From positions 1 to 64,000 of the forward strand of contig DATAUW010000030.1 of NCBI GenBank assembly GCA_036268055.1: a DNA stretch of 64,000 nucleotides, in the 5' to 3' direction. The translations under genes and the position numbers were made by a program. This DNA comes from Verrucomicrobiia bacterium. GTDB taxonomy: Bacteria; Verrucomicrobiota; Verrucomicrobiia; Limisphaerales; Pedosphaeraceae. This document shows positions 1 through 64,000 of the stretch, one piece after another; position 1 is the stretch's first letter; each line of letters opens with the position of its first letter. Under the pieces are notes generated by a model. That model searched no databases and was not told the DNA's origin. It saw only the letters and a program-made list of their open reading frames with translations.

Positions 1-108
1 ACAGACTTAGGGGATGCAAGTAAGGGAAAATTCACGCTTTTCAAACGCGCGAAAGGGGTCTTTCGAGCGTTCCCTTTTTAGTTCAACCACCAACCTACAG
101 GAGTTCTC

Positions 109-369
109 ATGATATTCGCAGTGTTCATTCCGCCCATTTACTTCCTCCTCAACAAACGAATCGGGATGTTTTTGCTTACGAGCGTGATGTTTGTCTTTGC
201 GCTCGGTTTTGCCATGACAGGGATTCTTCTTCCTGTATCCATCATCATGTGGATTGTTGCCATATTCCTAGCCGCTCGTGACCTGGGACGAAGGAAAAGG
301 ACTGAGATAATGACGCAAAATGCCGAACTCATCGCAACCAAGATGGCGGAGAAAATGCCGAAGCAATAA
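109..369 (+). CDS. Small two-helix membrane protein, unknown function
   Basis: 86 aa. Residues about 1-14 and 18-55 are strongly hydrophobic and give two or three short membrane segments, followed by a basic stretch (RDLGRRKR) and a charged tail, so the C-terminus probably faces the cytoplasm. The start is supported by an AGGAG motif about 7 bases upstream (around 99-104). The next gene, a lipoprotein, follows after 29 bases on the same strand, so the two may be co-transcribed. I recognise no family; the size and layout only resemble small stress-type membrane proteins. Confidence 0.6.
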   Translation: MIFAVFIPPIYFLLNKRIGMFLLTSVMFVFALGFAMTGILLPVSIIMWIVAIFLAARDLGRRKRTEIMTQNAELIATKMAEKMPKQ

Positions 370-398
370 ATCACTAGCCCCTCTTCCTAAAACCATAC

Positions 399-875
399 AT
401 GAAAATCACACACTCTCTTTTCCTTTGCCTCGTTCTCATTGCGCTCGCCGGATGCGCGACCCAGGTTGGCACAACTACATTTCCCGAGCCAACTGCGGGA
501 TTTACGCCAAAAGACACTTATGCGATTCCCTACGACAAAGTGTGGGATGCAAGCGTAAACGCCCTCGACAAAAATCGCATTGCCACGACGAGCATGGAAA
601 AGGCGTCGGGAACCATTGGAACCGATTATATTGAGGGGCCGAGCGCCCTCATCGCCGGTGGATTTGTTGGAGCGCAGAGCACGCGATATAAATTCAATCT
701 TGCTTTACGTAATCAGTCTAATGGCAGCGTCCGACTCAACATTCTCTGCAAAATTGAGAGCACGATCAAGGGTGGCTCCGGCGCGAGCCAATGGACGGAT
801 GTGACTTCGCAGAACCGCGAGCGGGCAACGAAACTGGAAACTTGGCTTTACGAAGAGGTCGAAAAAGGGCTGTAA
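399..875 (+). CDS. Putative outer-membrane lipoprotein, unknown function
   Basis: 158 aa. A type II signal peptide is visible: basic N-terminus, hydrophobic core, and the lipobox L-A-G-C near residue 19. This predicts a lipid-anchored protein in the periplasm or outer membrane. The mature part (about residues 35-158) has the form of small BamC-like or 'DUF-type' envelope lipoproteins, with a segment around IPYDKVWDASVNALDKN that is common to such proteins (Y.kVW.A...al). No catalytic motif is seen. It follows the small membrane protein by 29 bases. The assignment as a lipoprotein is firm; the role is not known. Confidence 0.7.
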   Translation: MKITHSLFLCLVLIALAGCATQVGTTTFPEPTAGFTPKDTYAIPYDKVWDASVNALDKNRIATTSMEKASGTIGTDYIEGPSALIAGGFVGAQSTRYKFNLALRNQSNGSVRLNILCKIESTIKGGSGASQWTDVTSQNRERATKLETWLYEEVEKGL

Positions 876-882
876 AAAATTC

Positions 883-900
883 CGGACACCATCGTGTCCG
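883..900. terminator. Hairpin after the lipoprotein gene
   Basis: A perfect 7-bp stem (CGGACAC / GTGTCCG) with a CATC loop begins 8 bases after the lipoprotein stop. On the plus strand no U-run follows. On the minus strand the hairpin is followed by a GAATTTTTT stretch. It may be a weak or bidirectional terminator. Confidence 0.35.
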
Positions 901-1038
901 TTAAACGGGTATTTGTAGCGTCGTGGCGATATGGATCGAATTCTGGAAGGAGAGCCGTCCTTTTTGGAGAAACAAACAGTGGACTTTATTTAAAGCCGTT
1001 TTAATATTCGGCGCCGGTTCGTATTTAGAAGGAATGAT

Positions 1039-4000
1039 ATGAAGATTGGAAATTGGATAAAGGGGTGTTTTTTAATTTTGCTCTGTCTCACGCAAGGTCG
1101 GATTCTTGCTCAATCAAATCCGCCGACTCCTCCCATGCCACCGCCAGGCCGAGTGCTGGACGCGTGGGAATTTCAAACCACCAATTGGGTTAGTTTCTTT
1201 CGCGATGAGCCGCTCTCCTTTTCCAATCTTTCTCTCACAGCCGATTGGGCCGGAAACGGCCTTCTTCTGGATTCCTCAAATTCCGCGTATCTCAACTACG
1301 CAATCGTGGCAACAAATGGGTGGACAAATATTTCCTTGCTCAACGGTTCTCTTGAATTGTGGTTTTCAGGAGACTGGAATTCGAGCGACGGCATCGGCAA
1401 TTGGGGCACCTTACTCGAAGCTGGAACTTGGAACACCAACGCGACCCTGAGAACCGGAGCATGGGGTATATATCTTTCGCCGGACGGATCGAATATTTAC
1501 TTTTCGTCCCAAACCACAAATTCCGGCACCAATTATTTAAACGCCCCGATCTCTTGGAATGCCGGCGATTGGCACTATTTGACCGTCACATATTCTCCTA
1601 CGAACTCCGCCTTATATTTAGAAGGCACCCTCGTCTCCAGTGGAGCGGGAGTTGCTACGAACTTATCGGTCGGAAGCAACTCTTTTTCAATCGGAAGCGA
1701 CGGAAACGGCACTGGCCTCCTCCAAGCACGAGGAGTTTTCAACAACCTTATCACCTATAATTATCAGCTTGATCCTGAGACGATCTCCAACAACTACGCC
1801 TACGATTCACAGAGTGTTTATCCTTTGCCGTCGAGCGGCGGCGGCTTTCATCATGACTCAACCGGACCACCGCCCATCCCTGGTGGTGGAAGCAACTCAT
1901 TAGACGATTTAGACCCCGGCCCTGGATTTTCTTCGCGGGTTTATGGAACAAATGATTTTTATCTCCAAGCGCTTCCTTTGGGAACGAATTCTTTCAATAA
2001 TAACACAAATGATATAACCGTATTGCTTCATGGAACCCTCTCTGCTGTCGCTTACGAAATTTGGAGCACAACGAATTTGCAGGCAGGAATGACTGATTGG
2101 GTCTTGGAGACAAATGTCATCGGGTTCCCCAATACAAATGTAACGGTGGCGATCATTCCGATGGGAAATAGGCCTACATTGTATTTCAAAGCCGTTTCGT
2201 TTTTGGATACGGATCAAGGCGGATTGCCTGATTGGTGGCAGCTAAAATATTTCGGCCGTTTAGGCGTTGACCCTTACGCCGATCCCGACGGTGATGGGTG
2301 GAATAATCTGCAAGAATACGTAAACGGCAGCAATCCTAATTCGCCTGATGGTCCGCCTCCGCCGCAAAATGCTTTTGAGGAACTCGATCCGAGCGGGACA
2401 AATGTCATCATTTCTTGGGCCGGAAGTCCGGGGCCGATTACGGGCTATGACATAAATAGTTTAGGATATGGCGATCTTGGTTCCGTGAGTTCACTGACAT
2501 TCACCAATTCTGACTTATATGCCTCCTATGATATTCCCGTCGGATACACTATTTCCGCAACTTCCTCTTATGGATCATCAATAGGTTCAGTCGTTGTCGC
2601 GGACAATTATTTGTGGAAGCAAATCAATCTCATCCGAGGGCCTCAAGGGCAACTGTATCTCACCATAATCAGCCCGGCGACCAATCTCGCTACGGTTCGT
2701 ATTTTCGGATATGCGGACGGACAAAGCACATTCGACGCTACCTTTCCTTCTTTTGACGTTCCGATAACCGCCTTCACAAACGGAATTGCCGCACTGCCGA
2801 CAAATAGCACTGACATTGCATTTGCTTATACTGCCGTATATGCTCGTGGAATCAGTAGCACCGGAGATTATAGCAATCCATCATTTTTTTATCTTGATAG
2901 CTCTTCTTGGTTGGCAGAAACCGGCACAACGTCGCATAGTGACTTTCCGAACGCCTCTACGGAGATGAAGCAAAACATCCAATTTTTATTGAGGGCGGCT
3001 ACTGTAGGTAGTGCATTTAATTGCGATACAGGGAACGCAGATTTTGTTAATCGTCAAATCAGTTATTCACCTTACTTCACGAGCAGCGCAAATGACTACG
3101 TTTATTCCGGATTTAGGAATTATACGGTTTATGATGCAATGCTGCCGGCCGAACAGAATTTCATATTCAATAATTTTGTATATAATTCTTCGTTTGGAAA
3201 GGGCATATATTATCCGCCTGCTGGCGATTTTGATGACAGCTTAATCGGATGGGGCGGCACCGGAGTGTCCTTTTTAGACACAACGACCGAAACGAATCAC
3301 ATTGCTTTCGATCCGCCCTTTCTTTTCAGTGGATACACAAATCCGATCCAATCAGCGCTCGGGATTAATAGCTCTCCGTATAATATTTTCGACCGCGACT
3401 TGGTCATCACGAACGATGTAACGGGCGGATTTGCGGATGTTGGGATCACGCCGCATCTGAACGGGACTTTGCAGATGTCGAGCGGGGTGCGTAACATTTA
3501 TGGGTTGACGATCAATAGCATTTTAGTCCTAAACAGCAATCGGTCGGTTACTCTTTCTGCCGGTTCGGAAATAGGCCCACTCGATACGAATCAACCGTCT
3601 TGTTTGTTCCTGAACGCAGCGATTCCAAGTCTTGAAACCGTAAGCTATTATTTCAATCAAAGTGAAAACATTGGCAGCAATCCGGGAGAGGGCAGTTTTT
3701 CAAATGCTTCGGAAACCCAATTGTTTATGTTAGGCTGCGGACAATCAATGTTGGTGGCGGGGTGGGCAAAGCAGGCCGTCACGAACGGCTATTCCGGCGT
3801 GTATGCTTATTTACAGCAGTATTTCGACAAAGCTTATGTGGCAGATACTAATGGTGTCGCTACTTCTACTCAGACTGGCATTTTGTCTCCCTTTGGCGAT
3901 TTTTACGCTACTCAACCGGGACCTGCGGCGCTTGTGACATTACCAGACAGTGACACCGGGCAACGAGGAACGAATATAATCCATGTGGTCAAATTACAAT

Positions 4001-5730
4001 TCGATGTGAACCATGACGGGCAAATGGATTTATCTCTGACAGGGCCAGACAATACGTCGCCCGATCACCCTTACGTTTTTTGGGTCAACAATAATTACGA
4101 CAGATTTAAACTTGATAAGGACGATGACGCATATTATCAGGACGATCTTGATCCTGTGGACATAAATGCGTTGCCGGTTCAACAGCGGGTTCCTGATTTT
4201 GCATATTCCACGAATGGATTGCCTTCGATACCGTGCACACGAGACCTCGAAGATTACGCGCGACTATGGATTCCTGGTTTGACCTCGCTTTTACAAGCAG
4301 CCTCCACTAATTACACGATTCGCTTGAGTGGCTACGGAATAAGGATTTATTCAGCGGTAGAAAGCGACGGAGGAACAAATTATTTGAGCGACAGCACCAC
4401 CGCTAATGCTCAAGTCTCGGACTCGTCCTCATTGTATCTTGGCACGCTTGATGGCTCATCCCATATTATTTTAAGTGGACGAACGAATTTAACTGAGCAC
4501 TTTATTTTCTGCGGCATCGGAGCAACGACCAGCTATGTGGTGTTGGAAGCCGTTGATGGAAACGGGAATGTAATTGGTCAGGCCACGGCATATATCCAAC
4601 TGGTGGATATCAAAAACTTGTATGAACGATGGACAGTGGGAGAACGTGCTCAATTCCCGCCGACCAACATTGTTCAATGTTCAGTTGACGATCTGCCTCC
4701 TGGTCAAAATGTCGGTTTCCAATATCCATACAATCCCGCTGTGGACACGAACAAGCCCTACATCCTTTACGTCCACGGTTGGAACATGACGACGTGGGAT
4801 AAGGACCGCTTTGCTGAAACTGCCTTCAAGCGATTGTATTGGCAGGGATACCAAGGCAGATTTGGTGCGTTCCGCTGGCCGACAGGAAATGGGTTTATCG
4901 GGGCTGGTTCTCTCGCCACTAACCTCACGGAAAAAGACAATTACGACAGCAGCGAGTTCAACGCTTGGCAGTCTGCATCCGGTTTGACAAATCTTTTAAC
5001 CTCCTTAAATGGGAAATATCCTAGCCGCGTATATCTTCTGGCTCACAGCATGGGCAATATCGTGGCGAGCGAGGCGTTGCGACTGTCCGGCGGACAAGTG
5101 GTCAATACTTACGTTGCGAGCCAAGGGGCGATTTCGGCGCACACCTACGATACGAATGCTGCCATTTACTCATTTTCTTATCCTCCTTTTTCGTCTTCAC
5201 CCGACACGCCCAATATTTACGGGAATTGGTTTGCTGGACTCAATGGCAGCGGAGCAGGGCGTATCATCAATTTTTACAACACTAATGATTATGCTCTGGC
5301 GCGCCCCCATTGGCAGCTTAATCAGTTATTTAAGCCAGACCAAGACGTGCTTGAAGGCACTACGAACTGGTATTACGGATATAGCGGAAGCATCGGTGAC
5401 CCGCCGCCGTGGAATCATTTTTATAAGCAAACATTCACCGGGAGCACAGTGATCAGTTTCAACATTGTCGCGAGCCTGAATGATCTTTACGAAGTCACTG
5501 CTTATGCAGCGCAATCCTACACGACGGCGTTGGGCGCAACCTCCGTAAGCCATGTGGCTGCAAATGTTGATTTAACGACTCTTTGGCCTTCGCCCGACCC
5601 TCTCGGGAATAATTACGGCTCCCACTTTTATCACAGTGCCGAATTTCGAGGCGACGCCCCGCCGGAGTGGAATTATTGGCATACGCTTCTAACTTCTCCA
5701 ACGACAGGTTTTAATATCAGTAACCCATGA
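1039..5730 (+). CDS. Large secreted LamG-domain protein with C-terminal alpha/beta-hydrolase
   Basis: 1563 aa with a signal peptide (about residues 1-24, ending near ILAQS). Visible parts in order: a LamG/concanavalin-like beta-sandwich (about 38-250); a proline/glycine-rich linker; the verrucomicrobial 'STTNL..G.TDW' module (about 330-385); a calcium-binding-type repeat, DPDGDGWNNLQEY, near 410-430; a long region without a recognised domain; and an alpha/beta-hydrolase near 1225-1420. In the hydrolase, VHGW near 1240 looks like the oxyanion region and AHSMG gives a nucleophile elbow with Ser1337. The start has a GAAGGA ribosome binding site. The stop overlaps the next start as ATGA. The segment is visibly AT-richer than the region after 8.4 kb. 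Substrate is unknown; a lipase, esterase or acyl-transferring role is possible. Confidence 0.75.
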   Translation: MKIGNWIKGCFLILLCLTQGRILAQSNPPTPPMPPPGRVLDAWEFQTTNWVSFFRDEPLSFSNLSLTADWAGNGLLLDSSNSAYLNYAIVATNGWTNISLLNGSLELWFSGDWNSSDGIGNWGTLLEAGTWNTNATLRTGAWGIYLSPDGSNIYFSSQTTNSGTNYLNAPISWNAGDWHYLTVTYSPTNSALYLEGTLVSSGAGVATNLSVGSNSFSIGSDGNGTGLLQARGVFNNLITYNYQLDPETISNNYAYDSQSVYPLPSSGGGFHHDSTGPPPIPGGGSNSLDDLDPGPGFSSRVYGTNDFYLQALPLGTNSFNNNTNDITVLLHGTLSAVAYEIWSTTNLQAGMTDWVLETNVIGFPNTNVTVAIIPMGNRPTLYFKAVSFLDTDQGGLPDWWQLKYFGRLGVDPYADPDGDGWNNLQEYVNGSNPNSPDGPPPPQNAFEELDPSGTNVIISWAGSPGPITGYDINSLGYGDLGSVSSLTFTNSDLYASYDIPVGYTISATSSYGSSIGSVVVADNYLWKQINLIRGPQGQLYLTIISPATNLATVRIFGYADGQSTFDATFPSFDVPITAFTNGIAALPTNSTDIAFAYTAVYARGISSTGDYSNPSFFYLDSSSWLAETGTTSHSDFPNASTEMKQNIQFLLRAATVGSAFNCDTGNADFVNRQISYSPYFTSSANDYVYSGFRNYTVYDAMLPAEQNFIFNNFVYNSSFGKGIYYPPAGDFDDSLIGWGGTGVSFLDTTTETNHIAFDPPFLFSGYTNPIQSALGINSSPYNIFDRDLVITNDVTGGFADVGITPHLNGTLQMSSGVRNIYGLTINSILVLNSNRSVTLSAGSEIGPLDTNQPSCLFLNAAIPSLETVSYYFNQSENIGSNPGEGSFSNASETQLFMLGCGQSMLVAGWAKQAVTNGYSGVYAYLQQYFDKAYVADTNGVATSTQTGILSPFGDFYATQPGPAALVTLPDSDTGQRGTNIIHVVKLQFDVNHDGQMDLSLTGPDNTSPDHPYVFWVNNNYDRFKLDKDDDAYYQDDLDPVDINALPVQQRVPDFAYSTNGLPSIPCTRDLEDYARLWIPGLTSLLQAASTNYTIRLSGYGIRIYSAVESDGGTNYLSDSTTANAQVSDSSSLYLGTLDGSSHIILSGRTNLTEHFIFCGIGATTSYVVLEAVDGNGNVIGQATAYIQLVDIKNLYERWTVGERAQFPPTNIVQCSVDDLPPGQNVGFQYPYNPAVDTNKPYILYVHGWNMTTWDKDRFAETAFKRLYWQGYQGRFGAFRWPTGNGFIGAGSLATNLTEKDNYDSSEFNAWQSASGLTNLLTSLNGKYPSRVYLLAHSMGNIVASEALRLSGGQVVNTYVASQGAISAHTYDTNAAIYSFSYPPFSSSPDTPNIYGNWFAGLNGSGAGRIINFYNTNDYALARPHWQLNQLFKPDQDVLEGTTNWYYGYSGSIGDPPPWNHFYKQTFTGSTVISFNIVASLNDLYEVTAYAAQSYTTALGATSVSHVAANVDLTTLWPSPDPLGNNYGSHFYHSAEFRGDAPPEWNYWHTLLTSPTTGFNISNP

Positions 5731-6788
5731 AAATCCGTAACTCAATATTGAGTCTCGTTGCCATAGTTGCGCTGCTGATCGCATTGATAATTTGGCATGA
5801 GAGCAAAAATTCAGCGAAACCATCCTCCGAAGTGGATGAACCGAATGTTGCGCCACAAGTTACCACTCCCTCCGTAGCGACTGCGCCTCCGCAAAGCAGC
5901 CCACCCGCGGCAAAACCTGCCAAAGGTGCCGACCTGTCGCTATCCCCGCCGCTGAGCAAGGCAGATCGGACAATCGGAATGCTTTCCACTTATAACGATG
6001 TTCCGATAGTGTTTTACGGCAGGGTCGAAGATCAGTTCAGTAACGCTGTGGCAAATGCCACCGTCAATTTTGATGTTCGAGTTTATAATGGCACAGAATC
6101 TACCGTGAAGCGTGGACAGGTAATGACGGATGCCGACGGCTTTTTTACCGTCTCGGGATATCGAGGGCAAGAGTTGGGGCTTGTTCCAAAAAAAATGGGC
6201 TATGTCCTGGCGACGACCGGCAGCGGCACATCCTTTAAATACTCAAAACTGGAAGAACATCCGTATGTGCCCGATGCTGCAAATCCAACCGTGATAAAAA
6301 TGTGGAAGCTGCAGGGCGCAGAGCCGTTGGTGACTATAGACCAACATTACAAAATCCCATTCACGGGTGCGCCCATCTTTGTTGATTTGGTGACAGGAAA
6401 AATCGTATCAACCGGCGGAGATTTAGAGATTATCGTGAAGCGCGCCGCCGGTGCCATCACGCAAGTCAATCATGGCGATTGGTCTGTAGAGTTTGCGCCT
6501 GTCAACGGAGGAATCATGGAGTCTGATTATCACACCTCTCAAGTTGCTTTTAGTGCTCCCGAAAATGGCTACCAAAACAGCCTTTTAGTGCAGATGAATC
6601 ACGACAATCCCGATTGGTTCGACAATATCCAAAAAGTGTTTTTTCTAACGAGCAGAGGCGGCCAGGTTTATAGCAAAGTTTCCGTTGATTTTGGGATTAA
6701 TTCCGACCCAGGCAGTATGATGTGGCTTCAATTCAAAGGAGTCGCGAATGCAAACGGCTCTCGAAATTGGGAAGCAACAGCACACTAA
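5727..6788 (+). CDS. Membrane-anchored protein with carboxypeptidase-regulatory-like domain
   Basis: 353 aa. An N-terminal signal-anchor (about residues 7-23) is followed by a low-complexity Pro/Ala/Ser linker (35-75) that could span the periplasm. From about 90 to 160 is a beta-sandwich resembling a carboxypeptidase-regulatory-like (CarboxypepD_reg) domain: FYGRVEDQFSNAVANATV, then a DADGFFTVSGYRGQ segment. The remaining C-terminal part is not recognised. The ATG overlaps the stop of the LamG/hydrolase gene by 4 bases, so the two are probably translationally coupled and work together at the cell surface. No catalytic residues are visible. Confidence 0.65.
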   Translation: MKIRNSILSLVAIVALLIALIIWHESKNSAKPSSEVDEPNVAPQVTTPSVATAPPQSSPPAAKPAKGADLSLSPPLSKADRTIGMLSTYNDVPIVFYGRVEDQFSNAVANATVNFDVRVYNGTESTVKRGQVMTDADGFFTVSGYRGQELGLVPKKMGYVLATTGSGTSFKYSKLEEHPYVPDAANPTVIKMWKLQGAEPLVTIDQHYKIPFTGAPIFVDLVTGKIVSTGGDLEIIVKRAAGAITQVNHGDWSVEFAPVNGGIMESDYHTSQVAFSAPENGYQNSLLVQMNHDNPDWFDNIQKVFFLTSRGGQVYSKVSVDFGINSDPGSMMWLQFKGVANANGSRNWEATAH

Positions 6789-7016
6789 TTCATTGGTGTC
6801 TCAATGCAGTGATTTTTAGCGGTGGTCAGAGTTCATGGCTTTGTGGAACCTTGTGACTGGTGAACTGTGGCCGTTCTCTTCTCGCGGAGTTGCCACAGTG
6901 CAAGACGAGCCGAAAAAACCAGGAAGTGCGTCGCCCGAATGATTATCGTCGTGGTATCGCTGGCGAAGGGACGGCATGACGTTTTCACATCGTCGCTGTG
7001 GCCTTCCTGTCCTTCC
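6789..7016. other. Intergenic stretch, nothing recognised
   Basis: 228 bases between two convergent genes. No RNA gene, clear terminator or credible ORF is seen; a leftward ORF here only extends across the end of the neighbouring gene. Confidence 0.4.
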
Positions 7017-8270
7017 TCACTTCCCTCGCATCCGAAACGTGACAGCCAACGCCACAGCGTCAAACATGTCCATGCGACGATCTTCATTTGTCCACGTGCG
7101 ACGTTTTGGCGGTAAACGTGACGCAAGTTCATCGGGAAACTGCCTTGCCAGAGTTTCGGCCATTTGGTGTTTTGTCCACTTTGAGTTGCTGAAGATCGAA
7201 CTTCGCAACTGGTTTACAGAAAGCAATCCCACTTTTAGCTTGCGCTTCCCTGCCGCCTTGATGATTTGCTGCTGTAACGTCTTGATCCGGGGAGCGCGGC
7301 GAGAGCTTTTGGAATCCACATTTGGAAGCAGCAAAATTCCCGGTTGAAAATATTCAATCAGCTTTTCTACCCTCGCAAGTGACTGAATGTTTTTGTCGCC
7401 TTTGACCTCCTTGCAACCAAGATCAACGAGCATGTTTGGCCCTTCCATGACGGCATCTCCATTCTCGAATTCTGGCCACTCAATGCGCCCTCCATTTGTA
7501 AACGGGTGGCGAAGCATACGACTTTCTGATTTCGTGAAGAGCCTAGGATTATGGAAACGCGCTAATTCGATGAAACGCAGCCCATATTCTCGGGTAAGCA
7601 GATGTGTTGTCCTTCCGGTCGCGTTTGATTTGAACATGAGGTCAAAGAAACGCCGTGCTTGAGCAGGAAGTATTTTTCTGCGGAAATCTGGAATAGCGTT
7701 AGCACAATGCGCTGCCATCGCAACCCCATAGCTCGCCGCCAATGATCTCTCAAAAACATAAGGGTCGTTGATTTCGGACGCCTCCTCGGTTAATTCGAAC
7801 AACGCAGCAGGGTCGCCAAGTCCGAACCAATATAAGGCGCGCGTAACCCTGTCGCGAAAATTACGAACTGTGGTGGTCAAAAGCCATAAGAGCCATTTGG
7901 CTCGAAGGCAGTCAGATTGTGTCCGTTTTTCAATTTTACTTTTCCAACGAGACTCTAAAGATTGCACGTCGGCGGCAACGTCAAGAACACGCTCAAATCC
8001 AAACCTGTCTGGAAAGTTCCGCCGAACCCACTCTGTCCATTGAAGGTCACGCTCACCGACAGGCATGGGCCTTAACACTGAATCCAAAAACGTAGCGTTG
8101 AGCGGATGGTTTGAAGCTCCTCTTGTTTGGTAGAGGCGTCGAAACAAACGATCTGAGCCTGGCCTTATTTGGCGAATATGCTCCGCCAATGCACTGATGG
8201 TCGTCTCATCAAGCAGATTTGCTTCGTTCGTTGCGGCAATTGCCAATACTCTTCTCAATTTCTCGACCAT
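7017..8270 (-). CDS. Chimeric protein: STAND/NACHT-protein tail joined to a RuvC-like domain
   Basis: 417 aa from the ATG at 8270; an in-frame start further upstream (8435) lies inside a palindromic repeat and is unlikely. Residues about 50-266 resemble the conserved C-terminal repeat region of large STAND/NACHT-type ATPases: NHPLNATFL, GERDLQWTEW, LLWLLTTTVRNFRDRVTRAL and NDPYVFERSLAASYG follow the pattern I know from such proteins. The P-loop ATPase and sensor parts are absent. Residues about 268-417 resemble a stand-alone RuvC/RNase-H-like protein of Verrucomicrobia: SLARVEKLI..., RRAPRIKTLQQQI, TKHQMAETLA, LPPKRRTW and the final FDAVALA with Asp404. The start of that fold, including the first strand, is missing. 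It is probably a deletion fusion or decayed defence gene, but the reading frame is open across the join. Confidence 0.55.
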   Translation of the reverse strand: MVEKLRRVLAIAATNEANLLDETTISALAEHIRQIRPGSDRLFRRLYQTRGASNHPLNATFLDSVLRPMPVGERDLQWTEWVRRNFPDRFGFERVLDVAADVQSLESRWKSKIEKRTQSDCLRAKWLLWLLTTTVRNFRDRVTRALYWFGLGDPAALFELTEEASEINDPYVFERSLAASYGVAMAAHCANAIPDFRRKILPAQARRFFDLMFKSNATGRTTHLLTREYGLRFIELARFHNPRLFTKSESRMLRHPFTNGGRIEWPEFENGDAVMEGPNMLVDLGCKEVKGDKNIQSLARVEKLIEYFQPGILLLPNVDSKSSRRAPRIKTLQQQIIKAAGKRKLKVGLLSVNQLRSSIFSNSKWTKHQMAETLARQFPDELASRLPPKRRTWTNEDRRMDMFDAVALAVTFRMRGK

Positions 8271-8324
8271 TATTCTCTGCCGTTTATTCTTGAAGGAAAT
8301 AATCGAGAGCAGAAACGGTATCAT

Positions 8325-8465
8325 AGCCCAGCAATTTATTGCTGGGTTGAATTCCCCTTTAAAACAAGTCCCGGCAGGGACGAAAGAAATCCAAGTGTGG
8401 AACCAAAACTTCCATACTCGCCCAACGCTTCTCATTAACCTCCAACTTCAGTTGGGGGAAACCCG
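8325..8465. repeat. Palindromic REP-like repeat with three hairpins
   Basis: Three short palindromes are packed here: CCCAGCAA/TTGCTGGG (8327-8346), GTCCC/GGGAC (8368-8381) and CCAACT/AGTTGG (8452-8465). The sequence between the last two includes CCAACGCTTCTCATT, which is close to a stretch at 17694-17710. Such mosaics are typical of REP-type repeats dispersed in verrucomicrobial genomes (recalled, not searched). Confidence 0.5.
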
Positions 8466-8480
8466 CTCCCGTGCGCGCAA

Positions 8481-8500
8481 GAAACTGTTTCAACAGTTTC
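8481..8500. terminator. Inverted repeat over the mazG stop
   Basis: 9-bp perfect arms GAAACTGTT / AACAGTTTC separated by two bases. It spans the mazG stop codon (8490-8492). No clear U-run follows on either strand, so a terminator role is uncertain. Confidence 0.3.
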
Positions 8501-9155
8501 TCAAATTTTCCTTCTCCCGCTTCCGCCACGCGCGCTCCTGCTTCTGCGTTTCCCCACGAAGCAATTCCTCCGCTGACCAGCCTTTTTCCCGCGCGTATTT
8601 TGCCAACGCAAACAATTCCCGTGCGACTTCACTTTTGTCGCGTCCTTTCAACGCCTTCGCACCCTTGGCGAGTAAACCCGCCTTCGCCGCTTTCTTGACG
8701 AGCTTTTCCGCGCGCAATAACGCGGGCAAATGTTTTGGAATTCCGTCCAGGGCGGAAGGACGTTCGTGCTTCGTGCCTTGCTTCTCCGCTTTTTTGATTT
8801 GCTCCCATTGCGTCCACACGGCGGCGACCGTCTTCGCTTTCGCATCGCCGAAAACGTGCGGATGCCTTCGCACCAATTTCTCCGCGATCGTGCGCGTCAC
8901 TTTTTCAAAATCGAATGCGCCGCGTTCCTTCGCCATCTGGCAATGGAAAACCACTTGCAACAATAAATCGCCAAGTTCCTCCACCATCTCATGATCGTCG
9001 CCCGCTTCGATGGCGTCCATCAACTCATAGACTTCCTCGACCGCGTGCCAGCGCAGCGTGCGATGGTCCTGCTCGATGTCCCACGGACAACCGCCCGGCC
9101 CGCGCAGCCGTGCCATCACTTCGAGCAATTCCGTAATCGCAGCTTTTTTTGGCAT
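8490..9155 (-). CDS. mazG: Nucleoside triphosphate pyrophosphohydrolase MazG
   Basis: 221 aa. Hydrolyses (d)NTPs to NMP and pyrophosphate, a house-cleaning role in the cytoplasm. The all-alpha NTP-PPase signature is clear: GGCPWDIEQDH near residues 21-31, then the metal-binding EExxE...EExxD pattern at E40/E41/E44 and E59/E60/D63. The protein is somewhat shorter than the E. coli enzyme (263 aa), with a degenerate second half rich in basic residues. It starts 3 bases after the proB stop, so it is the last gene of the leftward run. The family call is firm. Confidence 0.93.
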   Translation of the reverse strand: MPKKAAITELLEVMARLRGPGGCPWDIEQDHRTLRWHAVEEVYELMDAIEAGDDHEMVEELGDLLLQVVFHCQMAKERGAFDFEKVTRTIAEKLVRRHPHVFGDAKAKTVAAVWTQWEQIKKAEKQGTKHERPSALDGIPKHLPALLRAEKLVKKAAKAGLLAKGAKALKGRDKSEVARELFALAKYAREKGWSAEELLRGETQKQERAWRKREKENLRNC

Positions 9156-9158
9156 GGC

Positions 9159-10235
9159 TTAGAGAATGACCAAATTATCGCGATGAATCACTTCGCCGCG
9201 CCCCGTCTGTTTTTCGCGAATATCCACCGAACTGAAATTGGCGATGCCGCGCGCGAATTCATTTCCATCGAGATCGCAGATACGCAAAACGCTGCCCGTC
9301 TCAAAATCGCCTTCGAGCTTTGACACGCCCGGCGGCAAAAGACTTTTCCCCTTTTCACACAGCGCCACCTTCGCCCCCGCATCCACGAACAGCGTGCCCT
9401 TGGGATGATGATAAAACGCGATCCACCGTTTGCGCCCCTGCAACCGCGAGGATTGCGGGATAAACAATGTGCCTTCCTCCGCGCCATCCATGATTCGCGC
9501 GAGCACATTTTTTTTGTGGCCTGACGCGATCACCAGCGGAATGCCCGAGCGCACGACAATTTTCGCCGCCTGAATTTTCGACGACATGCCGCCGACCGCC
9601 GTTTCGCTGTCGGTCCCGCCCACGCTGCGTTCGAGCGATTGATCAATCTGCTCGACCGTGTGAATCGTGCGCGCGTTCGCCTTGCCAAAATTTTCAATGA
9701 CGCCATCCACCGTCGTCAAAATCACCAACAAACCTACTGGCAATAATGAGGCCACGAGCGCCGAAAGTTTGTCGTTGTCGCCGAACTTTAATTCGGTGGA
9801 GGAGACGGCGTCGTTTTCGTTGATGATCGGAACAACACCGTGGGACAGCAGAGTGACGAGGGTGTTGCGCGCGTTGAGATGCCGCGTGTGGTCCTGCAAA
9901 TCCTCGTGCGTGAGGAGGACTTGTGCGACATGGAGATCGTGTTTTGCAAAAAGTTTTTCATACGTGGCCATCAGCCGCGACTGGCCGACTGCGGCGCACG
10001 CCTGCAATTCGGAAAGTTCACGCGGACGTTTTTTAAAACCGAGCGCGCCCATGCCGGACCCGACGGCGCCCGATGTCACCAGCACGACTTCACAACCCGC
10101 GCGGCGTTGCTCGGCGATCTGCGCGGCAAGCTGCGCCATCTGCTCGAGATCAGGCTGCTTGCGGCTGTCCGTAAGCACACCTGTGCCGAGCTTGACGACG
10201 ATACGATTGATTTTTTGTAGCAACTGGCTTCGCAC
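9159..10235 (-). CDS. proB: Glutamate 5-kinase (proline biosynthesis)
   Basis: 358 aa. Phosphorylates glutamate as the first step of proline synthesis. The amino-acid-kinase fold is clear: VVKLGTGVL near the N-terminus, SGAVGSGMGAL, NENDAVS, FGDNDKLSALVA, and VGGMSSKIQAAKIV. A C-terminal PUA domain (about 275-358) is present, as in the full-length bacterial enzyme. The start appears to be GTG (10235-10233). No proA is beside it; it lies between a glycosyltransferase gene and mazG. In many proteobacteria the PUA-containing form is feedback-inhibited by proline, which may apply here. Confidence 0.95.
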   Translation of the reverse strand: MRSQLLQKINRIVVKLGTGVLTDSRKQPDLEQMAQLAAQIAEQRRAGCEVVLVTSGAVGSGMGALGFKKRPRELSELQACAAVGQSRLMATYEKLFAKHDLHVAQVLLTHEDLQDHTRHLNARNTLVTLLSHGVVPIINENDAVSSTELKFGDNDKLSALVASLLPVGLLVILTTVDGVIENFGKANARTIHTVEQIDQSLERSVGGTDSETAVGGMSSKIQAAKIVVRSGIPLVIASGHKKNVLARIMDGAEEGTLFIPQSSRLQGRKRWIAFYHHPKGTLFVDAGAKVALCEKGKSLLPPGVSKLEGDFETGSVLRICDLDGNEFARGIANFSSVDIREKQTGRGEVIHRDNLVIL

Positions 10236-10306
10236 GGAAGTTACGTAGCAAATGCGCGTGGATGTGTCGAGGAGACGTTGTGTGACGGAACTACTTTCGA
10301 GGCTTT

Positions 10307-11506
10307 TTATTTATCCAATACAAAATCAATCGCCTGCCAAAGCATGTCACCGCACGCGGCGCGGCGGGCGCGTCCGGCGGATAAAAGAGCGCTGGCATCC
10401 GGGCGTCCCCTGCTCCGCCCCAAGTGTGAATTCATTTGTGCCACGAGCGCTTCGGCGTTTCCCGCCGGAAAAAATCCGACGCGCTGGTTCTCAATTTCAC
10501 GATTCACCGGGATGTCGGAAATAATGGCGGGCAGGTCGAGCGCCACCGCGTCATAAATGCAACCACCACCCGGGCCGCCTTCAAATAACGTGGGCTGGAC
10601 GACCGCGCAGGAATTTTTCATGAGTTCGATCTGATCGCGTTTTGGAATCAGGCCGAGAATGTGAACACGCTTTTTCAAACCGCGCGCTTCCATCTTCCGC
10701 ATCAAATTCGGAAAGTATTCCGGATCGCTCGCGCCCAGCGTGGACCCGGTGCAGACGAGTTGGACTTCCGGTTTTTGTGCGGCGAGCAACGCGAAGGCCT
10801 CGAACGCGGTCGCATGATCTTTGTGCGGCCAGAATTGGTTCGAGATGATGAAGTAAGGCCCGTTAATGCCGTAGCGCGCGGGCACGCCGGAAATATCTTC
10901 AAACCAATCGCTATGCGGCGCGGCTGAGAACGGGAGCGCAAAAACGCGAGCGGTGGCTTGCGGAACAAATTTGGCGATGTCGGAAGCGACGGCGCGGGAA
11001 TTGACGATCACGGCTTTAGCGGTCGTCAGCATCGCCACAAAATGTTCATCGCGCGAGCGGCAGCTTTCGGGCGTGAAATTTTGCGGAAAATATTTGTGCT
11101 GAAAATCGAACGCATAACCCACCCACGGGCGGGTGAAATGGCGAGCGGGCGGATTCAACGCGGGCAGCACGGCGTCGAGTTTCAATTTATCAACCGCGCG
11201 GCGAAACGCGCTGCGGCCCACGTCAATGTGCTGGATGGAAATCTGATTTTCAAACGGCGCGAACGCTTCGCGCACGACTTCGGCGGAAGGCGCAAAACCG
11301 GGCTTCGGCGTTTTGCCGGAGATTTTATCTTTCCAGCGGCGCTTGAATTGCCGCCAGCGCAGGCGCGGCCCCGAATCCGCGATGATCAAATAAAACTCCG
11401 CGGACTTGGAACGCGGACTTGCGAGCAGTGATTCGACCACTCCGGCCAGGAAATCCACCCCGCCGCTCCACCCGATAAAGTCTTGCGAGAGGATGCCGAT
11501 TTTCAC
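10307..11506 (-). CDS. Glycosyltransferase, GT1/GT4 type
   Basis: 399 aa. GT-B fold enzyme that probably adds a sugar to a cell-surface glycan. The N-terminal part begins with MKIGILSQDFIGWSGGVDFL, a donor/acceptor-type Rossmann start. The C-terminal domain has FIISNQFWPHKDHATAFEAF and the nucleotide-sugar site EGGPGGGCIYDAVALDLP. The start is GTG and overlaps the stop of the DegT-GNAT gene as GTGA, so the two are translationally coupled. Donor and acceptor cannot be read from sequence. Confidence 0.85.
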   Translation of the reverse strand: MKIGILSQDFIGWSGGVDFLAGVVESLLASPRSKSAEFYLIIADSGPRLRWRQFKRRWKDKISGKTPKPGFAPSAEVVREAFAPFENQISIQHIDVGRSAFRRAVDKLKLDAVLPALNPPARHFTRPWVGYAFDFQHKYFPQNFTPESCRSRDEHFVAMLTTAKAVIVNSRAVASDIAKFVPQATARVFALPFSAAPHSDWFEDISGVPARYGINGPYFIISNQFWPHKDHATAFEAFALLAAQKPEVQLVCTGSTLGASDPEYFPNLMRKMEARGLKKRVHILGLIPKRDQIELMKNSCAVVQPTLFEGGPGGGCIYDAVALDLPAIISDIPVNREIENQRVGFFPAGNAEALVAQMNSHLGRSRGRPDASALLSAGRARRAACGDMLWQAIDFVLDK

Positions 11507-13116
11507 CGGGCGGTTTCTTTCTGCGAGCCCGATTCGGCAATTTGAAAGAAGCCCGTCAACTGTTCGTCTTCGCCGCCTTGAAAAACGTATCCCAACGAGC
11601 GATACAAACCCGCCGCGCGAACATTGGCCGGATAAACTTTGAGGCGGATCTTTTTTGCTCCGCGTTCGGCGGCGGCGGCGTGCAAAAACTGCATCAGGCG
11701 GCGCCCGTAGCCGCGGCCTTGCACGGCGGGATCAATCGCGATGCCCAGGCTCGGCACTTCGTAGCCTTCGTCCCAGCCGCGCAACATTCCATAGCCGATG
11801 ACTTCCTTTCCCTCCATCAACACGCAGTAAAAATCTTTGCCGGAATAAGCCGATTTCTTCTTGGCTTCCTCGCCCGTCAGCGGATGCGGATGAAAATGTT
11901 CTTCTGCTCCCGATGCTTTTAAACGCTCGAAAAATGTGCCGAGCGCCTGAGCATGTTCGGGAATAATTTTTTGGCACGCGGGCGATGCCGTTTTCGCCGG
12001 TGTTGCGCCCTTGGAATTTTTTTGCTCAAAAAAACTGCGGATGGTGTTGGCGATAAGTTTGACCTGCTCCAAAGTCAGTCCGGGCCAGCTTGGCAGATTG
12101 ATTCCTCGCCACGCGAGATCCTCCGCGACGGGATGCCTTTGATAACGCGAAGCATACATCGGCATCGTGTGGACGGCATAAAATAGCGGACGCGTTTCGA
12201 TGCCCGCAGCGGTGAGATGTTCGCGCAGCGGTTCGCGCACTTCGGGAGTTTGCACCAGCAGGGAAACCATCCAATGGCCATGCGTGACTTCGCCAAACTC
12301 GCCATGCAACTGCACCGGCAGACCGGCAAGTTCGGTGCGATACATCTCGGCGAGCTTGCGTTTTTTGCTGATGAATTCTTCGGCGCGTTCCAACTGCGCG
12401 AGCCCGATGGCGGCGCAGATATTCGTCATGCGATAATTGTAGCCGATGACATCGTGCCAGTATTCGCGATGCGCGGCGAGGCCCTGGCCTTTGAAATGGC
12501 GCGCGCGTTCAAACAGCGTTTTATCATTGGTGACGACCATGCCACCTTCGCCGGTCGTGATGGTTTTGTTGCCAAAAAAACTGAACGCGGCGATATCGCC
12601 AAACGTGCCGACGTGGCGGCCCTTGTAACGCGCGCCAAACGCCTCGGCGCAATCCTCAATCAAAAAAATACGATGTTCGCGGCAGATTTTCGTGAGCGGA
12701 TCCATGTCGCAAGGATGACCATAGAGATGCACAGCCATGACGCCTTTGGTGCGCGGCGTGATTTTGCGGCGTACGTCTTCGGGATCCATTTGCCACGTGT
12801 TCGCGATCGAATCCACAAACACCGGCGTGGCTCCGGTGTAAGCGATGGCATTGACGGCGGCGACATAGGTCAGCGTGGGCACGATGATTTCATCGCCGGG
12901 CCCAATGCCGAGCGTGACCAACGCGAGATGGAGCGCGATGGTTCCATTGCAAACGCCCACGGCGTGGCTCGCGCCAATGAAATTCGCGAATTGATTTTCG
13001 AATTCGCCGATGAAGCGGCCCTTGGAGGAAATCCAGGTGCTGTCGAGGCATTCCATGACGTAACGCTTCTCGTTGCCGGACAGGTCGGGTTGATAAACGG
13101 GGATTTGATATTTCAT
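11503..13116 (-). CDS. DegT/DnrJ/EryC1 aminotransferase fused to a GNAT acetyltransferase
   Basis: 537 aa from the ATG at 13116; an upstream in-frame start would add 27 residues without homology. Residues 1-370 are a sugar aminotransferase of the DegT family: IPVYQPDLSGNEKRYV start, IFLIEDCAEAFGA (Asp155) and the PLP lysine in FFGNKTITTGEGG (Lys184). Residues about 385-535 are a GNAT N-acetyltransferase with the acetyl-CoA motif QGRGYGRRL. The pair of activities (transaminate a keto-sugar nucleotide, then acetylate the amine) is the usual two-step route to N-acetylated amino sugars, here on one chain. Neighbouring glycosyltransferases support a role in surface glycan synthesis. The substrate is inferred. 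Confidence 0.88.
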   Translation of the reverse strand: MKYQIPVYQPDLSGNEKRYVMECLDSTWISSKGRFIGEFENQFANFIGASHAVGVCNGTIALHLALVTLGIGPGDEIIVPTLTYVAAVNAIAYTGATPVFVDSIANTWQMDPEDVRRKITPRTKGVMAVHLYGHPCDMDPLTKICREHRIFLIEDCAEAFGARYKGRHVGTFGDIAAFSFFGNKTITTGEGGMVVTNDKTLFERARHFKGQGLAAHREYWHDVIGYNYRMTNICAAIGLAQLERAEEFISKKRKLAEMYRTELAGLPVQLHGEFGEVTHGHWMVSLLVQTPEVREPLREHLTAAGIETRPLFYAVHTMPMYASRYQRHPVAEDLAWRGINLPSWPGLTLEQVKLIANTIRSFFEQKNSKGATPAKTASPACQKIIPEHAQALGTFFERLKASGAEEHFHPHPLTGEEAKKKSAYSGKDFYCVLMEGKEVIGYGMLRGWDEGYEVPSLGIAIDPAVQGRGYGRRLMQFLHAAAAERGAKKIRLKVYPANVRAAGLYRSLGYVFQGGEDEQLTGFFQIAESGSQKETAR

Positions 13117-13236
13117 GCCGGCGTAAGAGGCCAATCCGCAAAGACTGGGGTCATATTCATAAAAAAAGGATAGGCACTCGGATGCTAAATGCCACAAGAA
13201 AATATGAATGGTTTCGCGTGCGCCGCTTCAAATGGG

Positions 13237-14409
13237 CTACGCCGGCAACAATTCCGCGTATAATTTTTGCATCCGCTCCGCGAGCGCGATCACCGAATAG
13301 TCTTTCGTGACTTTTTCGTGCAGGGCGTTTTTTTGAGCCGCGGTGAGCGCGGGCGTGCTGGCCCACTTGAGCATGGCCGCGCCCAATTCCTCGACGGACT
13401 CCGGTTGGACGAGCTGGCCAAAATTGCCGACCTCGAAAGCTTCGGGAATTCCATCCAGCGCGGACGCGATCACCGGCTTGCCGCACGCAAAGGCTTCGAG
13501 CAAGACCAGCCCGAAGGCTTCGGTGCCGATTTGCGGATGGACGAGGCAATCAATCGCGTTCATCGCTTTCGGCATGTCCTGACAGTAAGGAGTGAGCCAC
13601 GCTTTGCCCGCGAGGCCGAGCCGTTCGATGTCCGCGCGCAAAGTGTCGCCCATGCTGCCGCGGCCGATGATGAGAAAACGCGCGGCCGGAACTTGCGCGT
13701 GGATGCGTGCCGCCGCCTGAAGAAATTCGCGCTGGCCTTTGCCGCGTGGCAGGTCGTATCCGCCGGCAACAGCGAAAGCATAATCGCCCGGCTGCAATCC
13801 CCATTCGCGCCGCTGCGCTTCCGCGTCGAAGGGACGAAAGCGCGCGGTGTCAATGCCGCCGTGAACGACGTGAACCTTGGAATGGTTTCCAAACACGGGC
13901 GGACGGCTGTGGCGCTCTTTTTCCGGCGAGGCGGGCTCATAAAAACCGTCCCGCAGGACGCGCGCAGTGAATTCGGACACGGCGATCAAGGCATCGCATT
14001 GCCGAAGGAGCAGCACGCGGCTAAGCCAGGAGCGCGGGCTTTTGGCGAGGTGACGGGACAAAATGATTTTTGGTTTCGCGCCCGACAATTGCGCGGCCAA
14101 GAGGGTCGGCCAGATGTCGCGGCCATGATGGCCGTGGACGATATTGATTTTTTCGCGGCGAATGAGTTTTGCTGTGTAAGAGATGTAACGAAGTTTGAGC
14201 CAGCCTTCCGGCGGCGTGACATGAAACGGAATTTCGAGATTGCGGATGACGCGGGAAAAATCGCGTCCATCGGGCCCGGCGATGCTGACGTTTTCGCCGA
14301 GTTGTTTCAGGCCATAGGCAAGCTTCACGCATTGGTCATCCGTGCCGCCGCCGGTGAGGAGCGTGTTGAGATGCAGGATGCGCAAATTATTTGCCGCCGG
14401 TTTCGCCAT
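13237..14409 (-). CDS. Glycosyltransferase, GT4 family
   Basis: 390 aa. GT-B enzyme of the WaaG/PimA-like group. N-terminal acceptor half: ILHLNTLLTGGGTDDQCVKLA and HGHHGRDIWPTLLAAQL. C-terminal donor half: FAVAGGYDLPRGKGQREFLQAA, FLIIGRGSMGDTL and the nucleotide-sugar signature EAFGLVLLEAFACGKPVIAS with conserved Glu residues. The 5' end overlaps the preceding GT2 gene by 23 bases. It is probably part of a lipopolysaccharide-core or capsule pathway, given four other sugar genes in the run. Confidence 0.9.
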   Translation of the reverse strand: MAKPAANNLRILHLNTLLTGGGTDDQCVKLAYGLKQLGENVSIAGPDGRDFSRVIRNLEIPFHVTPPEGWLKLRYISYTAKLIRREKINIVHGHHGRDIWPTLLAAQLSGAKPKIILSRHLAKSPRSWLSRVLLLRQCDALIAVSEFTARVLRDGFYEPASPEKERHSRPPVFGNHSKVHVVHGGIDTARFRPFDAEAQRREWGLQPGDYAFAVAGGYDLPRGKGQREFLQAAARIHAQVPAARFLIIGRGSMGDTLRADIERLGLAGKAWLTPYCQDMPKAMNAIDCLVHPQIGTEAFGLVLLEAFACGKPVIASALDGIPEAFEVGNFGQLVQPESVEELGAAMLKWASTPALTAAQKNALHEKVTKDYSVIALAERMQKLYAELLPA

Positions 14410-15199
14410 GATGGGGGAGATATTGCGAGAGGCCGCGTTCGCAACGGATTTTGTTGGATGCGATGGTTTCGGCCAAACGCTGCTGGCTGGCGGGGACGTG
14501 ATCCTTGGGGGCTTGAGGATGGTTCAAGTGGTAAACAATCGCGCGGCCATAAACGAATTTGCGCGTCCGGCCCAAATGATACAGCCGCGCGCCGAGATCG
14601 GAATCTTCGCCGATGCCCCAGCCGGTGTATTCCTCGTCAAAGCCATTCACGGCCAGCAAATCTTCGCGCCAGAATCCCATGTTGCAGCCGATGATGCCGC
14701 GATGTTTGCGGTTGCGCTGCACCAACGGAAACGGAAAACGAAAGGCCTTGGCGATGCCGGTGATTTTGCCGTGCAGGCACCAATTTAAAATGGGCGTGCG
14801 GAAGGAATCGAAGTCGTGAACGAATTTTTCCTGCACGAAACAACGGCGGCCCTGAACCCAATAGCCGCTCTCGGCGAGCGCGGTGTGGTCGCTGATGAAT
14901 TCCTCGTGCGGCACGCAATCACCATCCAGCAGGACAACGTAATCGCCGGTGGCGGCGGCCAGGGAATGATTGAGGATGATGGTTTTGCGAAATCCGAGGT
15001 CGTCGTGCCAGAGGTGGCGAAGCTCGATTTGCGAGTTCCATCGCTCGATGCGCTCGCGCGTGGGTTCGGCGGAGCCGTCATCGGCGATGAGGATTTCGTA
15101 GGGCTTGAGGGTCTGGCGAGCCACACCGTCGAGCACCTTTTCCAGCGCATCGGGCCGTTGATACGTGCTGATGATCAGCGAGATTTTGGGGCCGGGCAT
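14387..15199 (-). CDS. Glycosyltransferase family 2 with galactosyltransferase-type C-terminus
   Basis: 270 aa, cytoplasmic GT-A enzyme. The start has ISLIISTYQRPDALEKVLDG and ILIADDGS, the metal-binding DxD is LDGDC near residue 94, and the C-terminal GWGIGEDSDLGARL has the acidic pair typical of Glyco_transf_7C proteins. Overlaps the preceding GT2 gene by 25 bases and the following GT4 by 23 bases, so all three are tightly packed in one transcript. Acceptor unknown. Confidence 0.9.
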   Translation of the reverse strand: MPGPKISLIISTYQRPDALEKVLDGVARQTLKPYEILIADDGSAEPTRERIERWNSQIELRHLWHDDLGFRKTIILNHSLAAATGDYVVLLDGDCVPHEEFISDHTALAESGYWVQGRRCFVQEKFVHDFDSFRTPILNWCLHGKITGIAKAFRFPFPLVQRNRKHRGIIGCNMGFWREDLLAVNGFDEEYTGWGIGEDSDLGARLYHLGRTRKFVYGRAIVYHLNHPQAPKDHVPASQQRLAETIASNKIRCERGLSQYLPHHGETGGK

Positions 15200-15972
15200 G
15201 GCGGGGGCGGTTCGGAGTGAAGATGCTCGTAAAGGCGGCTGTGGCGGACGAGCGTCGAGTAGGCGGTCGAAACCGCGATGAAAAATCCGGGAAAGCCGTC
15301 AAGGAATCCGCGGCGAAAAATATACGCGCGAAGAAACCGCCAGCCCGAACGCACGATCACGGCGGGCGCGGACCAGCCGGTCTTGGCCTCAAGCTGGCGC
15401 TGCAAAAAAATGTCCGAGAAGTAACTCATCTTCTGCACATAACTATTGATCGTCGGATTTGTGTAATGATGCAAATCCCCGGCGATTTTTTTTTGCGGGC
15501 CGATGAGTTCGATTTTGCAATGTTCCGGACTGCCGTCCCACTTGCCGGCGCCGCGCTTGATGAGACGCAGGACGTGGTCGGGATACCAATCGCCGTGCGT
15601 GATCCAGCGGCCGAGGAACCACACCTTGCGCGCGAAATACGCACCGGCAAAATGTTCCTGATCGCCTGCGAAAAATTTTTGGATGGACTCGAACAATTCG
15701 GGCGAGACTTCCTCATCGGCATCCAGGCACAGCACCCACGGTTGCGTGCAATGTTGCAGTGAAATATTTTTTTGCTCGCGAAATCCCTGCCAGCGTTCGC
15801 GGATGATTTTTGCGCCGTGCTTCAAGGCGATTTCTTCGGTGGCATCGCGCACTTCCTCATTCAAAACGATGATGATTTCGCTCGTCCAGCCGGAGACGCT
15901 CTCCAGGGCGCGGCCGATGCGCGCGGCTTCGGCGCCCGAAATCATGCTGACGCTGATGGGGAGTTGGTTCAC
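15175..15972 (-). CDS. Glycosyltransferase family 2, WaaE/KdtX-like
   Basis: 265 aa. Resembles the WaaE/KdtX group, which adds a glucose to the lipopolysaccharide inner core: ISVSMISGAEAARIGRALES, IIIVLNEEVRDATEEIA, WQGFREQKNISLQ, and the metal-binding LDADEEVS. The middle has GRWITHGDWYPDHVLRL. The start appears to be GTG (15972-15970). It is the first gene of a leftward run ending at mazG. This group lacks membrane segments, in agreement with the mostly polar sequence; one hydrophobic stretch near 225-245 may attach it to the membrane. Confidence 0.88.
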   Translation of the reverse strand: MNQLPISVSMISGAEAARIGRALESVSGWTSEIIIVLNEEVRDATEEIALKHGAKIIRERWQGFREQKNISLQHCTQPWVLCLDADEEVSPELFESIQKFFAGDQEHFAGAYFARKVWFLGRWITHGDWYPDHVLRLIKRGAGKWDGSPEHCKIELIGPQKKIAGDLHHYTNPTINSYVQKMSYFSDIFLQRQLEAKTGWSAPAVIVRSGWRFLRAYIFRRGFLDGFPGFFIAVSTAYSTLVRHSRLYEHLHSEPPPPCPAPKSR

Positions 15973-16210
15973 GCCGGATGGGAAAATATTGGTGAAGGGC
16001 GCGGCAGTCGGAGAGGCCGCGGAAGTGCGCCCGAATTTTTCATGGAAACAAGTGAAACATTCTCCTCACACGGTGAAAAGCCTAAAACGATTTTTTGCTT
16101 TTTGACTTGTCTGGCGTAAAATGTTTTGTACTTTTTTTGCGCTGGGTGTTTCGCGGGCTTAGGGAAACTCGCGCGGCATCCGCGAACAAACAATTATTGT
16201 AGTAACCTAG

Positions 16211-16531
16211 ATGCACCATTCAAATTCGACTCCACCCGCCAGCGCACTCAACCGTTATTCCGCCAAGAAAATGGCCAAGCCGGTCAATTTCGTTTGCAAC
16301 GCGCCGGAGGCCAAGGCGGTCACGCTTATCGGTGATTTCAATGACTGGGACCCCAATGCCTACCCGATGAAACGCCAGCCGGACGGCGCGTGGCACGTGC
16401 AGATTCCACTCAATCACGGCCATCATCATTACCAGTTTCTCGTGGACGGCAAGCCGACGCTCGACCCGCGCGCGCAAGGCATCGCCCGCAATGAACAGAA
16501 CGAAAAAGTTTCGCTGATGTCGGTCAGTTGA
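16211..16531 (+). CDS. Stand-alone CBM48/AMPK-type glycogen-binding domain protein
   Basis: 106 aa. After a short N-terminal tail, residues about 20-95 form one carbohydrate-binding module 48 (the early-set domain of glycogen branching enzymes and AMPK-beta): VNFVCNAPEAKAVTLIGDFNDWDP, then DGAWHVQIPL and YQFLVDGKPTLDP. The two tryptophans of the glycan-binding face are present. There is no catalytic domain. It may bind glycogen or starch, or act as a targeting subunit. Its end is 9 bases from the convergent tadA. Confidence 0.9.
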   Translation: MHHSNSTPPASALNRYSAKKMAKPVNFVCNAPEAKAVTLIGDFNDWDPNAYPMKRQPDGAWHVQIPLNHGHHHYQFLVDGKPTLDPRAQGIARNEQNEKVSLMSVS

Positions 16532-16540
16532 CCGGCCCAT

Positions 16541-17062
16541 TCAGTTGTTTTCGAGCGCGCCGCCGTTCGCGGGCGGCTTCTGGTTTTTCGCGCGTTGCTC
16601 GGCAAAGAAAGTCTGGAGCAGCGCACGGCATTCGGTTTCTTTCACGCCGCGGGTGATTTCGCATTGATGATTGAGCGTGGGGAATTGCAACAGGTTTAAC
16701 GCGCCGCCCGCCGCGCCGCCTTTTGGATCGCTCGCGCCAAACACGACGCGCGCGAGGCGCACGTGGACGATGGCTCCGGCGCACATGGGACAGGGTTCTT
16801 TCGTCACGTAGAGCGTGCAATCGGTCAGCCGCCAGTCGCCGACGACTTCTTCTGCTTGCGTGAGGGCGAGCATCTCGGCGTGCGCGGTGGCGTCCTTGAG
16901 CAATTCCACCTGGTTGAACGCGCGGGCGATGATGCGGCCGTTGCGCACGACCACGGCGCCGATGGGCACTTCCTCAGCTTCATAAGCGCGCACCGCCTGG
17001 CGCAAGGCTTCGCCCATGAAATACTGGTCGCTTTGCAGGTCAATGATCGGTTCTTCAGCCAT
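16541..17062 (-). CDS. tadA: tRNA-specific adenosine deaminase TadA
   Basis: 173 aa from the ATG at 17062. Converts A34 to inosine in the wobble position of tRNA-Arg. Zinc deaminase motifs: HAEM with His61 and catalytic Glu63, and PCPMC with Cys91 and Cys94. VPIGAVVV and FGASDPKGGAAG are also typical. The start overlaps the Nudix stop by 8 bases, so the genes form a pair. The C-terminal 20 residues are a loose polar tail. Confidence 0.93.
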   Translation of the reverse strand: MAEEPIIDLQSDQYFMGEALRQAVRAYEAEEVPIGAVVVRNGRIIARAFNQVELLKDATAHAEMLALTQAEEVVGDWRLTDCTLYVTKEPCPMCAGAIVHVRLARVVFGASDPKGGAAGGALNLLQFPTLNHQCEITRGVKETECRALLQTFFAEQRAKNQKPPANGGALENN

Positions 17063-17558
17063 GAGCGGGAAGGCTTTCCTCGACAATCCAGGTGTTGCGA
17101 CCATCCGCGCCGCATTCGCAATCGGCTGCGAAAAATCCGCCGCGATGTTTCCAAAACAACGGCCAGATTTGTTCGACGTCGGTCACGGGCATTTTCAGTG
17201 CCGCGAGTTGTTCGCGGGAAAAAAATTGGAAACGGCCTTCGCGATGCGGCACGGGCACGGATTTTAATTTCACTTTCACCTCGAACAAAAACAGGAGCCA
17301 ATGGCTTTGGCCTTCGTAGCCGCGTTCGGCGATGATGCCGGTGAGATGCAAATCGCCGGGGCCGAGTTTCACGCCCATTTCCTCCCACGCTTCGCGGCAG
17401 CCGCAGACGTAGGGAGATTCGCCGGCTTCGGTGTGCAGCTTGCCCCCGCAGGGACTCCACAGCCCGAGGTTCGGCTGCTGCGCGCGTTCGAGCAGCAGGA
17501 CTTCGTCGCGCTCATTGAAACAATAGAGCAGCGTGGCGATTTTGTAGGGCAGCGTCAT
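17055..17558 (-). CDS. Nudix hydrolase
   Basis: 167 aa from the ATG at 17558; the longer reading frame upstream to 17726 runs through repeat-like sequence and is unlikely to be translated. The Nudix box lies at about residues 38-63 (GGKL...GES...REAWEEMGV), with two extra residues between the glycines and the first glutamate. It probably hydrolyses a nucleoside diphosphate derivative (8-oxo-dGTP-type or a nucleotide sugar), but the substrate cannot be read. Coupled to tadA. Confidence 0.88.
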   Translation of the reverse strand: MTLPYKIATLLYCFNERDEVLLLERAQQPNLGLWSPCGGKLHTEAGESPYVCGCREAWEEMGVKLGPGDLHLTGIIAERGYEGQSHWLLFLFEVKVKLKSVPVPHREGRFQFFSREQLAALKMPVTDVEQIWPLFWKHRGGFFAADCECGADGRNTWIVEESLPAHG

Positions 17559-17679
17559 CGGCGACAGTGAAGCAGGGGGGACGCGGACGGGCAAGCGTAA
17601 CCCCTGTGCGCGGTCAACGGGGCATCCGGCACTGCCCCCAATGGCAAGGTGGCACTGCCGCGCCCCTCCCGCTGAAACC

Positions 17680-17712
17680 AAATCAAACCCGCTCGTCCCA
17701 CGCTTCTCATTT
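17680..17712. repeat. Short repeat shared with 8403-8438
   Basis: The stretch around CCCACGCTTCTCATT resembles CCCAACGCTTCTCATT at 8421-8436. In both places it lies at the edge of a noncoding, palindrome-bearing segment, which suggests a degraded dispersed repeat. Confidence 0.35.
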
Positions 17713-17756
17713 CCCCACCGCCCCATCCCGCATTCCGCACTCGTTTAGTTTCCCAA

Positions 17757-17786
17757 TCGTCACACGTTCGACCGGCATTCGTCACA
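17757..17786 (+). promoter_or_regulatory. Direct repeats in the AraC-family promoter
   Basis: TCGTCACA occurs at 17757-17764 and 17779-17786, 22 bases apart, so on one face of the helix. The pair ends 24 bases before the regulator start. The layout fits an autoregulatory binding site, but that is inference. Confidence 0.35.
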
Positions 17787-17810
17787 TTCGCTTTTCATGC
17801 TCGCTAAAAC

Positions 17811-18683
17811 ATGAAAGCGGGACGCTCCTTCGAGCCACATTTGATCGTCAATGAACTCCGGCTGCCGAAGAGCAGCGAATGGCGTCCGCAACTTCACGGC
17901 TGGGCTTTCATTCGGATTCGCAGCGGCATCAGCTATTGGCAACAGACCCAATGCGTGCGCGAACTCGAACCCGACAGCGTCCTCGTCCTCACCGGCACTA
18001 CCCACGGCGCTCTTCGCGCCAGCCAATTAAACGACGTTGAGATTGATTACTTTTGCCTCGACCCCGAAAAACTCGCCGGACTCCTCACCCTCGGCGAACA
18101 GCAGGCGCTCATGAAAGCCGCCGCCGCTGGACGCCCGCTCTCCGTGCGCGTCCTCCCGCCCGCGGACACCATTGCCCAACGCTTTAAAAATCTTTGCGCC
18201 AACCACGCCACCGGCGGCCTCTCGCTCCGCCTGCAACTACTCCAACTCGTGCTCGACCTGTTCCAAGGCGAGATGGAAACCACCAACGAACCCTCCACGC
18301 CGGAAATCGAATTGGACGGACGCGGACGCTTAAAGCAATTTCTCAATCAAACCGCCGCCGCCGAATTCCTCGACCTCTCACTGGCCGATCTCGCTCCCCG
18401 AATGAATTGCAGCCCGCGCCACCTAAGCCGCCTGTTCCGGCAGGAAATGGGCGCCTCCTTCCGCGACAAACAAACCGAAATGCGCCTCGCCAAAGCATGC
18501 CAGTTGCTGGCCACTTCCAACGCCAAAGTGATAGACGTCGCGCTCACCAGCGGCTACCAATCCAACAGCCTCTTCAGCCTCATGTTCAAAAAACATTTTG
18601 GCGTCAGCCCCGGAAAATGGCGTCAAAAAAACACCCGCCGCCCCGCCCCCCGCGAAAAGCTCATCCGCATGCTCCCCGTATAA
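17811..18683 (+). CDS. AraC-family transcriptional regulator
   Basis: 290 aa. The last about 100 residues carry the two helix-turn-helix units of AraC/XylS proteins: LADLAPRMNCSPRHLSRLFRQEMG and VIDVALTSGYQSNSLFSLMFKKHFGVSPGKWR. The N-terminal 170 residues could be a cupin-like sensor (SSEWRPQLHGWAFIRI, GISYWQQTQCVRELEPDSVLVLTG), but no ligand can be named. No adjacent co-directed gene suggests a target. Confidence 0.9.
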   Translation: MKAGRSFEPHLIVNELRLPKSSEWRPQLHGWAFIRIRSGISYWQQTQCVRELEPDSVLVLTGTTHGALRASQLNDVEIDYFCLDPEKLAGLLTLGEQQALMKAAAAGRPLSVRVLPPADTIAQRFKNLCANHATGGLSLRLQLLQLVLDLFQGEMETTNEPSTPEIELDGRGRLKQFLNQTAAAEFLDLSLADLAPRMNCSPRHLSRLFRQEMGASFRDKQTEMRLAKACQLLATSNAKVIDVALTSGYQSNSLFSLMFKKHFGVSPGKWRQKNTRRPAPREKLIRMLPV

Positions 18684-18708
18684 ATAAAAAAAAATTCCAT
18701 TCACTAAA

Positions 18709-18771
18709 TCAACCGGTCATGTAACGGTCACTCTTCCGAACAAATCGAAGATAAGGTGATTAACCGGTTGA
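18709..18771. repeat. 9-bp inverted repeat between convergent genes
   Basis: TCAACCGGT (18709-18717) and ACCGGTTGA (18763-18771) are perfect inverted copies 45 bases apart. A related AACGGTCA follows ACCGGTCA at an 11-base step (18723 and 18712). It lies between two converging gene ends, with no U-run. Confidence 0.35.
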
Positions 18772-18786
18772 CAGGTAAAAATAGGT

Positions 18787-20709
18787 CTATTGCAAAGTTA
18801 CGCCTTGCCCCATACTGATATTCAAACCCAAAAGGTTTGATGCCGTCTCACTGACTGAATAAAAGCCAGATGCTAGATTAGTTATAATCAAATTCATGGA
18901 GGAGCCATTCACAGTTCCTTTTTGCACAACAAACACATTGCTATAAATACTATAACTGATGCTGGTAATTTGACTTATGCTATCATTAGCAGAAGCTGAA
19001 ATAGTAATAGAATGATTTGAAAGGATAGTTCCGGTAATCGGGCTGGTCACTACTAAATTCGGAAGAGCACCAATTACTAGTTGAACGGCTCCTTGTCCAC
19101 CAAACGATAAGGCTTGCATTTTATAATTTTGCCCGGCCGAGGCCTGAAATAAAGTACCATTGTGGTAATATGAACTATTGATTACTGGAACTTGATTTAA
19201 AGCTCCAAGCTCGCTGCCTGTATAAATGTCCATTCCAGGATACCCGGGAGTTCCACGTGCAAGTACTACCACTTGCCCTGACGCCGGAGCCGTCCAACTC
19301 CACCATATCGAAGCAAAACCATTCCCCGGTTCGCTATTTTCAGTAGTGGCATTAATGTCGTAGCTTGTTCCTAACAAACCATATCCTGAAACAGGAATTC
19401 GATTCGCAAAATTATCGTTGATTGGCGGTGGCATATGAGACGTGCTGTCTACGACGCGATAAAAGCTATTAGATTGATTGTTACCCAGACGATTTGTAAA
19501 TGGGTAATTTCCGTCATAAGCTACAAGTGCAAATACATTCGACCAATTCAATAAATTCGACGAAGATTGGACGATATATCCACGCCCCGCAATTCCATGA
19601 ATATGAAATTGAACGCCTGGCCCTTGGCCCGGAATGATTTCTGGTATGGCGTTAAAATGCTCAGATAAACCTCCTTCCGCAGAGTGATCCGAAAGTCCTC
19701 CAACTATACCGCCAAACGTGGCGTCAGGAAGTGAGCCGGCTACGAACCCGCGACCATATATTCGCGGAAGAAAAGCCCGAGGTGCTTGCGCACCGCTGAA
19801 AGTGGACGACAACAATATTGAATAGTTGGAATTTACCTCCAATAAAACCGGGCCATTAGTCAAGGAACTGGTGACATCAAAAAGCGTCTCGCGAAATGGC
19901 GTTTCATCCTGCGCATCGTCCGGCGCGTAATTGAAAAGGCGCGTCACATCGGCCGGACGATTGCGGATGATGCTCGAAGCCGTGAAATAAGTATTCGCGC
20001 TTTTGACAAAAGCCGCTTTGGCACTCAACAAATCATTGGTCGTGGAAAACGTCAGCAGGCTTGGGTATTCGGACAAAAGCGTGCCGATGTCAAATGTGTT
20101 GCTGGAATAGAGCGACCGCAAAACCGTCAACTGCACGTCAAGATTCCAGTCATAAGTATTGTAAACAAAATATTCCATACCATCGAGGAAAGAGCGGATC
20201 AGTTGAATATCACCATAATCCATTGTCACCGCAGTGATGCTCGTGTCCTGCACGGTCAAAGCCAGCGTGAAATTCGTATCGGTGACCACGGCGAGATTCG
20301 CTTCCGCGCCGATGATTTCGCTAAGCACACTTCCGCGCGCGAGGGCCGTGCAGTCGGACAGGCTCACGCCGGCAGGCGCGATCGGAAAGCGTTGCGCGTC
20401 GTGCGGCAATCGCGCTTTCCATTGATAAATATTCCGGCCAGTAGTTGGCACGCCGAGCGTCGTCAAAAAATTGCTGACGGCCGGTTGCGAGGGCAGCGCA
20501 AATAAACGGCTGAGGCCGTAAAATACATTTGCGGTCGGGTCGTTGGGCGACAAGGCGACGGCGTTGGAAAAACTGACGCTCGCCGAAACGATGTTGCTGA
20601 CGGCAAGGTAACTTCGCCCTTGTGTAATATAGTCCGATGCGGTTTGCGCGCGGCAAATCATTGCGGACATCAGGGACAATAGTGACAGGAGTAACAACTT
20701 TATTTTCAT
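18787..20709 (-). CDS. Secreted TPR-containing protein with verrucomicrobial C-terminal module
   Basis: 640 aa with a signal peptide (residues about 1-21, ending ICRAQ). Residues about 25-75 look like one TPR-type pair (DYITQGRSYLAVSNIVSASVSFSNAVALSPNDPTANVFYGLSR). The middle is not recognised. Residues about 365-425 contain the 'YIVQSSSNLLNWSNV ... FYRVVD' module common in secreted proteins of Verrucomicrobia, and 430-540 a beta-sandwich of the kind found after it. The 5' third is GC-rich and the 3' two thirds visibly AT-rich. The ATG overlaps the stop of the upstream gene by 4 bases. No enzyme motif. Confidence 0.7.
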   Translation of the reverse strand: MKIKLLLLSLLSLMSAMICRAQTASDYITQGRSYLAVSNIVSASVSFSNAVALSPNDPTANVFYGLSRLFALPSQPAVSNFLTTLGVPTTGRNIYQWKARLPHDAQRFPIAPAGVSLSDCTALARGSVLSEIIGAEANLAVVTDTNFTLALTVQDTSITAVTMDYGDIQLIRSFLDGMEYFVYNTYDWNLDVQLTVLRSLYSSNTFDIGTLLSEYPSLLTFSTTNDLLSAKAAFVKSANTYFTASSIIRNRPADVTRLFNYAPDDAQDETPFRETLFDVTSSLTNGPVLLEVNSNYSILLSSTFSGAQAPRAFLPRIYGRGFVAGSLPDATFGGIVGGLSDHSAEGGLSEHFNAIPEIIPGQGPGVQFHIHGIAGRGYIVQSSSNLLNWSNVFALVAYDGNYPFTNRLGNNQSNSFYRVVDSTSHMPPPINDNFANRIPVSGYGLLGTSYDINATTENSEPGNGFASIWWSWTAPASGQVVVLARGTPGYPGMDIYTGSELGALNQVPVINSSYYHNGTLFQASAGQNYKMQALSFGGQGAVQLVIGALPNLVVTSPITGTILSNHSITISASANDSISQITSISYSIYSNVFVVQKGTVNGSSMNLIITNLASGFYSVSETASNLLGLNISMGQGVTLQ

Positions 20710-21341
20710 GGAGTTTTTTCTGATTGGGTTTCCGCATCGGCCGGAGAAAAAAGCGCTAATGTTCGCGATTGGCCTTTCAAAAGAATAGTTCCAAGCCCAG
20801 GACCGCTGGCGTGAAAGATTCCCTTGGCGGCGTGGGTTTCCTTCGCTTCGTTATGCAGGCTCACGCCGTCGAGTAATTCCCAATCGCCATTGGCGGCAAA
20901 GCGAACCCGCCCGCAAACCACTCGCGCCGTTCCGACGCTCACGCGCACATTGCGGAGTTCAATCCGGCTGCCACCGGCGGCAGTTTTGAGGAGGCTTTGG
21001 ATTTGTGCAAAGCCGTAGGCCGCCGATCCCGGATTGGGAATATCCAGTTGAAATGTTTCCATCGCGATCAATGGAAACAGTCCGATGCGAAAAAATCCGC
21101 GGCGCTCAAAATCCTTGTGCAGCCACGCCGTCCGAAGCGTGGCGCATGGTTGCGCCTGGTTGCCAAAATAAATTCTTTGCTCCCACGCGGTCCCGGCGAG
21201 ATCCCCTAATTGGATTTTGATTTCGGGTTGGTCCTGCGCCGCCAGAGGATGAGCCACGCAAATAGAAAATAGTAGCAGCCCTGCAATGAAGCAGTGCCGA
21301 TGGTTGCGCAAAATACTTTTTGACCCGCCGCTTTCTTTCAT
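20706..21341 (-). CDS. Secreted protein, unknown function
   Basis: 211 aa from the ATG at 21341 (a start 10 codons upstream is possible). A signal peptide is visible: basic RNHRH, then FIAGLLLFSICVAHPLAAQ. The mature protein has mixed beta character, with no family I recognise. It is translationally coupled (ATGA) to the following secreted TPR protein, so the two probably act together in the periplasm or outside. Confidence 0.6.
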   Translation of the reverse strand: MKESGGSKSILRNHRHCFIAGLLLFSICVAHPLAAQDQPEIKIQLGDLAGTAWEQRIYFGNQAQPCATLRTAWLHKDFERRGFFRIGLFPLIAMETFQLDIPNPGSAAYGFAQIQSLLKTAAGGSRIELRNVRVSVGTARVVCGRVRFAANGDWELLDGVSLHNEAKETHAAKGIFHASGPGLGTILLKGQSRTLALFSPADAETQSEKTP

Positions 21342-21407
21342 AAGCCCGTCAAGTTTCGCACCGCAAGCCATCGCGGCTGCTTAAAGTTTTCTTGCAGCAA
21401 ACTCCTT

Positions 21408-22817
21408 TTAACTTCTCATCTCACGAAAACCGAAAAGTTTGTCGCGTTTGATGATCTCCACGATCTGCGGCGGCACCATGGATTCCCACGAAGGATCGTA
21501 AGTCTGGATGCGCGCCAAAACATCGCGGGAAAAGATCGGCAGATAATCCACGTTATGTTTTTGGATGCTTTCAACGTAATGGTTCTCGATGAGATACGCG
21601 TACAGATTTTGCAGATGCGGCGCGACCTTCATGCTTTCCGCCGTGGTGACTTTGCCGGTGACCGGATCGCGCCACGGATAAACGTAAAGCTTCACGGAAT
21701 TCTTGAACAGGCGCCCGAGCGATTCCAGCAGGCCGCCTTCAAGATCGGTGTAAAATTTTTCGTCGAAAATTTCTCGCAGACTGGGAACGCCGAGCGCAAG
21801 GCCCATCGGTTTTTGCGTGTAGCGGGCAAGGTAAGCCACCAGTTTATAATAGCGCGCGTAATTGGAAATCAGCACCGTCTTGCCCAACGCACTCAATACA
21901 TCCACACGCTGAAGAAAATCTTTATGATCCACGCCGCCGTCCGAAAGCAGGTTGCGCAGCGTCATTTCCATCAGCACCGTCGGCTGGTCGCCCTTGACGT
22001 TGGATTCCTCGACAAATTGTTCGTACGCCCGGTCGAGCATGTCGAGCGTGGTGTTCGTGACCGGGCGGAAACTGCCGCGCTCAACCAACACCGGTTTTTT
22101 GTAGAGAATGTCCATCGGCTGAACGACTTCGCCATCCGCCGTGAACATCGCCGCGTCGGTCAACCCCTGCTGGACGAGTTGCAAACTCATCAAACGATTG
22201 TCCAGCTTGGCAAATGCCGGGCCCGAAAAACGGATCATGTCCAGTTCAATGCGATTGCGCGTGAGGCCGTCCATGAGGGACTTGATCAAAACTTCCGGCT
22301 GCTTGTTATAGTGAAATGCCGCGTAAATCAGATTCACGCCCAGCATGCCGAGCGCCTCCTGTTCGCGGACGTTTTCGGGATCGAGCAAGCGCGCGTGAAT
22401 GATGATCTCGGAAGGCTCGCTCTTCATCTCCGCCTGGAAACGAATGCCCAGCCACCCCTGCCCTTCGTCATGACGCGTGAAGCTATGCGTGGCGACGGTA
22501 TCGGCAAACACAAAAAAAGTGCACTTATCACCGCGCTTGGCGTCAAGGCGTTCGAGCAGCAGCTTGTATTCGTAAGCCAGCATGGACTCGAGCCGCTTGC
22601 GGCTGACATAGCGTTCGCTCGGGCCGTAGATGGCGTCGCTCACGCCCATGTCATAAGCGGAAATGGATTTGGCCACCGTGCCCGCGGCACCCCCGACATG
22701 AAAAAACCACCGCGCGACTTCCTGGCCCGCGCCGATTTCGGCGAAGGTGCCGTAAACCTTGGCGTCCATATTGAGTTGGAGCGCCTTTTGATTTGTATTG
22801 AGCGTTTCGTCGTTCAT
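21408..22817 (-). CDS. Widely conserved protein of unknown function (often annotated as TonB-dependent receptor)
   Basis: 469 aa from the ATG at 22817. It closely follows, from memory, a family found in cyanobacteria, proteobacteria and Verrucomicrobia, e.g. NQKALQLNMDAKVYGTFAEI, GAGQEVARWFF, VGGAAGTVAKSISAYDM, HGWLGIRFQ-like GWLGIRFQAEM, QPMDILYKKPVLVERGSFRPVT and YTDLEGGLLESLGRLFKN. Databases name it TonB-dependent receptor or nicotinamide-nucleotide adenylyltransferase, but it has no signal peptide, no TonB box and no evident nucleotidyltransferase motif. It is probably cytoplasmic. Function is unknown. Confidence 0.75.
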   Translation of the reverse strand: MNDETLNTNQKALQLNMDAKVYGTFAEIGAGQEVARWFFHVGGAAGTVAKSISAYDMGVSDAIYGPSERYVSRKRLESMLAYEYKLLLERLDAKRGDKCTFFVFADTVATHSFTRHDEGQGWLGIRFQAEMKSEPSEIIIHARLLDPENVREQEALGMLGVNLIYAAFHYNKQPEVLIKSLMDGLTRNRIELDMIRFSGPAFAKLDNRLMSLQLVQQGLTDAAMFTADGEVVQPMDILYKKPVLVERGSFRPVTNTTLDMLDRAYEQFVEESNVKGDQPTVLMEMTLRNLLSDGGVDHKDFLQRVDVLSALGKTVLISNYARYYKLVAYLARYTQKPMGLALGVPSLREIFDEKFYTDLEGGLLESLGRLFKNSVKLYVYPWRDPVTGKVTTAESMKVAPHLQNLYAYLIENHYVESIQKHNVDYLPIFSRDVLARIQTYDPSWESMVPPQIVEIIKRDKLFGFREMRS

Positions 22818-23005
22818 AGCATCGGTATTTGCAAAGTTGCTTTGCCACTGCCCTGCGGCAATCAAAGCGATAAATTTCCCGCAGGGCAAGCACCCATTTC
22901 GAGATTCACGGGCAACCGTTTTTTATGCGTGAAAAGGTAACACTACCGGGTGGTGCGCGTGGATTTAAAGAAACGAGACAGAAGGCAGGAAAGACCGAAT
23001 TTCCT

Positions 23006-23062
23006 TGTTCCGAAAAGTAAAGTTACGCAGCATGGCCGCACAAAATGTGTGTTCCGAAAAGT
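23006..23062. repeat. 13-bp direct repeats in a divergent promoter region
   Basis: TGTTCCGAAAAGT occurs at 23006-23018 and 23050-23062, between the leftward gene starting at 22817 and the rightward gene starting at 23109. Ten of its bases (TGTTCCGAAA) recur at 60587-60596 before fliW. It may be a protein-binding site. Confidence 0.3.
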
Positions 23063-23108
23063 TTCCAGGGCCATTTAATCACCACCGCAAAAAAGGCGAT
23101 AATATCAA

Positions 23109-26100
23109 ATGCTGAATGATCCCAATTCCGCGATGGCGGCCAGTTCTTTTGCGGGCCAGTTCACGCTGGTGGTGCTCATGCTCGCGGCCACGATCAAGTG
23201 CTGGACGATTTCCCGCCGTCCCACGACCAATACCAAATGCGCTTTGTCCCTGATGCTTCTATGCGTGGCGTTCCTGATCACCGGAACCCACGCCATCCTT
23301 AGCCGCTTTATTCCCTATATTCCTGCAAATCGCGTGGTGGCGGGTATTCTTGGCCTGGTCATATTTGGTTTGATAGTCACGGCAATTATTTTAGCGATCA
23401 TTGGACTGGTGGAATATTCACGCCATCGCGAGTCTTATAACCAGGGCCGGTCGCAGGCGATTTCGGCGCTGGGATTGACGGTCTTCATGTTGATATTTGG
23501 CATTCAGGGAGCGGTGACGGGCTACAAACGCGCACATGGTTTCAGTAACGAAAAAGCAAATGAGCTGGTCAAGTTCGAGGACCTTAACTTCCAATTCCGC
23601 ACGCCGGGTTACCCGTGGAAACAATATGACGCTTCCAAAATAAACAAGGCGAGCAAGCTTTCCCTGGTGCGCCAGTTTCCCGAAGGCTATTTCACCATCA
23701 CCGCCGAAAAAATTGGCAACTTGAATTTCACCTCCGAACAACTCGCCGAAGCGGGCAAGGCGAATATGGAGGTGGCTTCCACTTCTCACCGCGTGGTGAA
23801 TCAAACGCCCTATCGCGTCGGCAGCTTGGACGGTGTCATGGTCGAAACCGAAGCCCAGGTCGGTGCCAATTCGCTGCACTATCGCAACTGGTACGTAGTG
23901 ACCAACGGTTATGCGTATCAGTTGATCGGCTTCAGTCGCAGCGAAGATCAAAACGTAGTCAAAAAGCAACTCGACGACCTGTTCACGCGCTTTGAAGTGA
24001 TTGATCCGGGCCGGATGGCCTCAACTTCCGGCGGTTTCACCACGAATTTTTATTCGCGTGACCATCATTATTCGGTGCAGGTCAAAGGCTCGTCGTGGCG
24101 GCCCTATTCGTCTTCCGAAGGACTTTTCGCGCAGTCGGAATTCGCGGCCACCCAGGGCGACAGTTGCTTTGTGACGATGCCCATAAAACTCGACGGCGAA
24201 AGGCCGGACCTCGAAGCCTTAAGTTCCGCTTATCTCGCAACGCTGGATGTCGCCTATCCGAACGAGAACATCACCAACCGGCGCATGGTCAAGGATTCCG
24301 GCGCGGATGCATTGCAATTCGATTACCCGCGCGAGATCCACGGCAGAAAATATATTTATCGTCTCAAAATTTCGGAACACGGCGATGACGCCAATCTTGT
24401 GATGGCCTGGACCCAGCGCGAGGGCGAAGGCGCCGAAGGCGTCCTGGATGATGCGCTGGACCGCGTCATTTCCGTTCCAGTGAGCAACTCCGTCGCTTTG
24501 GTATCCATGACCGAAACCGCGACCAAAAAAGAACTTAAAACCCGCTCCTACATCCTCAACCAGGCGGGTTTATATTATACACGCCAAAACGAATATGAAA
24601 AAGCCTTGCCCCTTTTTCGCGCGGCGGCAAAAGCAAATAGCGAGCAATCCTTGTATATCGTAAACGCCTTGCTCGCGTGGGAACATCTCGACCGTCCGGC
24701 GGAAGCGCTCGAGTTTTTGAAGTGGCAGCCGACCTCCATCCTGGTTCTGCCGGCGGTCAAAACCAAACGCGCGTATTTCCAATCGCAAGCCTCCGATGTG
24801 GACGGCGCGATCACGAATTATCAATCCGTCTTCGCTTCCGGTTATCGCGATGACGAAAGCTTTACGGAATACGTCAGTCTGCTAATGGAAAAAAAGCGTT
24901 ATGACGCCGCGCTTGAGGAAGTGCAAAATTATCTCCGCCCCGGCAGCCCTGTGACCATCCGCATGCTCGAAGGCGAAATCTATACCCGGAAAAAAGATTA
25001 TTCCAAGGCGGCCGATTCTCTCAAAAAATTGCGGGATGAAAATCCCTTCAACGCCCAGGTGGCGGAAGCGCTGGTGAATAATTATCTCGCCGCCGCCCAA
25101 TATTCTGACGCGCTGGACATTTGCCGCGATCTGGCCAAGGACAATAAAACCGCCTATGTCACTTTTCTCAAAGGCCGCAGCGAACTGGGCCTCAAATGGT
25201 ATCGCGAGGCCAAAACCGATTTTGCCGAAGCCTCAAAACTGGCTCCCGCGAATAAGGATTATCGTTCGTATCTCGATTATGTCAGCAGCATGCTCGGCGA
25301 AGGCGATAACACCGCCACGATTGATCCGATCGAGCCGGTGGCCTTCCCGGCGGAGTTCACCAACGCGCCCACCCAGCCGGTTCCCGCCGATTACGGAAAA
25401 AAATATGGCGCGTATTATTTGCGTCATCTGGTGGCGGAGTCTTACATCCCCGGCAAGGAAATCAAAAACACGGATTACATTCTTGTGCAAATGCTCGATG
25501 CCTCGGGCGTCTCCGCCTTCAGCACGATCCAGGTGAAATTCGATCCGGTGACAGAAGCGGTTTTTGTCAACGACTTGCGGGTCATGGATGCTTCGGGCAA
25601 AACGATCTTAACCGGCGATCCCGCCAATTATTATGTGCTCGACGACCGTCGCGAATCGTCCGCCAGCCAGAAAAAAGTTTTGAACATCCCCGTGTCTGGA
25701 TTGCAACCGAACTGCCAGTTGACCGCCACGATCACGCGCCGCCAGTTGGGCCCGACCGACGAATTTCCATTTTTTGATCATTATTTTTCCGCGACTTTTC
25801 CTGAACGCGAAAATATTTTCTTCCTCGCGAATGGCGCCGACCGGGTGAAATACCAATCGTCGCCGGGCATCGAACCCCAGAAATCCTCCGGCGGTTTATA
25901 TTGGCGCGTTACGGACCCGATGGTCGTGCGCTATGAGTCCTTGCAGCCGCCGTTCACCACCTTCCTGCCGATGCTGTGGCTTTCGGACGCATCAGCACAA
26001 TGGCCCGCGCTCGTGAAAGATTACCTGACAAATATTCAAGACCGTTTGGAGAAAGACCCCGCGCTGGACAAACAAACCCAAAAGTTGACCGCTGGCCTGG

Positions 26101-27167
26101 ACAACCCGGACGCCAAAATCGCCGCGCTGTCGGCTTATGTGCAAACCAATTTGAGTTACAAAGCGATTGAGTTTGGCCGCCGCGCCCGGATGCCCAACAA
26201 ACCGGCGGACATTCTTCGCAATAAATATGGCGACTGCAAAGACCACTCCCTGTTGCTTCAACAAATGCTGGCCGATGCGGGCATACCGGCCCAGTTGGCG
26301 CTGTTCAATTTTGTCGGGCCGATTCAAAAGAATTTGCCTTCGCTCGATCAGTTCGATCACATGGTTGTTTTTGTTCCCGGTGGCGGCAGCAATTATTTTC
26401 TGGATTGCACTTCCAAAGGCGCCAGTGTCGCGCACGCGGTTCCCGCCTACATGGCCGGGCGGGACGTGCTGGTGCTCGACGAACACAATCCGCGCTTTGT
26501 CACCGTGCCGAATTTTCCCGGCGATGCCTCGACCGTCTCCGTGGAACGTCATCTGCATCTGGCGGGGACGACCGACCTTGCGGCGGAGGACACGCTGACG
26601 CTTCGCGGAGACACCGCCGCGGTCTGGCGCGATTACTTGCTGCAAATCTCTGAATCCGGCCGGCGCGCATGGCTGCAAACGCAAATGGGCATGACGGACG
26701 CGCACGTTACAGACGCGAAAATTGATGGGCTCAATACCCCCGATGCGCCCTTGCGGCTGACTTTCGGCTACTCCATCAAGGGCCAATTTCGCCAGTCAAA
26801 CGACCAGTTGCGCGGGGTGTTGCACGGGGGGTTCTCCCGGTTTTATCTCCAAACCACCCCGGCGGATGACCGCGTCTCGCCGTTTGAAATTCGGACGCGC
26901 TATACCCTGGATTCCAAAACATACCTCGACCTTCCCGCTGGCTTTCATCTGGAGCCGTCGGAAGCGTTGCACGTGAAATTGGATCCTCGGTTTGCAACCG
27001 CCCAAAGCGATTTTCAAACGCGAAGCAATCAGATGGTTCTCAACTTCACTTACCAGCAAAAGAACGGGCACTTCGCGGCGGCTGATTATGCGGCGTATCG
27101 CGATACGATTGCGCAAGCGCTATCAATGCTCGAACGCGATGTCGTATTCATGGCTGATAAACATTGA
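23109..27167 (+). CDS. Membrane protein with TPR, DUF3857 and transglutaminase-like domains
   Basis: 1352 aa. Four membrane segments lie in the first about 140 residues, so the rest is exposed on one side. Residues about 150-450 hold two beta-rich repeats; 465-730 are TPR-like helices (ALPLFRAAAKANSEQSLYIVNALLAWEHLDRPAEALEFL). About 760-930 matches DUF3857, and about 1000-1110 is a transglutaminase-like core with the catalytic set Cys1043 (KYGDCKDHS), His1084 (FDHMVVF) and Asp1099 (FLDCT). In this family the transglutaminase fold may cleave or cross-link peptides. The architecture is long for the family; no neighbour is on the same strand. Confidence 0.85.
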   Translation: MLNDPNSAMAASSFAGQFTLVVLMLAATIKCWTISRRPTTNTKCALSLMLLCVAFLITGTHAILSRFIPYIPANRVVAGILGLVIFGLIVTAIILAIIGLVEYSRHRESYNQGRSQAISALGLTVFMLIFGIQGAVTGYKRAHGFSNEKANELVKFEDLNFQFRTPGYPWKQYDASKINKASKLSLVRQFPEGYFTITAEKIGNLNFTSEQLAEAGKANMEVASTSHRVVNQTPYRVGSLDGVMVETEAQVGANSLHYRNWYVVTNGYAYQLIGFSRSEDQNVVKKQLDDLFTRFEVIDPGRMASTSGGFTTNFYSRDHHYSVQVKGSSWRPYSSSEGLFAQSEFAATQGDSCFVTMPIKLDGERPDLEALSSAYLATLDVAYPNENITNRRMVKDSGADALQFDYPREIHGRKYIYRLKISEHGDDANLVMAWTQREGEGAEGVLDDALDRVISVPVSNSVALVSMTETATKKELKTRSYILNQAGLYYTRQNEYEKALPLFRAAAKANSEQSLYIVNALLAWEHLDRPAEALEFLKWQPTSILVLPAVKTKRAYFQSQASDVDGAITNYQSVFASGYRDDESFTEYVSLLMEKKRYDAALEEVQNYLRPGSPVTIRMLEGEIYTRKKDYSKAADSLKKLRDENPFNAQVAEALVNNYLAAAQYSDALDICRDLAKDNKTAYVTFLKGRSELGLKWYREAKTDFAEASKLAPANKDYRSYLDYVSSMLGEGDNTATIDPIEPVAFPAEFTNAPTQPVPADYGKKYGAYYLRHLVAESYIPGKEIKNTDYILVQMLDASGVSAFSTIQVKFDPVTEAVFVNDLRVMDASGKTILTGDPANYYVLDDRRESSASQKKVLNIPVSGLQPNCQLTATITRRQLGPTDEFPFFDHYFSATFPERENIFFLANGADRVKYQSSPGIEPQKSSGGLYWRVTDPMVVRYESLQPPFTTFLPMLWLSDASAQWPALVKDYLTNIQDRLEKDPALDKQTQKLTAGLDNPDAKIAALSAYVQTNLSYKAIEFGRRARMPNKPADILRNKYGDCKDHSLLLQQMLADAGIPAQLALFNFVGPIQKNLPSLDQFDHMVVFVPGGGSNYFLDCTSKGASVAHAVPAYMAGRDVLVLDEHNPRFVTVPNFPGDASTVSVERHLHLAGTTDLAAEDTLTLRGDTAAVWRDYLLQISESGRRAWLQTQMGMTDAHVTDAKIDGLNTPDAPLRLTFGYSIKGQFRQSNDQLRGVLHGGFSRFYLQTTPADDRVSPFEIRTRYTLDSKTYLDLPAGFHLEPSEALHVKLDPRFATAQSDFQTRSNQMVLNFTYQQKNGHFAAADYAAYRDTIAQALSMLERDVVFMADKH

Positions 27168-27308
27168 AATGGTCGCAGTCCCCGGTGGCTGGCCCGGGCG
27201 CGGCTGGCTTATAACGCGTGCCTGAGCGCTGGCTCGACTGCGCGTTGATAACGCGGGCAAAGATTTTTCGCCTTCGCCTGCCTGACGAATGACTCATCTT
27301 TTGTTCAG

Positions 27309-27905
27309 TCACCGAAACACGGCCTCGCGTTCGGTTTTTCCGAAAGCGGTCGCCAAGAACAGGTCAAGCCGCTCGTTTTCGATAAGCCCGAATTGTTTCA
27401 GCACGGCAGTACCAATGAGTTTGCCGGTGAATTCCCTGACCGGAAGGAATTCGTTGATCGCTTGCAGGACACGCGCGCAATCGCCTTCCTCCGGGTCTAT
27501 CCCGGAGAACGAATCTTTATATTTCGGTTCGTTGTCATTCAGGCCGGCATAGATAGTTGTCTCATTCTCCTCCGCGATTTCAGCCGGACGGAAAAAAACG
27601 CGGGCGTCTTCGCGGATAAGCCGTTGGTCGCCCAGCAGCCAAACCAGCACCGAGCCATTTTGCAGGCTGGAACGCGCATTGGTGATGACCCGCGTCTTCG
27701 GCGAGCGGGCAAGCAGCACCGACCGCATGAGCAGCGCCAAGTCCGCCGGAATTTCTCCAATGCCGATCATGTCTATCTTGACGGTGCGCGGTTTGCGCGC
27801 GAGGAGCCGTTCCAATTTTTTAATCCGTTCGATGTAATAGGAATTCGCGTATGACAAAATTCTGAGTTCGAATTTGCAGAAACGCGGTTGCGTGCGTGTT
27901 TTCAT
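27309..27905 (-). CDS. Possible degenerate ClpP/crotonase-fold protein
   Basis: 198 aa, no signal peptide. Residues about 40-110 (VKIDMIGIGEIPADLALLMRS, RVITNARSSLQNGSVLVWLLGDQRLIREDARVFFR) have the strand-turn-helix order of ClpP/SppA-like or crotonase folds, in which the second segment would carry the catalytic Ser. The usual G-x-S-x-S/A motif is not intact. The rest is alpha-helical. This is a fold guess only. The gene is not in a clear operon; a leftward terminator-like hairpin precedes it. Confidence 0.5.
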   Translation of the reverse strand: MKTRTQPRFCKFELRILSYANSYYIERIKKLERLLARKPRTVKIDMIGIGEIPADLALLMRSVLLARSPKTRVITNARSSLQNGSVLVWLLGDQRLIREDARVFFRPAEIAEENETTIYAGLNDNEPKYKDSFSGIDPEEGDCARVLQAINEFLPVREFTGKLIGTAVLKQFGLIENERLDLFLATAFGKTEREAVFR

Positions 27906-27948
27906 AGCGTTGTTAATTTAGGTTTCGTTGTAAAAATAATGAGATGGC

Positions 27949-27983
27949 AAAAAGAGGCGGGCGGAAGTTTTGCTTCCGCCCGC
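27949..27983 (-). terminator. Rho-independent-type terminator, leftward
   Basis: An 11-bp perfect stem (GCGGGCGGAAG at 27957-27967 with CTTCCGCCCGC at 27973-27983) and a five-base loop. Read leftward it is followed after three bases by five U. A 17-codon ORF ends 8 bases before it. Confidence 0.55.
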
Positions 27984-27991
27984 GCGAGTTC

Positions 27992-28045
27992 CTACCTCCA
28001 AGGCGGTTTATTGAGTTGAGAGAAAGTGATTCGGTGTAGCGCCAT
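27992..28045 (-). CDS. Possible 17-aa peptide ORF
   Basis: ATG at 28045 to TAG at 27992, encoding MALHRITFSQLNKPPWR. It is followed 8 bases later by a terminator hairpin. Its start has no convincing ribosome binding site. It may be a chance ORF within a small RNA. Confidence 0.2.
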   Translation of the reverse strand: MALHRITFSQLNKPPWR

Positions 28046-28054
28046 TAAGCTCGC

Positions 28055-28089
28055 TAAAAATTAAAAGGCCGGGAGTCGTTCACCCCCGG
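28055..28089 (-). terminator. Rho-independent-type terminator, leftward
   Basis: An 8-bp stem with one G-U pair (28069-28076 with 28082-28089) and a five-base loop. Read leftward it is followed by CCTTTTAATTTTT. It lies 39 bases after the stop of a 63-aa ORF. Confidence 0.6.
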
Positions 28090-28128
28090 TCACATGCGTG
28101 CAATAGAGAACAAACACCTCTTGGTGAT

Positions 28129-28320
28129 CTATGCGATCCCAACCCGCGGTTTCATGGCGGTTGTTTCGGTGTTTAGGGGCACACCTCCTGCGAAGCCCTT
28201 GATTGCTAAAAATCGGGTTTTACTATCTGGCGCGTCATCCGGCCACTTATCGGCACACCTCATAGGCGGCCAGCCGTAGCTTGCCTGCGCTAAATTTGAC
28301 TTATCACTGATAGACATCAT
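28129..28320 (-). CDS. Possible 63-aa small protein
   Basis: ATG at 28320, starts MMSISDKSNLAQASYGWPPM. Polar, with Trp and Pro, no signal peptide or membrane segment. It is one of three short leftward ORFs each followed by a terminator-like hairpin. Homology is not recognised; the transcript could equally be a noncoding RNA. Confidence 0.3.
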   Translation of the reverse strand: MMSISDKSNLAQASYGWPPMRCADKWPDDAPDSKTRFLAIKGFAGGVPLNTETTAMKPRVGIA

Positions 28321-28399
28321 TTAGACGTCGCGCTTCTATAGTTCACAGTTATTGAATATTTCGTTACTGTCATTTGCTTTTGCAATACTACGTGGACAA

Positions 28400-28433
28400 C
28401 AAAAAACCCTGCTTCCTTTCTGGCAAGCAGGGT
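28400..28433 (-). terminator. Strong rho-independent terminator, leftward
   Basis: Read leftward: ACCCTGCTTGCC, loop AGAAA, GGAAGCAGGGT, then six U. The stem is about 11 bp with one bulged G. It lies 350 bases after the dinB stop, and 20 bases after the stop of a 52-aa ORF. Confidence 0.75.
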
Positions 28434-28453
28434 GAGAAAGCTTAAAAATTCCT

Positions 28454-28612
28454 CTACCTGCCTGCCTCCACTCTATCAAATCCAGCTTCAAAAGACTGGC
28501 TCTGGCCTTTGATGGATGCACCGGGATTAAACATATAGCCACGGCTTAAAAGGCATGAGCGCGTCGGCATCATTGGCCATTCCGGGGTTGATATGTTTGC
28601 ATGTGTCATCAT
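28454..28612 (-). CDS. Possible 52-aa small protein
   Basis: ATG at 28612 to TAG at 28454. It starts MMTHANISTPEWPMMPTRSC and ends FEAGFDRVEAGR, with an acidic-basic tail. A strong leftward terminator follows 20 bases after the stop, so a transcript ends here. No ribosome binding site is obvious. No family recognised; coding status is uncertain. Confidence 0.3.
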   Translation of the reverse strand: MMTHANISTPEWPMMPTRSCLLSRGYMFNPGASIKGQSQSFEAGFDRVEAGR

Positions 28613-28785
28613 TTATTTCGTGGCGTGACTCTATCTATGAGTAATAGACAGCGCAAGAATTATTTTCCACATTCCGCCATTTTTATTGGCAATTCTTTAA
28701 TTCTCATATTCGGATAAGTAGATGGATTTAATTGAATTGAGATTTACTTAATTCCCTAACTAAGTGCGTGACAAAGATAGCTTCT

Positions 28786-29865
28786 CTATTTAAGCGCGAG
28801 CGCCAGTTGGTGATTTATGGTTTCTCCCAGGCCGCTTACTCCCAGCCCAATGAGTCGCAACGGTCGCGAAACCAATCGGTCGCGCGCCAGGATGTAGCAT
28901 CCGAGTCGATAGATTTGAGCCGCTTCCGTGATCGGCTCTTCCACACTCAACTGGCGGGTCAGGGTCGTAAAATCACTGTAACGCAATTTCACTTGCACCG
29001 TCTGGGCTCCGATCCGGTGGCGTTTTAATTTCGCGGCGATGTCTTCGGCTTGTTCTCGTAAACAGGCGCGCAGGATCTTCCGATCATCAGTATCGCGAAG
29101 AAAGGTGTTCTCGCTGCTGATGCTTTTCACTTCGTCACTGCTGTCGAGCGGGCGATGATCTTCGCCAAACCCAAACCGTTTCAGCACCGGGCCGAAAGAG
29201 CCGATCAGCGCCCTCAAGTCGCCCGGATAATCCTGAAGATCGCCAATGATTTCGATGCCCGCGCGGTTGAGCACTTCCTGGGTGACTTTGCCCACGCCAT
29301 GCAACGCGCGAACTTCCAGCGGACGCAGGAAAGCCACCTTATCGCGCTCGGCAATCAGCGTCAGGCCATCAGGCTTTTTAAAATCGCTGGCTAATTTGGC
29401 GAGCAATTTATTCGCGGCGATGCCAATGCTCGCCGTCAATCCACGTTCGGCCGAAATTCTTCGTTTCAATTCGTCTGCCAATGGCAATGCCTGAGCGAGG
29501 CTCAAGTCCGCATCCGCTTGCTGGCAGATCGGAGAGAAATCCAAATAAGCCTCGTCCACGGAAACTTGCTCAACCATCACATTCGGCAACGCGATGATCC
29601 GCATGATCTCGGCGGATTCCTCGCGATAACGCTGCATGCGCGGGCGCATGAAAATTCCATTCGGGCAAAGCCGCCCGGCTACGGAACTGGGCATGGCCGA
29701 GCGCACGCCGAATTTACGGGCTTCGTAACTCGCGGCGCATACGACCCCGCGTTGTGTGGGCGGCGCGCCCACGATGAGCGGCTTGCCTGCAAGGGCCGGG
29801 TTGTCGCGCTGCTCGACGGACGCATAAAACGCATCCATGTCTAAATGCAAAATGACCCGAAACAT
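28786..29865 (-). CDS. dinB: DNA polymerase IV (Y family)
   Basis: 359 aa from the ATG at 29865 (MFRVILHLDMDAFYASVEQ); a start at 29877 is also possible. Error-prone translesion polymerase. Catalytic acids are in LDMDAFYASVE and SVDEAYLD. The helix-hairpin-helix KVTQEVLNRAGIEIIGDL region and the C-terminal little-finger domain are present. The product is full length. No beta-clamp motif was clearly identified at the C-terminus. The stop is 350 bases before the leftward terminator at 28433. SOS control is plausible for the family, but no LexA site was identified. Confidence 0.95.
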   Translation of the reverse strand: MFRVILHLDMDAFYASVEQRDNPALAGKPLIVGAPPTQRGVVCAASYEARKFGVRSAMPSSVAGRLCPNGIFMRPRMQRYREESAEIMRIIALPNVMVEQVSVDEAYLDFSPICQQADADLSLAQALPLADELKRRISAERGLTASIGIAANKLLAKLASDFKKPDGLTLIAERDKVAFLRPLEVRALHGVGKVTQEVLNRAGIEIIGDLQDYPGDLRALIGSFGPVLKRFGFGEDHRPLDSSDEVKSISSENTFLRDTDDRKILRACLREQAEDIAAKLKRHRIGAQTVQVKLRYSDFTTLTRQLSVEEPITEAAQIYRLGCYILARDRLVSRPLRLIGLGVSGLGETINHQLALALK

Positions 29866-30015
29866 TTTCGCGCTCATTTTAAGAGCGGTCGCGCTCAAAC
29901 GCAAATCCGCAACGATTGATGCGGCAGTTTGTCAAAAAATATTTTTCGCTTTTGCCCGCCATAAGTCATTGCACTTCGCGTCAAAATCCGGCACAACACC
30001 GCTCCCATTTTTATC

Positions 30016-30699
30016 ATGAAAAAAGCATCTAAAAAAGAACCGAAGAAAACGAACGAATCCCAACTGCTGGATTTGCTGAAGCGCGTGCTGCCGAAAGCGA
30101 CTCACGATGCGCAACTCGCCGGAAAGATTTATCAGGCCATCGAGGCGGAATTGAAAGCGAAGGCCCGCACGCTGGCGTTCGAGAAATTTTGCGGCAAGGT
30201 TGAATTGCCCGACCTGGAACCGAAAACGATCGAGGACGTCAAACTTCAACTAGCGGCGTCCTTTGGCGACGGCGACATCACGCTCAAGCCCAATAAAAAA
30301 GAGAAAACTTTGTCCGTGGAAGTGGCGTTGCCCGACGGCAACCAGTTCAGCAGCGAAATCAAAGTGGGACCCGTCGCCGCCGCGGGCAGCGACGAACAGG
30401 AAGTGACGTTGAAATTCATCCCCTTCCCGGTTTGCCTGCCGGGCGATAAGGAATTGGTGTGGCTGCTGGCCAAGCGCGAAAACCTGTCGCCGGACGAGGC
30501 GGGAATCGCCCTGTCTAAAGTGGAGGAAGATTTTTGGGCGTCGAAGATGGGGCAGAAATTGATTCGTGATCGCGTTGAACGCAGCTTCCCGGAATTCATC
30601 GCGCGAGTCGGAGGTGGATTGCTGACCGAAGTGGGTTTGAAACGGCATTACAAAACGCCAGAGGCGATTAAAGCTTTGCGAACCGCGCCGAAGCGATGA
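30016..30699 (+). CDS. Hypothetical protein with lysine-rich N-terminus
   Basis: 227 aa, no signal peptide. It begins MKKASKKEPKKTN, then a helical part (LLDLLKRVLPKATHDAQLAGKIYQAIEAELKAKA), a beta-rich middle (ITLKPNKKEKTLSVEVALPDG) and a helical end. I recognise no family. The basic N-terminus could bind nucleic acid. It is divergent from dinB and lies 97 bases before hemB. Confidence 0.6.
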   Translation: MKKASKKEPKKTNESQLLDLLKRVLPKATHDAQLAGKIYQAIEAELKAKARTLAFEKFCGKVELPDLEPKTIEDVKLQLAASFGDGDITLKPNKKEKTLSVEVALPDGNQFSSEIKVGPVAAAGSDEQEVTLKFIPFPVCLPGDKELVWLLAKRENLSPDEAGIALSKVEEDFWASKMGQKLIRDRVERSFPEFIARVGGGLLTEVGLKRHYKTPEAIKALRTAPKR

Positions 30700-30796
30700 G
30701 AAAAGCGGCGGATGGTTTGCGAGTGCGACAAACTCGCGGCCCGCACGAGAGCCAAATTAGGCTTTGAAGTTTTGGCTTTGAAATTAGAGTAGCTTC

Positions 30797-31804
30797 ATGA
30801 AAGTGAATTCTGTGGGGCAATTTCCTGCTTACCGGCCGCGGCGTTTGCGGCAATCTCCGGCGTTGCGCCGCATGGTCAGTGAAACGCACTTGAGCGCGGC
30901 GCAACTGGTGTTGCCGCTGTTCGCGCGCGCAGGAAAAAAATTGCGTCGCCCCATCGCCGCGATGCCCGGCGTGTTCCAGCTTTCGCCGGACGAAATTGTT
31001 CGCGAAGCAACAATCGCGCATTCGGCGGGCGTGCCGGCAGTTTTATTATTCGGCATTCCGGAAACCAAAGACGCAAAAGCTTCAGGCGCGTATGCGAACA
31101 AGGGCATCGTGCAACAAACGGTGCGCGCGCTGAAAAAGGAACTGCCGCAGCTGCTGGTGATCACGGACGTGTGCTTGTGCGAATACATGGAACACGGGCA
31201 TTGCGGAATCGTGCAGCGCGATGACCGCGGGGCGCGTATCTTGAATGACCCCAGTTTGAAACTGCTCGCGCGCGCGGCGGCGAGCCATGCGGACGCCGGC
31301 GCGGACATCGTAGCGCCAAGCGATATGATGGACGGCCGGGTGCGGGCGATTCGCGAAGAATTGGACGCGCGCGGTTTTGCGGACACGCCAATCCTTTCCT
31401 ACGCGGCGAAATTCGCTTCAGCGTTCTACGGACCCTTTCGCGAAGCGGCGGAATCCACGCCACAATTTGGCGACCGGCGCAGTTATCAGATGGACGCGGC
31501 GAACGCGAACGAAGCTTTGCGCGAAGTGGCGATGGACATCCAGGAAGGCGCGGACATGATCATGGTCAAGCCTGCGCTGGCCTATCTGGATATTTTGTAT
31601 CGCGTGAAAAAAGAATTTGGTTATCCCACGGCGGCTTACGCGGTGAGTGCAGAATATTCGATGGTGAAAGCGGCGGCGGCGAATGGCTGGATTGACGAAC
31701 GCGCTGTCACGATGGAGAGCCTGCTGGCGATGCGCCGTGCCGGTGCGGATATTTTAATTACCTACGCGGCGACGGACGTGGCGCGATGGCTCGCAGAAAA
31801 ATAA
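30797..31804 (+). CDS. hemB: Delta-aminolevulinic acid dehydratase (porphobilinogen synthase)
   Basis: 335 aa. Condenses two 5-aminolevulinate molecules to porphobilinogen in heme synthesis. Active-site lysines are K205 (SYAAKFASAFYGPFREA) and the Schiff-base K258 (MIMVKPALAYLDI). The cysteine set C126, C128 and C136 in VCLCEYMEHGHCGI is the zinc-binding type. The full TIM-barrel is present at normal length. No other heme gene is beside it. Confidence 0.97.
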   Translation: MKVNSVGQFPAYRPRRLRQSPALRRMVSETHLSAAQLVLPLFARAGKKLRRPIAAMPGVFQLSPDEIVREATIAHSAGVPAVLLFGIPETKDAKASGAYANKGIVQQTVRALKKELPQLLVITDVCLCEYMEHGHCGIVQRDDRGARILNDPSLKLLARAAASHADAGADIVAPSDMMDGRVRAIREELDARGFADTPILSYAAKFASAFYGPFREAAESTPQFGDRRSYQMDAANANEALREVAMDIQEGADMIMVKPALAYLDILYRVKKEFGYPTAAYAVSAEYSMVKAAAANGWIDERAVTMESLLAMRRAGADILITYAATDVARWLAEK

Positions 31805-31881
31805 TTTTTGCGACCGAGTAGAAAATGGGTTCGGCGGAACGCCATAACACATGCGAGATAAAAATCACCCCCGGGAAATAC

Positions 31882-32409
31882 TCAGTGACTGGGATGATTA
31901 CTAAGCGAATTGTAAGCCACGAATATCGCCACCACAATTACCAGCAACAACACCGTCGCGCCGATAAAAATATATTTATTGGCTTTATTCGTCTTCTTGG
32001 TGAAGACGCCCTTCGTGGTGTCGAAAGATTGCGGCCCCTGCTCCAACTGCTCCAGACTAACTCCCTTGGAAATAACCATCGTGGAATCAATCGGCGCTTT
32101 TTTGGTGCTCGCGGAGGCTCCGGGCGCTTCGAGGCGGATGTCCACCTGGCCGAGGCGCAGGATTTGGCCGGGCTTCAAAACCGATTCGCCGGTGATCTGC
32201 TGATTTTGGATGAACGTGCCATTGGTGGAGTTCAGGTCCTTCACCACCACGTCACTGCCCCGCAGCAGGACTTCGCAATGATGGCTCGAAACAGACGCGT
32301 GCGGAATTGGAAAGGTATTATCATCCACACGGCCGATGGTGGTCTTATCCACTTTCAGCTCATACGACTGTCCGGTCATCCCTTCACTGAGCACTACAAG
32401 TTTGGCCAT
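31882..32409 (-). CDS. FHA-domain protein with C-terminal membrane anchor
   Basis: 175 aa. Residues about 5-95 are a forkhead-associated domain, which binds phosphothreonine: TIGRVDDNTFPIPHASVSSHHCEV and DLNSTNGTFIQNQQI give the G-R, S-x-x-H and N-G signature. A linker leads to a single C-terminal membrane helix (about 145-165), so it is a tail-anchored cytoplasmic reader. No kinase gene lies in the window. Convergent with hemB. Confidence 0.9.
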   Translation of the reverse strand: MAKLVVLSEGMTGQSYELKVDKTTIGRVDDNTFPIPHASVSSHHCEVLLRGSDVVVKDLNSTNGTFIQNQQITGESVLKPGQILRLGQVDIRLEAPGASASTKKAPIDSTMVISKGVSLEQLEQGPQSFDTTKGVFTKKTNKANKYIFIGATVLLLVIVVAIFVAYNSLSNHPSH

Positions 32410-32483
32410 AGACTGTGCTGTTGATTATCCGCATCGCTTTCTCCAAGTCAAACGCATTTCTCCGCGCACAGCAATACTTACTT

Positions 32484-33647
32484 TCAACCCTTTTTCTCCA
32501 GCATCGTCCGAAACTCCGCAAACAACGGCGTCGAATCGTGCGGTCCGGGCGATGCCTCGGGATGATATTGCACACAAAAAATCGGCTTCGTCCGGTGGCG
32601 CATGCCCTCGACCGTCTGGTCGTTCAGGTTGATGCGATTGATCTGCACGTCTGACGGCAATGATTTTGGATCCACCGCGAACCCGTGATTTTGCGACGTG
32701 ATTTCAACGCGCTCGGATTCCAAATCTTTCACCGGCTGGTTCGCGCCGCGATGGCCAAACTTTAATTTAAAAGTTTTTCCGCCGAAGGCTTGCCCCAAAA
32801 TTTGATGCCCCAAACAAATCCCAAAAATCGGCACGCCCGTCTTCACCAGGTCGCTCACCGCCTGCACCGCGTAACCAAGCGCGGCGGGATCGCCGGGACC
32901 GTTCGAGAGAAAAATTCCCGCGGGTTTGTGCGCGAGCGCTTCGGCGGCGGTGGCTGTCGCGGGGAGCACTTGCACCGCGAACCCATGCTGCCGCAACCGC
33001 CGCAGGATATTATATTTCATCCCAAAATCGAACGCGACGATCGGAATATCCGCCGGCGGCAAAGGCTTGCGGACATTGCGCGGTTCGGTTTTGGCGGAGC
33101 CGCGCGTGAGATCGAAACTCGCGCTCTGCTCGTCCTTTTCATCCCAGCGAAAAGAATTTTTGTGCGTCACTTCCTTGACGTAATCCACGCCTTCCAGCCC
33201 TTGCCATGATTTTGCCTTAGCGACGGCATCCGCATCGGAAATATCTTCCGTGGAAATAAAACTCTTCAACGCGCCGCGCACGCGCAATTTTTTCGTGAGC
33301 GCGCGCGTGTCCACTCCCTGCAAACCGGGAATGCCGTTCTTCTCCAGATATTCCGCGAGCGAATAATCCGCGCGCCAGTTGCTGACGATCGGCGAAAGTT
33401 CGCGAATGACAAATCCCGAGACATGCGGACGCCATGACTCGACGTCCTGGTTATTGACGCCGTAATTGCCGATGAGCGGATAAGTCATCGCCACGATCTG
33501 GCCTTTGTAGGAAGGGTCGGTGAGAATCTCCTGATAGCCGGTCATCGAAGTGTTGAAACAGATTTCGCCGCACGCCGAGGTGCGCGCGCCAAAACCTTCG
33601 CCACGAAAAACCGAGCCGTCTTCCAATGCCAATATTGCCTTCATCAT
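32484..33647 (-). CDS. carA: Carbamoyl-phosphate synthase small subunit
   Basis: 387 aa from the ATG at 33647 (a TTG two codons upstream and an ATG one codon downstream are alternatives). The glutaminase subunit supplies ammonia for carbamoyl phosphate, needed for pyrimidines and arginine. N-terminal AILALEDGSVFRGEGFGA and the class I amidotransferase triad are present: nucleophilic Cys in GICLGHQILG, and His/Glu in QYHPEASPGPHDS. pyrC is 540 bases upstream on the same strand; carB is not in the window. Confidence 0.97.
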   Translation of the reverse strand: MMKAILALEDGSVFRGEGFGARTSACGEICFNTSMTGYQEILTDPSYKGQIVAMTYPLIGNYGVNNQDVESWRPHVSGFVIRELSPIVSNWRADYSLAEYLEKNGIPGLQGVDTRALTKKLRVRGALKSFISTEDISDADAVAKAKSWQGLEGVDYVKEVTHKNSFRWDEKDEQSASFDLTRGSAKTEPRNVRKPLPPADIPIVAFDFGMKYNILRRLRQHGFAVQVLPATATAAEALAHKPAGIFLSNGPGDPAALGYAVQAVSDLVKTGVPIFGICLGHQILGQAFGGKTFKLKFGHRGANQPVKDLESERVEITSQNHGFAVDPKSLPSDVQINRINLNDQTVEGMRHRTKPIFCVQYHPEASPGPHDSTPLFAEFRTMLEKKG

Positions 33648-33724
33648 TTTCAAATGTGCCGCGCGATGCTAGGGCGGCGGCGCGCGCGGTCAAGAATTAA
33701 GCTGCTCCACGCGCGCGCACTCAC

Positions 33725-34168
33725 TTATTTTCCCTTGCCCGATTTCGCGCTTTCCAGATTGGCGATGACCGTCTTGATGGGTTCCTCATCATATCCAATA
33801 TGTTTGTAAAGCACCTTGCCATCGCCATCGAGGAGGACGAGGGTGGGATAACCCTCGATGCCATATTTTTCCTGAAGCGCCTGGTTTGCCGCTTTCAAGT
33901 CATCCGACTGCGGCTTGTGGCTCGGAAAATCCACGAGCATCAAAACGAGATTTGTGCTGGCATAACCGTTGAATTCCGTGGTGGACAAAACTTTTTTATG
34001 CAGCTCCATGCAAGCCGGGCACCAATCGGAACCGGTGAAGTCCATCAGCACCACTTTTTTCTCCGCCTTGGCCTTCGCGATGGCCTGCGGCAGATTCGTA
34101 AGCCAGTCGTCAGCGCGCGCCTGAATGCCGAGCCAGCAGATCGCCGCGATTAAGAATAATTTTTTCAT
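33725..34168 (-). CDS. Periplasmic thioredoxin-fold protein
   Basis: 147 aa from the ATG at 34168, chosen because GGAG stands about 10 bases upstream and the protein then begins MKKLFLIAAICWLGIQARA, a clean signal peptide. The thioredoxin fold (about 22-140) has CPAC in FTGSDWCPACMELHK, close to the thioredoxin_7 group, and YPTLVLLDGDGKVLYK with the cis-Pro. It probably acts as a periplasmic thiol-disulfide reductase. It lies between pyrC and carA on the same strand. Confidence 0.9.
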   Translation of the reverse strand: MKKLFLIAAICWLGIQARADDWLTNLPQAIAKAKAEKKVVLMDFTGSDWCPACMELHKKVLSTTEFNGYASTNLVLMLVDFPSHKPQSDDLKAANQALQEKYGIEGYPTLVLLDGDGKVLYKHIGYDEEPIKTVIANLESAKSGKGK

Positions 34169-34187
34169 GAGGTTCTCCATTCCTTGA

Positions 34188-35600
34188 TTAATGATTGACC
34201 GCTAATTCTTTGACACTCGCCGATGTCTCTTGTTCATCCCAAACCATTCTGCCGCCGACGATGGTTGCGACCGCTTTGCCTTTGAGCCGCCAGCCGTAAA
34301 ACGGATTGTTGTACGATTTGCTCGCGGACCGTTCGCGCTCAAATATCCATTCGCGATCCGGGTCGAAAACCGTGATGTCGGCATCCGCGCCGGCTTGCAG
34401 CGTCCCCTTGCCCAGCTTCAGCAAGTTCGCCGGGGCCACCGTGAATTTCCGCAGCACTTCCATCAAGCCCAGCCGCTTCGTATGATACAACTGCATCAGC
34501 GAAAGCGCCAATTCCGTTTCGAGCCCCGTGATGCCGAACGGCGCGTAATCAAACTCCACTTCCTTCTCATAATCACAATGCGGCGCGTGATCGCTGCTCA
34601 AAATTTCCAGCGTCCCGTCCACGAGTCCCTCCAAAATCGCCTCGCGGTCCCGCGCCGAACGCAGCGGCGGGTTCATCTTGAAATGAGTATCGTAACTCGG
34701 CCATTGCGGCAGCGCATCCGTCGCGTAACCGAACAAACCCTTGCCGTCGCTCGACCAGAATTTTTCGCTGCCCGCGATGGTGGCATCCGTCAAAACAAAA
34801 TGATGCGGACACGCCTCGCCCGAGATCGGCACCCCGCGGCGTTTGGCCTCGCGCAATAACGCCACGCTTCCCGCGCTGCTCATGTGCTGGCAATGCACGC
34901 GCGTGCCGGTCAATTCCGCCAGCAAAATATTTCGCGCCACAATCATCTCCTCGCCCGCTGCCGGCCAGCCACGCAAACCCAGTGCCGTGCTGTAATAACC
35001 TTCGTGCATCACGCCGTCCGTCACGAGCGAATAATCCTGGCAATGATCCATCACCGGCAAATCAAACATCCGCGCGTATTCCAACGCCCGGCGCATCAGA
35101 TCATTATTCTGCACGCAATGGCCGTCGTCGGTGATAGCCACAATCCCCGCCGCCTTGAGCGAACCGATCGGCGCCAATTCCTCACCGGCAATTCCCTTGG
35201 TGATCGCGCCGGTGACAAAAACATTTACCACACCTTCGCGCGCCGCTTTTTCGCGGATCAACGCCACCGTGCCCGCATTATCAATCGCGGGAGAAGTGTT
35301 CGGCATGCACACCACCGAAGTAAAACCGCCGCGCGACGCCGCCGCCGTGCCTGTGGCAATGGTTTCTTTCGCGCTCTGCCCCGGCTCACGCAGATGCACA
35401 TGCAAATCAATCAACCCCGGACAAACGACCAACCCGCTCACATCCCGGCGAACCGCATCCTGCGGCGCGCGGGCGGCCGCGTCGGCGCCAACCGCCACGA
35501 TTTTCCCATTGGCAATCAACACATCCGCCCGGGCATCCAGGTTTGAAATGGGATCCATGACTCGGCCACCGGTTAGCAACAAAGCATTCGCATCAGCCAT
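34188..35600 (-). CDS. pyrC: Dihydroorotase
   Basis: 470 aa from the ATG at 35600 (another ATG lies three codons upstream). Closes carbamoyl aspartate to dihydroorotate in pyrimidine synthesis. Metal-binding motifs of the amidohydrolase fold: DLHVHLREPGQ, the carbamylated-lysine region and DHAPHCDYEKE. It resembles the longer class I type. It is followed by thioredoxin-like and carA genes, so two pyrimidine genes flank one redox gene. Confidence 0.95.
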   Translation of the reverse strand: MADANALLLTGGRVMDPISNLDARADVLIANGKIVAVGADAAARAPQDAVRRDVSGLVVCPGLIDLHVHLREPGQSAKETIATGTAAASRGGFTSVVCMPNTSPAIDNAGTVALIREKAAREGVVNVFVTGAITKGIAGEELAPIGSLKAAGIVAITDDGHCVQNNDLMRRALEYARMFDLPVMDHCQDYSLVTDGVMHEGYYSTALGLRGWPAAGEEMIVARNILLAELTGTRVHCQHMSSAGSVALLREAKRRGVPISGEACPHHFVLTDATIAGSEKFWSSDGKGLFGYATDALPQWPSYDTHFKMNPPLRSARDREAILEGLVDGTLEILSSDHAPHCDYEKEVEFDYAPFGITGLETELALSLMQLYHTKRLGLMEVLRKFTVAPANLLKLGKGTLQAGADADITVFDPDREWIFERERSASKSYNNPFYGWRLKGKAVATIVGGRMVWDEQETSASVKELAVNH

Positions 35601-35749
35601 GCGATACATCTAACAGGAACGCATGAAATTACAAGCGACCCGGCGAGAGATTTTGAGATTCACCGGCCAAGGCGATTTTTATGAGCAAACCCCTCGGCAC
35701 GGGCCCCCTTCACCCATAATTTTTTTCTCTCCGTTAAGCGAGCTGACGT

Positions 35750-35929
35750 GAGCTTAAGCGGACTTATCCGAACCATCGTCCGCTTCCGCCCGCTTTTCGG
35801 CTCGCCTAATGGCGTTTTTTATCCATCCAAGCATCACCCCTCCGTCTTCTCTCCTCTGCGTTCTATCAAAGAACCGTCCCCACCATGCCATATCCCTCAA
35901 ACCCAGTCCACCCTTCCATAGGTTACAAA
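35750..35929 (+). repeat. Dispersed noncoding block, copy 1
   Basis: AAGCGGACTTATCCGAAC at 35756-35773, AATGGCGTTTTTTATCCA near 35807, and a 64-base core at 35866-35929 (starting TCAAAGAACC and ending GGTTACAAA) all recur in the same order at 48540-48756. The last 22 bases of the core are identical in both. Confidence 0.65.
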
Positions 35930-35945
35930 TACACTCCTGTGGGAA

Positions 35946-35966
35946 GGGCGAGCGTACTCGCGAGCC
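35946..35966 (+). repeat. 21-bp repeat, copy 1
   Basis: A stretch starting GGGCGAGCGTACTCGCGAGC is identical at 63180-63200. It contains the hairpin GCGAG-CGTA-CTCGC. Confidence 0.6.
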
Positions 35967-36022
35967 TCAATCAATCCCGCCCCGCGATTGACAACCCGCC
36001 CCCGCCCGCTACTATCAATTCG

Positions 36023-36098
<76 letters not shown>

Positions 36099-36135
36099 TT
36101 CAATTTCTTCGACGAGTTTGTGGGAATCAAAAAAA

Positions 36136-36867
36136 TTAACTCAAGCCCAGATCCTTTATGAAATGGGCATCCTCGCGGTATTGTTCCTCACAATGGAGAA
36201 TCTCAATCACAATCTCTCGGATGGTTTCCGCGATTTGCTCCCGGCTCCATTGGCCGGGCGGCGACTGGACGACGTGAGGCCCATGAGCAACGATCCAGCG
36301 TGAAAGATGCCCCACGTCGGTGCAGGGCGATTTGAATTCGATCCGCATCCAACGTGTGGAATAAAAAATCGCCCAGCCAAAAATCATCGCAAAGCCAAAC
36401 GCTGAAATCGCTGGCGATGCGAATATGAAATTAACGAGAGCGCTGCTTGAGGATATCGGATGCCAGGTCAACGAAATTGCCGTAACAACGCTGCCGAGAA
36501 CCGTCGCTGTAACCAGTAGAGAAACAAGCCAGCTTGGGCGGACGAATTCCATCTCCTTGCTTAAACCGAGGTCTGTCGCAACTGCCTGGAAATTTGTTAC
36601 CCGGCGGGCTCGCGGAAAGAGAGTCGCCAGCGAGGTTTCCAATCTGATTTGACTGCGTTGAACCCCGCCATGCCGGATGAGCGAAGCTCGCAACCGATGA
36701 AAGGCACGCTGGGTTAAACAGGAAGCATCCTGGATGCGGCCGGCTTTGCTAAATATTAAATCTATCAGCTCGCTTGGTGTGACAATTTTTTCGGCTTCAG
36801 AATCTGCAATGGCAATATCGAATGTTTCCTCCACCTTCATCACGATTTCGACGCCATCAAGTCCCAT
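36136..36867 (-). CDS. Membrane protein with split, serine-less acyl-carrier-like sequences
   Basis: 243 aa from the ATG at 36867; a further upstream start at 36966 adds 33 residues without homology. Residues 1-43 (MGLDGVEIVMKVEETFDIAI, then EKIVTPSELIDLIF) follow the second half of an acyl carrier protein, but the phosphopantetheine serine position is Gly. Residues about 50-85 look like the first ACP helix. Two membrane segments lie at about 110-134 and 146-170. The C-terminus (207-243) again follows the first ACP helix and ends FIKDLGLS, the segment that normally precedes the DSL motif. This circularly permuted layout is probably a family feature. Function is unknown. Confidence 0.6.
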   Translation of the reverse strand: MGLDGVEIVMKVEETFDIAIADSEAEKIVTPSELIDLIFSKAGRIQDASCLTQRAFHRLRASLIRHGGVQRSQIRLETSLATLFPRARRVTNFQAVATDLGLSKEMEFVRPSWLVSLLVTATVLGSVVTAISLTWHPISSSSALVNFIFASPAISAFGFAMIFGWAIFYSTRWMRIEFKSPCTDVGHLSRWIVAHGPHVVQSPPGQWSREQIAETIREIVIEILHCEEQYREDAHFIKDLGLS

Positions 36868-36996
36868 GAAACAACCTGTAGTCCGGCAGACAGTAGTTCG
36901 CAACCGATAATTAAAAAAAATGTGCGGCAGCGATGTCCCGCCGCCGCCGCCGCACAGATTTCCCATCCTGCGCGTCCCTCGCGCGCAAAACCCAAT

Positions 36997-37938
36997 TTAT
37001 TTCACCGACGACGTTTGCGATTGGATCCAATACAAGTCGGCCAAGTCAGCCGCGCTCGGCATCGAAATATTATTCGTGACCGCCGCCGCGATGGCTCCGC
37101 CCATCCAATGTTTGATGATCGAATGCCCATCCGCAAAAGCGAAACCCGCCGCGTTGTTATGATACGAACCAGGAATATCCACACACCGGCTGTAGGTCGG
37201 ATTGCCATTCGCATCCGCTTTGCCCATGCCGACGGAAAACACCGGGTCATTGATGCTGTCGGGATTCTCATCGAGAATGACGAATAGCGATGACGGGTTC
37301 GGAATGTTCGCGAGTTTCCCATAAGTCTGCCAGTCCGAGGTATTGCCGCCGTCACCCTGGTACGAGCCTGAGAGCCAGGTCGAGCCCACCGGCAGGCCTT
37401 TGGCAAGGGTGAAACTGGACGTGTTCCAAATCGTTCCCACCGCGCAATTCATCGAGACGCTGCGGTTGCGCGGCCCCGCGCCTTGCACAACGCTGTGGTC
37501 TGCCGGGCAATGATAAGTGCTCGGGGAAGAATCATATTTGTAAAGGCACGAGCCGGTGGTGAGATAAAAATCATTGGTGGCCTGGCTATTGCCGGACGTG
37601 TTATCCACGCCCCCGCCGACCCAGTTCAGTTGCAGCGGCGGTCCGAAATAGGTCTTGGGCGGCGCGCCGCTGCCGGAATAAAAATCATTGGGCGCCAGCA
37701 AATCGTTGTTATCGCCCGCGTACATGTTCCACGCGATCATGATCTGCTTGGTGTTGTTCATGCAGAAAACTCCCTGCGCCTTCGCCTTGGCTTTGCTCAA
37801 CGCGGGCAACAGCAGCGACGCCAAAATCGCGATGATGGCGATCACCACGAGAAGTTCGATCAACGTGAAGGCCCGGTGAACGCGATGACTTTTCCGCTCT
37901 GTAACAACCGGCCCACGCGCCTGTTTTAAAATTTTCAT
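36997..37938 (-). CDS. Pseudopilin of the H-X9-DG type
   Basis: 313 aa. The type IV prepilin N-terminus is clear: basic leader, then [24 protein letters not shown], with cleavage predicted before the Phe. The C-terminal part has the verrucomicrobial/planctomycete H-X9-DG box, [15 protein letters not shown], and a Trp-rich middle. The product is likely exported by a type II secretion-like system and forms part of a pilus-like fibre. It follows the 723-aa secreted protein on the same strand. Function is inferred from family. Confidence 0.9.
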
Positions 37939-38047
37939 GTTTCGATGGTTTGAGTGGAAAATTGGAAATCGTCGGGTGAAATGAAATCGGGTGAAGTTTA
38001 AAAAAGGGGCGCCGACGCGAACGCCGGCGCCCCATGTTTCATTCAGA

Positions 38048-40219
38048 TCAAGGAGTCAGTCCGGGATGGACCAGCTCGAAGAAAAGATTACCACTCGGCG
38101 GCAGATTACTGCTGCTCAATTCGGTGTGATAATGATCACCCAACTGCAATGCCGTGACGCTCGTGTTCGTATTGACGGTGCCCGAGGTCAGGCTCGTGCG
38201 GGTGCCAAGAACGAAGCCATTCGCGGGCACTGTCCAGTCAACGTAATACTTCAAGTCCGGCGAAGGCAGGAAAATGGCGTTCGTCGGAACGGATGAATCC
38301 GACGCATAAACCCAGTCGCCCGAAGCGCCGCCACCCGCGTTGATGTTGATATTGGTGTCGGTCAGGAAGTCGTCCGAGAGCAGCGTCGTGCCGCCGTTGG
38401 AGATGGACGCGTTGCTCAATACGACCCGCTGGCCGACATTGCCGCCGCCATTGTTGTAACCGCCGAAATACACCACCATGCCGCCGCCGAAATAATTTTC
38501 CACATCGGAGGAAGACAAGCCGAGCGGGAAGGGCAGGTTCGTGCTGGAACCATCCGGCGCGACGACATGAATGTTCGTATTGCCAGTGAAGGTGTAAGAC
38601 CAGTTGCCGATAACTCCCCCCGCCGCGCGGAAGGAAGGCAGGCCCCCGTCATAGAGATTGCCATTGCCACCGGCGCTATTGGTTTTGCAACGGAGGGTGG
38701 TCGTAGCTGAGTTGTCCGAGTTCCGGTTGATGTCAATCATCAGCACGTTCGGTTCGGCATAATCCGGCTCGGCTTCGGTGGCGAGATTATTTGGGACGAG
38801 ATAAATCCGGGCGTCGTAGTTCGGATAATTCGTCGTGGGGAAACCGGCGATGCCGATGGTATAAGTCACCGGATCGCTTTGGTCCACCCACGAATAATTC
38901 GTGCCGATCGCATTGATATTCGCCGTCTCCAGGCTTTCCCGGTCATACGCTCCTCCGTTGTTGTTGAGGATGTTCAAACCCTGCACCGGCTTGGAAATGG
39001 AAACCGTTGGCCGCGTGATGGCCATGACTGCGCCCTTGAACACGACGTTATCAATGAAATACGCCGCCGTGCCGCTTGTCGGCATGTTGCCATATTTTTT
39101 GAAAAATATTCCGATGATGTCTGTCAGGCCGGAGGAACTGCTGATGATCGGCACGCGCATGTGAACCCAGCCGTTTGAGGCGCCATTGGGAATGAAAAGA
39201 TTGGTCGTGCCGCCACTGAGATCTTCCTCGCCGTTGTTGCCGGTGAGCGGGCCTTCCGTGAGTCCCAGTGGGATTCCCGAAATATCTCCCGACTGGTTGA
39301 ACGCGGTCAGGTCAATCGTGGACAAATTCGTGTCCCACATCACGTCGAACTCGACCGCCTGATAATGCGTGCCGTCAATCATGTTGGTCTCGGGACTCAC
39401 GCTGAAGCCGGTATTATTCGTGTCGAAAAACATCGCGATAACGTCGTTATTATCCCCGGGCGCGATCTCGCTGACGATTTCCGCCGAACCGGAAGTGCTC
39501 AATCCGTGCGCGTCATTGGTGGAAAACGCAACCGTTACTGGATGGCCGTACCAATTCGTGAAAACGCCGCCGAGGAAGTTCGCGTTGTCGAACGTGAAGG
39601 CGGTGTAATCGGGATACGTCGCCGCCGGAATGTCGAACACGATATTGTCCACATACATAATCGCGGTGCCATTGGTCGTATAATTTCCGTCGTACGGATC
39701 AATGGTGATTTTGCGGGTATCTATCGCGTTCGCGAAGCCCGTCGGCAGCGGCACGACGATGTGTTGCCAACCGTTGTTCGTGGAGACGGGCGCGATGTCG
39801 GCGCCGTAGAGGCCCACAAAATTATAATTGGCCGTGACGAAAGCATCCAACTGGAAGTGGGTCGCAGTTCCGTATTGGTCGAGCGCGGACGCCGGATCCA
39901 CCTTCACGTCAAATTCCAAAGCGGTGGCGTGCGAGAGGTCAACCGATCCGGGTAAATTATACGACGAGGCATGTTGCGCCTGTGTCGGCGTGTAAGTGAT
40001 GGTCAGCTTGAGTGAACCGGAAGAGGCATTGCCATTGGCATCGTCCGTGGAGAAAGTGGTGGTTCCCGCGGCTGGGCCGTAATCATAACTGAAGAGGCTT
40101 GCCTGCGCGGAATTGTCGAAAGTATCCACGACATAGTTCTGGGCTTGGCCGTTCGAAGCGGCCAGCGCCAAGCCGACCGCGGCCAGCAACGCTGTTTTTG
40201 TGTATCGGTTGAATTTCAT
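38048..40219 (-). CDS. Large secreted beta-sandwich protein
   Basis: 723 aa from the ATG at 40219, which gives a clean signal peptide ([27 protein letters not shown]); the frame continues upstream but without a start that improves it. Two or three carbohydrate-binding-like beta-sandwiches seem to be present (about 30-190, 230-390 and 530-650), with the repeated pattern 'F.T.DA.G...SGS..I' ([19 protein letters not shown] and [19 protein letters not shown]). No catalytic motif. The pseudopilin gene lies 110 bases downstream on the same strand, so the protein may be a secretion partner. Substrate unknown. Confidence 0.65.
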
Positions 40220-40785
40220 AACGGTGAGTTGATGTCTGCTTTGCTTATTTGGTTGGTGCGGCATTTTCCGGCGGTGTTGCGCGCATTGATTCGCAACGTC
40301 GCTACTCTCTACCGAGAGGCACAGCCGGGGTGATCTGTGCCCACCATAGCAGTCCCGTTTTTGCTGGCATGTCGTGAAAATTGATGACACAAGCGAAATA
40401 GCTCATGAATAAAGGCTTTTGTGGAGTTTTCTCCATTGCCTCCGAACGGTCGCAAACAAGTCATTTAAGAATTATTCCGCGAGATTTTTTTCTCTTGTAA
40501 CACCAACTTAGTCCGCTTCTACAACGACTTAGCTCCGTTTTTCAGTAACTCGTAAGTGCTCCTGACAATCTATGGATAGCCCAATTCCCCGGTAGAATTC
40601 TCTGGAATTTTTTCTCCCTTTCGTATGTCCCATATTTTGATGACACCATTTGGACGGCCGAGGCTAATACTTTTGTACTATGTTTTGATGACATCCCCTT
40701 TTTGCCGTTCTGAGCTAGGTTGACCGTGTCCATCCAAACTATTGCGCCATCGGCAAACGAATTTGCAGCGCCAACAAATTGCGAA
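40220..40785. promoter_or_regulatory. Divergent regulatory gap with TTGATGACA copies
   Basis: 566 bases without a gene. TTGATGACA occurs at 40382-40390, 40637-40645 and 40685-40693. It separates a leftward secreted protein from a rightward lipoprotein-pseudopilin pair. Confidence 0.4.
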
Positions 40786-41094
40786 ATGAATCCGTTCACA
40801 CAAACTTCTGCCCGCTGCCGCTGGCCTCTCCTTGCGGTCTTATTTCTCGCCGCCAGCCTGGTGGCGTGCAGCAAACATGCGGAGGCTCTGGGCGAATCAA
40901 CCTCCTCGGATCCCGAGGTCAACGCGCATCTTGCCCAGCTTACTCATGAATTGCGCCACGCGATGGTCGGCCAAAAGCTTAACCGCGATTTCGACGAGTT
41001 CGCCGCCCTGCGCCATTTGACCGTGCCACCGCCGCCGGAAGGAAAAAAATACGCCATCAGTGAAAAGTGGAAGGTCGTGCTCGTGGACAAATGA
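40786..41094 (+). CDS. Small lipoprotein, unknown function
   Basis: 102 aa from the ATG at 40786, chosen because it gives a lipoprotein signal: basic CRWP, hydrophobic LLAVLFLAAS and lipobox LVAC. The mature part is short, with a helical stretch (VNAHLAQLTHELRHAMVGQ) and a Pro-rich turn. The pseudopilin gene begins 21 bases after the stop, so the two are co-transcribed. I recognise no family; it may be a periplasmic helper of that system. Confidence 0.6.
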   Translation: MNPFTQTSARCRWPLLAVLFLAASLVACSKHAEALGESTSSDPEVNAHLAQLTHELRHAMVGQKLNRDFDEFAALRHLTVPPPPEGKKYAISEKWKVVLVDK

Positions 41095-41115
41095 AAAATT
41101 TTCGCAGTTAAAATT

Positions 41116-42012
41116 ATGACAACAAAAGATTTCCCCCACGCAAACGCGGTGAAGCCGTTCGCGCGCGCGTTCACACTGATCGAATTGCTGGTCGTCATCG
41201 CCATCATCGCCATTCTCGCCGGGTTGCTCTTGCCCGCGCTGGCGTCCGCGAAGGGCAAGGCGCGCCGCATCCAATGTGTTTCGCAAATGAAACAACTCGG
41301 CCTGGGCGTGTCGCTCTTCGCCGCCGATCACACCGACATGTTTCCGCCCGCCGGTTACTCCACTGCCAACAACCAGGTCGCGTGGGATGGTTTCATAAAT
41401 AACTATATCGGCGGTAATTTGGCCCACACCGACCTCGACGGCGGCACGCTGGATACCGACCAGGCACCCGGAGTTTTACATTGCCCGGCGGACCGCGGCG
41501 CGGACAGTGGCTGGGTGGCGAATTATCCCGGCGTCTTCGCGCGCCGCACGTATGCGATGAATGCCGTTGGCCCCGCCTACGGGACCGAATACCAGATTCA
41601 GCCCGGCAAACCCATTCCACCGCCTGACCACGGCGTGGGCATCTATTGGGACGACGCCATTTTTCCGAACATAAACTGGGACATCCCCGGCTACACGTCA
41701 GCAGTGGTCGCCGATCCCTCCGGAACCATTTTGCTCGTCGAACAACCTTGCGGGGATAACGTGGCCGATAATATTTGGCCCTGCATTTCGTTTGGCCCGC
41801 AAGGAACCGCCGGCCAGGGCAACGGCGAACTCTATCAACTCGACAACAACGACACGGAAAACCAGGGCGCCGCGCTCTACGCCGCGCATGGTGCGCGTTT
41901 CAATTATCTTTTTCACGACAACCACGTCGCGCCGCTCAAGGTGGAACAAACCATCGGCACCGGCACGCTCGCGTTGCCCAAGGGAATGTGGACCGTCGCC
42001 GCGGGGGATTAG
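41116..42012 (+). CDS. Pseudopilin of the H-X9-DG type
   Basis: 298 aa. Type III signal: [22 protein letters not shown], followed by [18 protein letters not shown]. The C-terminal box is degenerate ([13 protein letters not shown] instead of H-X9-DG). It is a second pseudopilin in about 5 kb, divergent from the first. It is likely processed by a prepilin peptidase encoded elsewhere. Coupled to the lipoprotein by a 21-base spacing. Confidence 0.88.
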
Positions 42013-42021
42013 AAGAAAATG

Positions 42022-42696
42022 TTACCCTCCAAAAAATTCCTTTGCCGCCAGTGGGTAATCCGTGCATACACCGTCCACGCCCCATGATTTAAAATCCGCC
42101 CAGCGCTTTTTCATCGTCGCGAGATCGAAGCCGTGTATCTCCGGCGAAATCAAATAAAACAATCGGCCCGCCTCCCGCACCGCGCGAGCTTCTTTTTCAG
42201 TCAGCCACAAGGTGTCGAATTCATCGCCCCACACGACTTCGGCGGGAATGGAAAGGCATTGCGACAACGGCTCCTTACGGTCACTCAGGCGCGCGGCCAG
42301 GCGCACCTTGTGGCTATGCGGCAATAATTTTATTTTCCATTGCGCCGCGCCCGGCGTTTTAGGTTGCAATAATTCAAAATCGAAATAAAAACTGCGCGCG
42401 CCGAGCCGTCCGGAATTCATCAGGTCAATCAAAGCCGCTTCGTAACCGAGTTCCTTGACGTTGATCGCGAGTTCGAGATTTGGATGCCGTTGAAATAATT
42501 CAGTGTAAGCGGCAAGACTGTTTTCGGGCGTGCGCGGCGCGGCATCGTGGCTGATATAAAATTCATTCGCCGCATCGCGGCGCAAATCGGTTTCCAGGCC
42601 GAAGCCTTGCGCGAGCGCATCGGCACACGCGGCAACGGAATTTTCCACCACGGAATGCGGGCCGTTCAAATTGGCGCGATGAGCGAGGATGATCAT
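42022..42696 (-). CDS. Glycerophosphodiester phosphodiesterase-like protein
   Basis: 224 aa from the ATG at 42696; the frame extends upstream across the neighbouring gene but this is not expected to be translated. GDPD-type TIM-barrel: ILAHRANLNGP with the catalytic His-Arg, ENSVAACADALAQGFGLETDLRR with the metal-binding Glu-x-Asp, and YISHDA. The C-terminal GVDGVCTDYP also fits. It is shorter than most GDPD enzymes. Placed last in a polysaccharide operon, it may act on a glycan-linked phosphodiester; this is inference. Confidence 0.85.
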   Translation of the reverse strand: MIILAHRANLNGPHSVVENSVAACADALAQGFGLETDLRRDAANEFYISHDAAPRTPENSLAAYTELFQRHPNLELAINVKELGYEAALIDLMNSGRLGARSFYFDFELLQPKTPGAAQWKIKLLPHSHKVRLAARLSDRKEPLSQCLSIPAEVVWGDEFDTLWLTEKEARAVREAGRLFYLISPEIHGFDLATMKKRWADFKSWGVDGVCTDYPLAAKEFFGG

Positions 42697-42721
42697 TTTA
42701 CCGATGTGCGGCGTTGCTGAA

Positions 42722-43795
42722 TTAAGGCGCGGAAATGTCCAGCCAATCGGGATGCTTCTCGGCGTGCCGAGCGATTTCTTCGAGCACCTTTTCGACTGAG
42801 GACGCCGGCTTCCATCCCCAGGTTTTTTTGGCGAGTGTGGAATCGAGGACCATCCACGGAATATCGAATGGCCGCGAACTGCCGTCGGTCTCCACGTGAT
42901 GCGCGCCGAAACGCCTGCTGCACCACGCACTGAGTTGTGCGAGCGAAGTGGCGCTGGCGGCTCCGCCGCTGACATTGATGGTGCGCGGTTGTTTTGCGTT
43001 GAGGCCCACACGCATCTGTTTCAAAAGCAACGGCGCCATGTCGGCGGGATGCAGACAATCGCGCACTTGAAAACCTTTGCCGCCGAAGCCGAGATATTTC
43101 AGCGGACGCTGGCGCAGCCACGAGTTGATCCAGAAACTGAAGATGCCCTGGTCGGCGCGGCCAAATTGTCCGGCACCCGCCAGCACGCCGCAACGATTGA
43201 TCCACACGGGAAATTGAAAGGTCTCACCATATTCCAGCGCGAGCGCCTCGGATGCGAGCTTGGTGCTGCCGTAAAGCGAAATGGGCGCGGCGGTCGAAAA
43301 ATTTTCCGCAACTCCCTGCGCGGAAATTCCCGGCGTGCGCGCCTTGGCGTCGGGCTGAAAAGCATTTTTGATCGCGCGCACTTTCAGCGCTGCCAGCGGC
43401 TTGATTGCATACACGCGGCTGGTGCTCAGCAACGTAAAACCGGCGCGATGCGCCTTGCAATATTCGACCAGATTAACCGTGCCATTGAGGTTGTGCTCGA
43501 CTAACTGTCGGCTGCTTGTCTGTCCATCCACGCCGGCGAGCACGCTGGGATTGGCGGCGGCATCCACCACCCAATCCGCCGCGGGCAACGCGCCGATGTC
43601 CGCCGCGCTGCGCACATCCGCGTACTGCACTCGAATGCCAAGCCGCTTCAATTCAAGCCGGTTGAGTTCACTGCCGGGCCGGATGAAATTATCGAAGCCG
43701 AAAATTTCCGCGCCTTCAACGCTCTCCTTGAGCCGAGCGGCGAGCGTGCTGCCGACGAACCCGCAAATACCGCTGATGAGAATTTTTTGTTTCAA
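42722..43795 (-). CDS. NAD-dependent sugar epimerase/dehydratase (SDR)
   Basis: 357 aa if it starts at the TTG at 43795, 5 bases after the upstream stop and immediately before the conserved KQKILISGICGFVGS; an ATG-start frame runs further upstream but overlaps the preceding gene. Rossmann fold with the dinucleotide motif GICGFVGSTLA. A YGSTKLASE segment carries the YxxxK pair, and ADWVVDAAANPSV fits the extended SDR group. Probably converts a nucleotide sugar in the same pathway as the epimerase before it. Confidence 0.85.
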   Translation of the reverse strand: MKQKILISGICGFVGSTLAARLKESVEGAEIFGFDNFIRPGSELNRLELKRLGIRVQYADVRSAADIGALPAADWVVDAAANPSVLAGVDGQTSSRQLVEHNLNGTVNLVEYCKAHRAGFTLLSTSRVYAIKPLAALKVRAIKNAFQPDAKARTPGISAQGVAENFSTAAPISLYGSTKLASEALALEYGETFQFPVWINRCGVLAGAGQFGRADQGIFSFWINSWLRQRPLKYLGFGGKGFQVRDCLHPADMAPLLLKQMRVGLNAKQPRTINVSGGAASATSLAQLSAWCSRRFGAHHVETDGSSRPFDIPWMVLDSTLAKKTWGWKPASSVEKVLEEIARHAEKHPDWLDISAP

Positions 43796-43800
43796 GCGAA

Positions 43801-44856
43801 TCAGCCCGCCTGGCAGGCGGCGTTGATCTCGGTCAAAATGCCGCGCAAATCGTAGCGATATTTCCAGTCGGGATAATGCGATTGGAATTTGCGCACGTCG
43901 CTGATCCACCAGATATGATCGCCGATGCGGTTGTCTTCGACGTAAGTCCAGTTGAGTTTGCGCCCGCTAATTTCCTGGCACAAGTCAATCGCTTCGAGCA
44001 TCGAGCAATTCGAGTGGCGGCTGCCGCCGAGATTATAAACTTCGCCCACGCGCGGCGCGCGAAAAAATTGCCAGATGGCCTCGACCAAATCATGGCTGTG
44101 AATATTATCGCGCACCTGTTTGCCGCCGTAACCGAATACGCGATAGGGTTTGCCCGTCACCGTGCATTTCATCAGGTAAGCAAGAAACCCGTGCAACTCC
44201 GTGCCCGCGTGGCCCGGACCAGTCAGGCATCCGCCGCGAAAACAAACCGTGTGCATGCCAAAATAGCGGCCGTATTCCTGGACCAAAATATCCGCAGCCA
44301 CTTTGCTCGCGCCGAAGAGCGAGTGCTTCGTTTGGTCAATGGACATCGTCTCGTCAATGCCGTTCCAATAGCCGTGGCCGCGTTCGATTTCCCATCGTTT
44401 TTCCTCCGCGACCAGCGGGAGGCGATTGGGAGTATCGCCATAGACTTTATTCGTGCTCGTGAAAATGAACGCCGCATCGGGCGCGTGCAGGCGGGTGGCT
44501 TCGAGCATGTTCAACGTGCCCACGGCGTTCACGCCAAAGTCCGTGTGCGGTTCGCGCGCGGCCCAATCGTGCGACGGCTGGGCGGCGGTATGCACGACGG
44601 CTTTGATGTCCTTGCCAAATTTTTTGAAGATGGTTTCGATCGCCGCGGCGTCGCGAATATCAGCGGAAAAATGCTGGTAATTCTTGAGATTTTTTTCGAG
44701 GCGTTCGCGAGTATGGCTGGTGGAAGCTTCAGCGCCAAAAAAACGGGCGCGCATGTCGTTATCAATTCCAACCACCCCCAGATTTTCGCAATGGAACCGC
44801 TGGCAAGTTTCCGAACCAATCAATCCGGCAGCGCCGGTCACAATAATCACGGACAT
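43801..44856 (-). CDS. CDP-paratose 2-epimerase-like SDR protein
   Basis: 351 aa. [11 protein letters not shown] dinucleotide site, [22 protein letters not shown], and [12 protein letters not shown], which resembles RfbE (CDP-paratose to CDP-tyvelose). The catalytic YxxxK is replaced by FxxxK (HSLFGASK). As I recall, related proteins share that Phe, so it is probably a group feature, not a lesion. It lies between a dolichol-phosphate-sugar-synthase-like GT2 and a second SDR, consistent with synthesis of a deoxysugar. Confidence 0.85.
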
Positions 44857-44915
44857 CCGTGCTGAATATCAGCCACGCGGCGTGGTGGCAATTCCAAAGT
44901 GAACGCGTCTCAAAG

Positions 44916-46079
44916 TTATCGCCGTTTCATCCCGAGAATGCTTACAAAGAAGCTGGATAGAATGGTCTGAAAACCCAGGGCCGTCAGCGTCATGCCGGGA
45001 ATCACCAGGCGCATCGTCCGGCTGTATTCGAGATGCCCGAAATGCACGTTCCACCATTGCGCCACTGCCCACGCTAATAAAATAACGCCGGTCAAAAACG
45101 CCATAACCCCTATCACCAGTCCGCGTTCCAAATAGACCAAATCAAAAAAATATTTCATCGCCGGGTCTTCTGGCAACAGACCTTCGTTGATGGCAAAGGT
45201 CTTGGCAAACACCGCGAACAACACGGATTGATAGCCCAGCAATATTGCCAGGCTCGCGAAGAGCAGCGTGTGGGCATCGAATGTTATGCCGTGTATCTCA
45301 AGTCCGGGCAGCGCGATCGCGTAACCAGCCAGCCCAAAAATTCCCAGCAAAATACCAGGATACAAAAACAGCCAGCGCGGACTGAAGATCAGGAAAAAGC
45401 GCAGCGTGCGCCAGCCATCGCGAAAGGTTTTTAAATGCGGCGCGTGCGCCTTGCGGCCGTCGGGGTGCAGCGTGATCGGGTTCTCGGCGATCTTCACTCC
45501 GCGGATGCTCGCCTTGATGATCATCTCGGTCGCGAATTCCATCCCCTGGCAGCGCAGGTCCAGCCGGTAATACAAATCCTTGGTGAACGCGCGCAGCCCG
45601 CAATACACATCGTTGATCGGCGAAGCAAACATGTGCCGCGCCATCAAAGTGAACATCGGATTGCCAATCCAGCGATGCGACCACGGCATCGCACCCGGCA
45701 ATACCTTGCCGCCGCCGCCGGTCAATCGGCAACCCATCACGAGGTCGCAGCCTTCGCGCAATTTCGTGATGAAGCCGGTGATCTCGGAAAAATCGTAACT
45801 GTCGTCGGCATCACCCATGAGCACCCACTTGGCCTGGGCGGCTTCGATGCCCCCCTTGAGCGCGTTGCCATAGCCTTTCTCCGATACGCGCACCACGCGG
45901 GCGCCGAGCCGTTCGGCAATTTCGATGGAGCCATCCGTGCTGCCGTTATCCGCGATAAGAATTTCGCCGCGCACGCCCGCGCGTTCGAGGCCAAGCCGGG
46001 CTTTTTGGATGCACGTTGCCAGCGTGTCGGCTTCGTTCAAGCACGGCATCACTACAGATATGTCATAGCTTTCTGACAC
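44916..46079 (-). CDS. Membrane GT2, dolichol-phosphate-mannose synthase-like
   Basis: 387 aa. GT-A domain: ISVVMPCLNEADTLATCIQKA, ILIADNGSTDGS, VSEKGYGNALKGG and the metal site MGDADDSYDF. Three or four C-terminal membrane helices (about 235-387) anchor it. It probably loads a sugar on undecaprenyl or a similar lipid carrier. The start is GTG (46079-46077). It is first in the leftward run with two SDR genes and a GDPD-like gene, so the run makes and uses a lipid-linked sugar. Confidence 0.9.
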   Translation of the reverse strand: MSESYDISVVMPCLNEADTLATCIQKARLGLERAGVRGEILIADNGSTDGSIEIAERLGARVVRVSEKGYGNALKGGIEAAQAKWVLMGDADDSYDFSEITGFITKLREGCDLVMGCRLTGGGGKVLPGAMPWSHRWIGNPMFTLMARHMFASPINDVYCGLRAFTKDLYYRLDLRCQGMEFATEMIIKASIRGVKIAENPITLHPDGRKAHAPHLKTFRDGWRTLRFFLIFSPRWLFLYPGILLGIFGLAGYAIALPGLEIHGITFDAHTLLFASLAILLGYQSVLFAVFAKTFAINEGLLPEDPAMKYFFDLVYLERGLVIGVMAFLTGVILLAWAVAQWWNVHFGHLEYSRTMRLVIPGMTLTALGFQTILSSFFVSILGMKRR

Positions 46080-46178
46080 TAATTAATGGTCGCGCAATGT
46101 AGTAAGAGCGCGTCAAAATGGCGAACCTTTTGTTGGCGGGAAAAAATAAAAATCCGCGCGTGGATTTTGGCAAGGAGA

Positions 46179-47555
46179 TCAAACCTCCACGCTTTTTCCG
46201 GGCGCGGGCTGGATGATTTTCATTTTCGGATGGCGCGCGCGGATCTGTTCCTCGAACCATTGGCGCGAATCGGCATCGCCGTGGCCAAGCAGAACCGTGT
46301 GCGGAGAAACCTGACCGACGAAATTCAAAAGTTCATCGCGGTTCGCGTGCGCCGTAAGATCGAAGTCGTCCAGTTCACAACGCCGCGTCACTTCGCCGGC
46401 GCTGGGGCTGAAAATAAATGTCTCGCCGGGTTTGGCGGCTTTGAGGCGTCCGCCGGGAGTATCGCGGTCCGCGTAACCGACAAAGAAAATCGCCTGCCGC
46501 TCGTCGCCGATCATGCGCGTGGCGAGATTATGAGCAGCGGTATTTTCACTCATCATGCCGGCGGTGATGACAAAGATGCGCCCGCCAGAAAGTTTCATTT
46601 TCTCAAGCTGCCCCTTTTCGAGCACGACGAGATTCAAGGCTTCGCGCAGTTGCAGGCTGCTGTGCTGGCGATGAGTGCGATGCGATTCGAGATCGTAAAT
46701 CTCGGTGAAAACCCGGCCGAGACCGCCAATATAAATCGGCTGATGCTTGAGCCGTCCGGAACGCGTGAGCAACGCGAGCATCGCCAAAATTTCCTGCGTT
46801 CGTCCGAGCGCAAACGTCGGAATGAGAATACAGCCTTTGCGTTTTTGAACATGTTCGATCGCCTGGGTAAGCCGCTCCAGTTCGCCCGCGCGGGTGAAAC
46901 CTTGCGGCACCGCGCGATTGCCGCGCGTCGTTTCCATGATCAGCACGTCGGCCTTCACGTCTTCAAAACGCGCGCCCTTCAAAATCGTCTGGTCGCCAAA
47001 CGAAACATCGCCCGTGAAAAACAAAGTTTCCTTTTTGCCGCGCACCATCATTCCGGCGGAACCGAGCGCGTGCCCGGCGTCATAAAATTCCAGCGTCGGC
47101 GAAGGCATGCCCGCGCGCGTTTTCGCGTACGAAGCCCATTCGATCTGGCGATTGTATTTGAAGCCTTGAAAACGCGGCGCCATTTCGTCCACTTCGTCGT
47201 GCGAGTAGAGCGGATATTCCTTGATGCCCGCTTCGTCGCGCTGGCGGGTCATGACATTGACGGAATTGTGCAGCACGCGCTCGACGATGAAATAACTCAG
47301 CTCCGACATGAGCACGTGCGCCTTGGGAAAATGCCGCAAAGCCACCGGCAGCGAACCGACGTGATCATGATGACAATGCGAAAGCGCCACGGCATCGAGA
47401 TCCTCTTTGGCGATGAGGTCGTAGAGCGGAAGACTCGCGCGGCCTTCGCGTTTGGGATGCGTGCCGGCATCCATTAGCAGCCGGTGGCCCTCGAGGTCAA
47501 CAAACCACGAGCTGGCGCCAATGTCGGCGTCAGGATTCAGATTAACGATTCTCAC
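46179..47555 (-). CDS. Beta-CASP metallo-beta-lactamase-fold hydrolase
   Basis: 458 aa. Zinc site ALSHCHHDHVGS (HxHxDH), then LMSELSYFIVERVL, GHALGSAGMMV, METTRGNR and ILGHGDADSR, the motif order of CPSF/RNase-J-like beta-CASP proteins. It probably cleaves RNA, though some family members act on other substrates. The start is GTG, 3 bases after the preceding stop. The preceding gene is secreted, so common function is not evident. Confidence 0.88.
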   Translation of the reverse strand: MRIVNLNPDADIGASSWFVDLEGHRLLMDAGTHPKREGRASLPLYDLIAKEDLDAVALSHCHHDHVGSLPVALRHFPKAHVLMSELSYFIVERVLHNSVNVMTRQRDEAGIKEYPLYSHDEVDEMAPRFQGFKYNRQIEWASYAKTRAGMPSPTLEFYDAGHALGSAGMMVRGKKETLFFTGDVSFGDQTILKGARFEDVKADVLIMETTRGNRAVPQGFTRAGELERLTQAIEHVQKRKGCILIPTFALGRTQEILAMLALLTRSGRLKHQPIYIGGLGRVFTEIYDLESHRTHRQHSSLQLREALNLVVLEKGQLEKMKLSGGRIFVITAGMMSENTAAHNLATRMIGDERQAIFFVGYADRDTPGGRLKAAKPGETFIFSPSAGEVTRRCELDDFDLTAHANRDELLNFVGQVSPHTVLLGHGDADSRQWFEEQIRARHPKMKIIQPAPGKSVEV

Positions 47556-47558
47556 AAA

Positions 47559-48347
47559 TTATTTCGGGGCCATGCCCATTTTTTTGGTCACGGCATCCGA
47601 CATCAATGCGGCAACATCGTCATACTTGGCCAGACCCGCGGGAGCCTGGAATTGGCTTGTCTCCGGGCGTCCAAGTTTGACGTCCTTGAACTTCATGATG
47701 AGCGTGGAATCGTCATCGGGGATTTGCATCTGCACGGGAAATTCCTTGAGATCGGTCGCATACCAAACCACGGCATGCTGCTGATTGCCCTTCGTGTCGG
47801 TCACGGTGACATTGTCCTTTTCGCAGGAATGGCCATCCACCGTTTCCTTGCCGATGCGGGATTTTTCCAACTTATATGTCATCGCGGCGGCATCGGCTTC
47901 TTCCTTCGGCATGGGCGTGAGCGCGTAGGATTTGAGCCCGGGATAAATGGTAATGATTTCTTTCTGCTCCGGCAAAAGAATGGTGGACATCTGGTCCATG
48001 CCCATTTGTTTCATCATGCCGGCGAATTCGGGAGACATCTCCTTGCTTTTGACTTCGGCCATATTGATGTCCACACGCATCTTGCCCGCGAGCATTTGGA
48101 AACCCATGTTCATGGCGGTCGTTTCCTTCTGGTTTTTATCCAGCACGCGCACTTCCGCCTTGGAAATGAAATTGGTATTGCTGCCAAAGAAACGAATCAT
48201 CGCCGCGTTCATGCCCGGGGCGCTGCCCGGACCCGCCGCCGATTTATCCGCCGTGGAAGGAACCTGGCCAAATACTGTTGCCGAACCGATGAGCAAAGCG
48301 AGAAGCCCGGCACCGGATACCCGCCCGAGAAAATTGAATGATTTCAT
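47559..48347 (-). CDS. Secreted DUF4412-like protein
   Basis: 262 aa from the ATG at 48347 (a TTG three codons upstream is unlikely). Signal peptide about residues 1-28 (LLALLIGSATVFGQ). The mature part resembles periplasmic DUF4412 proteins: an N-terminal KAEVRVLDKNQKETTAMNMGFQ strand pair, MRVDINMAEVKSKEMSPE, and GHSCEKDNVTVTD. No catalytic residues. It may bind a lipid or act as an envelope sensor. Coupled to the beta-CASP gene by a 3-base gap. Confidence 0.75.
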   Translation of the reverse strand: MKSFNFLGRVSGAGLLALLIGSATVFGQVPSTADKSAAGPGSAPGMNAAMIRFFGSNTNFISKAEVRVLDKNQKETTAMNMGFQMLAGKMRVDINMAEVKSKEMSPEFAGMMKQMGMDQMSTILLPEQKEIITIYPGLKSYALTPMPKEEADAAAMTYKLEKSRIGKETVDGHSCEKDNVTVTDTKGNQQHAVVWYATDLKEFPVQMQIPDDDSTLIMKFKDVKLGRPETSQFQAPAGLAKYDDVAALMSDAVTKKMGMAPK

Positions 48348-48883
48348 GCTATTCAAGCGTCAACATAGTCGTTCCGGTGATTTTAACCAGTTAAATTTGG
48401 CTAACGAGGCCAAACGAGCGCATCTTCGTTCACCAACCCGGAATCTGATGGATATCAGTGACATCACCCTAAGGTCCTCCCAATTTAATTTTCGCACCTT
48501 TAAGCGAACCTATCCGAGCTTATCCGAGCCAAGGCGAACTTAAGCGAACTTATCCGAACGATTTTTGCGAACTTATCCGAGCCAAACCGAACCAGCCGCA
48601 TCAAATGGCTATTTTTATCCACTTCAGCCTTCAGAACCCCCCGAATCACTAAAATCGGCCTTGGTGCAAACTCTCATCTCCTTTTTCCTTTTTCAAAGAA
48701 CTGCCCCCACCATGCCACAATCTCCGAAGCCAGTCCACCCTTCCATAGGTTACAAACTCGTCGCGCGTCCCAATCCATTCCCCCACCAAACCGCCCAACT
48801 TTATGCCATTGTAAACCCCTTGCCAGTTTCGTTATGCTGGCATTTATGCAATTATGTCCCAACCCTGTTAAATCAAGCCGGGC
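48348..48883. other. Gap with repeats, copy 2 of the dispersed block
   Basis: 536 bases between divergent genes. It holds a run of GCGAACTTATCCGA-like units (48500-48595) and the 64-base core at 48693-48756. No credible ORF. Confidence 0.5.
48500..48756 (+). repeat. Dispersed noncoding block, copy 2, with tandem TTATCCGA units
   Basis: GCGAACCTATCCGAG (48504), GCGAACTTATCCGAA (48544) and GCGAACTTATCCGAG (48567) are tandem degenerate units. AATGGCTATTTTTATCCA near 48604 and the 64-base core at 48693-48756 match copy 1 at 35750-35929. About 35 extra bases separate them here. Confidence 0.65.
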
Positions 48884-51688
48884 ATGAAAACTGCAACCCA
48901 ATCCAAATCTTCCAATGCTGCGGCTGGCGGGAAACGCTGGTGGCAATGCTCGCTTTTACTGACGGCATTTTTGCTGTTTGCCGTGCTCTCCGGCCTTTTC
49001 ATCCAGAGTTACGACATCAACAAAGTCCACTTCTCCAACGACGGCCCGCTGGGCGCGATGGTCGCCGAGCAAAACCTCATGCCACGCATTTTCACCGGTT
49101 TGTGGGTGGACTTGAACTGGCTCGGCAGCGAAGGCCTCGCGCCCGCACCCGCGATCACCACGTTCATGCGGCTGCTCTCGCCCTTTACTTACGCGCGCAT
49201 TCTGCCGCCCGCGTCATTGTTCATCGTGGGCCTCTCGGCCTGCTTTTGTTTTCGCCGCTATAAATTATCGCCTATCGCGTGCATCCTTGGCGGACTGGCG
49301 GTGGGGCTGAATTCCGATTTTCTCTCCACCTCGTGCTGGGGTGTGGCGTCGCAAACCGTCGGTTTCGGCGCGATGTATGTCGCGCTCGGCTTGCTCGCGG
49401 GAAACGGTTCGTGGAAACAATGGGTTCGCGTGATTCTCGCCGGTTTGGCGGTCGGCATCGGTGTGATGGAGGCGTACGACATCGGCGCGCTGTTCAGCTT
49501 GTTCATCGCCGCCTTCATCGTGTTTCAATCGCTGTTCATGAGCGAAGGCGAAGTGCCCGCGAAGGCCGGCAAAGGCTTTGTCCGCGTCGCCATCGTGGCG
49601 GTGTTCGCACTCTTTATTTCCGCACAGGCGTTGACCACGCTGATCGGCACGCAACTCAGCGGCATTGAAGCCGCGAAACAAGACGCCAGCACCAAGCAAA
49701 AAGTCTGGCCCGTGATGACCGAATGGAGTTTGCCCAAGGCCGAGACATTCCAAATCATCATCCCGGGCATCTTCGGTTATCGCAACACCTGGCACATGTA
49801 TGACAGTGACCAGCCGCAGGCAGATCAATATTGGGGAATCATCGGCGAAGACCCAAACATCGGCATGGCGCAAGACCTTCTCAAGAGTTCCAATCCCGAC
49901 GCGCAGGCGCAAGCGGAAGGTTATCTGAAGAACCCCAATTTGCTCTGGCGCCTCATCGGCACCGGATTTTACATGGGCGTGCCGGTGGTTGTGATCGCGC
50001 TCTGGGCATTGTTCCAGGCGTTTCGCGGCGAGAGATCGCCCTTCACGAAATTCCAACGGCGCATGATTTTGTTTTGGGGCGGTGCGACGCTTATCTCATT
50101 GTTGTTTTCGTACGGCAAATACGCGCCGTTCTATCAGTTTTTTTACGCGCTGCCCTACGCGTCGGCGATTCGCAATCCCGATAAGTTCATGCACGTCTTC
50201 ACCTGGGCGTTGCTGATCGTCTTCGCCTTTGGCGTGCATGGGTTGGTCGAATTGTATCTGAAAAACCCGGTGGTCCGCGCCGGAGGTGTGCTCACGCAAT
50301 TCAAAAATTGGTGGGCCAAAGCGAACCCGTTCGAGCGCGGCTGGCTCGGCGGTTGCATCGGAGTGGTCATCGTCTCGTTTCTCGGCTGGGCAGTTTATTC
50401 GACGGACACCAAGCAACTTGTGGCCTATCTGCAAACTGTCGCCATCCCGGAAGACATCGCGCCGAAAGTTGCGGCGTTCAGTATTCACGCCGTAGGCTGG
50501 TTCGTGCTGTTGCTGGTGGTGACAGTTATTTTGCTGGCGCTGATTTTCAGCGGGCAGTTCGCGGCATCGCAGGCACCACAAAAAGATTCGCTAAGATCCG
50601 AAATCCTGCCGGGCTCAATCGGCATGCGGGGCATCATCGCGGCGACGCTGCTGGGAGCATTGATTGTGTTCGACCTCGGACGCGCGGGCGCGCCGTGGAT
50701 CGTTTACCAGGACGTGCCGTATAAATATGCCGACGATCCGATCATCATGTTCCTCGCGGATAAACCTTACGAACATCGCGTGGCCATGTTGCCCGTGCCC
50801 ACCGGCACCGACCAGATGGCTCTCCTGAACGCTGCTTACGGCAGCCATTGGAAGCAGGGACTCTTTTTCTACAACAACATCCAATGCGCCGACGTGGTGC
50901 AGGAACCGCGCGTCTCGACCGACAAGGAACGGTTCAACGAAGCCCTGCCGCAAAACAGTCTCTTCAACATTTTGCGTTTTTGGGCGTTGTCCAATACCCG
51001 CTACATCCTCGCGCCGGGCGGCGATTTCGTGAGCACACAGCTTGACCCCAGTGGAAAAACTTTCCGCGTCGTGCGCCAATTCGATTTTGTTCCGCGCAGC
51101 GCGAACCCCGTGAATTCCGTGGATTTTATCACAAAAACCAACACCACCGGCAGCCTCGCCGTGGTGGAATTCCTCGGCGCGCTGCCCCGGGCAAAATTGT
51201 ACCCGAATTGGGAAGCGATGGACGACACCAATACCCTCCAAACCGTCGCCAGCCAGAATTTCGATCCGCGCTCAAAAGTGATCGTGGCCGCCGACTCGGG
51301 ATTGCCCAAGCCCGGCGTCGCCGACGTCAGCGCGAATCCTGGCGCAGTCGAGATCAATCCCAACTACCGCTCAAAACGCATCGAAGTCTCGGCCGATGTC
51401 AAAGTTCCGTCGGTGCTGTTATTGAGCGAGCGTTACAGTCCGAAATGGAAAGTCACCGTGGACGGGCAACCGGCCCAGTTGTTGCGCTGTGATTTTATTT
51501 TGCGCGGCGTTTTCCTGACACCGGGCAAGCACACTGTGGTATTCCACTTCGCACCGTCGCTGACCGCGCTTTACGTCAGCCTCACGGCCATCATCATCGG
51601 CATCGCGCTTACCGTGCTGCTGATCGTCAGCGGCAGCGAAGACGAAACCGAGGAAAAAGAAACGCCGTCCGCCGACGCCAAAGTTTGA
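48884..51688 (+). CDS. YfhO-like polytopic membrane protein
   Basis: 934 aa. About a dozen membrane helices (first at about 24-44) and a periplasmic C-terminal beta domain (about 780-880) ending in LLSERYSPKWKVTVDGQPAQLLRCDF, then a last helix (about 895-915). This is the layout of the GT-C-like YfhO/DUF family, whose B. subtilis member takes part in lipoteichoic-acid glycosylation. It may transfer a lipid-linked sugar outside the membrane. Start chosen at 48884; copy 2 of the repeat block ends 127 bases upstream. Convergent with the serpin. Confidence 0.75.
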   Translation: MKTATQSKSSNAAAGGKRWWQCSLLLTAFLLFAVLSGLFIQSYDINKVHFSNDGPLGAMVAEQNLMPRIFTGLWVDLNWLGSEGLAPAPAITTFMRLLSPFTYARILPPASLFIVGLSACFCFRRYKLSPIACILGGLAVGLNSDFLSTSCWGVASQTVGFGAMYVALGLLAGNGSWKQWVRVILAGLAVGIGVMEAYDIGALFSLFIAAFIVFQSLFMSEGEVPAKAGKGFVRVAIVAVFALFISAQALTTLIGTQLSGIEAAKQDASTKQKVWPVMTEWSLPKAETFQIIIPGIFGYRNTWHMYDSDQPQADQYWGIIGEDPNIGMAQDLLKSSNPDAQAQAEGYLKNPNLLWRLIGTGFYMGVPVVVIALWALFQAFRGERSPFTKFQRRMILFWGGATLISLLFSYGKYAPFYQFFYALPYASAIRNPDKFMHVFTWALLIVFAFGVHGLVELYLKNPVVRAGGVLTQFKNWWAKANPFERGWLGGCIGVVIVSFLGWAVYSTDTKQLVAYLQTVAIPEDIAPKVAAFSIHAVGWFVLLLVVTVILLALIFSGQFAASQAPQKDSLRSEILPGSIGMRGIIAATLLGALIVFDLGRAGAPWIVYQDVPYKYADDPIIMFLADKPYEHRVAMLPVPTGTDQMALLNAAYGSHWKQGLFFYNNIQCADVVQEPRVSTDKERFNEALPQNSLFNILRFWALSNTRYILAPGGDFVSTQLDPSGKTFRVVRQFDFVPRSANPVNSVDFITKTNTTGSLAVVEFLGALPRAKLYPNWEAMDDTNTLQTVASQNFDPRSKVIVAADSGLPKPGVADVSANPGAVEINPNYRSKRIEVSADVKVPSVLLLSERYSPKWKVTVDGQPAQLLRCDFILRGVFLTPGKHTVVFHFAPSLTALYVSLTAIIIGIALTVLLIVSGSEDETEEKETPSADAKV

Positions 51689-51695
51689 TCGCCCA

Positions 51696-52931
51696 TTATT
51701 TCGTCGGGTCCGTGATGCGCCCAAGAAAAAGAATCGCGCCGGATTGCGTATCGCGTATCAGAAAAATAAAGGGATGATCGGCGCGAAATACCGGTGATGG
51801 CTGGCGCATGACCGAAGTCAATGCCATCACTGTTCCCGTCGCCGCTGCTGCTTCCGTGCCCGACTCGTCAACCTTCACATAAGCCTTGTGGACAATGGCG
51901 GAAATATATAAATCACGCTCGCCGTCCATTCCCGAAAAATCCGCTTCATTCGAAAATGCCAGCGGCATGCCCATCGCCGCCAAAGTTTGTCCGAGGCTGA
52001 TTTGTGCCGTCGTGGTGAATTTCGGAAAGGTCACGTTTATTTTTTGCGGCCTCGCCTTTCCCACCAGCGCGATCAAAGCCGGCTCCGTCAGCGACGACTC
52101 CAACTTTTTCAAACCATCCGCTTTTCGCGGAAGCAATATATCCATCGCCAGCAAATTGTTCCCGCCAATCCCGGTCTTGGAATCGCCATAGGGCATTTCC
52201 AAAAGTTGGCAGTCTTCGTTCTCGGCATATTCAAAGGAAGAATCCTGGTGCATGAAATGGGCGGTCGCTTTTTGCGTGTCGCTCACACTGAACGGACCGT
52301 CCACGGTCGCGCTTTTTTTGAACGAATGCACCCATGACCCCTTTAAGTAAATGGCGTTCACCAATACCAATCGCGTCGCGGCATTTACAACTCCCGGCTG
52401 CAAAAGGTCGGTGATCTTTCCACTCGTCTTTTCGCTGACCCAGTCATTGATGTCGCGGCGCGTCGGCTCGGCGGACGAACGAAAATCCGCCTGCTTTACT
52501 TCCGCGCCATAACTATCCCGCACCACCGAAGTAAATTCCTTGAGCAGCTTTTGATTTTTTTCAACCCACATGCCGTTGGCAATGTCCAGTTTGACCTCCG
52601 CCTTTTGCTCCAGTTCGTCGAGATGTTTTTGAAGTTCAGCGAAGTTGCTGGAAAGTTGCGCGCCGTCCGAATCGAAATGAAACACGTGTCCGATTTGCGA
52701 TGCTGTATCGCCCCGCGCCCCGGCATAAGTCATGGCCAAGCAAGTCGAAATGCTATACGGCGAAAAAAATACATTCCCGTCGCCCGCGGCCAGCCGCGAA
52801 TAAAGCTCGAGCGCAAAGGCATTATTTCCTGACACCAGGTTCGTGGTGGAAACTTCTTCAGACCTCGCTGGTGCGGCCACCAAGATGCCCGCCACCGCCG
52901 CGGCAAATAGTCCTTTGAAAAGCGTTGTCAT
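51696..52931 (-). CDS. Serpin (serine protease inhibitor), secreted
   Basis: 411 aa from the ATG at 52931, which gives a signal peptide (MTTLFKGLFAAAVAGILVAAPARS). Serpin fold is clear: NAFALELYSRLAAGDGNVFFSPYSISTCLAMTYAGA, RRDINDWVSEKTSGKI, NAIYLKGSW, and FRADHPFIFLIRDTQSGAILFLGRI. The hinge GTEAAAATG has the small-residue pattern of inhibitory serpins. The loop after it is longer than in antitrypsin, so P1 could be Thr or, counted from the C-terminal side, Arg. A secreted inhibitor would act on extracellular proteases. Confidence 0.92.
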   Translation of the reverse strand: MTTLFKGLFAAAVAGILVAAPARSEEVSTTNLVSGNNAFALELYSRLAAGDGNVFFSPYSISTCLAMTYAGARGDTASQIGHVFHFDSDGAQLSSNFAELQKHLDELEQKAEVKLDIANGMWVEKNQKLLKEFTSVVRDSYGAEVKQADFRSSAEPTRRDINDWVSEKTSGKITDLLQPGVVNAATRLVLVNAIYLKGSWVHSFKKSATVDGPFSVSDTQKATAHFMHQDSSFEYAENEDCQLLEMPYGDSKTGIGGNNLLAMDILLPRKADGLKKLESSLTEPALIALVGKARPQKINVTFPKFTTTAQISLGQTLAAMGMPLAFSNEADFSGMDGERDLYISAIVHKAYVKVDESGTEAAAATGTVMALTSVMRQPSPVFRADHPFIFLIRDTQSGAILFLGRITDPTK

Positions 52932-53111
52932 AACTATACGACATGGCAACCGGCGATTTATTAGAAGAATTCGCTCATCAGTTTGACTGGCGCATCTTGA
53001 CATCGCCCAAGGCGCGTTGCCACGCCGTAATCCAAAAAATTGCGCCGCGTCATTTTTGCGGCAATCGGAATATGAAACGACTGGCAGACGGAGCGTCAGG
53101 GCGTGTCCGCG

Positions 53112-56100
53112 TCAGGCGGGCTGTGCGGTTTCGGCTTGCTTCATCGCGGCGGTGAGGATGGCGGCGGCGGTGGGCAAGGTGGTGTGGAGGTCGTCCAGTT
53201 TTTCGTTGATCTGGCTGGCGAGGGAGTTCGCGCCGCACTTGATCAACTGGCGATACCATTTGAGGAATTCTTGGCTGACGATTTTTTCGTCGGCGGCGGA
53301 AAATTGGCGGGTGGTTCCGCTGGAGGCAAATTCGCAGATAACCAGCGCGGCCAGATGACGGGCGGAATTGGGCGCGTGCGCTTTAGTCCAGAAGGGCAGC
53401 GCGGCTTCGGCTTGCTGGTTCAACAAGAGCGCCTCGGCGTGTTGCAACGCGATCACGGGTTGTTCGGCGAAATGTTTGATGGCTTCGCTCGTCCAGTTTT
53501 GGGCGAACTCCAGAAATTCCGGCTGGCTCAAAGCGATTTGGCCGCCAAGTTGCCAGACGTGAATCTCGGCGGGATTTTCCTGCACGAGCGCGTTGAGGAG
53601 GGTCAAGGCTTCGACGGACGCGTTGTGGCGGAATTGAAACTTTGCGAAATCGAAACGCACGGTGCGGGATTTGGCATCATCACCCATCGCGGCGCGGAAC
53701 GCTTCAGCGGCGGCGTCGTGCTGATCCAGCGCGGCGAGCGAGAGAGCGAGGCAATGGTTAGGGCCGGCCTTGAGAATTTCCTGGTTGATGGGCGACAGCG
53801 CGGGTTGATGGCGCTTGGCAATACATTCGCGCATCTGCCCGGCGACTTCGGCGGGTTGCTTGAGTTCCAAGTGCGCGAGGCCGAGCAGGAAATGTTGCGA
53901 GGCAGTCATCGCGGCGGCGCGCGGGAACGGCTGCTGCCAGAGTTGAACGATTTCGGCGAAGCGGCGCGCCTTGAGCAAATGATTCGTCAGTTGCGTGAGC
54001 AAGGTTTCGCGCAATTCAGGAACGACTTGCGGCGCGGGCAGCGCGGCCATCAGGCGCAGGGCTTCATAATATTGCTGGATGCCGGTCTCGACTTCGCCGG
54101 AGCGAATCAATTCGAGCCCGAGATTCATCACGAGGTTCGGTTCGCCGGGCAATTCTTCCATCGCGAGGCGCAGCAAACGCAAATTGCGGGCGATCTTATC
54201 GCGGCTCACAACGATTTCCGGGCGATAGCCGTGATGCAGCAACGCGGATTTGCCGAGGCGATTTTCGAGGCTCCATTCGCGGGCGCGGACTTCGACGCTG
54301 CTGAAAATTTGTTCGTGAACGCGGCCAAGGAAGAACAGGCCGGGTGCGTTGCGGAAGAGGCGCGGCACGTAGCTGCAACCTTCGAGTTCGCGGCCGTCGT
54401 CAATGATCGGCAGGCGATAGCCCATGACCTCGCTTGCGAGCATTTCCTGTTTGATCGTCTCGCGATGCTCGGGCGAAAGTTCCTCGTCGGCATCAAGGCT
54501 CAAAACCCAATCACCGGTGGCGTGCTTCAAGGCTTCGTTGCGCGCGGCGCTGAAATCATCGCTCCAGGCAAAAGTATGGATTTCGGCGTTAAATTTTTTC
54601 GCAAGCTCGACGGTGCGATCGGTCGAGCCGGTATCCACCACCACGATTTGATGGGCGAGGTCGCGCACGGATGCCAGGCACTTCTCGATGAACTGCTCTT
54701 CGTTTTTGACGATGAGGCAGACGGACAAACGCGGCGTGGCGGAAATCGCAGGCAGGGGTGAAAGTTCCACGCCGGATTTCACGGGATGACGCGGCGCGTG
54801 CTTGGCGGCTTGCTGGACTTGCTTCCACTTGGGCGCAAGCTGGCAGGCGCGCACGAGACATTGCTTGCCTTCAGCGGCGGCGCCGGTGGCCCACGCGATT
54901 TCGGCGAGCGTCAGCCACGCTTCAGGATGAAACGGACGGGCGTTGATGGCTTCAGTGGTGAGCGTCCAGGCTTCGCGATGTTTCTTATTTTTTAAAGCTT
55001 CACGAGCGGCGGCGAGATGGCCGACGAGCGCGACGGGCGGCAATTCGATGCGAGTGACTTGTTTTGGGCTCGCGCTGGCGGCGGGATGGGAGCGGGCGGC
55101 GAGCGTTTGCAAACGCGCAGTCATTTTCCCGGCGATATTGGCCCAGGAATAATTTTTGCGGGCGGTTTCGGCGGCGTGCTGGCCGCGAGTGCGGGCCTCG
55201 CCGGGGTGGGCGAAAATATGTTTCAACTTTGCTGACAAATCCGCGGCGTCCGGTTCAAGCCACCAGCCTTCGGCGGCGAGATCAATCGTGCCAAGTTTGC
55301 GGCCAAGATTTTTTCTTTGCGCGGCGATGAGCCAGCCGGCGTTTTCAGGAACAAAATCATCCGTCGCACCGCCGCGAGTCACGACAACGGGCAGGGCGGA
55401 AGCCATCGCTTCGAGCACGGGCATGCCAAAACCTTCGCCCCGATAGGGATGCACGAGGCATTGGCAGGCGGCGTAAAGACGAGGCATGTCTTCGGGCGCG
55501 AGATCGGTATTGAGATAAAGAATCTCCGGCGCGTTGGGACGAGTGCGCGCGGCTTCGATTTCCTTTTCAAACGTCTGGCCTTGATAAACCGACTGGCCGC
55601 CAAAATCCTTGATCACAAGGCAAACGTCGTCGCTGGCGGTGAAAGCGTCGAGATACGCCTTGAGCAATACATCCGGGCCTTTGCGTGAAATAGTTCCGCC
55701 GACAAAGAGGAAACGGAATTTTTTCTTAGTCGCCAATTCCAGCGGTTTTACTTCGGAATTAAAATGCGCTGTATCCACGCCGTTGGGCACGACAAAAACT
55801 TTTTCGGCGGCGATGCCGGAAGTGATATAGACGTTGCGCACATAATGGGACGGAACCCAAAATTCGTCCACGCCCGCGGCGGCTTTCACCCAGTCAGCGG
55901 GCAGCGCGCCAAACTCCCACGGCTGAATCACGACGAGCGCGCCATGTTTTGGGCGGCTCCAATCGGGTGGCCATTGATGGCGCACTGTGATGGCGGCATC
56001 GGTCGAAGCAGAGCTGGAAAGAGTTTTGGCGAAATCGCGCAGACCGGCGGGAGCATCCGCAGTTTTAATCGCGGAATTAGCGATGCGCTTGAGCTGCATA

Positions 56101-59024
56101 CGCGAATCGGCGGCGAGCGCGTTGACACATTCGCGGTTCACGTGCGAGAGACTGCCGTAATCGAGAAAGGAACCGATCCAGTCCACCTTGATATTTTGCG
56201 GAGCGGCGGAAGTGATGGCCGGGGCGATCACCTTGGATGATTTATTGGCAGGCACCGCATCGGCATCCGCGAGTTTCTGCATGCGCGCGGCGTAATCGGG
56301 CCAGCGTTGCTTGAGAAAATGTGAATCGGTGAAAGGTAGGTCGCGGTTTTTGACGAGTGATTTGCTCTCAACGATGACGTCCGGGCACGGGAGCGATTTC
56401 CAGTTTTGCGATTGGAGACGGAGAAGCAAATTCCACGCGGCACCATCGGGCGTGAGTTCCTTTTTGAAACCAAGACCTTCAATGAAGGCGGCGCGGCGGA
56501 CGAGGAGGCAGCGAACCGTGGGGTCGGTGATGATCGCGCTGGCCGATTTCAAAGCAGGGAAAGTCGCGGCAGCGCGGGCATTGGCGCGCAACGGTTCATA
56601 CAACGATTTATCCCAGCCGGCGGGCAGCAACGTGTCTTCCTGAAGGAATAAAACGTATGGCGCGGGCGAATCATCGGCGGCGCCACTCATGAAATCATTG
56701 ATGGAATCGCGCTTGGTGATTTCACCGACGCGAAAGCGTTTGAATTGGCGCGCGAATTCCTTGGCAGCGGCGAGCAATTCCTTATTTTCCGCAGGCACAC
56801 AAACGACCAACTCCAGGCGCAATTCGGGATTGCTCACGCCGCGCACGCGGTTGAGGCATTCGCGCAACATCGCGGGATTGGCGAGGCCGCGCACGAACAC
56901 TGTGAGGTCCACGTCGGCGCCATCGGCATCGCGCTCGGGATTGCACATGATGAACGTCTTGGCGTAAGAGAAAAATTCGGCATTGCTGCGCGGGTTCTCC
57001 ATCGCGTGCACGCCTTGGGGCCAATGGATTTCGGCATCGCCGAGCAAGCGGCCATAACCGGTTTGGCGAAGCTTCTCGCGGTCTTTCGTTCCGCAAAGCT
57101 GCTTGAGGGAATCGCCGAAATAATAATCGTCGAGCGGGAGCGCGCCAAAATGAGTGAGTTCGGAAGTGGTCGGAAAACTCGTGGCGCGCAAAAGAATGGG
57201 TTGCGAGACGGCATCAACGTCCTTGAGCACGCGCTTGGACAATTCGGATTTGCCGCCGAGCAGGTTTGGTTTCGCGGCGCAAAAATTCAGCCACAAGTCT
57301 TGAAATAAAAGCACGCCTTCCTTGAAGGCTTTCTGGCGGAGCAAAGTTTCGGGGCCGAACGGCGTGCGATCGAGCACGGGAGTGACGGAGCCATCAGCGT
57401 GGCGTTCGTAGCCGAGCGTCGTGCCAATGGGCGCGACGAGCGCCTGCTCGATAAACGCCGGGGAACGAATGAAGGAACGAAAGTTATAATCCGGCTTGCC
57501 GTACGCGCCGAGAAAATGGCGGATGTCCATGCCATCGAGCACGCGGCTGGCGGCGCGTTCGTACGTGACGAGATAACAGCCGACGAGTTTGGTCGGATTT
57601 TTTTCCAGTTCGAAAATGCGATGGATCTGCATTTGCGCCGACGCGCTGTAACCGATGTCGCAGACGCCGAGCGCGCCGCCATCCATCCAGGGACGCAAAT
57701 AATCCATGACCTTGCGGCGTTCCTCAGCGCTTTTGGCCTCGATGTGGCGGGCGATTTCCGGCTGAAAAAGAAATTCGGCGAGCTTGAGAATTTTTTCCTG
57801 CTTGTCCGCTTTTTCATCGAGCGCGAACGGCAGTCCGCGCAACTGGGCGGCGTTCAAACCGAAATGCTGGAGGATGCCGCGAATCGAAAGCGTGCAGCGG
57901 GCCTCGAGCCAGGCGAGCAAATTCTTGGCGGTGAGTTTGCCAAGTGCGGCGAGGTCGGTGGCTTTGCGATTCACGTAAAGCGGCTCGACTTCGAGATCGT
58001 AACCCTTCGCAGCGATTTCGCGTTTGAGAACCTGGGCGAACAAATCGCCTTCACGCATCAGCGCGCCGATCTTGCGGACGCCGCTGTTGAGATATTGCTG
58101 GCAGGCCCACGAAGCGAAACGGCTCATGAGCAAGCCCATGTTCATCACACCGGCGCGGCCGAAAAAGCCCTCGACCGAATCTTCGGGAAAATAACGGGCG
58201 GCGAGCAGGCGAAGTGAATTCGCGCTGAAAGTAGTGTCCTGGCCGCCGAGCAAAATTTGTTCGCGATCGAGAATGGTGCGGAGGTCCACAGTCGCCTGCG
58301 GGTAATGTACGCCGCGAATGCCGGCGTGGCGCGCGCCGATGACATCGGCGTGATAATTATCGCCGACGTGGAGCATTTGGTCGGGCGAAAGATTCAGATT
58401 TTGCAAGGCGCGCTTGAACAAATTGCCCGTGCCTTTGCAGACTTTTTCATCGCACGAGGTGAGGATGAATTCAAAAATCGCGGGATCGAAATGATTGGCG
58501 CGAAGAATGTCGCGGAGTTGATCGGCGGAAAAATAAATATCGGAGATGATGACGACCTTGAGCCCGCGTTCGCGAACGTGCTGAATGAATTGCGCCATGC
58601 CGGGATTGAGCAGGCAGATTTCGGATTCGGCGTGGTGCTCGACTTGCGCGCAATCAGCGGGGTTGGCGGCCAGGACCGACCGCATATTGTCATAGACGGC
58701 GGCGAGGCTGATGTCTTCGACTTTGGGGTCTTTGAGATTCTGGCGCTCGCGGGTTTTCATTTCCGCGTAGCGGCGGAGCGTGCCGAAATCCGCGGGATTG
58801 ATGGCGGGAGCGAGAGCTTTTTGTTCGTGAAGACGATGGCCGAGTTCGAAGAAGACATCGGTCGGGCGATTGACCATGCGCCAGACGATGGTATCGAAAA
58901 AATCAAACGAGACAGCGCGGAGGCTGTCCGAACGGTCCATCAATTCCGCGGCGCGGCGGAGGGGTTCGTCACGCTGCCAAAGATTTTTTGGCAAATTGGG
59001 GATGGAGACCGTTGGTTCATTCAT
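53112..59024 (-). CDS. 1970-aa HAD/multi-glycosyltransferase/TPR protein coupled to flagellin
   Basis: 1970 aa. Order: HAD hydrolase domain (about 30-290) with DFFDT at 41-45, IISDIYFS and HVGDNYHAD; a helical part (290-680); a GT2-like domain (about 700-880) with LFLQEDTLLPAGWD; a GT4-type domain (about 945-1330) with VPNGVDTAHF and EGFGMPVLEAMA; short TPR (1345-1425); a second GT2 (about 1433-1690) with LSVCLIVKNEEQF, VVVDTGSTDRT and LDADEELS; TPR to the end. No membrane segment. Its ATG overlaps the flagellin stop as ATGA. Flagellin and sugar enzymes in one operon suggest O-glycosylation of Ser/Thr-rich flagellin. The domains are clear; the target is inferred. Confidence 0.85.
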   Translation of the reverse strand: MNEPTVSIPNLPKNLWQRDEPLRRAAELMDRSDSLRAVSFDFFDTIVWRMVNRPTDVFFELGHRLHEQKALAPAINPADFGTLRRYAEMKTRERQNLKDPKVEDISLAAVYDNMRSVLAANPADCAQVEHHAESEICLLNPGMAQFIQHVRERGLKVVIISDIYFSADQLRDILRANHFDPAIFEFILTSCDEKVCKGTGNLFKRALQNLNLSPDQMLHVGDNYHADVIGARHAGIRGVHYPQATVDLRTILDREQILLGGQDTTFSANSLRLLAARYFPEDSVEGFFGRAGVMNMGLLMSRFASWACQQYLNSGVRKIGALMREGDLFAQVLKREIAAKGYDLEVEPLYVNRKATDLAALGKLTAKNLLAWLEARCTLSIRGILQHFGLNAAQLRGLPFALDEKADKQEKILKLAEFLFQPEIARHIEAKSAEERRKVMDYLRPWMDGGALGVCDIGYSASAQMQIHRIFELEKNPTKLVGCYLVTYERAASRVLDGMDIRHFLGAYGKPDYNFRSFIRSPAFIEQALVAPIGTTLGYERHADGSVTPVLDRTPFGPETLLRQKAFKEGVLLFQDLWLNFCAAKPNLLGGKSELSKRVLKDVDAVSQPILLRATSFPTTSELTHFGALPLDDYYFGDSLKQLCGTKDREKLRQTGYGRLLGDAEIHWPQGVHAMENPRSNAEFFSYAKTFIMCNPERDADGADVDLTVFVRGLANPAMLRECLNRVRGVSNPELRLELVVCVPAENKELLAAAKEFARQFKRFRVGEITKRDSINDFMSGAADDSPAPYVLFLQEDTLLPAGWDKSLYEPLRANARAAATFPALKSASAIITDPTVRCLLVRRAAFIEGLGFKKELTPDGAAWNLLLRLQSQNWKSLPCPDVIVESKSLVKNRDLPFTDSHFLKQRWPDYAARMQKLADADAVPANKSSKVIAPAITSAAPQNIKVDWIGSFLDYGSLSHVNRECVNALAADSRMQLKRIANSAIKTADAPAGLRDFAKTLSSSASTDAAITVRHQWPPDWSRPKHGALVVIQPWEFGALPADWVKAAAGVDEFWVPSHYVRNVYITSGIAAEKVFVVPNGVDTAHFNSEVKPLELATKKKFRFLFVGGTISRKGPDVLLKAYLDAFTASDDVCLVIKDFGGQSVYQGQTFEKEIEAARTRPNAPEILYLNTDLAPEDMPRLYAACQCLVHPYRGEGFGMPVLEAMASALPVVVTRGGATDDFVPENAGWLIAAQRKNLGRKLGTIDLAAEGWWLEPDAADLSAKLKHIFAHPGEARTRGQHAAETARKNYSWANIAGKMTARLQTLAARSHPAASASPKQVTRIELPPVALVGHLAAAREALKNKKHREAWTLTTEAINARPFHPEAWLTLAEIAWATGAAAEGKQCLVRACQLAPKWKQVQQAAKHAPRHPVKSGVELSPLPAISATPRLSVCLIVKNEEQFIEKCLASVRDLAHQIVVVDTGSTDRTVELAKKFNAEIHTFAWSDDFSAARNEALKHATGDWVLSLDADEELSPEHRETIKQEMLASEVMGYRLPIIDDGRELEGCSYVPRLFRNAPGLFFLGRVHEQIFSSVEVRAREWSLENRLGKSALLHHGYRPEIVVSRDKIARNLRLLRLAMEELPGEPNLVMNLGLELIRSGEVETGIQQYYEALRLMAALPAPQVVPELRETLLTQLTNHLLKARRFAEIVQLWQQPFPRAAAMTASQHFLLGLAHLELKQPAEVAGQMRECIAKRHQPALSPINQEILKAGPNHCLALSLAALDQHDAAAEAFRAAMGDDAKSRTVRFDFAKFQFRHNASVEALTLLNALVQENPAEIHVWQLGGQIALSQPEFLEFAQNWTSEAIKHFAEQPVIALQHAEALLLNQQAEAALPFWTKAHAPNSARHLAALVICEFASSGTTRQFSAADEKIVSQEFLKWYRQLIKCGANSLASQINEKLDDLHTTLPTAAAILTAAMKQAETAQPA

Positions 59025-59806
59025 GAGAGTTGACCCAGAAGGTCGAGCACTGATTGAGGCAGTTGATTGCCCTGAGCGAGCAGCGCGGTGGAGGATTGGC
59101 CGAGGATGCTGGTGGAGGCGTCGCTGGTGGCTTGTTGCGCGCCAGCGGGATCGGCGAAGTCGGAGGCGGCGGAAATATTTTCGGAACTGATGGCGAGTTG
59201 ATCGGCGAGCGAGCCGAGGTGCGAAAGATTGGAGCCGGCGGTGGCGCGGTCGGCGGAAAGTTGCTTGAGGGCGGTTTGCACGGAAGCCAGCGCGCTCGCG
59301 GCACCGGTGGTCGTGCTGATGCTGGCGGACTCGGCGGAGGCGTAGGCGGGCGTGCCGAGATTGATGCCGCTGAGCGTGGTGGAATCGCCATTGCCGTCAA
59401 CGCTGACGGAAACGCCGGAGCCGTTGAAGAGGCTGACGCCATTGAAATCGCGGGCGGCGGTGGTGGTGATGTAGGCGGCGAGACTTTGGAATTGCTGGTT
59501 GTCGGATGCGCGATCGTTGGAGCTTGTAGCGGGATCGTGGGCGGAATTGGCAAGCTGCTGCATCTGGTCGAGCGCCTTGCCGATGCCTTGGAGCAAACCC
59601 GCCTGACTTTGAGTGAAAGAAACGGCGTTCGCCACGCTGCTCTCGGCGGCACTGATGCCACTGAGTTGCGGGTCCAAACTGGAGGACAAATCCGAGGCGC
59701 TGATGGAATCGGTGGCGCCGGCGGTTGCGAGTTGAGCGAGCGGCTTGGCGAGAGTCGTTTGGCCGGTGGCAAGACTGGCGGCGGAAAGATTGGTGTTGAT
59801 GAGCAT
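59021..59806 (-). CDS. fliC: Flagellin, divergent short type
   Basis: 261 aa. The N-terminal helix (MLINTNLSAASLATGQTTL) and C-terminal region (SALASVQTALKQLSADRATAGSNL, SENISAASDFADPAGA, ALLAQGNQLPQSVLDLL) follow flagellin D0/D1. It is short, with a reduced central part rich in Ser, Thr and Ala. The classical RLSSG..I.SA.DD.AG segment is diverged (ATAGATDSISASDLSSS). It lies 23 bases after csrA and overlaps the glycosyltransferase start. Regulation by CsrA and FliW is expected from the gene order. Confidence 0.85.
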   Translation of the reverse strand: MLINTNLSAASLATGQTTLAKPLAQLATAGATDSISASDLSSSLDPQLSGISAAESSVANAVSFTQSQAGLLQGIGKALDQMQQLANSAHDPATSSNDRASDNQQFQSLAAYITTTAARDFNGVSLFNGSGVSVSVDGNGDSTTLSGINLGTPAYASAESASISTTTGAASALASVQTALKQLSADRATAGSNLSHLGSLADQLAISSENISAASDFADPAGAQQATSDASTSILGQSSTALLAQGNQLPQSVLDLLGQLS

Positions 59807-59829
59807 AATCTATTTCCCCGGAGACGCGG
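59807..59829 (-). promoter_or_regulatory. Flagellin leader with GGGGA motif
   Basis: The 23 bases between csrA and flagellin contain CCGGGGAAA about 10 bases before the ATG. It is the ribosome binding site and could also be bound by CsrA (GGA core). The site is inferred, not proven. Confidence 0.35.
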
Positions 59830-60120
59830 TTATTTCGCGGCGGGAGCGGACCATTTGCTGGAGCCGACGGCGGCGGGTTTGGCCTTGTCGTCGGGAGCGG
59901 CGGGCTGGGCGGAGAGACGGGGAAGTTTGGGGCGTTCAGCGGTGAGCGCCTCGGCGTTGTTGCGCTGGATTTCTTCGTAAACTTCCTGGCGATGCACGGG
60001 CACTTCGCGCGGCGCGGCGATGCCCAGCTTGACGATATCGCCCTCCGACCGAATGACGGTCACGGTTATCCGGCCATCAATGACGATGCTTTCACCGGGT
60101 TTGCGGGAGAGGATGAGCAT
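59830..60120 (-). CDS. csrA: Carbon storage regulator CsrA
   Basis: 96 aa. MLILSRKPGESIVIDGRITVTV and GIAAPREVPVHRQEVYEEI are typical. CsrA binds GGA motifs in mRNA and usually represses translation of flagellin. The first 60 residues are canonical, and an extra about 35-residue Pro/Ala/Lys-rich C-terminal tail is present. It lies 19 bases after fliW. FliW normally binds and inhibits CsrA, and flagellin frees it, so the three genes here form one feedback loop. Confidence 0.95.
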   Translation of the reverse strand: MLILSRKPGESIVIDGRITVTVIRSEGDIVKLGIAAPREVPVHRQEVYEEIQRNNAEALTAERPKLPRLSAQPAAPDDKAKPAAVGSSKWSAPAAK

Positions 60121-60139
60121 AAAAGTGGTTGGGAAAACT

Positions 60140-60574
60140 TCAGGCCACAGGCAGCGGATGGCACAACGCGAATTGCGCGGCGTTCACAGGGATGACCTGC
60201 TTGCCGACGAGCGTGTGGCGGTTGATGATGACAGGGCCGCGCAAATTAATCGTGGCCTGTCCCGGTCCGCGCAGAGTGCAAATGTTATAGACCAGCGCGT
60301 CGGTGGGATCGGTGAGCCCCAGAAATTCCACGTCGTCGGTCGGAATGTCCGGCTGGTAATCGGGCGCGATCAGAAATGGCGACACCACCAGAAACGCCTT
60401 GCGGGCGCTGTCGAGCATCTGCAGCCACATGAACGGCTCCTCCTGCGGGTTGGTGAGGAGGACATAATTTTTGACGCGCTCAAAGCCAAGCAACCCGTAC
60501 GGAAGCTGAATAAGATTCTGCTCGTTGAGGTTGCTCTTTTTCGGTTCGGCGGTTTCTAATTCTACAGTTTTCAT
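60140..60574 (-). CDS. fliW: Flagellar assembly factor FliW
   Basis: 144 aa. LPYGLLGFERVKNYVLL, PFMWLQMLDSARKAFLVVSPFLI, VYNICTLRGPGQATINLRGPVIIN are conserved FliW segments. It binds CsrA and flagellin to adjust flagellin synthesis. It is the first gene of the leftward operon fliW-csrA-flagellin-glycosyltransferase; a sigma-54-type promoter lies 30-46 bases upstream. Confidence 0.95.
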   Translation of the reverse strand: MKTVELETAEPKKSNLNEQNLIQLPYGLLGFERVKNYVLLTNPQEEPFMWLQMLDSARKAFLVVSPFLIAPDYQPDIPTDDVEFLGLTDPTDALVYNICTLRGPGQATINLRGPVIINRHTLVGKQVIPVNAAQFALCHPLPVA

Positions 60575-60603
60575 GATTTGATACTCTGTTCCGAAAGAGG
60601 TTG

Positions 60604-60620
60604 AGCAAAGGCTATGCCAG
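60604..60620 (-). promoter_or_regulatory. Sigma-54-type promoter of the fliW operon
   Basis: On the minus strand: CTGGCATAGCCTTTGCT. This has GG and GC separated by 10 bases and matches the YTGGCACGRNNNTTGCW consensus except for two positions. Transcription would start near 60594, about 20 bases before the fliW ATG. Confidence 0.65.
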
Positions 60621-60801
60621 CAAGGAGGATGGATTAAACACCCAATAAAATAAGGCTTTTAGGCATCAGCGGGAAAATAGCGACTAGGCAAAAAAGTTTC
60701 GCGGACGAGGATTGCCCGGTTACATTTGCCGACCAGCGGGCAAAGACTGGGCACATACCTCGATTATGAAGGTTCTGGATGGTTGCAAAGTGCGAGTCCC
60801 T

Positions 60802-60829
60802 TAAAGTCTTCACAATAATTTGCCGATGC
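60802..60829 (+). promoter_or_regulatory. Sigma-28-like promoter of cheD
   Basis: TAAAGTCT, 12 bases, GCCGATGC. The flagellar sigma-28 consensus of E. coli is TAAAGTTT, 11 bases, GCCGATAA, so this is one base longer and has three mismatches. It would give a leader of about 80 bases. Confidence 0.45.
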
Positions 60830-60916
60830 CAATCAATTCGCTATTAATTGTCGGTCAAATATGCGAGGGTATTAAAAAAGATACTAAGCAATTTGTTTGC
60901 TGACCGAATTATTTTG

Positions 60917-61438
60917 ATGTCAACCGAAGTCCAAACTGAGATCGCCACCCCCATGATGGTTGGGCTGGCTGAATTTGCCGTCAGCCAGGATCCCACGATT
61001 GGGCTTTGCAGTTATCCTTTGGGCGCGTGCCTGGGCGTGACGATTTATGACCCGGTCGTAAAAGTGGGCGGATTGCTGCATAGCTTGTTGCCGGCCTCGA
61101 GCATTGACCCGGTGCGCGCGGCGAACCGTCCGGGAATGTTTCTCGACACGGGCTTGACCGCGATGCTCGCGCGGGCGCACGAGTTGAACGCGAAAGACGA
61201 GAATTTATTGGTATGCGTCGCCGGTGGCGCGCAGATCATGGATGACACGAGCCATTTTAATATCGGCAAACGCAACTATGACGTGCTCGTTGAATTACTC
61301 AAAAAATTGAATTTGAAGATTAGCGCCGAAGATGTCGGCGGACGCACCAACCGCTCTATCCAATTAAATATTTCCACCGGTTATGTGCGCCTGAAATTTT
61401 CCGGGCAGCCGCAACCGAAAACTTTATGCAAGCCATAG
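60917..61438 (+). CDS. cheD: Chemoreceptor glutamine deamidase CheD
   Basis: 173 aa from the ATG at 60917; an upstream in-frame ATG (60848) adds 23 residues without homology. Deamidates glutamines in chemoreceptors. The catalytic Cys (LGACLGVTIYDP) and His (GLLHSLLP) are present, and DVGGRTNRSIQLNISTGYV fits the family end. It has a 13-base overlap with the HDOD gene. Together with the flagellin operon it marks a motility locus. Confidence 0.92.
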   Translation: MSTEVQTEIATPMMVGLAEFAVSQDPTIGLCSYPLGACLGVTIYDPVVKVGGLLHSLLPASSIDPVRAANRPGMFLDTGLTAMLARAHELNAKDENLLVCVAGGAQIMDDTSHFNIGKRNYDVLVELLKKLNLKISAEDVGGRTNRSIQLNISTGYVRLKFSGQPQPKTLCKP

Positions 61439-62274
61439 ACGATTATATTTCCAACCTGCGGCATCTGCCGCCCGCGCCGCGCGTCGTGCCCGAATTGATG
61501 CGCCTGCTCAATCAGCCCGACGTGGACAGCAGCAAGATCGTCAAGATGATTTCCTTCGACCCCGCGCTGACGGCCAACGTCCTGCGCATCTGCAACAGCG
61601 CCTATTTCGGCGCGGCCACGCCGACTTCGGACCTTCAGGAAGCCGTCACGCGCCTGGGTTTTCAACAGGTTTATCAACTCGTGGCCGCCGCCACCGGCGC
61701 GCGGTTGCTGGGCGCGGCCCAAGCCGGTTACGGGCTGGAACAAGGCGAACTTTGGAAACATTCCGTCGCCTCCGCCGTCGCCGCGCAACTGATCGCGCGC
61801 AAGCTGGGCGATAATGAGAACCTCGTTTTCACGGCTACTTTGTTGCATGACATCGGCAAGATCGTTTTGTCCGGCTCGCTCAATGGATCGTATTCCAAGA
61901 TCGTGAAAGAGACCGAGGTCAATGGCCAATCCCTGCTCGATGCGGAGAAAAAATTACTCGGCGTCAATCACGCCGAAGTGGGCGGGCAACTTTTGAACCG
62001 CTGGAAATTTCCCCCGAACATCGTCTCTGCCGTTTGGTTTCATCACACGCCCAAAGGCGCCGGTGCGCATCAACGTCTCGCCTGCCACGTGTATCTCGGC
62101 AACATGATCGCTTATTTTATGGGCCACGGATACGGACACGCGGGTTTCGCGTTGCGCGGCCGTGCCGAAGTGCTCACCACCCTCGAACTCAAGCCCGAAT
62201 CCATTCCGCAATTCATGATGGAAACCTACGAGCAGATGCACATCGTGGACGCGTTGTTCTCGCTCGCGAGTTGA
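61426..62274 (+). CDS. HDOD-domain protein
   Basis: 282 aa. Residues about 15-210 form an HDOD domain: LPPAPRVVPELMRLLNQPDVDSS, LTANVLRICNSAYFG, and LLHDIGKIVLSG, which retains the HD pair unlike many HDOD proteins. Such proteins act in signalling, often of cyclic dinucleotides or phosphotransfer. Overlap with cheD suggests a chemotaxis role. Confidence 0.9.
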   Translation: MQAIDDYISNLRHLPPAPRVVPELMRLLNQPDVDSSKIVKMISFDPALTANVLRICNSAYFGAATPTSDLQEAVTRLGFQQVYQLVAAATGARLLGAAQAGYGLEQGELWKHSVASAVAAQLIARKLGDNENLVFTATLLHDIGKIVLSGSLNGSYSKIVKETEVNGQSLLDAEKKLLGVNHAEVGGQLLNRWKFPPNIVSAVWFHHTPKGAGAHQRLACHVYLGNMIAYFMGHGYGHAGFALRGRAEVLTTLELKPESIPQFMMETYEQMHIVDALFSLAS

Positions 62275-62304
62275 TTTTCTTCGAGCGTGAATTAAACGCG
62301 ACGC

Positions 62305-63150
62305 ATGAAACAACTCGTCAACATCACCGTCATTGGCCGCGACAAAACCGGCGTCATCGCCCGCGTCACCGGTTTGCTTTTCGAGCAAGGCGCGAACATT
62401 GAAGGCCTCGAGGAACAAGTCACCCGCGGCCAATTCAGCATGGTCGTGCAAGCCTCGTGGAACTTGCGCGCGTGGCATCCAACGCGTGTTCGGGCCGAAC
62501 TCGAAAAACTCGGCGCCGCGCTCGGCATGGAAATCAAACTGCGCTACACCGAGCCGCATCGCCGCCAGCGCTTCGCCATTTTTGTCACCAAGGAAGACCA
62601 CGCGCTAAACGGTTTGCTCGAAGCCTGCCGCGACGGACGATTGAAAGCTGAACCGGCGTTGATCATCGGCAATCGTCCCGACCTCGGAGACATCGCGCGT
62701 AAAAATAAATTGCCGTTCGTCGTCGTGCCGTGGCAGGAACGCGCTGCTGCCGAAGAAGCCGCGCTCAAGCTGCTCGATGAGCACAATATTGATTTCGTCG
62801 TGCTCGCGCGGTTCATGAAAATTCTGTCGCCGAATTTTGTGTGGCGATACAAAAACAAGATCATCAATATCCATCCCTCGCTGCTGCCGAGTTTTCCAGG
62901 CGCGCAGGCGTATCGGCAGGCTTACGAGCGCGGCGTGAAAATCATCGGCGTGACCGCGCACTTCGTCACGATGAACCTTGATGAAGGCCCAATCATCACG
63001 CAGGAAAGTTTTTCGGTTCGCCCGCGCATGACCTTCAGCGAAATCGTCGCGGCCGGACAAAAGCTGGAAACGAAAGTTCTGGAAAAAGCCGTGCGCCTGT
63101 ATTTGAGCAAACGCCTCGATGTCTATTGGGGCGTTGTCCGCGAAGTCTGA
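62305..63150 (+). CDS. purU: Formyltetrahydrofolate deformylase
   Basis: 281 aa. N-terminal ACT domain (ITVIGRDKTGVIARVTGLLFEQ), then a formyl-transferase domain (about 85-281) with NIHPSLLPSFPGAQAYRQAYE and GVTAHFVTMNLDEGPI carrying the catalytic Asn/His/Asp set. Releases formate from 10-formyl-THF for purine synthesis and one-carbon balance. It is 30 bases after the HDOD gene but not obviously related in function. Confidence 0.95.
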   Translation: MKQLVNITVIGRDKTGVIARVTGLLFEQGANIEGLEEQVTRGQFSMVVQASWNLRAWHPTRVRAELEKLGAALGMEIKLRYTEPHRRQRFAIFVTKEDHALNGLLEACRDGRLKAEPALIIGNRPDLGDIARKNKLPFVVVPWQERAAAEEAALKLLDEHNIDFVVLARFMKILSPNFVWRYKNKIINIHPSLLPSFPGAQAYRQAYERGVKIIGVTAHFVTMNLDEGPIITQESFSVRPRMTFSEIVAAGQKLETKVLEKAVRLYLSKRLDVYWGVVREV

Positions 63151-63179
63151 AAACCGGGAGGCGTTTTTTCCGACTGGGA

Positions 63180-63200
63180 GGGCGAGCGTACTCGCGAGCC
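63180..63200 (+). repeat. 21-bp repeat, copy 2
   Basis: Identical to 35946-35966 (starts GGGCGAGCGTACTCGCGAGC), 30 bases after the purU stop and 81 bases before the next gene. Confidence 0.6.
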
Positions 63201-63281
63201 GTAACTTTCCCCGCTGAAAACATAAAAACTACCAATGTCATTCCGCTTTTCCAATTCCGCCAAAGGCGTTACATTCTTTCC

Positions 63282-63881
63282 ATGTTCAAGACCTTCGTGG
63301 TCAACCTGGCACTGTTGATCGTTGTTGTCGCGGTCATGGTGGCTTTGTTCTGGGTCGCCCTGCCATATTTGCCGCGCTACACCAGGGTGCCCCGCATCAG
63401 CAGTACGCCCGTGCTGCTCACCCAGGTGAAAACCTTGTCTCAACTCGTCACAGTCAAATACGTCCTCGAAAAGGTCGTCCTGCTCGAAGACGAATCGCAT
63501 TGGTACGAATTGCAGTTCGGCGAAAACCGTTTGCTGATGGTCGCGCACGGCATCGTCAAAGCGGGCGTCAATCTCGATGAACTCAAGCCCGGTGATATTT
63601 CCGTCTCCGGCAACAAAATCAGCCTCACGCTCCCGCCGCCGCGCATCACGGACAGCTATCTCGACGATAATCTCACGCAGATCATTGATCGCAAAACGGG
63701 TTTGCTCCGCAGCTTCGACAAGGACCTTGAACAAAACGCGCGACGCCAGGCGGTCGAAGACATCAACCGCGCCGCGCGTAACAGCGGCATTCTCAAGGAC
63801 GCCGGCGAACGCGCCAAAAGCCAGCTAACGAATTTTTTCCATCTGCTCGGTTACGAAGAGGTGGACATTCGGGACCGATAA
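63282..63881 (+). CDS. DUF4230-like membrane-anchored protein
   Basis: 199 aa from the ATG at 63282. An N-terminal anchor (about residues 7-28, LALLIVVVAVMVALFWVALPYL) is followed by an extracytoplasmic part resembling DUF4230: LSQLVTVKYVLEKVVLLED, VAHGIVKAGVNLDELKPGDISV, and LPPPRITDSYLDD. Function unknown. The rest of the window (63882-64000) holds nothing I can identify. Confidence 0.8.
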   Translation: MFKTFVVNLALLIVVVAVMVALFWVALPYLPRYTRVPRISSTPVLLTQVKTLSQLVTVKYVLEKVVLLEDESHWYELQFGENRLLMVAHGIVKAGVNLDELKPGDISVSGNKISLTLPPPRITDSYLDDNLTQIIDRKTGLLRSFDKDLEQNARRQAVEDINRAARNSGILKDAGERAKSQLTNFFHLLGYEEVDIRDR

Positions 63882-64000
63882 GGACGCAAGCGTTCCGTGC
63901 CTCAATTTGAGCCAGAGATTTCTTGAGGCTGTCCGTTTCCTGCTTTGGGTGAGACTTTAGAGGTGGCGGATTTTTATCTGTCGGGGAGAAGCGTCCGCCT

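Follow-up and report, generated by a model that had tools for sequence, protein, structure and literature searches.

What do three consecutive short open reading frames (ORFs), each trailed by a terminator-like hairpin, encode on the minus strand of this Verrucomicrobiota DNA? In the window, by which we mean the whole 64,000-nucleotide stretch analyzed, we confirmed that ORF1 (28612-28454), ORF2 (28320-28129), and ORF3 (28045-27992) are each followed by a hairpin and a U tract, as a sequence-only reading had described. That reading also took the terminators for something other than the usual ends of genes, and we agree; the hairpins after ORF1 and ORF2, named Terminator 1 (T1) and Terminator 2 (T2), are conserved as parts of a leader. 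Its suggestion that the units encode peptides or small RNAs held in part: ORF1 looks like a conserved peptide ORF, but one belonging to a cis-acting leader, ORF2 appears to be part of a structured RNA, and ORF3 is probably a chance ORF. We thus read the three units as one leader and not as three independent genes. We consider it likely that this region forms the 5′ leader of an RNA-repair and reserve-tRNA operon of Verrucomicrobiota, regulated by ribosome-mediated transcription attenuation and serving as a general rather than an amino-acid-specific sensor.

The region is flanked upstream by a dinB-like gene (29904-28786, minus strand), named from its translation. All other parts lie on the same strand. 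A candidate promoter (28628-28656) consists of TTGCGC (28656-28651) and TAGAGT (28633-28628) separated by 17 nt; each box matches at four of six positions by eye, and both are absent from the output of a consensus promoter scan. TTGAC- and TATNNT-like boxes at a comparable spacing from the start codon were seen by eye, uncounted, in many homologous leaders. ORF1 (28454-28612, 52 codons, stop TAG at 28456-28454) would encode a leader peptide containing all 20 amino acids, and no Shine-Dalgarno sequence was noticed before the leader. The end of ORF1, GGCAGGCAGG (28457-28466), is a putative antiterminator segment complementary to the T1 5′ arm (28431-28422). T1 (28401-28433, hairpin approximately 28433-28406) has the arms ACCCTGCTT and AAGCAGGGT followed by a T6 tract, and is conserved in homologues. 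A further hairpin, GACGTC-TAAAT-GATGTC (28313-28329), overlaps the ATGATG start codons of ORF2 (28129-28320, 63 codons) with its 3′ arm; by eye, its stem is kept and its sequence varies. The conserved RNA core (28105-28194) comprises GGAGGUGUGCC, a local GGUGU/ACACC hairpin, a CCGC/GCGG hairpin, a covarying third helix, and the boxA-like UGUUCUCU (28112-28105). Downstream follow the terminator-like hairpin T2 (28069-28089), located by the terminator scan and the homologue alignment, ORF3 (27992-28045, 17 codons, read by eye), the terminator-like hairpin T3 (27957-27983), and the gene of a 198-aa protein (27309-27905).

The density of terminators had been taken as a signal in itself. We dropped this argument, as a plain scan counted 9 terminator-like sites over 6 kb, compared with 9.7 (sd 3.5) in shuffled sequences. 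Density alone is therefore no proof; conservation is. The scanner missed T1 with its long loop, and single-strand folding of two of the units was uninformative (z of −0.11 and −1.14).

DNA from ORF1 to T2 was matched in 21 of the 58 genomes searched, the window's own genome included, which carries a second copy at G000:C17:38627-39044 (DNA search). Wherever the sequence extends that far, the aligned homologues (21 copies, some incomplete) retain both T1 and T2. Most aligned copies of unit 1 have an ATG start, GGAGGTAAGCAGGTAA or a variant of it at the end, and then ACCCTGCTTACC..GTAAGCAGGGTTTTTT, with the start and stop positions of ORF1 conserved. To cover the phylum, we used the pattern GGAGGTGTGCCYN{1,3}AAACACCGAAA from unit 2 on a collection of 84,980 bacterial and archaeal species, each represented by one genome, and obtained 108 matching stretches. 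Among the 80 titles listed for these 108, 77 bear names placed in Verrucomicrobiota and 3 say only 'bacterium'. Cultured strains with a match include Chthoniobacter flavus Ellin428 (two loci, one without a leader unit) and Verrucomicrobium sp. BvORR106; the leaders of BvORR106 and of the C. flavus locus L078 have 18 kinds of residue. Three contigs of a viral collection also matched (L160, L161, L162); they carry the leader core and long tRNA arrays, L160 and L161 being apparently the same region and L161 also having RtcB, and they may be chromosomal islands.

In the aligned copies, GGTAAGCAGG and the terminator's 5′ arm, CCTGCTTACC, are complementary, and the stop codon lies at the edge of the antiterminator; the window versions are GGCAGGCAGG (28466-28457) and CCTGCTTGCC (28431-28422). 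The predicted geometry is that of a classic attenuator switch between antiterminator and terminator. At 65 loci, the native pairing between stop region and T1 arm has a mean energy of −12.75 kcal/mol, lower than all 2000 trials in which loci were re-paired at random (mean −10.8, minimum −11.7 kcal/mol), and shuffled stop regions average −8.3 kcal/mol. From this we observed that the two segments change together across the set as a whole, with weak pairing in a minority of loci: 46 of 65 beat their own swap mean, 19 do not, and the single-locus z falls below −2 in 27. The best ungapped pairing reaches 8.23 of 10 positions compared with 6.89 of 10 in shuffles (60 of 64 loci), and 6 or fewer of 10 pair in five of these 60 (L059, L146, L160, L058, L128), a shortfall owed in part to misplaced hairpins.

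Which genes would such a switch control? Within 3 kb downstream of 111 loci, 452 tRNA genes run in the same direction as the leader and 1 runs in the opposite direction; the tRNA density is 1.75 per kb downstream versus 0.03 per kb upstream. At least one tRNA occurs within 2 kb in 63 of the 79 loci having 2 kb of sequence, and none in the other 16. RtcB (PF01139), Ro60 (TROVE plus vWA), HNH, and SPFH/Band 7 proteins are encoded among or near the tRNAs in the loci tested, RtcB or Ro60 being present in 18 of the 41 loci with 5 kb of sequence. At L042, a leader unit with T1 but without unit 2 directly precedes an ORF of the rtcB family (BLAST cluster). The arrays also contain a small conserved protein beginning MK(T/N)PIRFQSRLL(L/I)RRSYKP (L033:10791-10979:+, which has no NCBIfam match, and L034:9116-9361:+) and proteins of 264 aa (L028:10192-10986:+) and 589 aa (L030:14657-16426:+) that matched neither Pfam nor NCBIfam. 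About 140 nt past the core there is often the start of a tRNA-Gly(gcc) (L007:1066-1139:+, L008:1424-1498:-, L021:1330-1403:-), whose T loop appeared, by eye, to be non-standard at some of the loci.

An operon with RtcB or Ro60 was found in relatives and not at the window's own locus. Here there is no tRNA array, and the 198-aa gene comes directly after the leader. The window's genome has one rtcB, on another contig (L051), with no leader in the 4329 bases before it, and no Ro60 match. In five relatives (L057, L099, L102, L141, L156), a homologue of the 198-aa gene is found downstream of the leader, with array tRNAs detected in all but L102; the ORF upstream of the homologue encodes Ro60 in L141 and an SPFH protein in L156. 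By eye, a T3-like hairpin precedes the homologue in L102 and L141, two of the five loci, part of one can be made out in L156, and none of the five has an ORF3 counterpart there. Given this T3-like hairpin in relatives, the window operon seems shortened to the leader and the distal gene, and so seems to have lost its middle. The 198-aa protein has no Pfam or NCBIfam match. Its predicted fold has a mean pLDDT of 56.8, with residues 105-198 unreliable, and a ClpP/SppA-like N-terminal half (E 6e-4, TM below 0.5) is offered as a lead only.

The window copy might accordingly be a decaying, unregulated remnant left by deletion of the array. With the array and Ro60 gone and two partial copies in the genome, this is a real possibility, though we lean against it: an all-20 leader, the antiterminator, T1, and the RNA core persist in both copies, and each copy precedes a gene also occurring in arrays, which for the second copy is that of a small protein. 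Decay of this one copy would be compatible with the attenuator reading, which concerns the family.

A short leader ORF stands at a fixed place before the terminator in 91 of 111 core loci (the 108 stretches and the 3 viral-collection loci; rule-based extraction gave none in 20), in 23 of 24 genome copies, and in 10 of 10 held-out loci. Among the 24 genome copies, 21 have peptides of 49-59 codons with an ATG near the conserved place; the exceptions are L039 (32 codons), L031 (31 codons, an early stop in another frame), and L040 (none). Leaving out L031, the 22 peptides contain all 20 amino acids in 10 cases, 19 in 7, 18 in 3, 17 in 1, and 15 in 1, and windows of real proteins would give 0.57 peptides with all 20 (maximum 5 in 2000 draws).

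We extended this to 114 leaders, namely the 91 extracted by rule and 23 genome copies (some from the same loci), dropped three shorter than 40 residues, and clustered the rest at 60% identity. The resulting 64 leaders hold all 20 amino acids in 41 cases, 19 in 14, 18 in 8, and 17 in 1, so that 23 are without one to three of them. Length-matched windows of real proteins gave 2.74 all-20 cases (maximum 9 in 3000 draws), and the mean number of distinct residues is 19.48 versus 17.07 ± 0.21 expected. Clustered below 45% identity, 28 of 47 leaders are still all-20. The excess is seen in 15 of 28 distant representatives (1.49 expected) and in 26 of 36 near ones (1.26 expected), the leader at distant loci being taken as the longest ATG ORF in range. 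It persists in 34 of 64 leaders when the five final codons, being part of the antiterminator, are excluded. The other two sense frames of the same DNA average 17.4 and 17.5 distinct residues, codon-position shuffles 17.56, and uniform codons 17.95; antisense frame 0 is mildly rich (18.27, all 20 in 9 of 64). The leaders are related by descent, and the length-matched controls and the clustering lessen the longest-ORF and kinship biases in these comparisons, leaving a residue of both.

To obtain held-out loci, we used a covariance model of the unit-2 core (R1, built from 75 sequences) to search 383 genomes of the phylum. R1 matched in at least 11 of them, the window's own included, a lower bound given 11 scored candidates per genome and strict filters. 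On the window it scores 87.1 bits at 28105-28194, where 67 nt of the window are among the model's 75 sequences. All ten loci in other genomes have exactly one rule-meeting ORF before the terminator. These held-out leaders have 20 kinds of residue in 4 cases, 19 in 5, and 18 in 1, compared with about 17 in the length-matched windows of the 64-leader set; with one locus on a contig used before (L172, L122) and another similar to L100, about eight are new, and four of those come from one genus.

The enrichment falls on the rarest residues. Cys occurs in 98% of the leaders (44% expected), internal Met in 95% (57%), and Trp in 91% (52%), and Val is rarer than expected (0.89 versus 0.97). In eight of nine group-1 leaders without the usual Cys4, a Cys stands elsewhere. 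This specific enrichment over length-matched controls bears on whether the attenuator senses ribosome-targeting antibiotics or a general slowing of translation instead of tRNA loss, with its composition incidental. Drug-induced stalling on leaders is a known theme (PMC8632094), and a cyanobacterial tRNA array is induced by translation-targeting antibiotics (PMC10272220). We nevertheless think this unlikely, as Cys, Met, and Trp are specifically enriched and the downstream products are tRNAs and RNA-repair proteins.

Over 185 pairs, the pN/pS of the leader is 0.74 in frame; the two other frames give 1.05 and 0.71. The residues are thus without clear purifying selection, and we set pN/pS aside as proof that ORF1 is coding. 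The value fits selection on composition only and gives no separate proof of translation. Taken together, ORF1 looks like a leader peptide ORF whose amino-acid composition is kept rather than its sequence.

Unit 2 is different in kind. It is conserved at up to 92% over about 100 nt (DNA search), and its core is nearly invariant in GGAGGUGUGCC and AAACACCGAAA, partly since the search pattern demanded both. In as many as 39 of 75 sequences, the two sides of the third helix have both changed. The ORF2 frame stays open across the core in 26 of 35 group-1 representatives. We considered ORF2 as a second all-20 leader and found no support: none of the 26 has all 20 residues (mean of 18.1 distinct at 62 codons, uncorrected for length). 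We read unit 2 as a conserved structured RNA rather than a protein, with ORF2 probably no functional peptide gene.

Rfam searches gave no family for it. Over the leader region at a relaxed threshold, there were six weak matches, taken as chance; no T-box appeared among matches with E up to 10 over 27850-28850; and no family, GOLLD and ROOL included, came near threshold in the window element. At 20 homologous loci (E up to 0.01), nothing overlapped the element, the matches being tRNAs, a nematode sRNA family, and other chance families. L015 has two YrlA (Y-RNA-like) matches, below threshold and off the element. The large ornate RNAs GOLLD and ROOL often adjoin phage tRNA clusters. The Verrucomicrobiota loci likewise place a structured RNA before tRNAs, but the core is much smaller, lacks a near-threshold Rfam match, and is mostly bacterial (108 stretches versus 3 viral contigs).

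The motif GTTCTTT follows the core in 79 of 108 loci and resembles the boxA of rrn leaders of the same group. In four genomes, these read TGCTCTTTGAAA (L164, L165), GGTTCTTTGAAA (L163), and TGCTCATTGAAA (L166). The rrn leader of the window's genome has TGCTCTTTGAAAATTGAA, and the site in the window's own leader is TGTTCTCT. The boxA-like site might plausibly help to keep RNA polymerase going through kilobases of untranslated DNA.

Some loci have the core without a leader unit, indicating that unit 2 is a separable module. In L069, L104, and L144, such a core lies upstream of ORFs that by eye are serine-recombinase-like and ParB-like. Core-like sequences in L053, L070, and L077 share one isolate title (RYN_623); neither a nearby tRNA nor a leader unit was recognized at any of them. 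A core standing alone or before other genes, its strong conservation, and its covarying helix would also suit stand-alone small RNAs, each with its own terminator, whose T1- or T2-ended transcripts act in trans. Attenuated transcripts would be short RNAs anyway, and we find this improbable given the same-strand tRNAs that follow in 63 of 79 loci, the co-change of stop region and terminator arm, and the selected composition of ORF1. Least probable is that ORF1 is a functional small protein, rich in amino-acid types by happenstance: many group-1 members share a recognizable N-terminus (MKTC.NIS) and an ATRHSR motif, but distant leaders differ in sequence while keeping composition and stop place, as the clusters below 45% identity and the pN/pS near 0.74 illustrate.

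We are highly confident, judging from these comparisons, that the family is a conserved attenuator with a composition-selected leader peptide. Under this attenuator reading, a sigma-70-like promoter would start a transcript with a short 5′ UTR, and ribosomes would translate the leader of about 50-60 codons tending to hold all 20 amino acids. When every aminoacyl-tRNA is present, the ribosome would reach the stop codon and cover GGUAAGCAGG (GGCAGGCAGG in the window), so that the CCCUGC.../...GCAGGG terminator forms. Cleavage, lack of charging, or exhaustion of any tRNA would stall the ribosome upstream, the GGUAAGCAGG segment would pair with the 5′ arm of the terminator, and the polymerase would read on. 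It would then pass the structured RNA, where the boxA-like sequence may aid passage through long untranslated DNA, and readthrough would reach the tRNA array and the rtcB, Ro60, HNH, and SPFH genes. Of this picture, the anatomy, the conservation, the complementarity that changes in concert, the composition, and the gene context come from the computation, whereas promoter use, translation, stalling, antitermination, the boxA role, and activity of the window copy are inferred. Metering of every tRNA is the simplest reading of the leader composition together with the genes controlled. We think it fairly likely, somewhat less so than attenuation as such, that one leader peptide serves as a universal meter of tRNA integrity: a codon for nearly every amino acid would be kept in a freely drifting ORF of 50-60 codons, and loss of any tRNA would antiterminate an operon for tRNA resupply and RNA repair, possibly as a defense against phage or competitor toxins that cut tRNAs or ribosomes.

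How does this compare with known systems? In attenuators of the trp/his type, the stop codon lies by the antiterminator, antiterminator and terminator are mutually exclusive, and the downstream genes correct the sensed shortage; trp/his leaders carry regulatory codons for one amino acid and ilv-type leaders for a few. The Verrucomicrobiota leaders share the leader ORF, the placement of the stop, the exclusive structures, and downstream genes fit to correct a shortage. Unlike that type, they tend to sample all 20 amino acids and would govern tRNA genes and RNA repair instead of biosynthesis. We looked for repeated codons for one amino acid and found the all-20 composition instead, so we file the family as an attenuator variant and not as a trp/his-type member. 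E. coli trpL and hisL exemplify ribosome-mediated transcription attenuation (PMC1183508).

Two other systems resemble the genes rather than the switch. In Anabaena, a silent trn operon of 26 tRNA genes is induced by translational stress, and rtcB, HNH, and slipin genes of the TrcR regulon are under the same control (PMC10272220). The tRNA array, rtcB, HNH, and SPFH/slipin parts are matched here. Control in Anabaena is by the repressor TrcR at promoters, the text leaves attenuation unmentioned, and rtcB is chromosomal, apart from the megaplasmid array (PMC10272220). The Salmonella rsr-yrlBA-rtcBA RNA repair operon is induced by damaged tRNAs and shares RtcB, a Ro60-type protein, a Y RNA, and a damaged-tRNA response with the present family; it is under the activator RtcR, and its description mentions neither attenuation nor a tRNA operon, tRNA genes, or a tRNA cluster (PMC7790460).

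In open-licence PMC papers, our searches turned up neither an all-20 leader peptide nor the unit-2 RNA. To our knowledge, known leader-peptide attenuators each respond to a single kind of cue, such as one or a few amino acids or a drug. The leaders suggest that selection acts on which amino acids are present and leaves their order largely free. If an all-20-selected leader is indeed at work, it would be a general sensor of translation failure that can be read straight from sequence. It would also provide a genetic tool, one that reports damage to whichever tRNA is hit, and a route to tRNA-damage responses in uncultured bacteria. For the Verrucomicrobiota themselves, such a sensor would explain how their reserve tRNA arrays are switched on.
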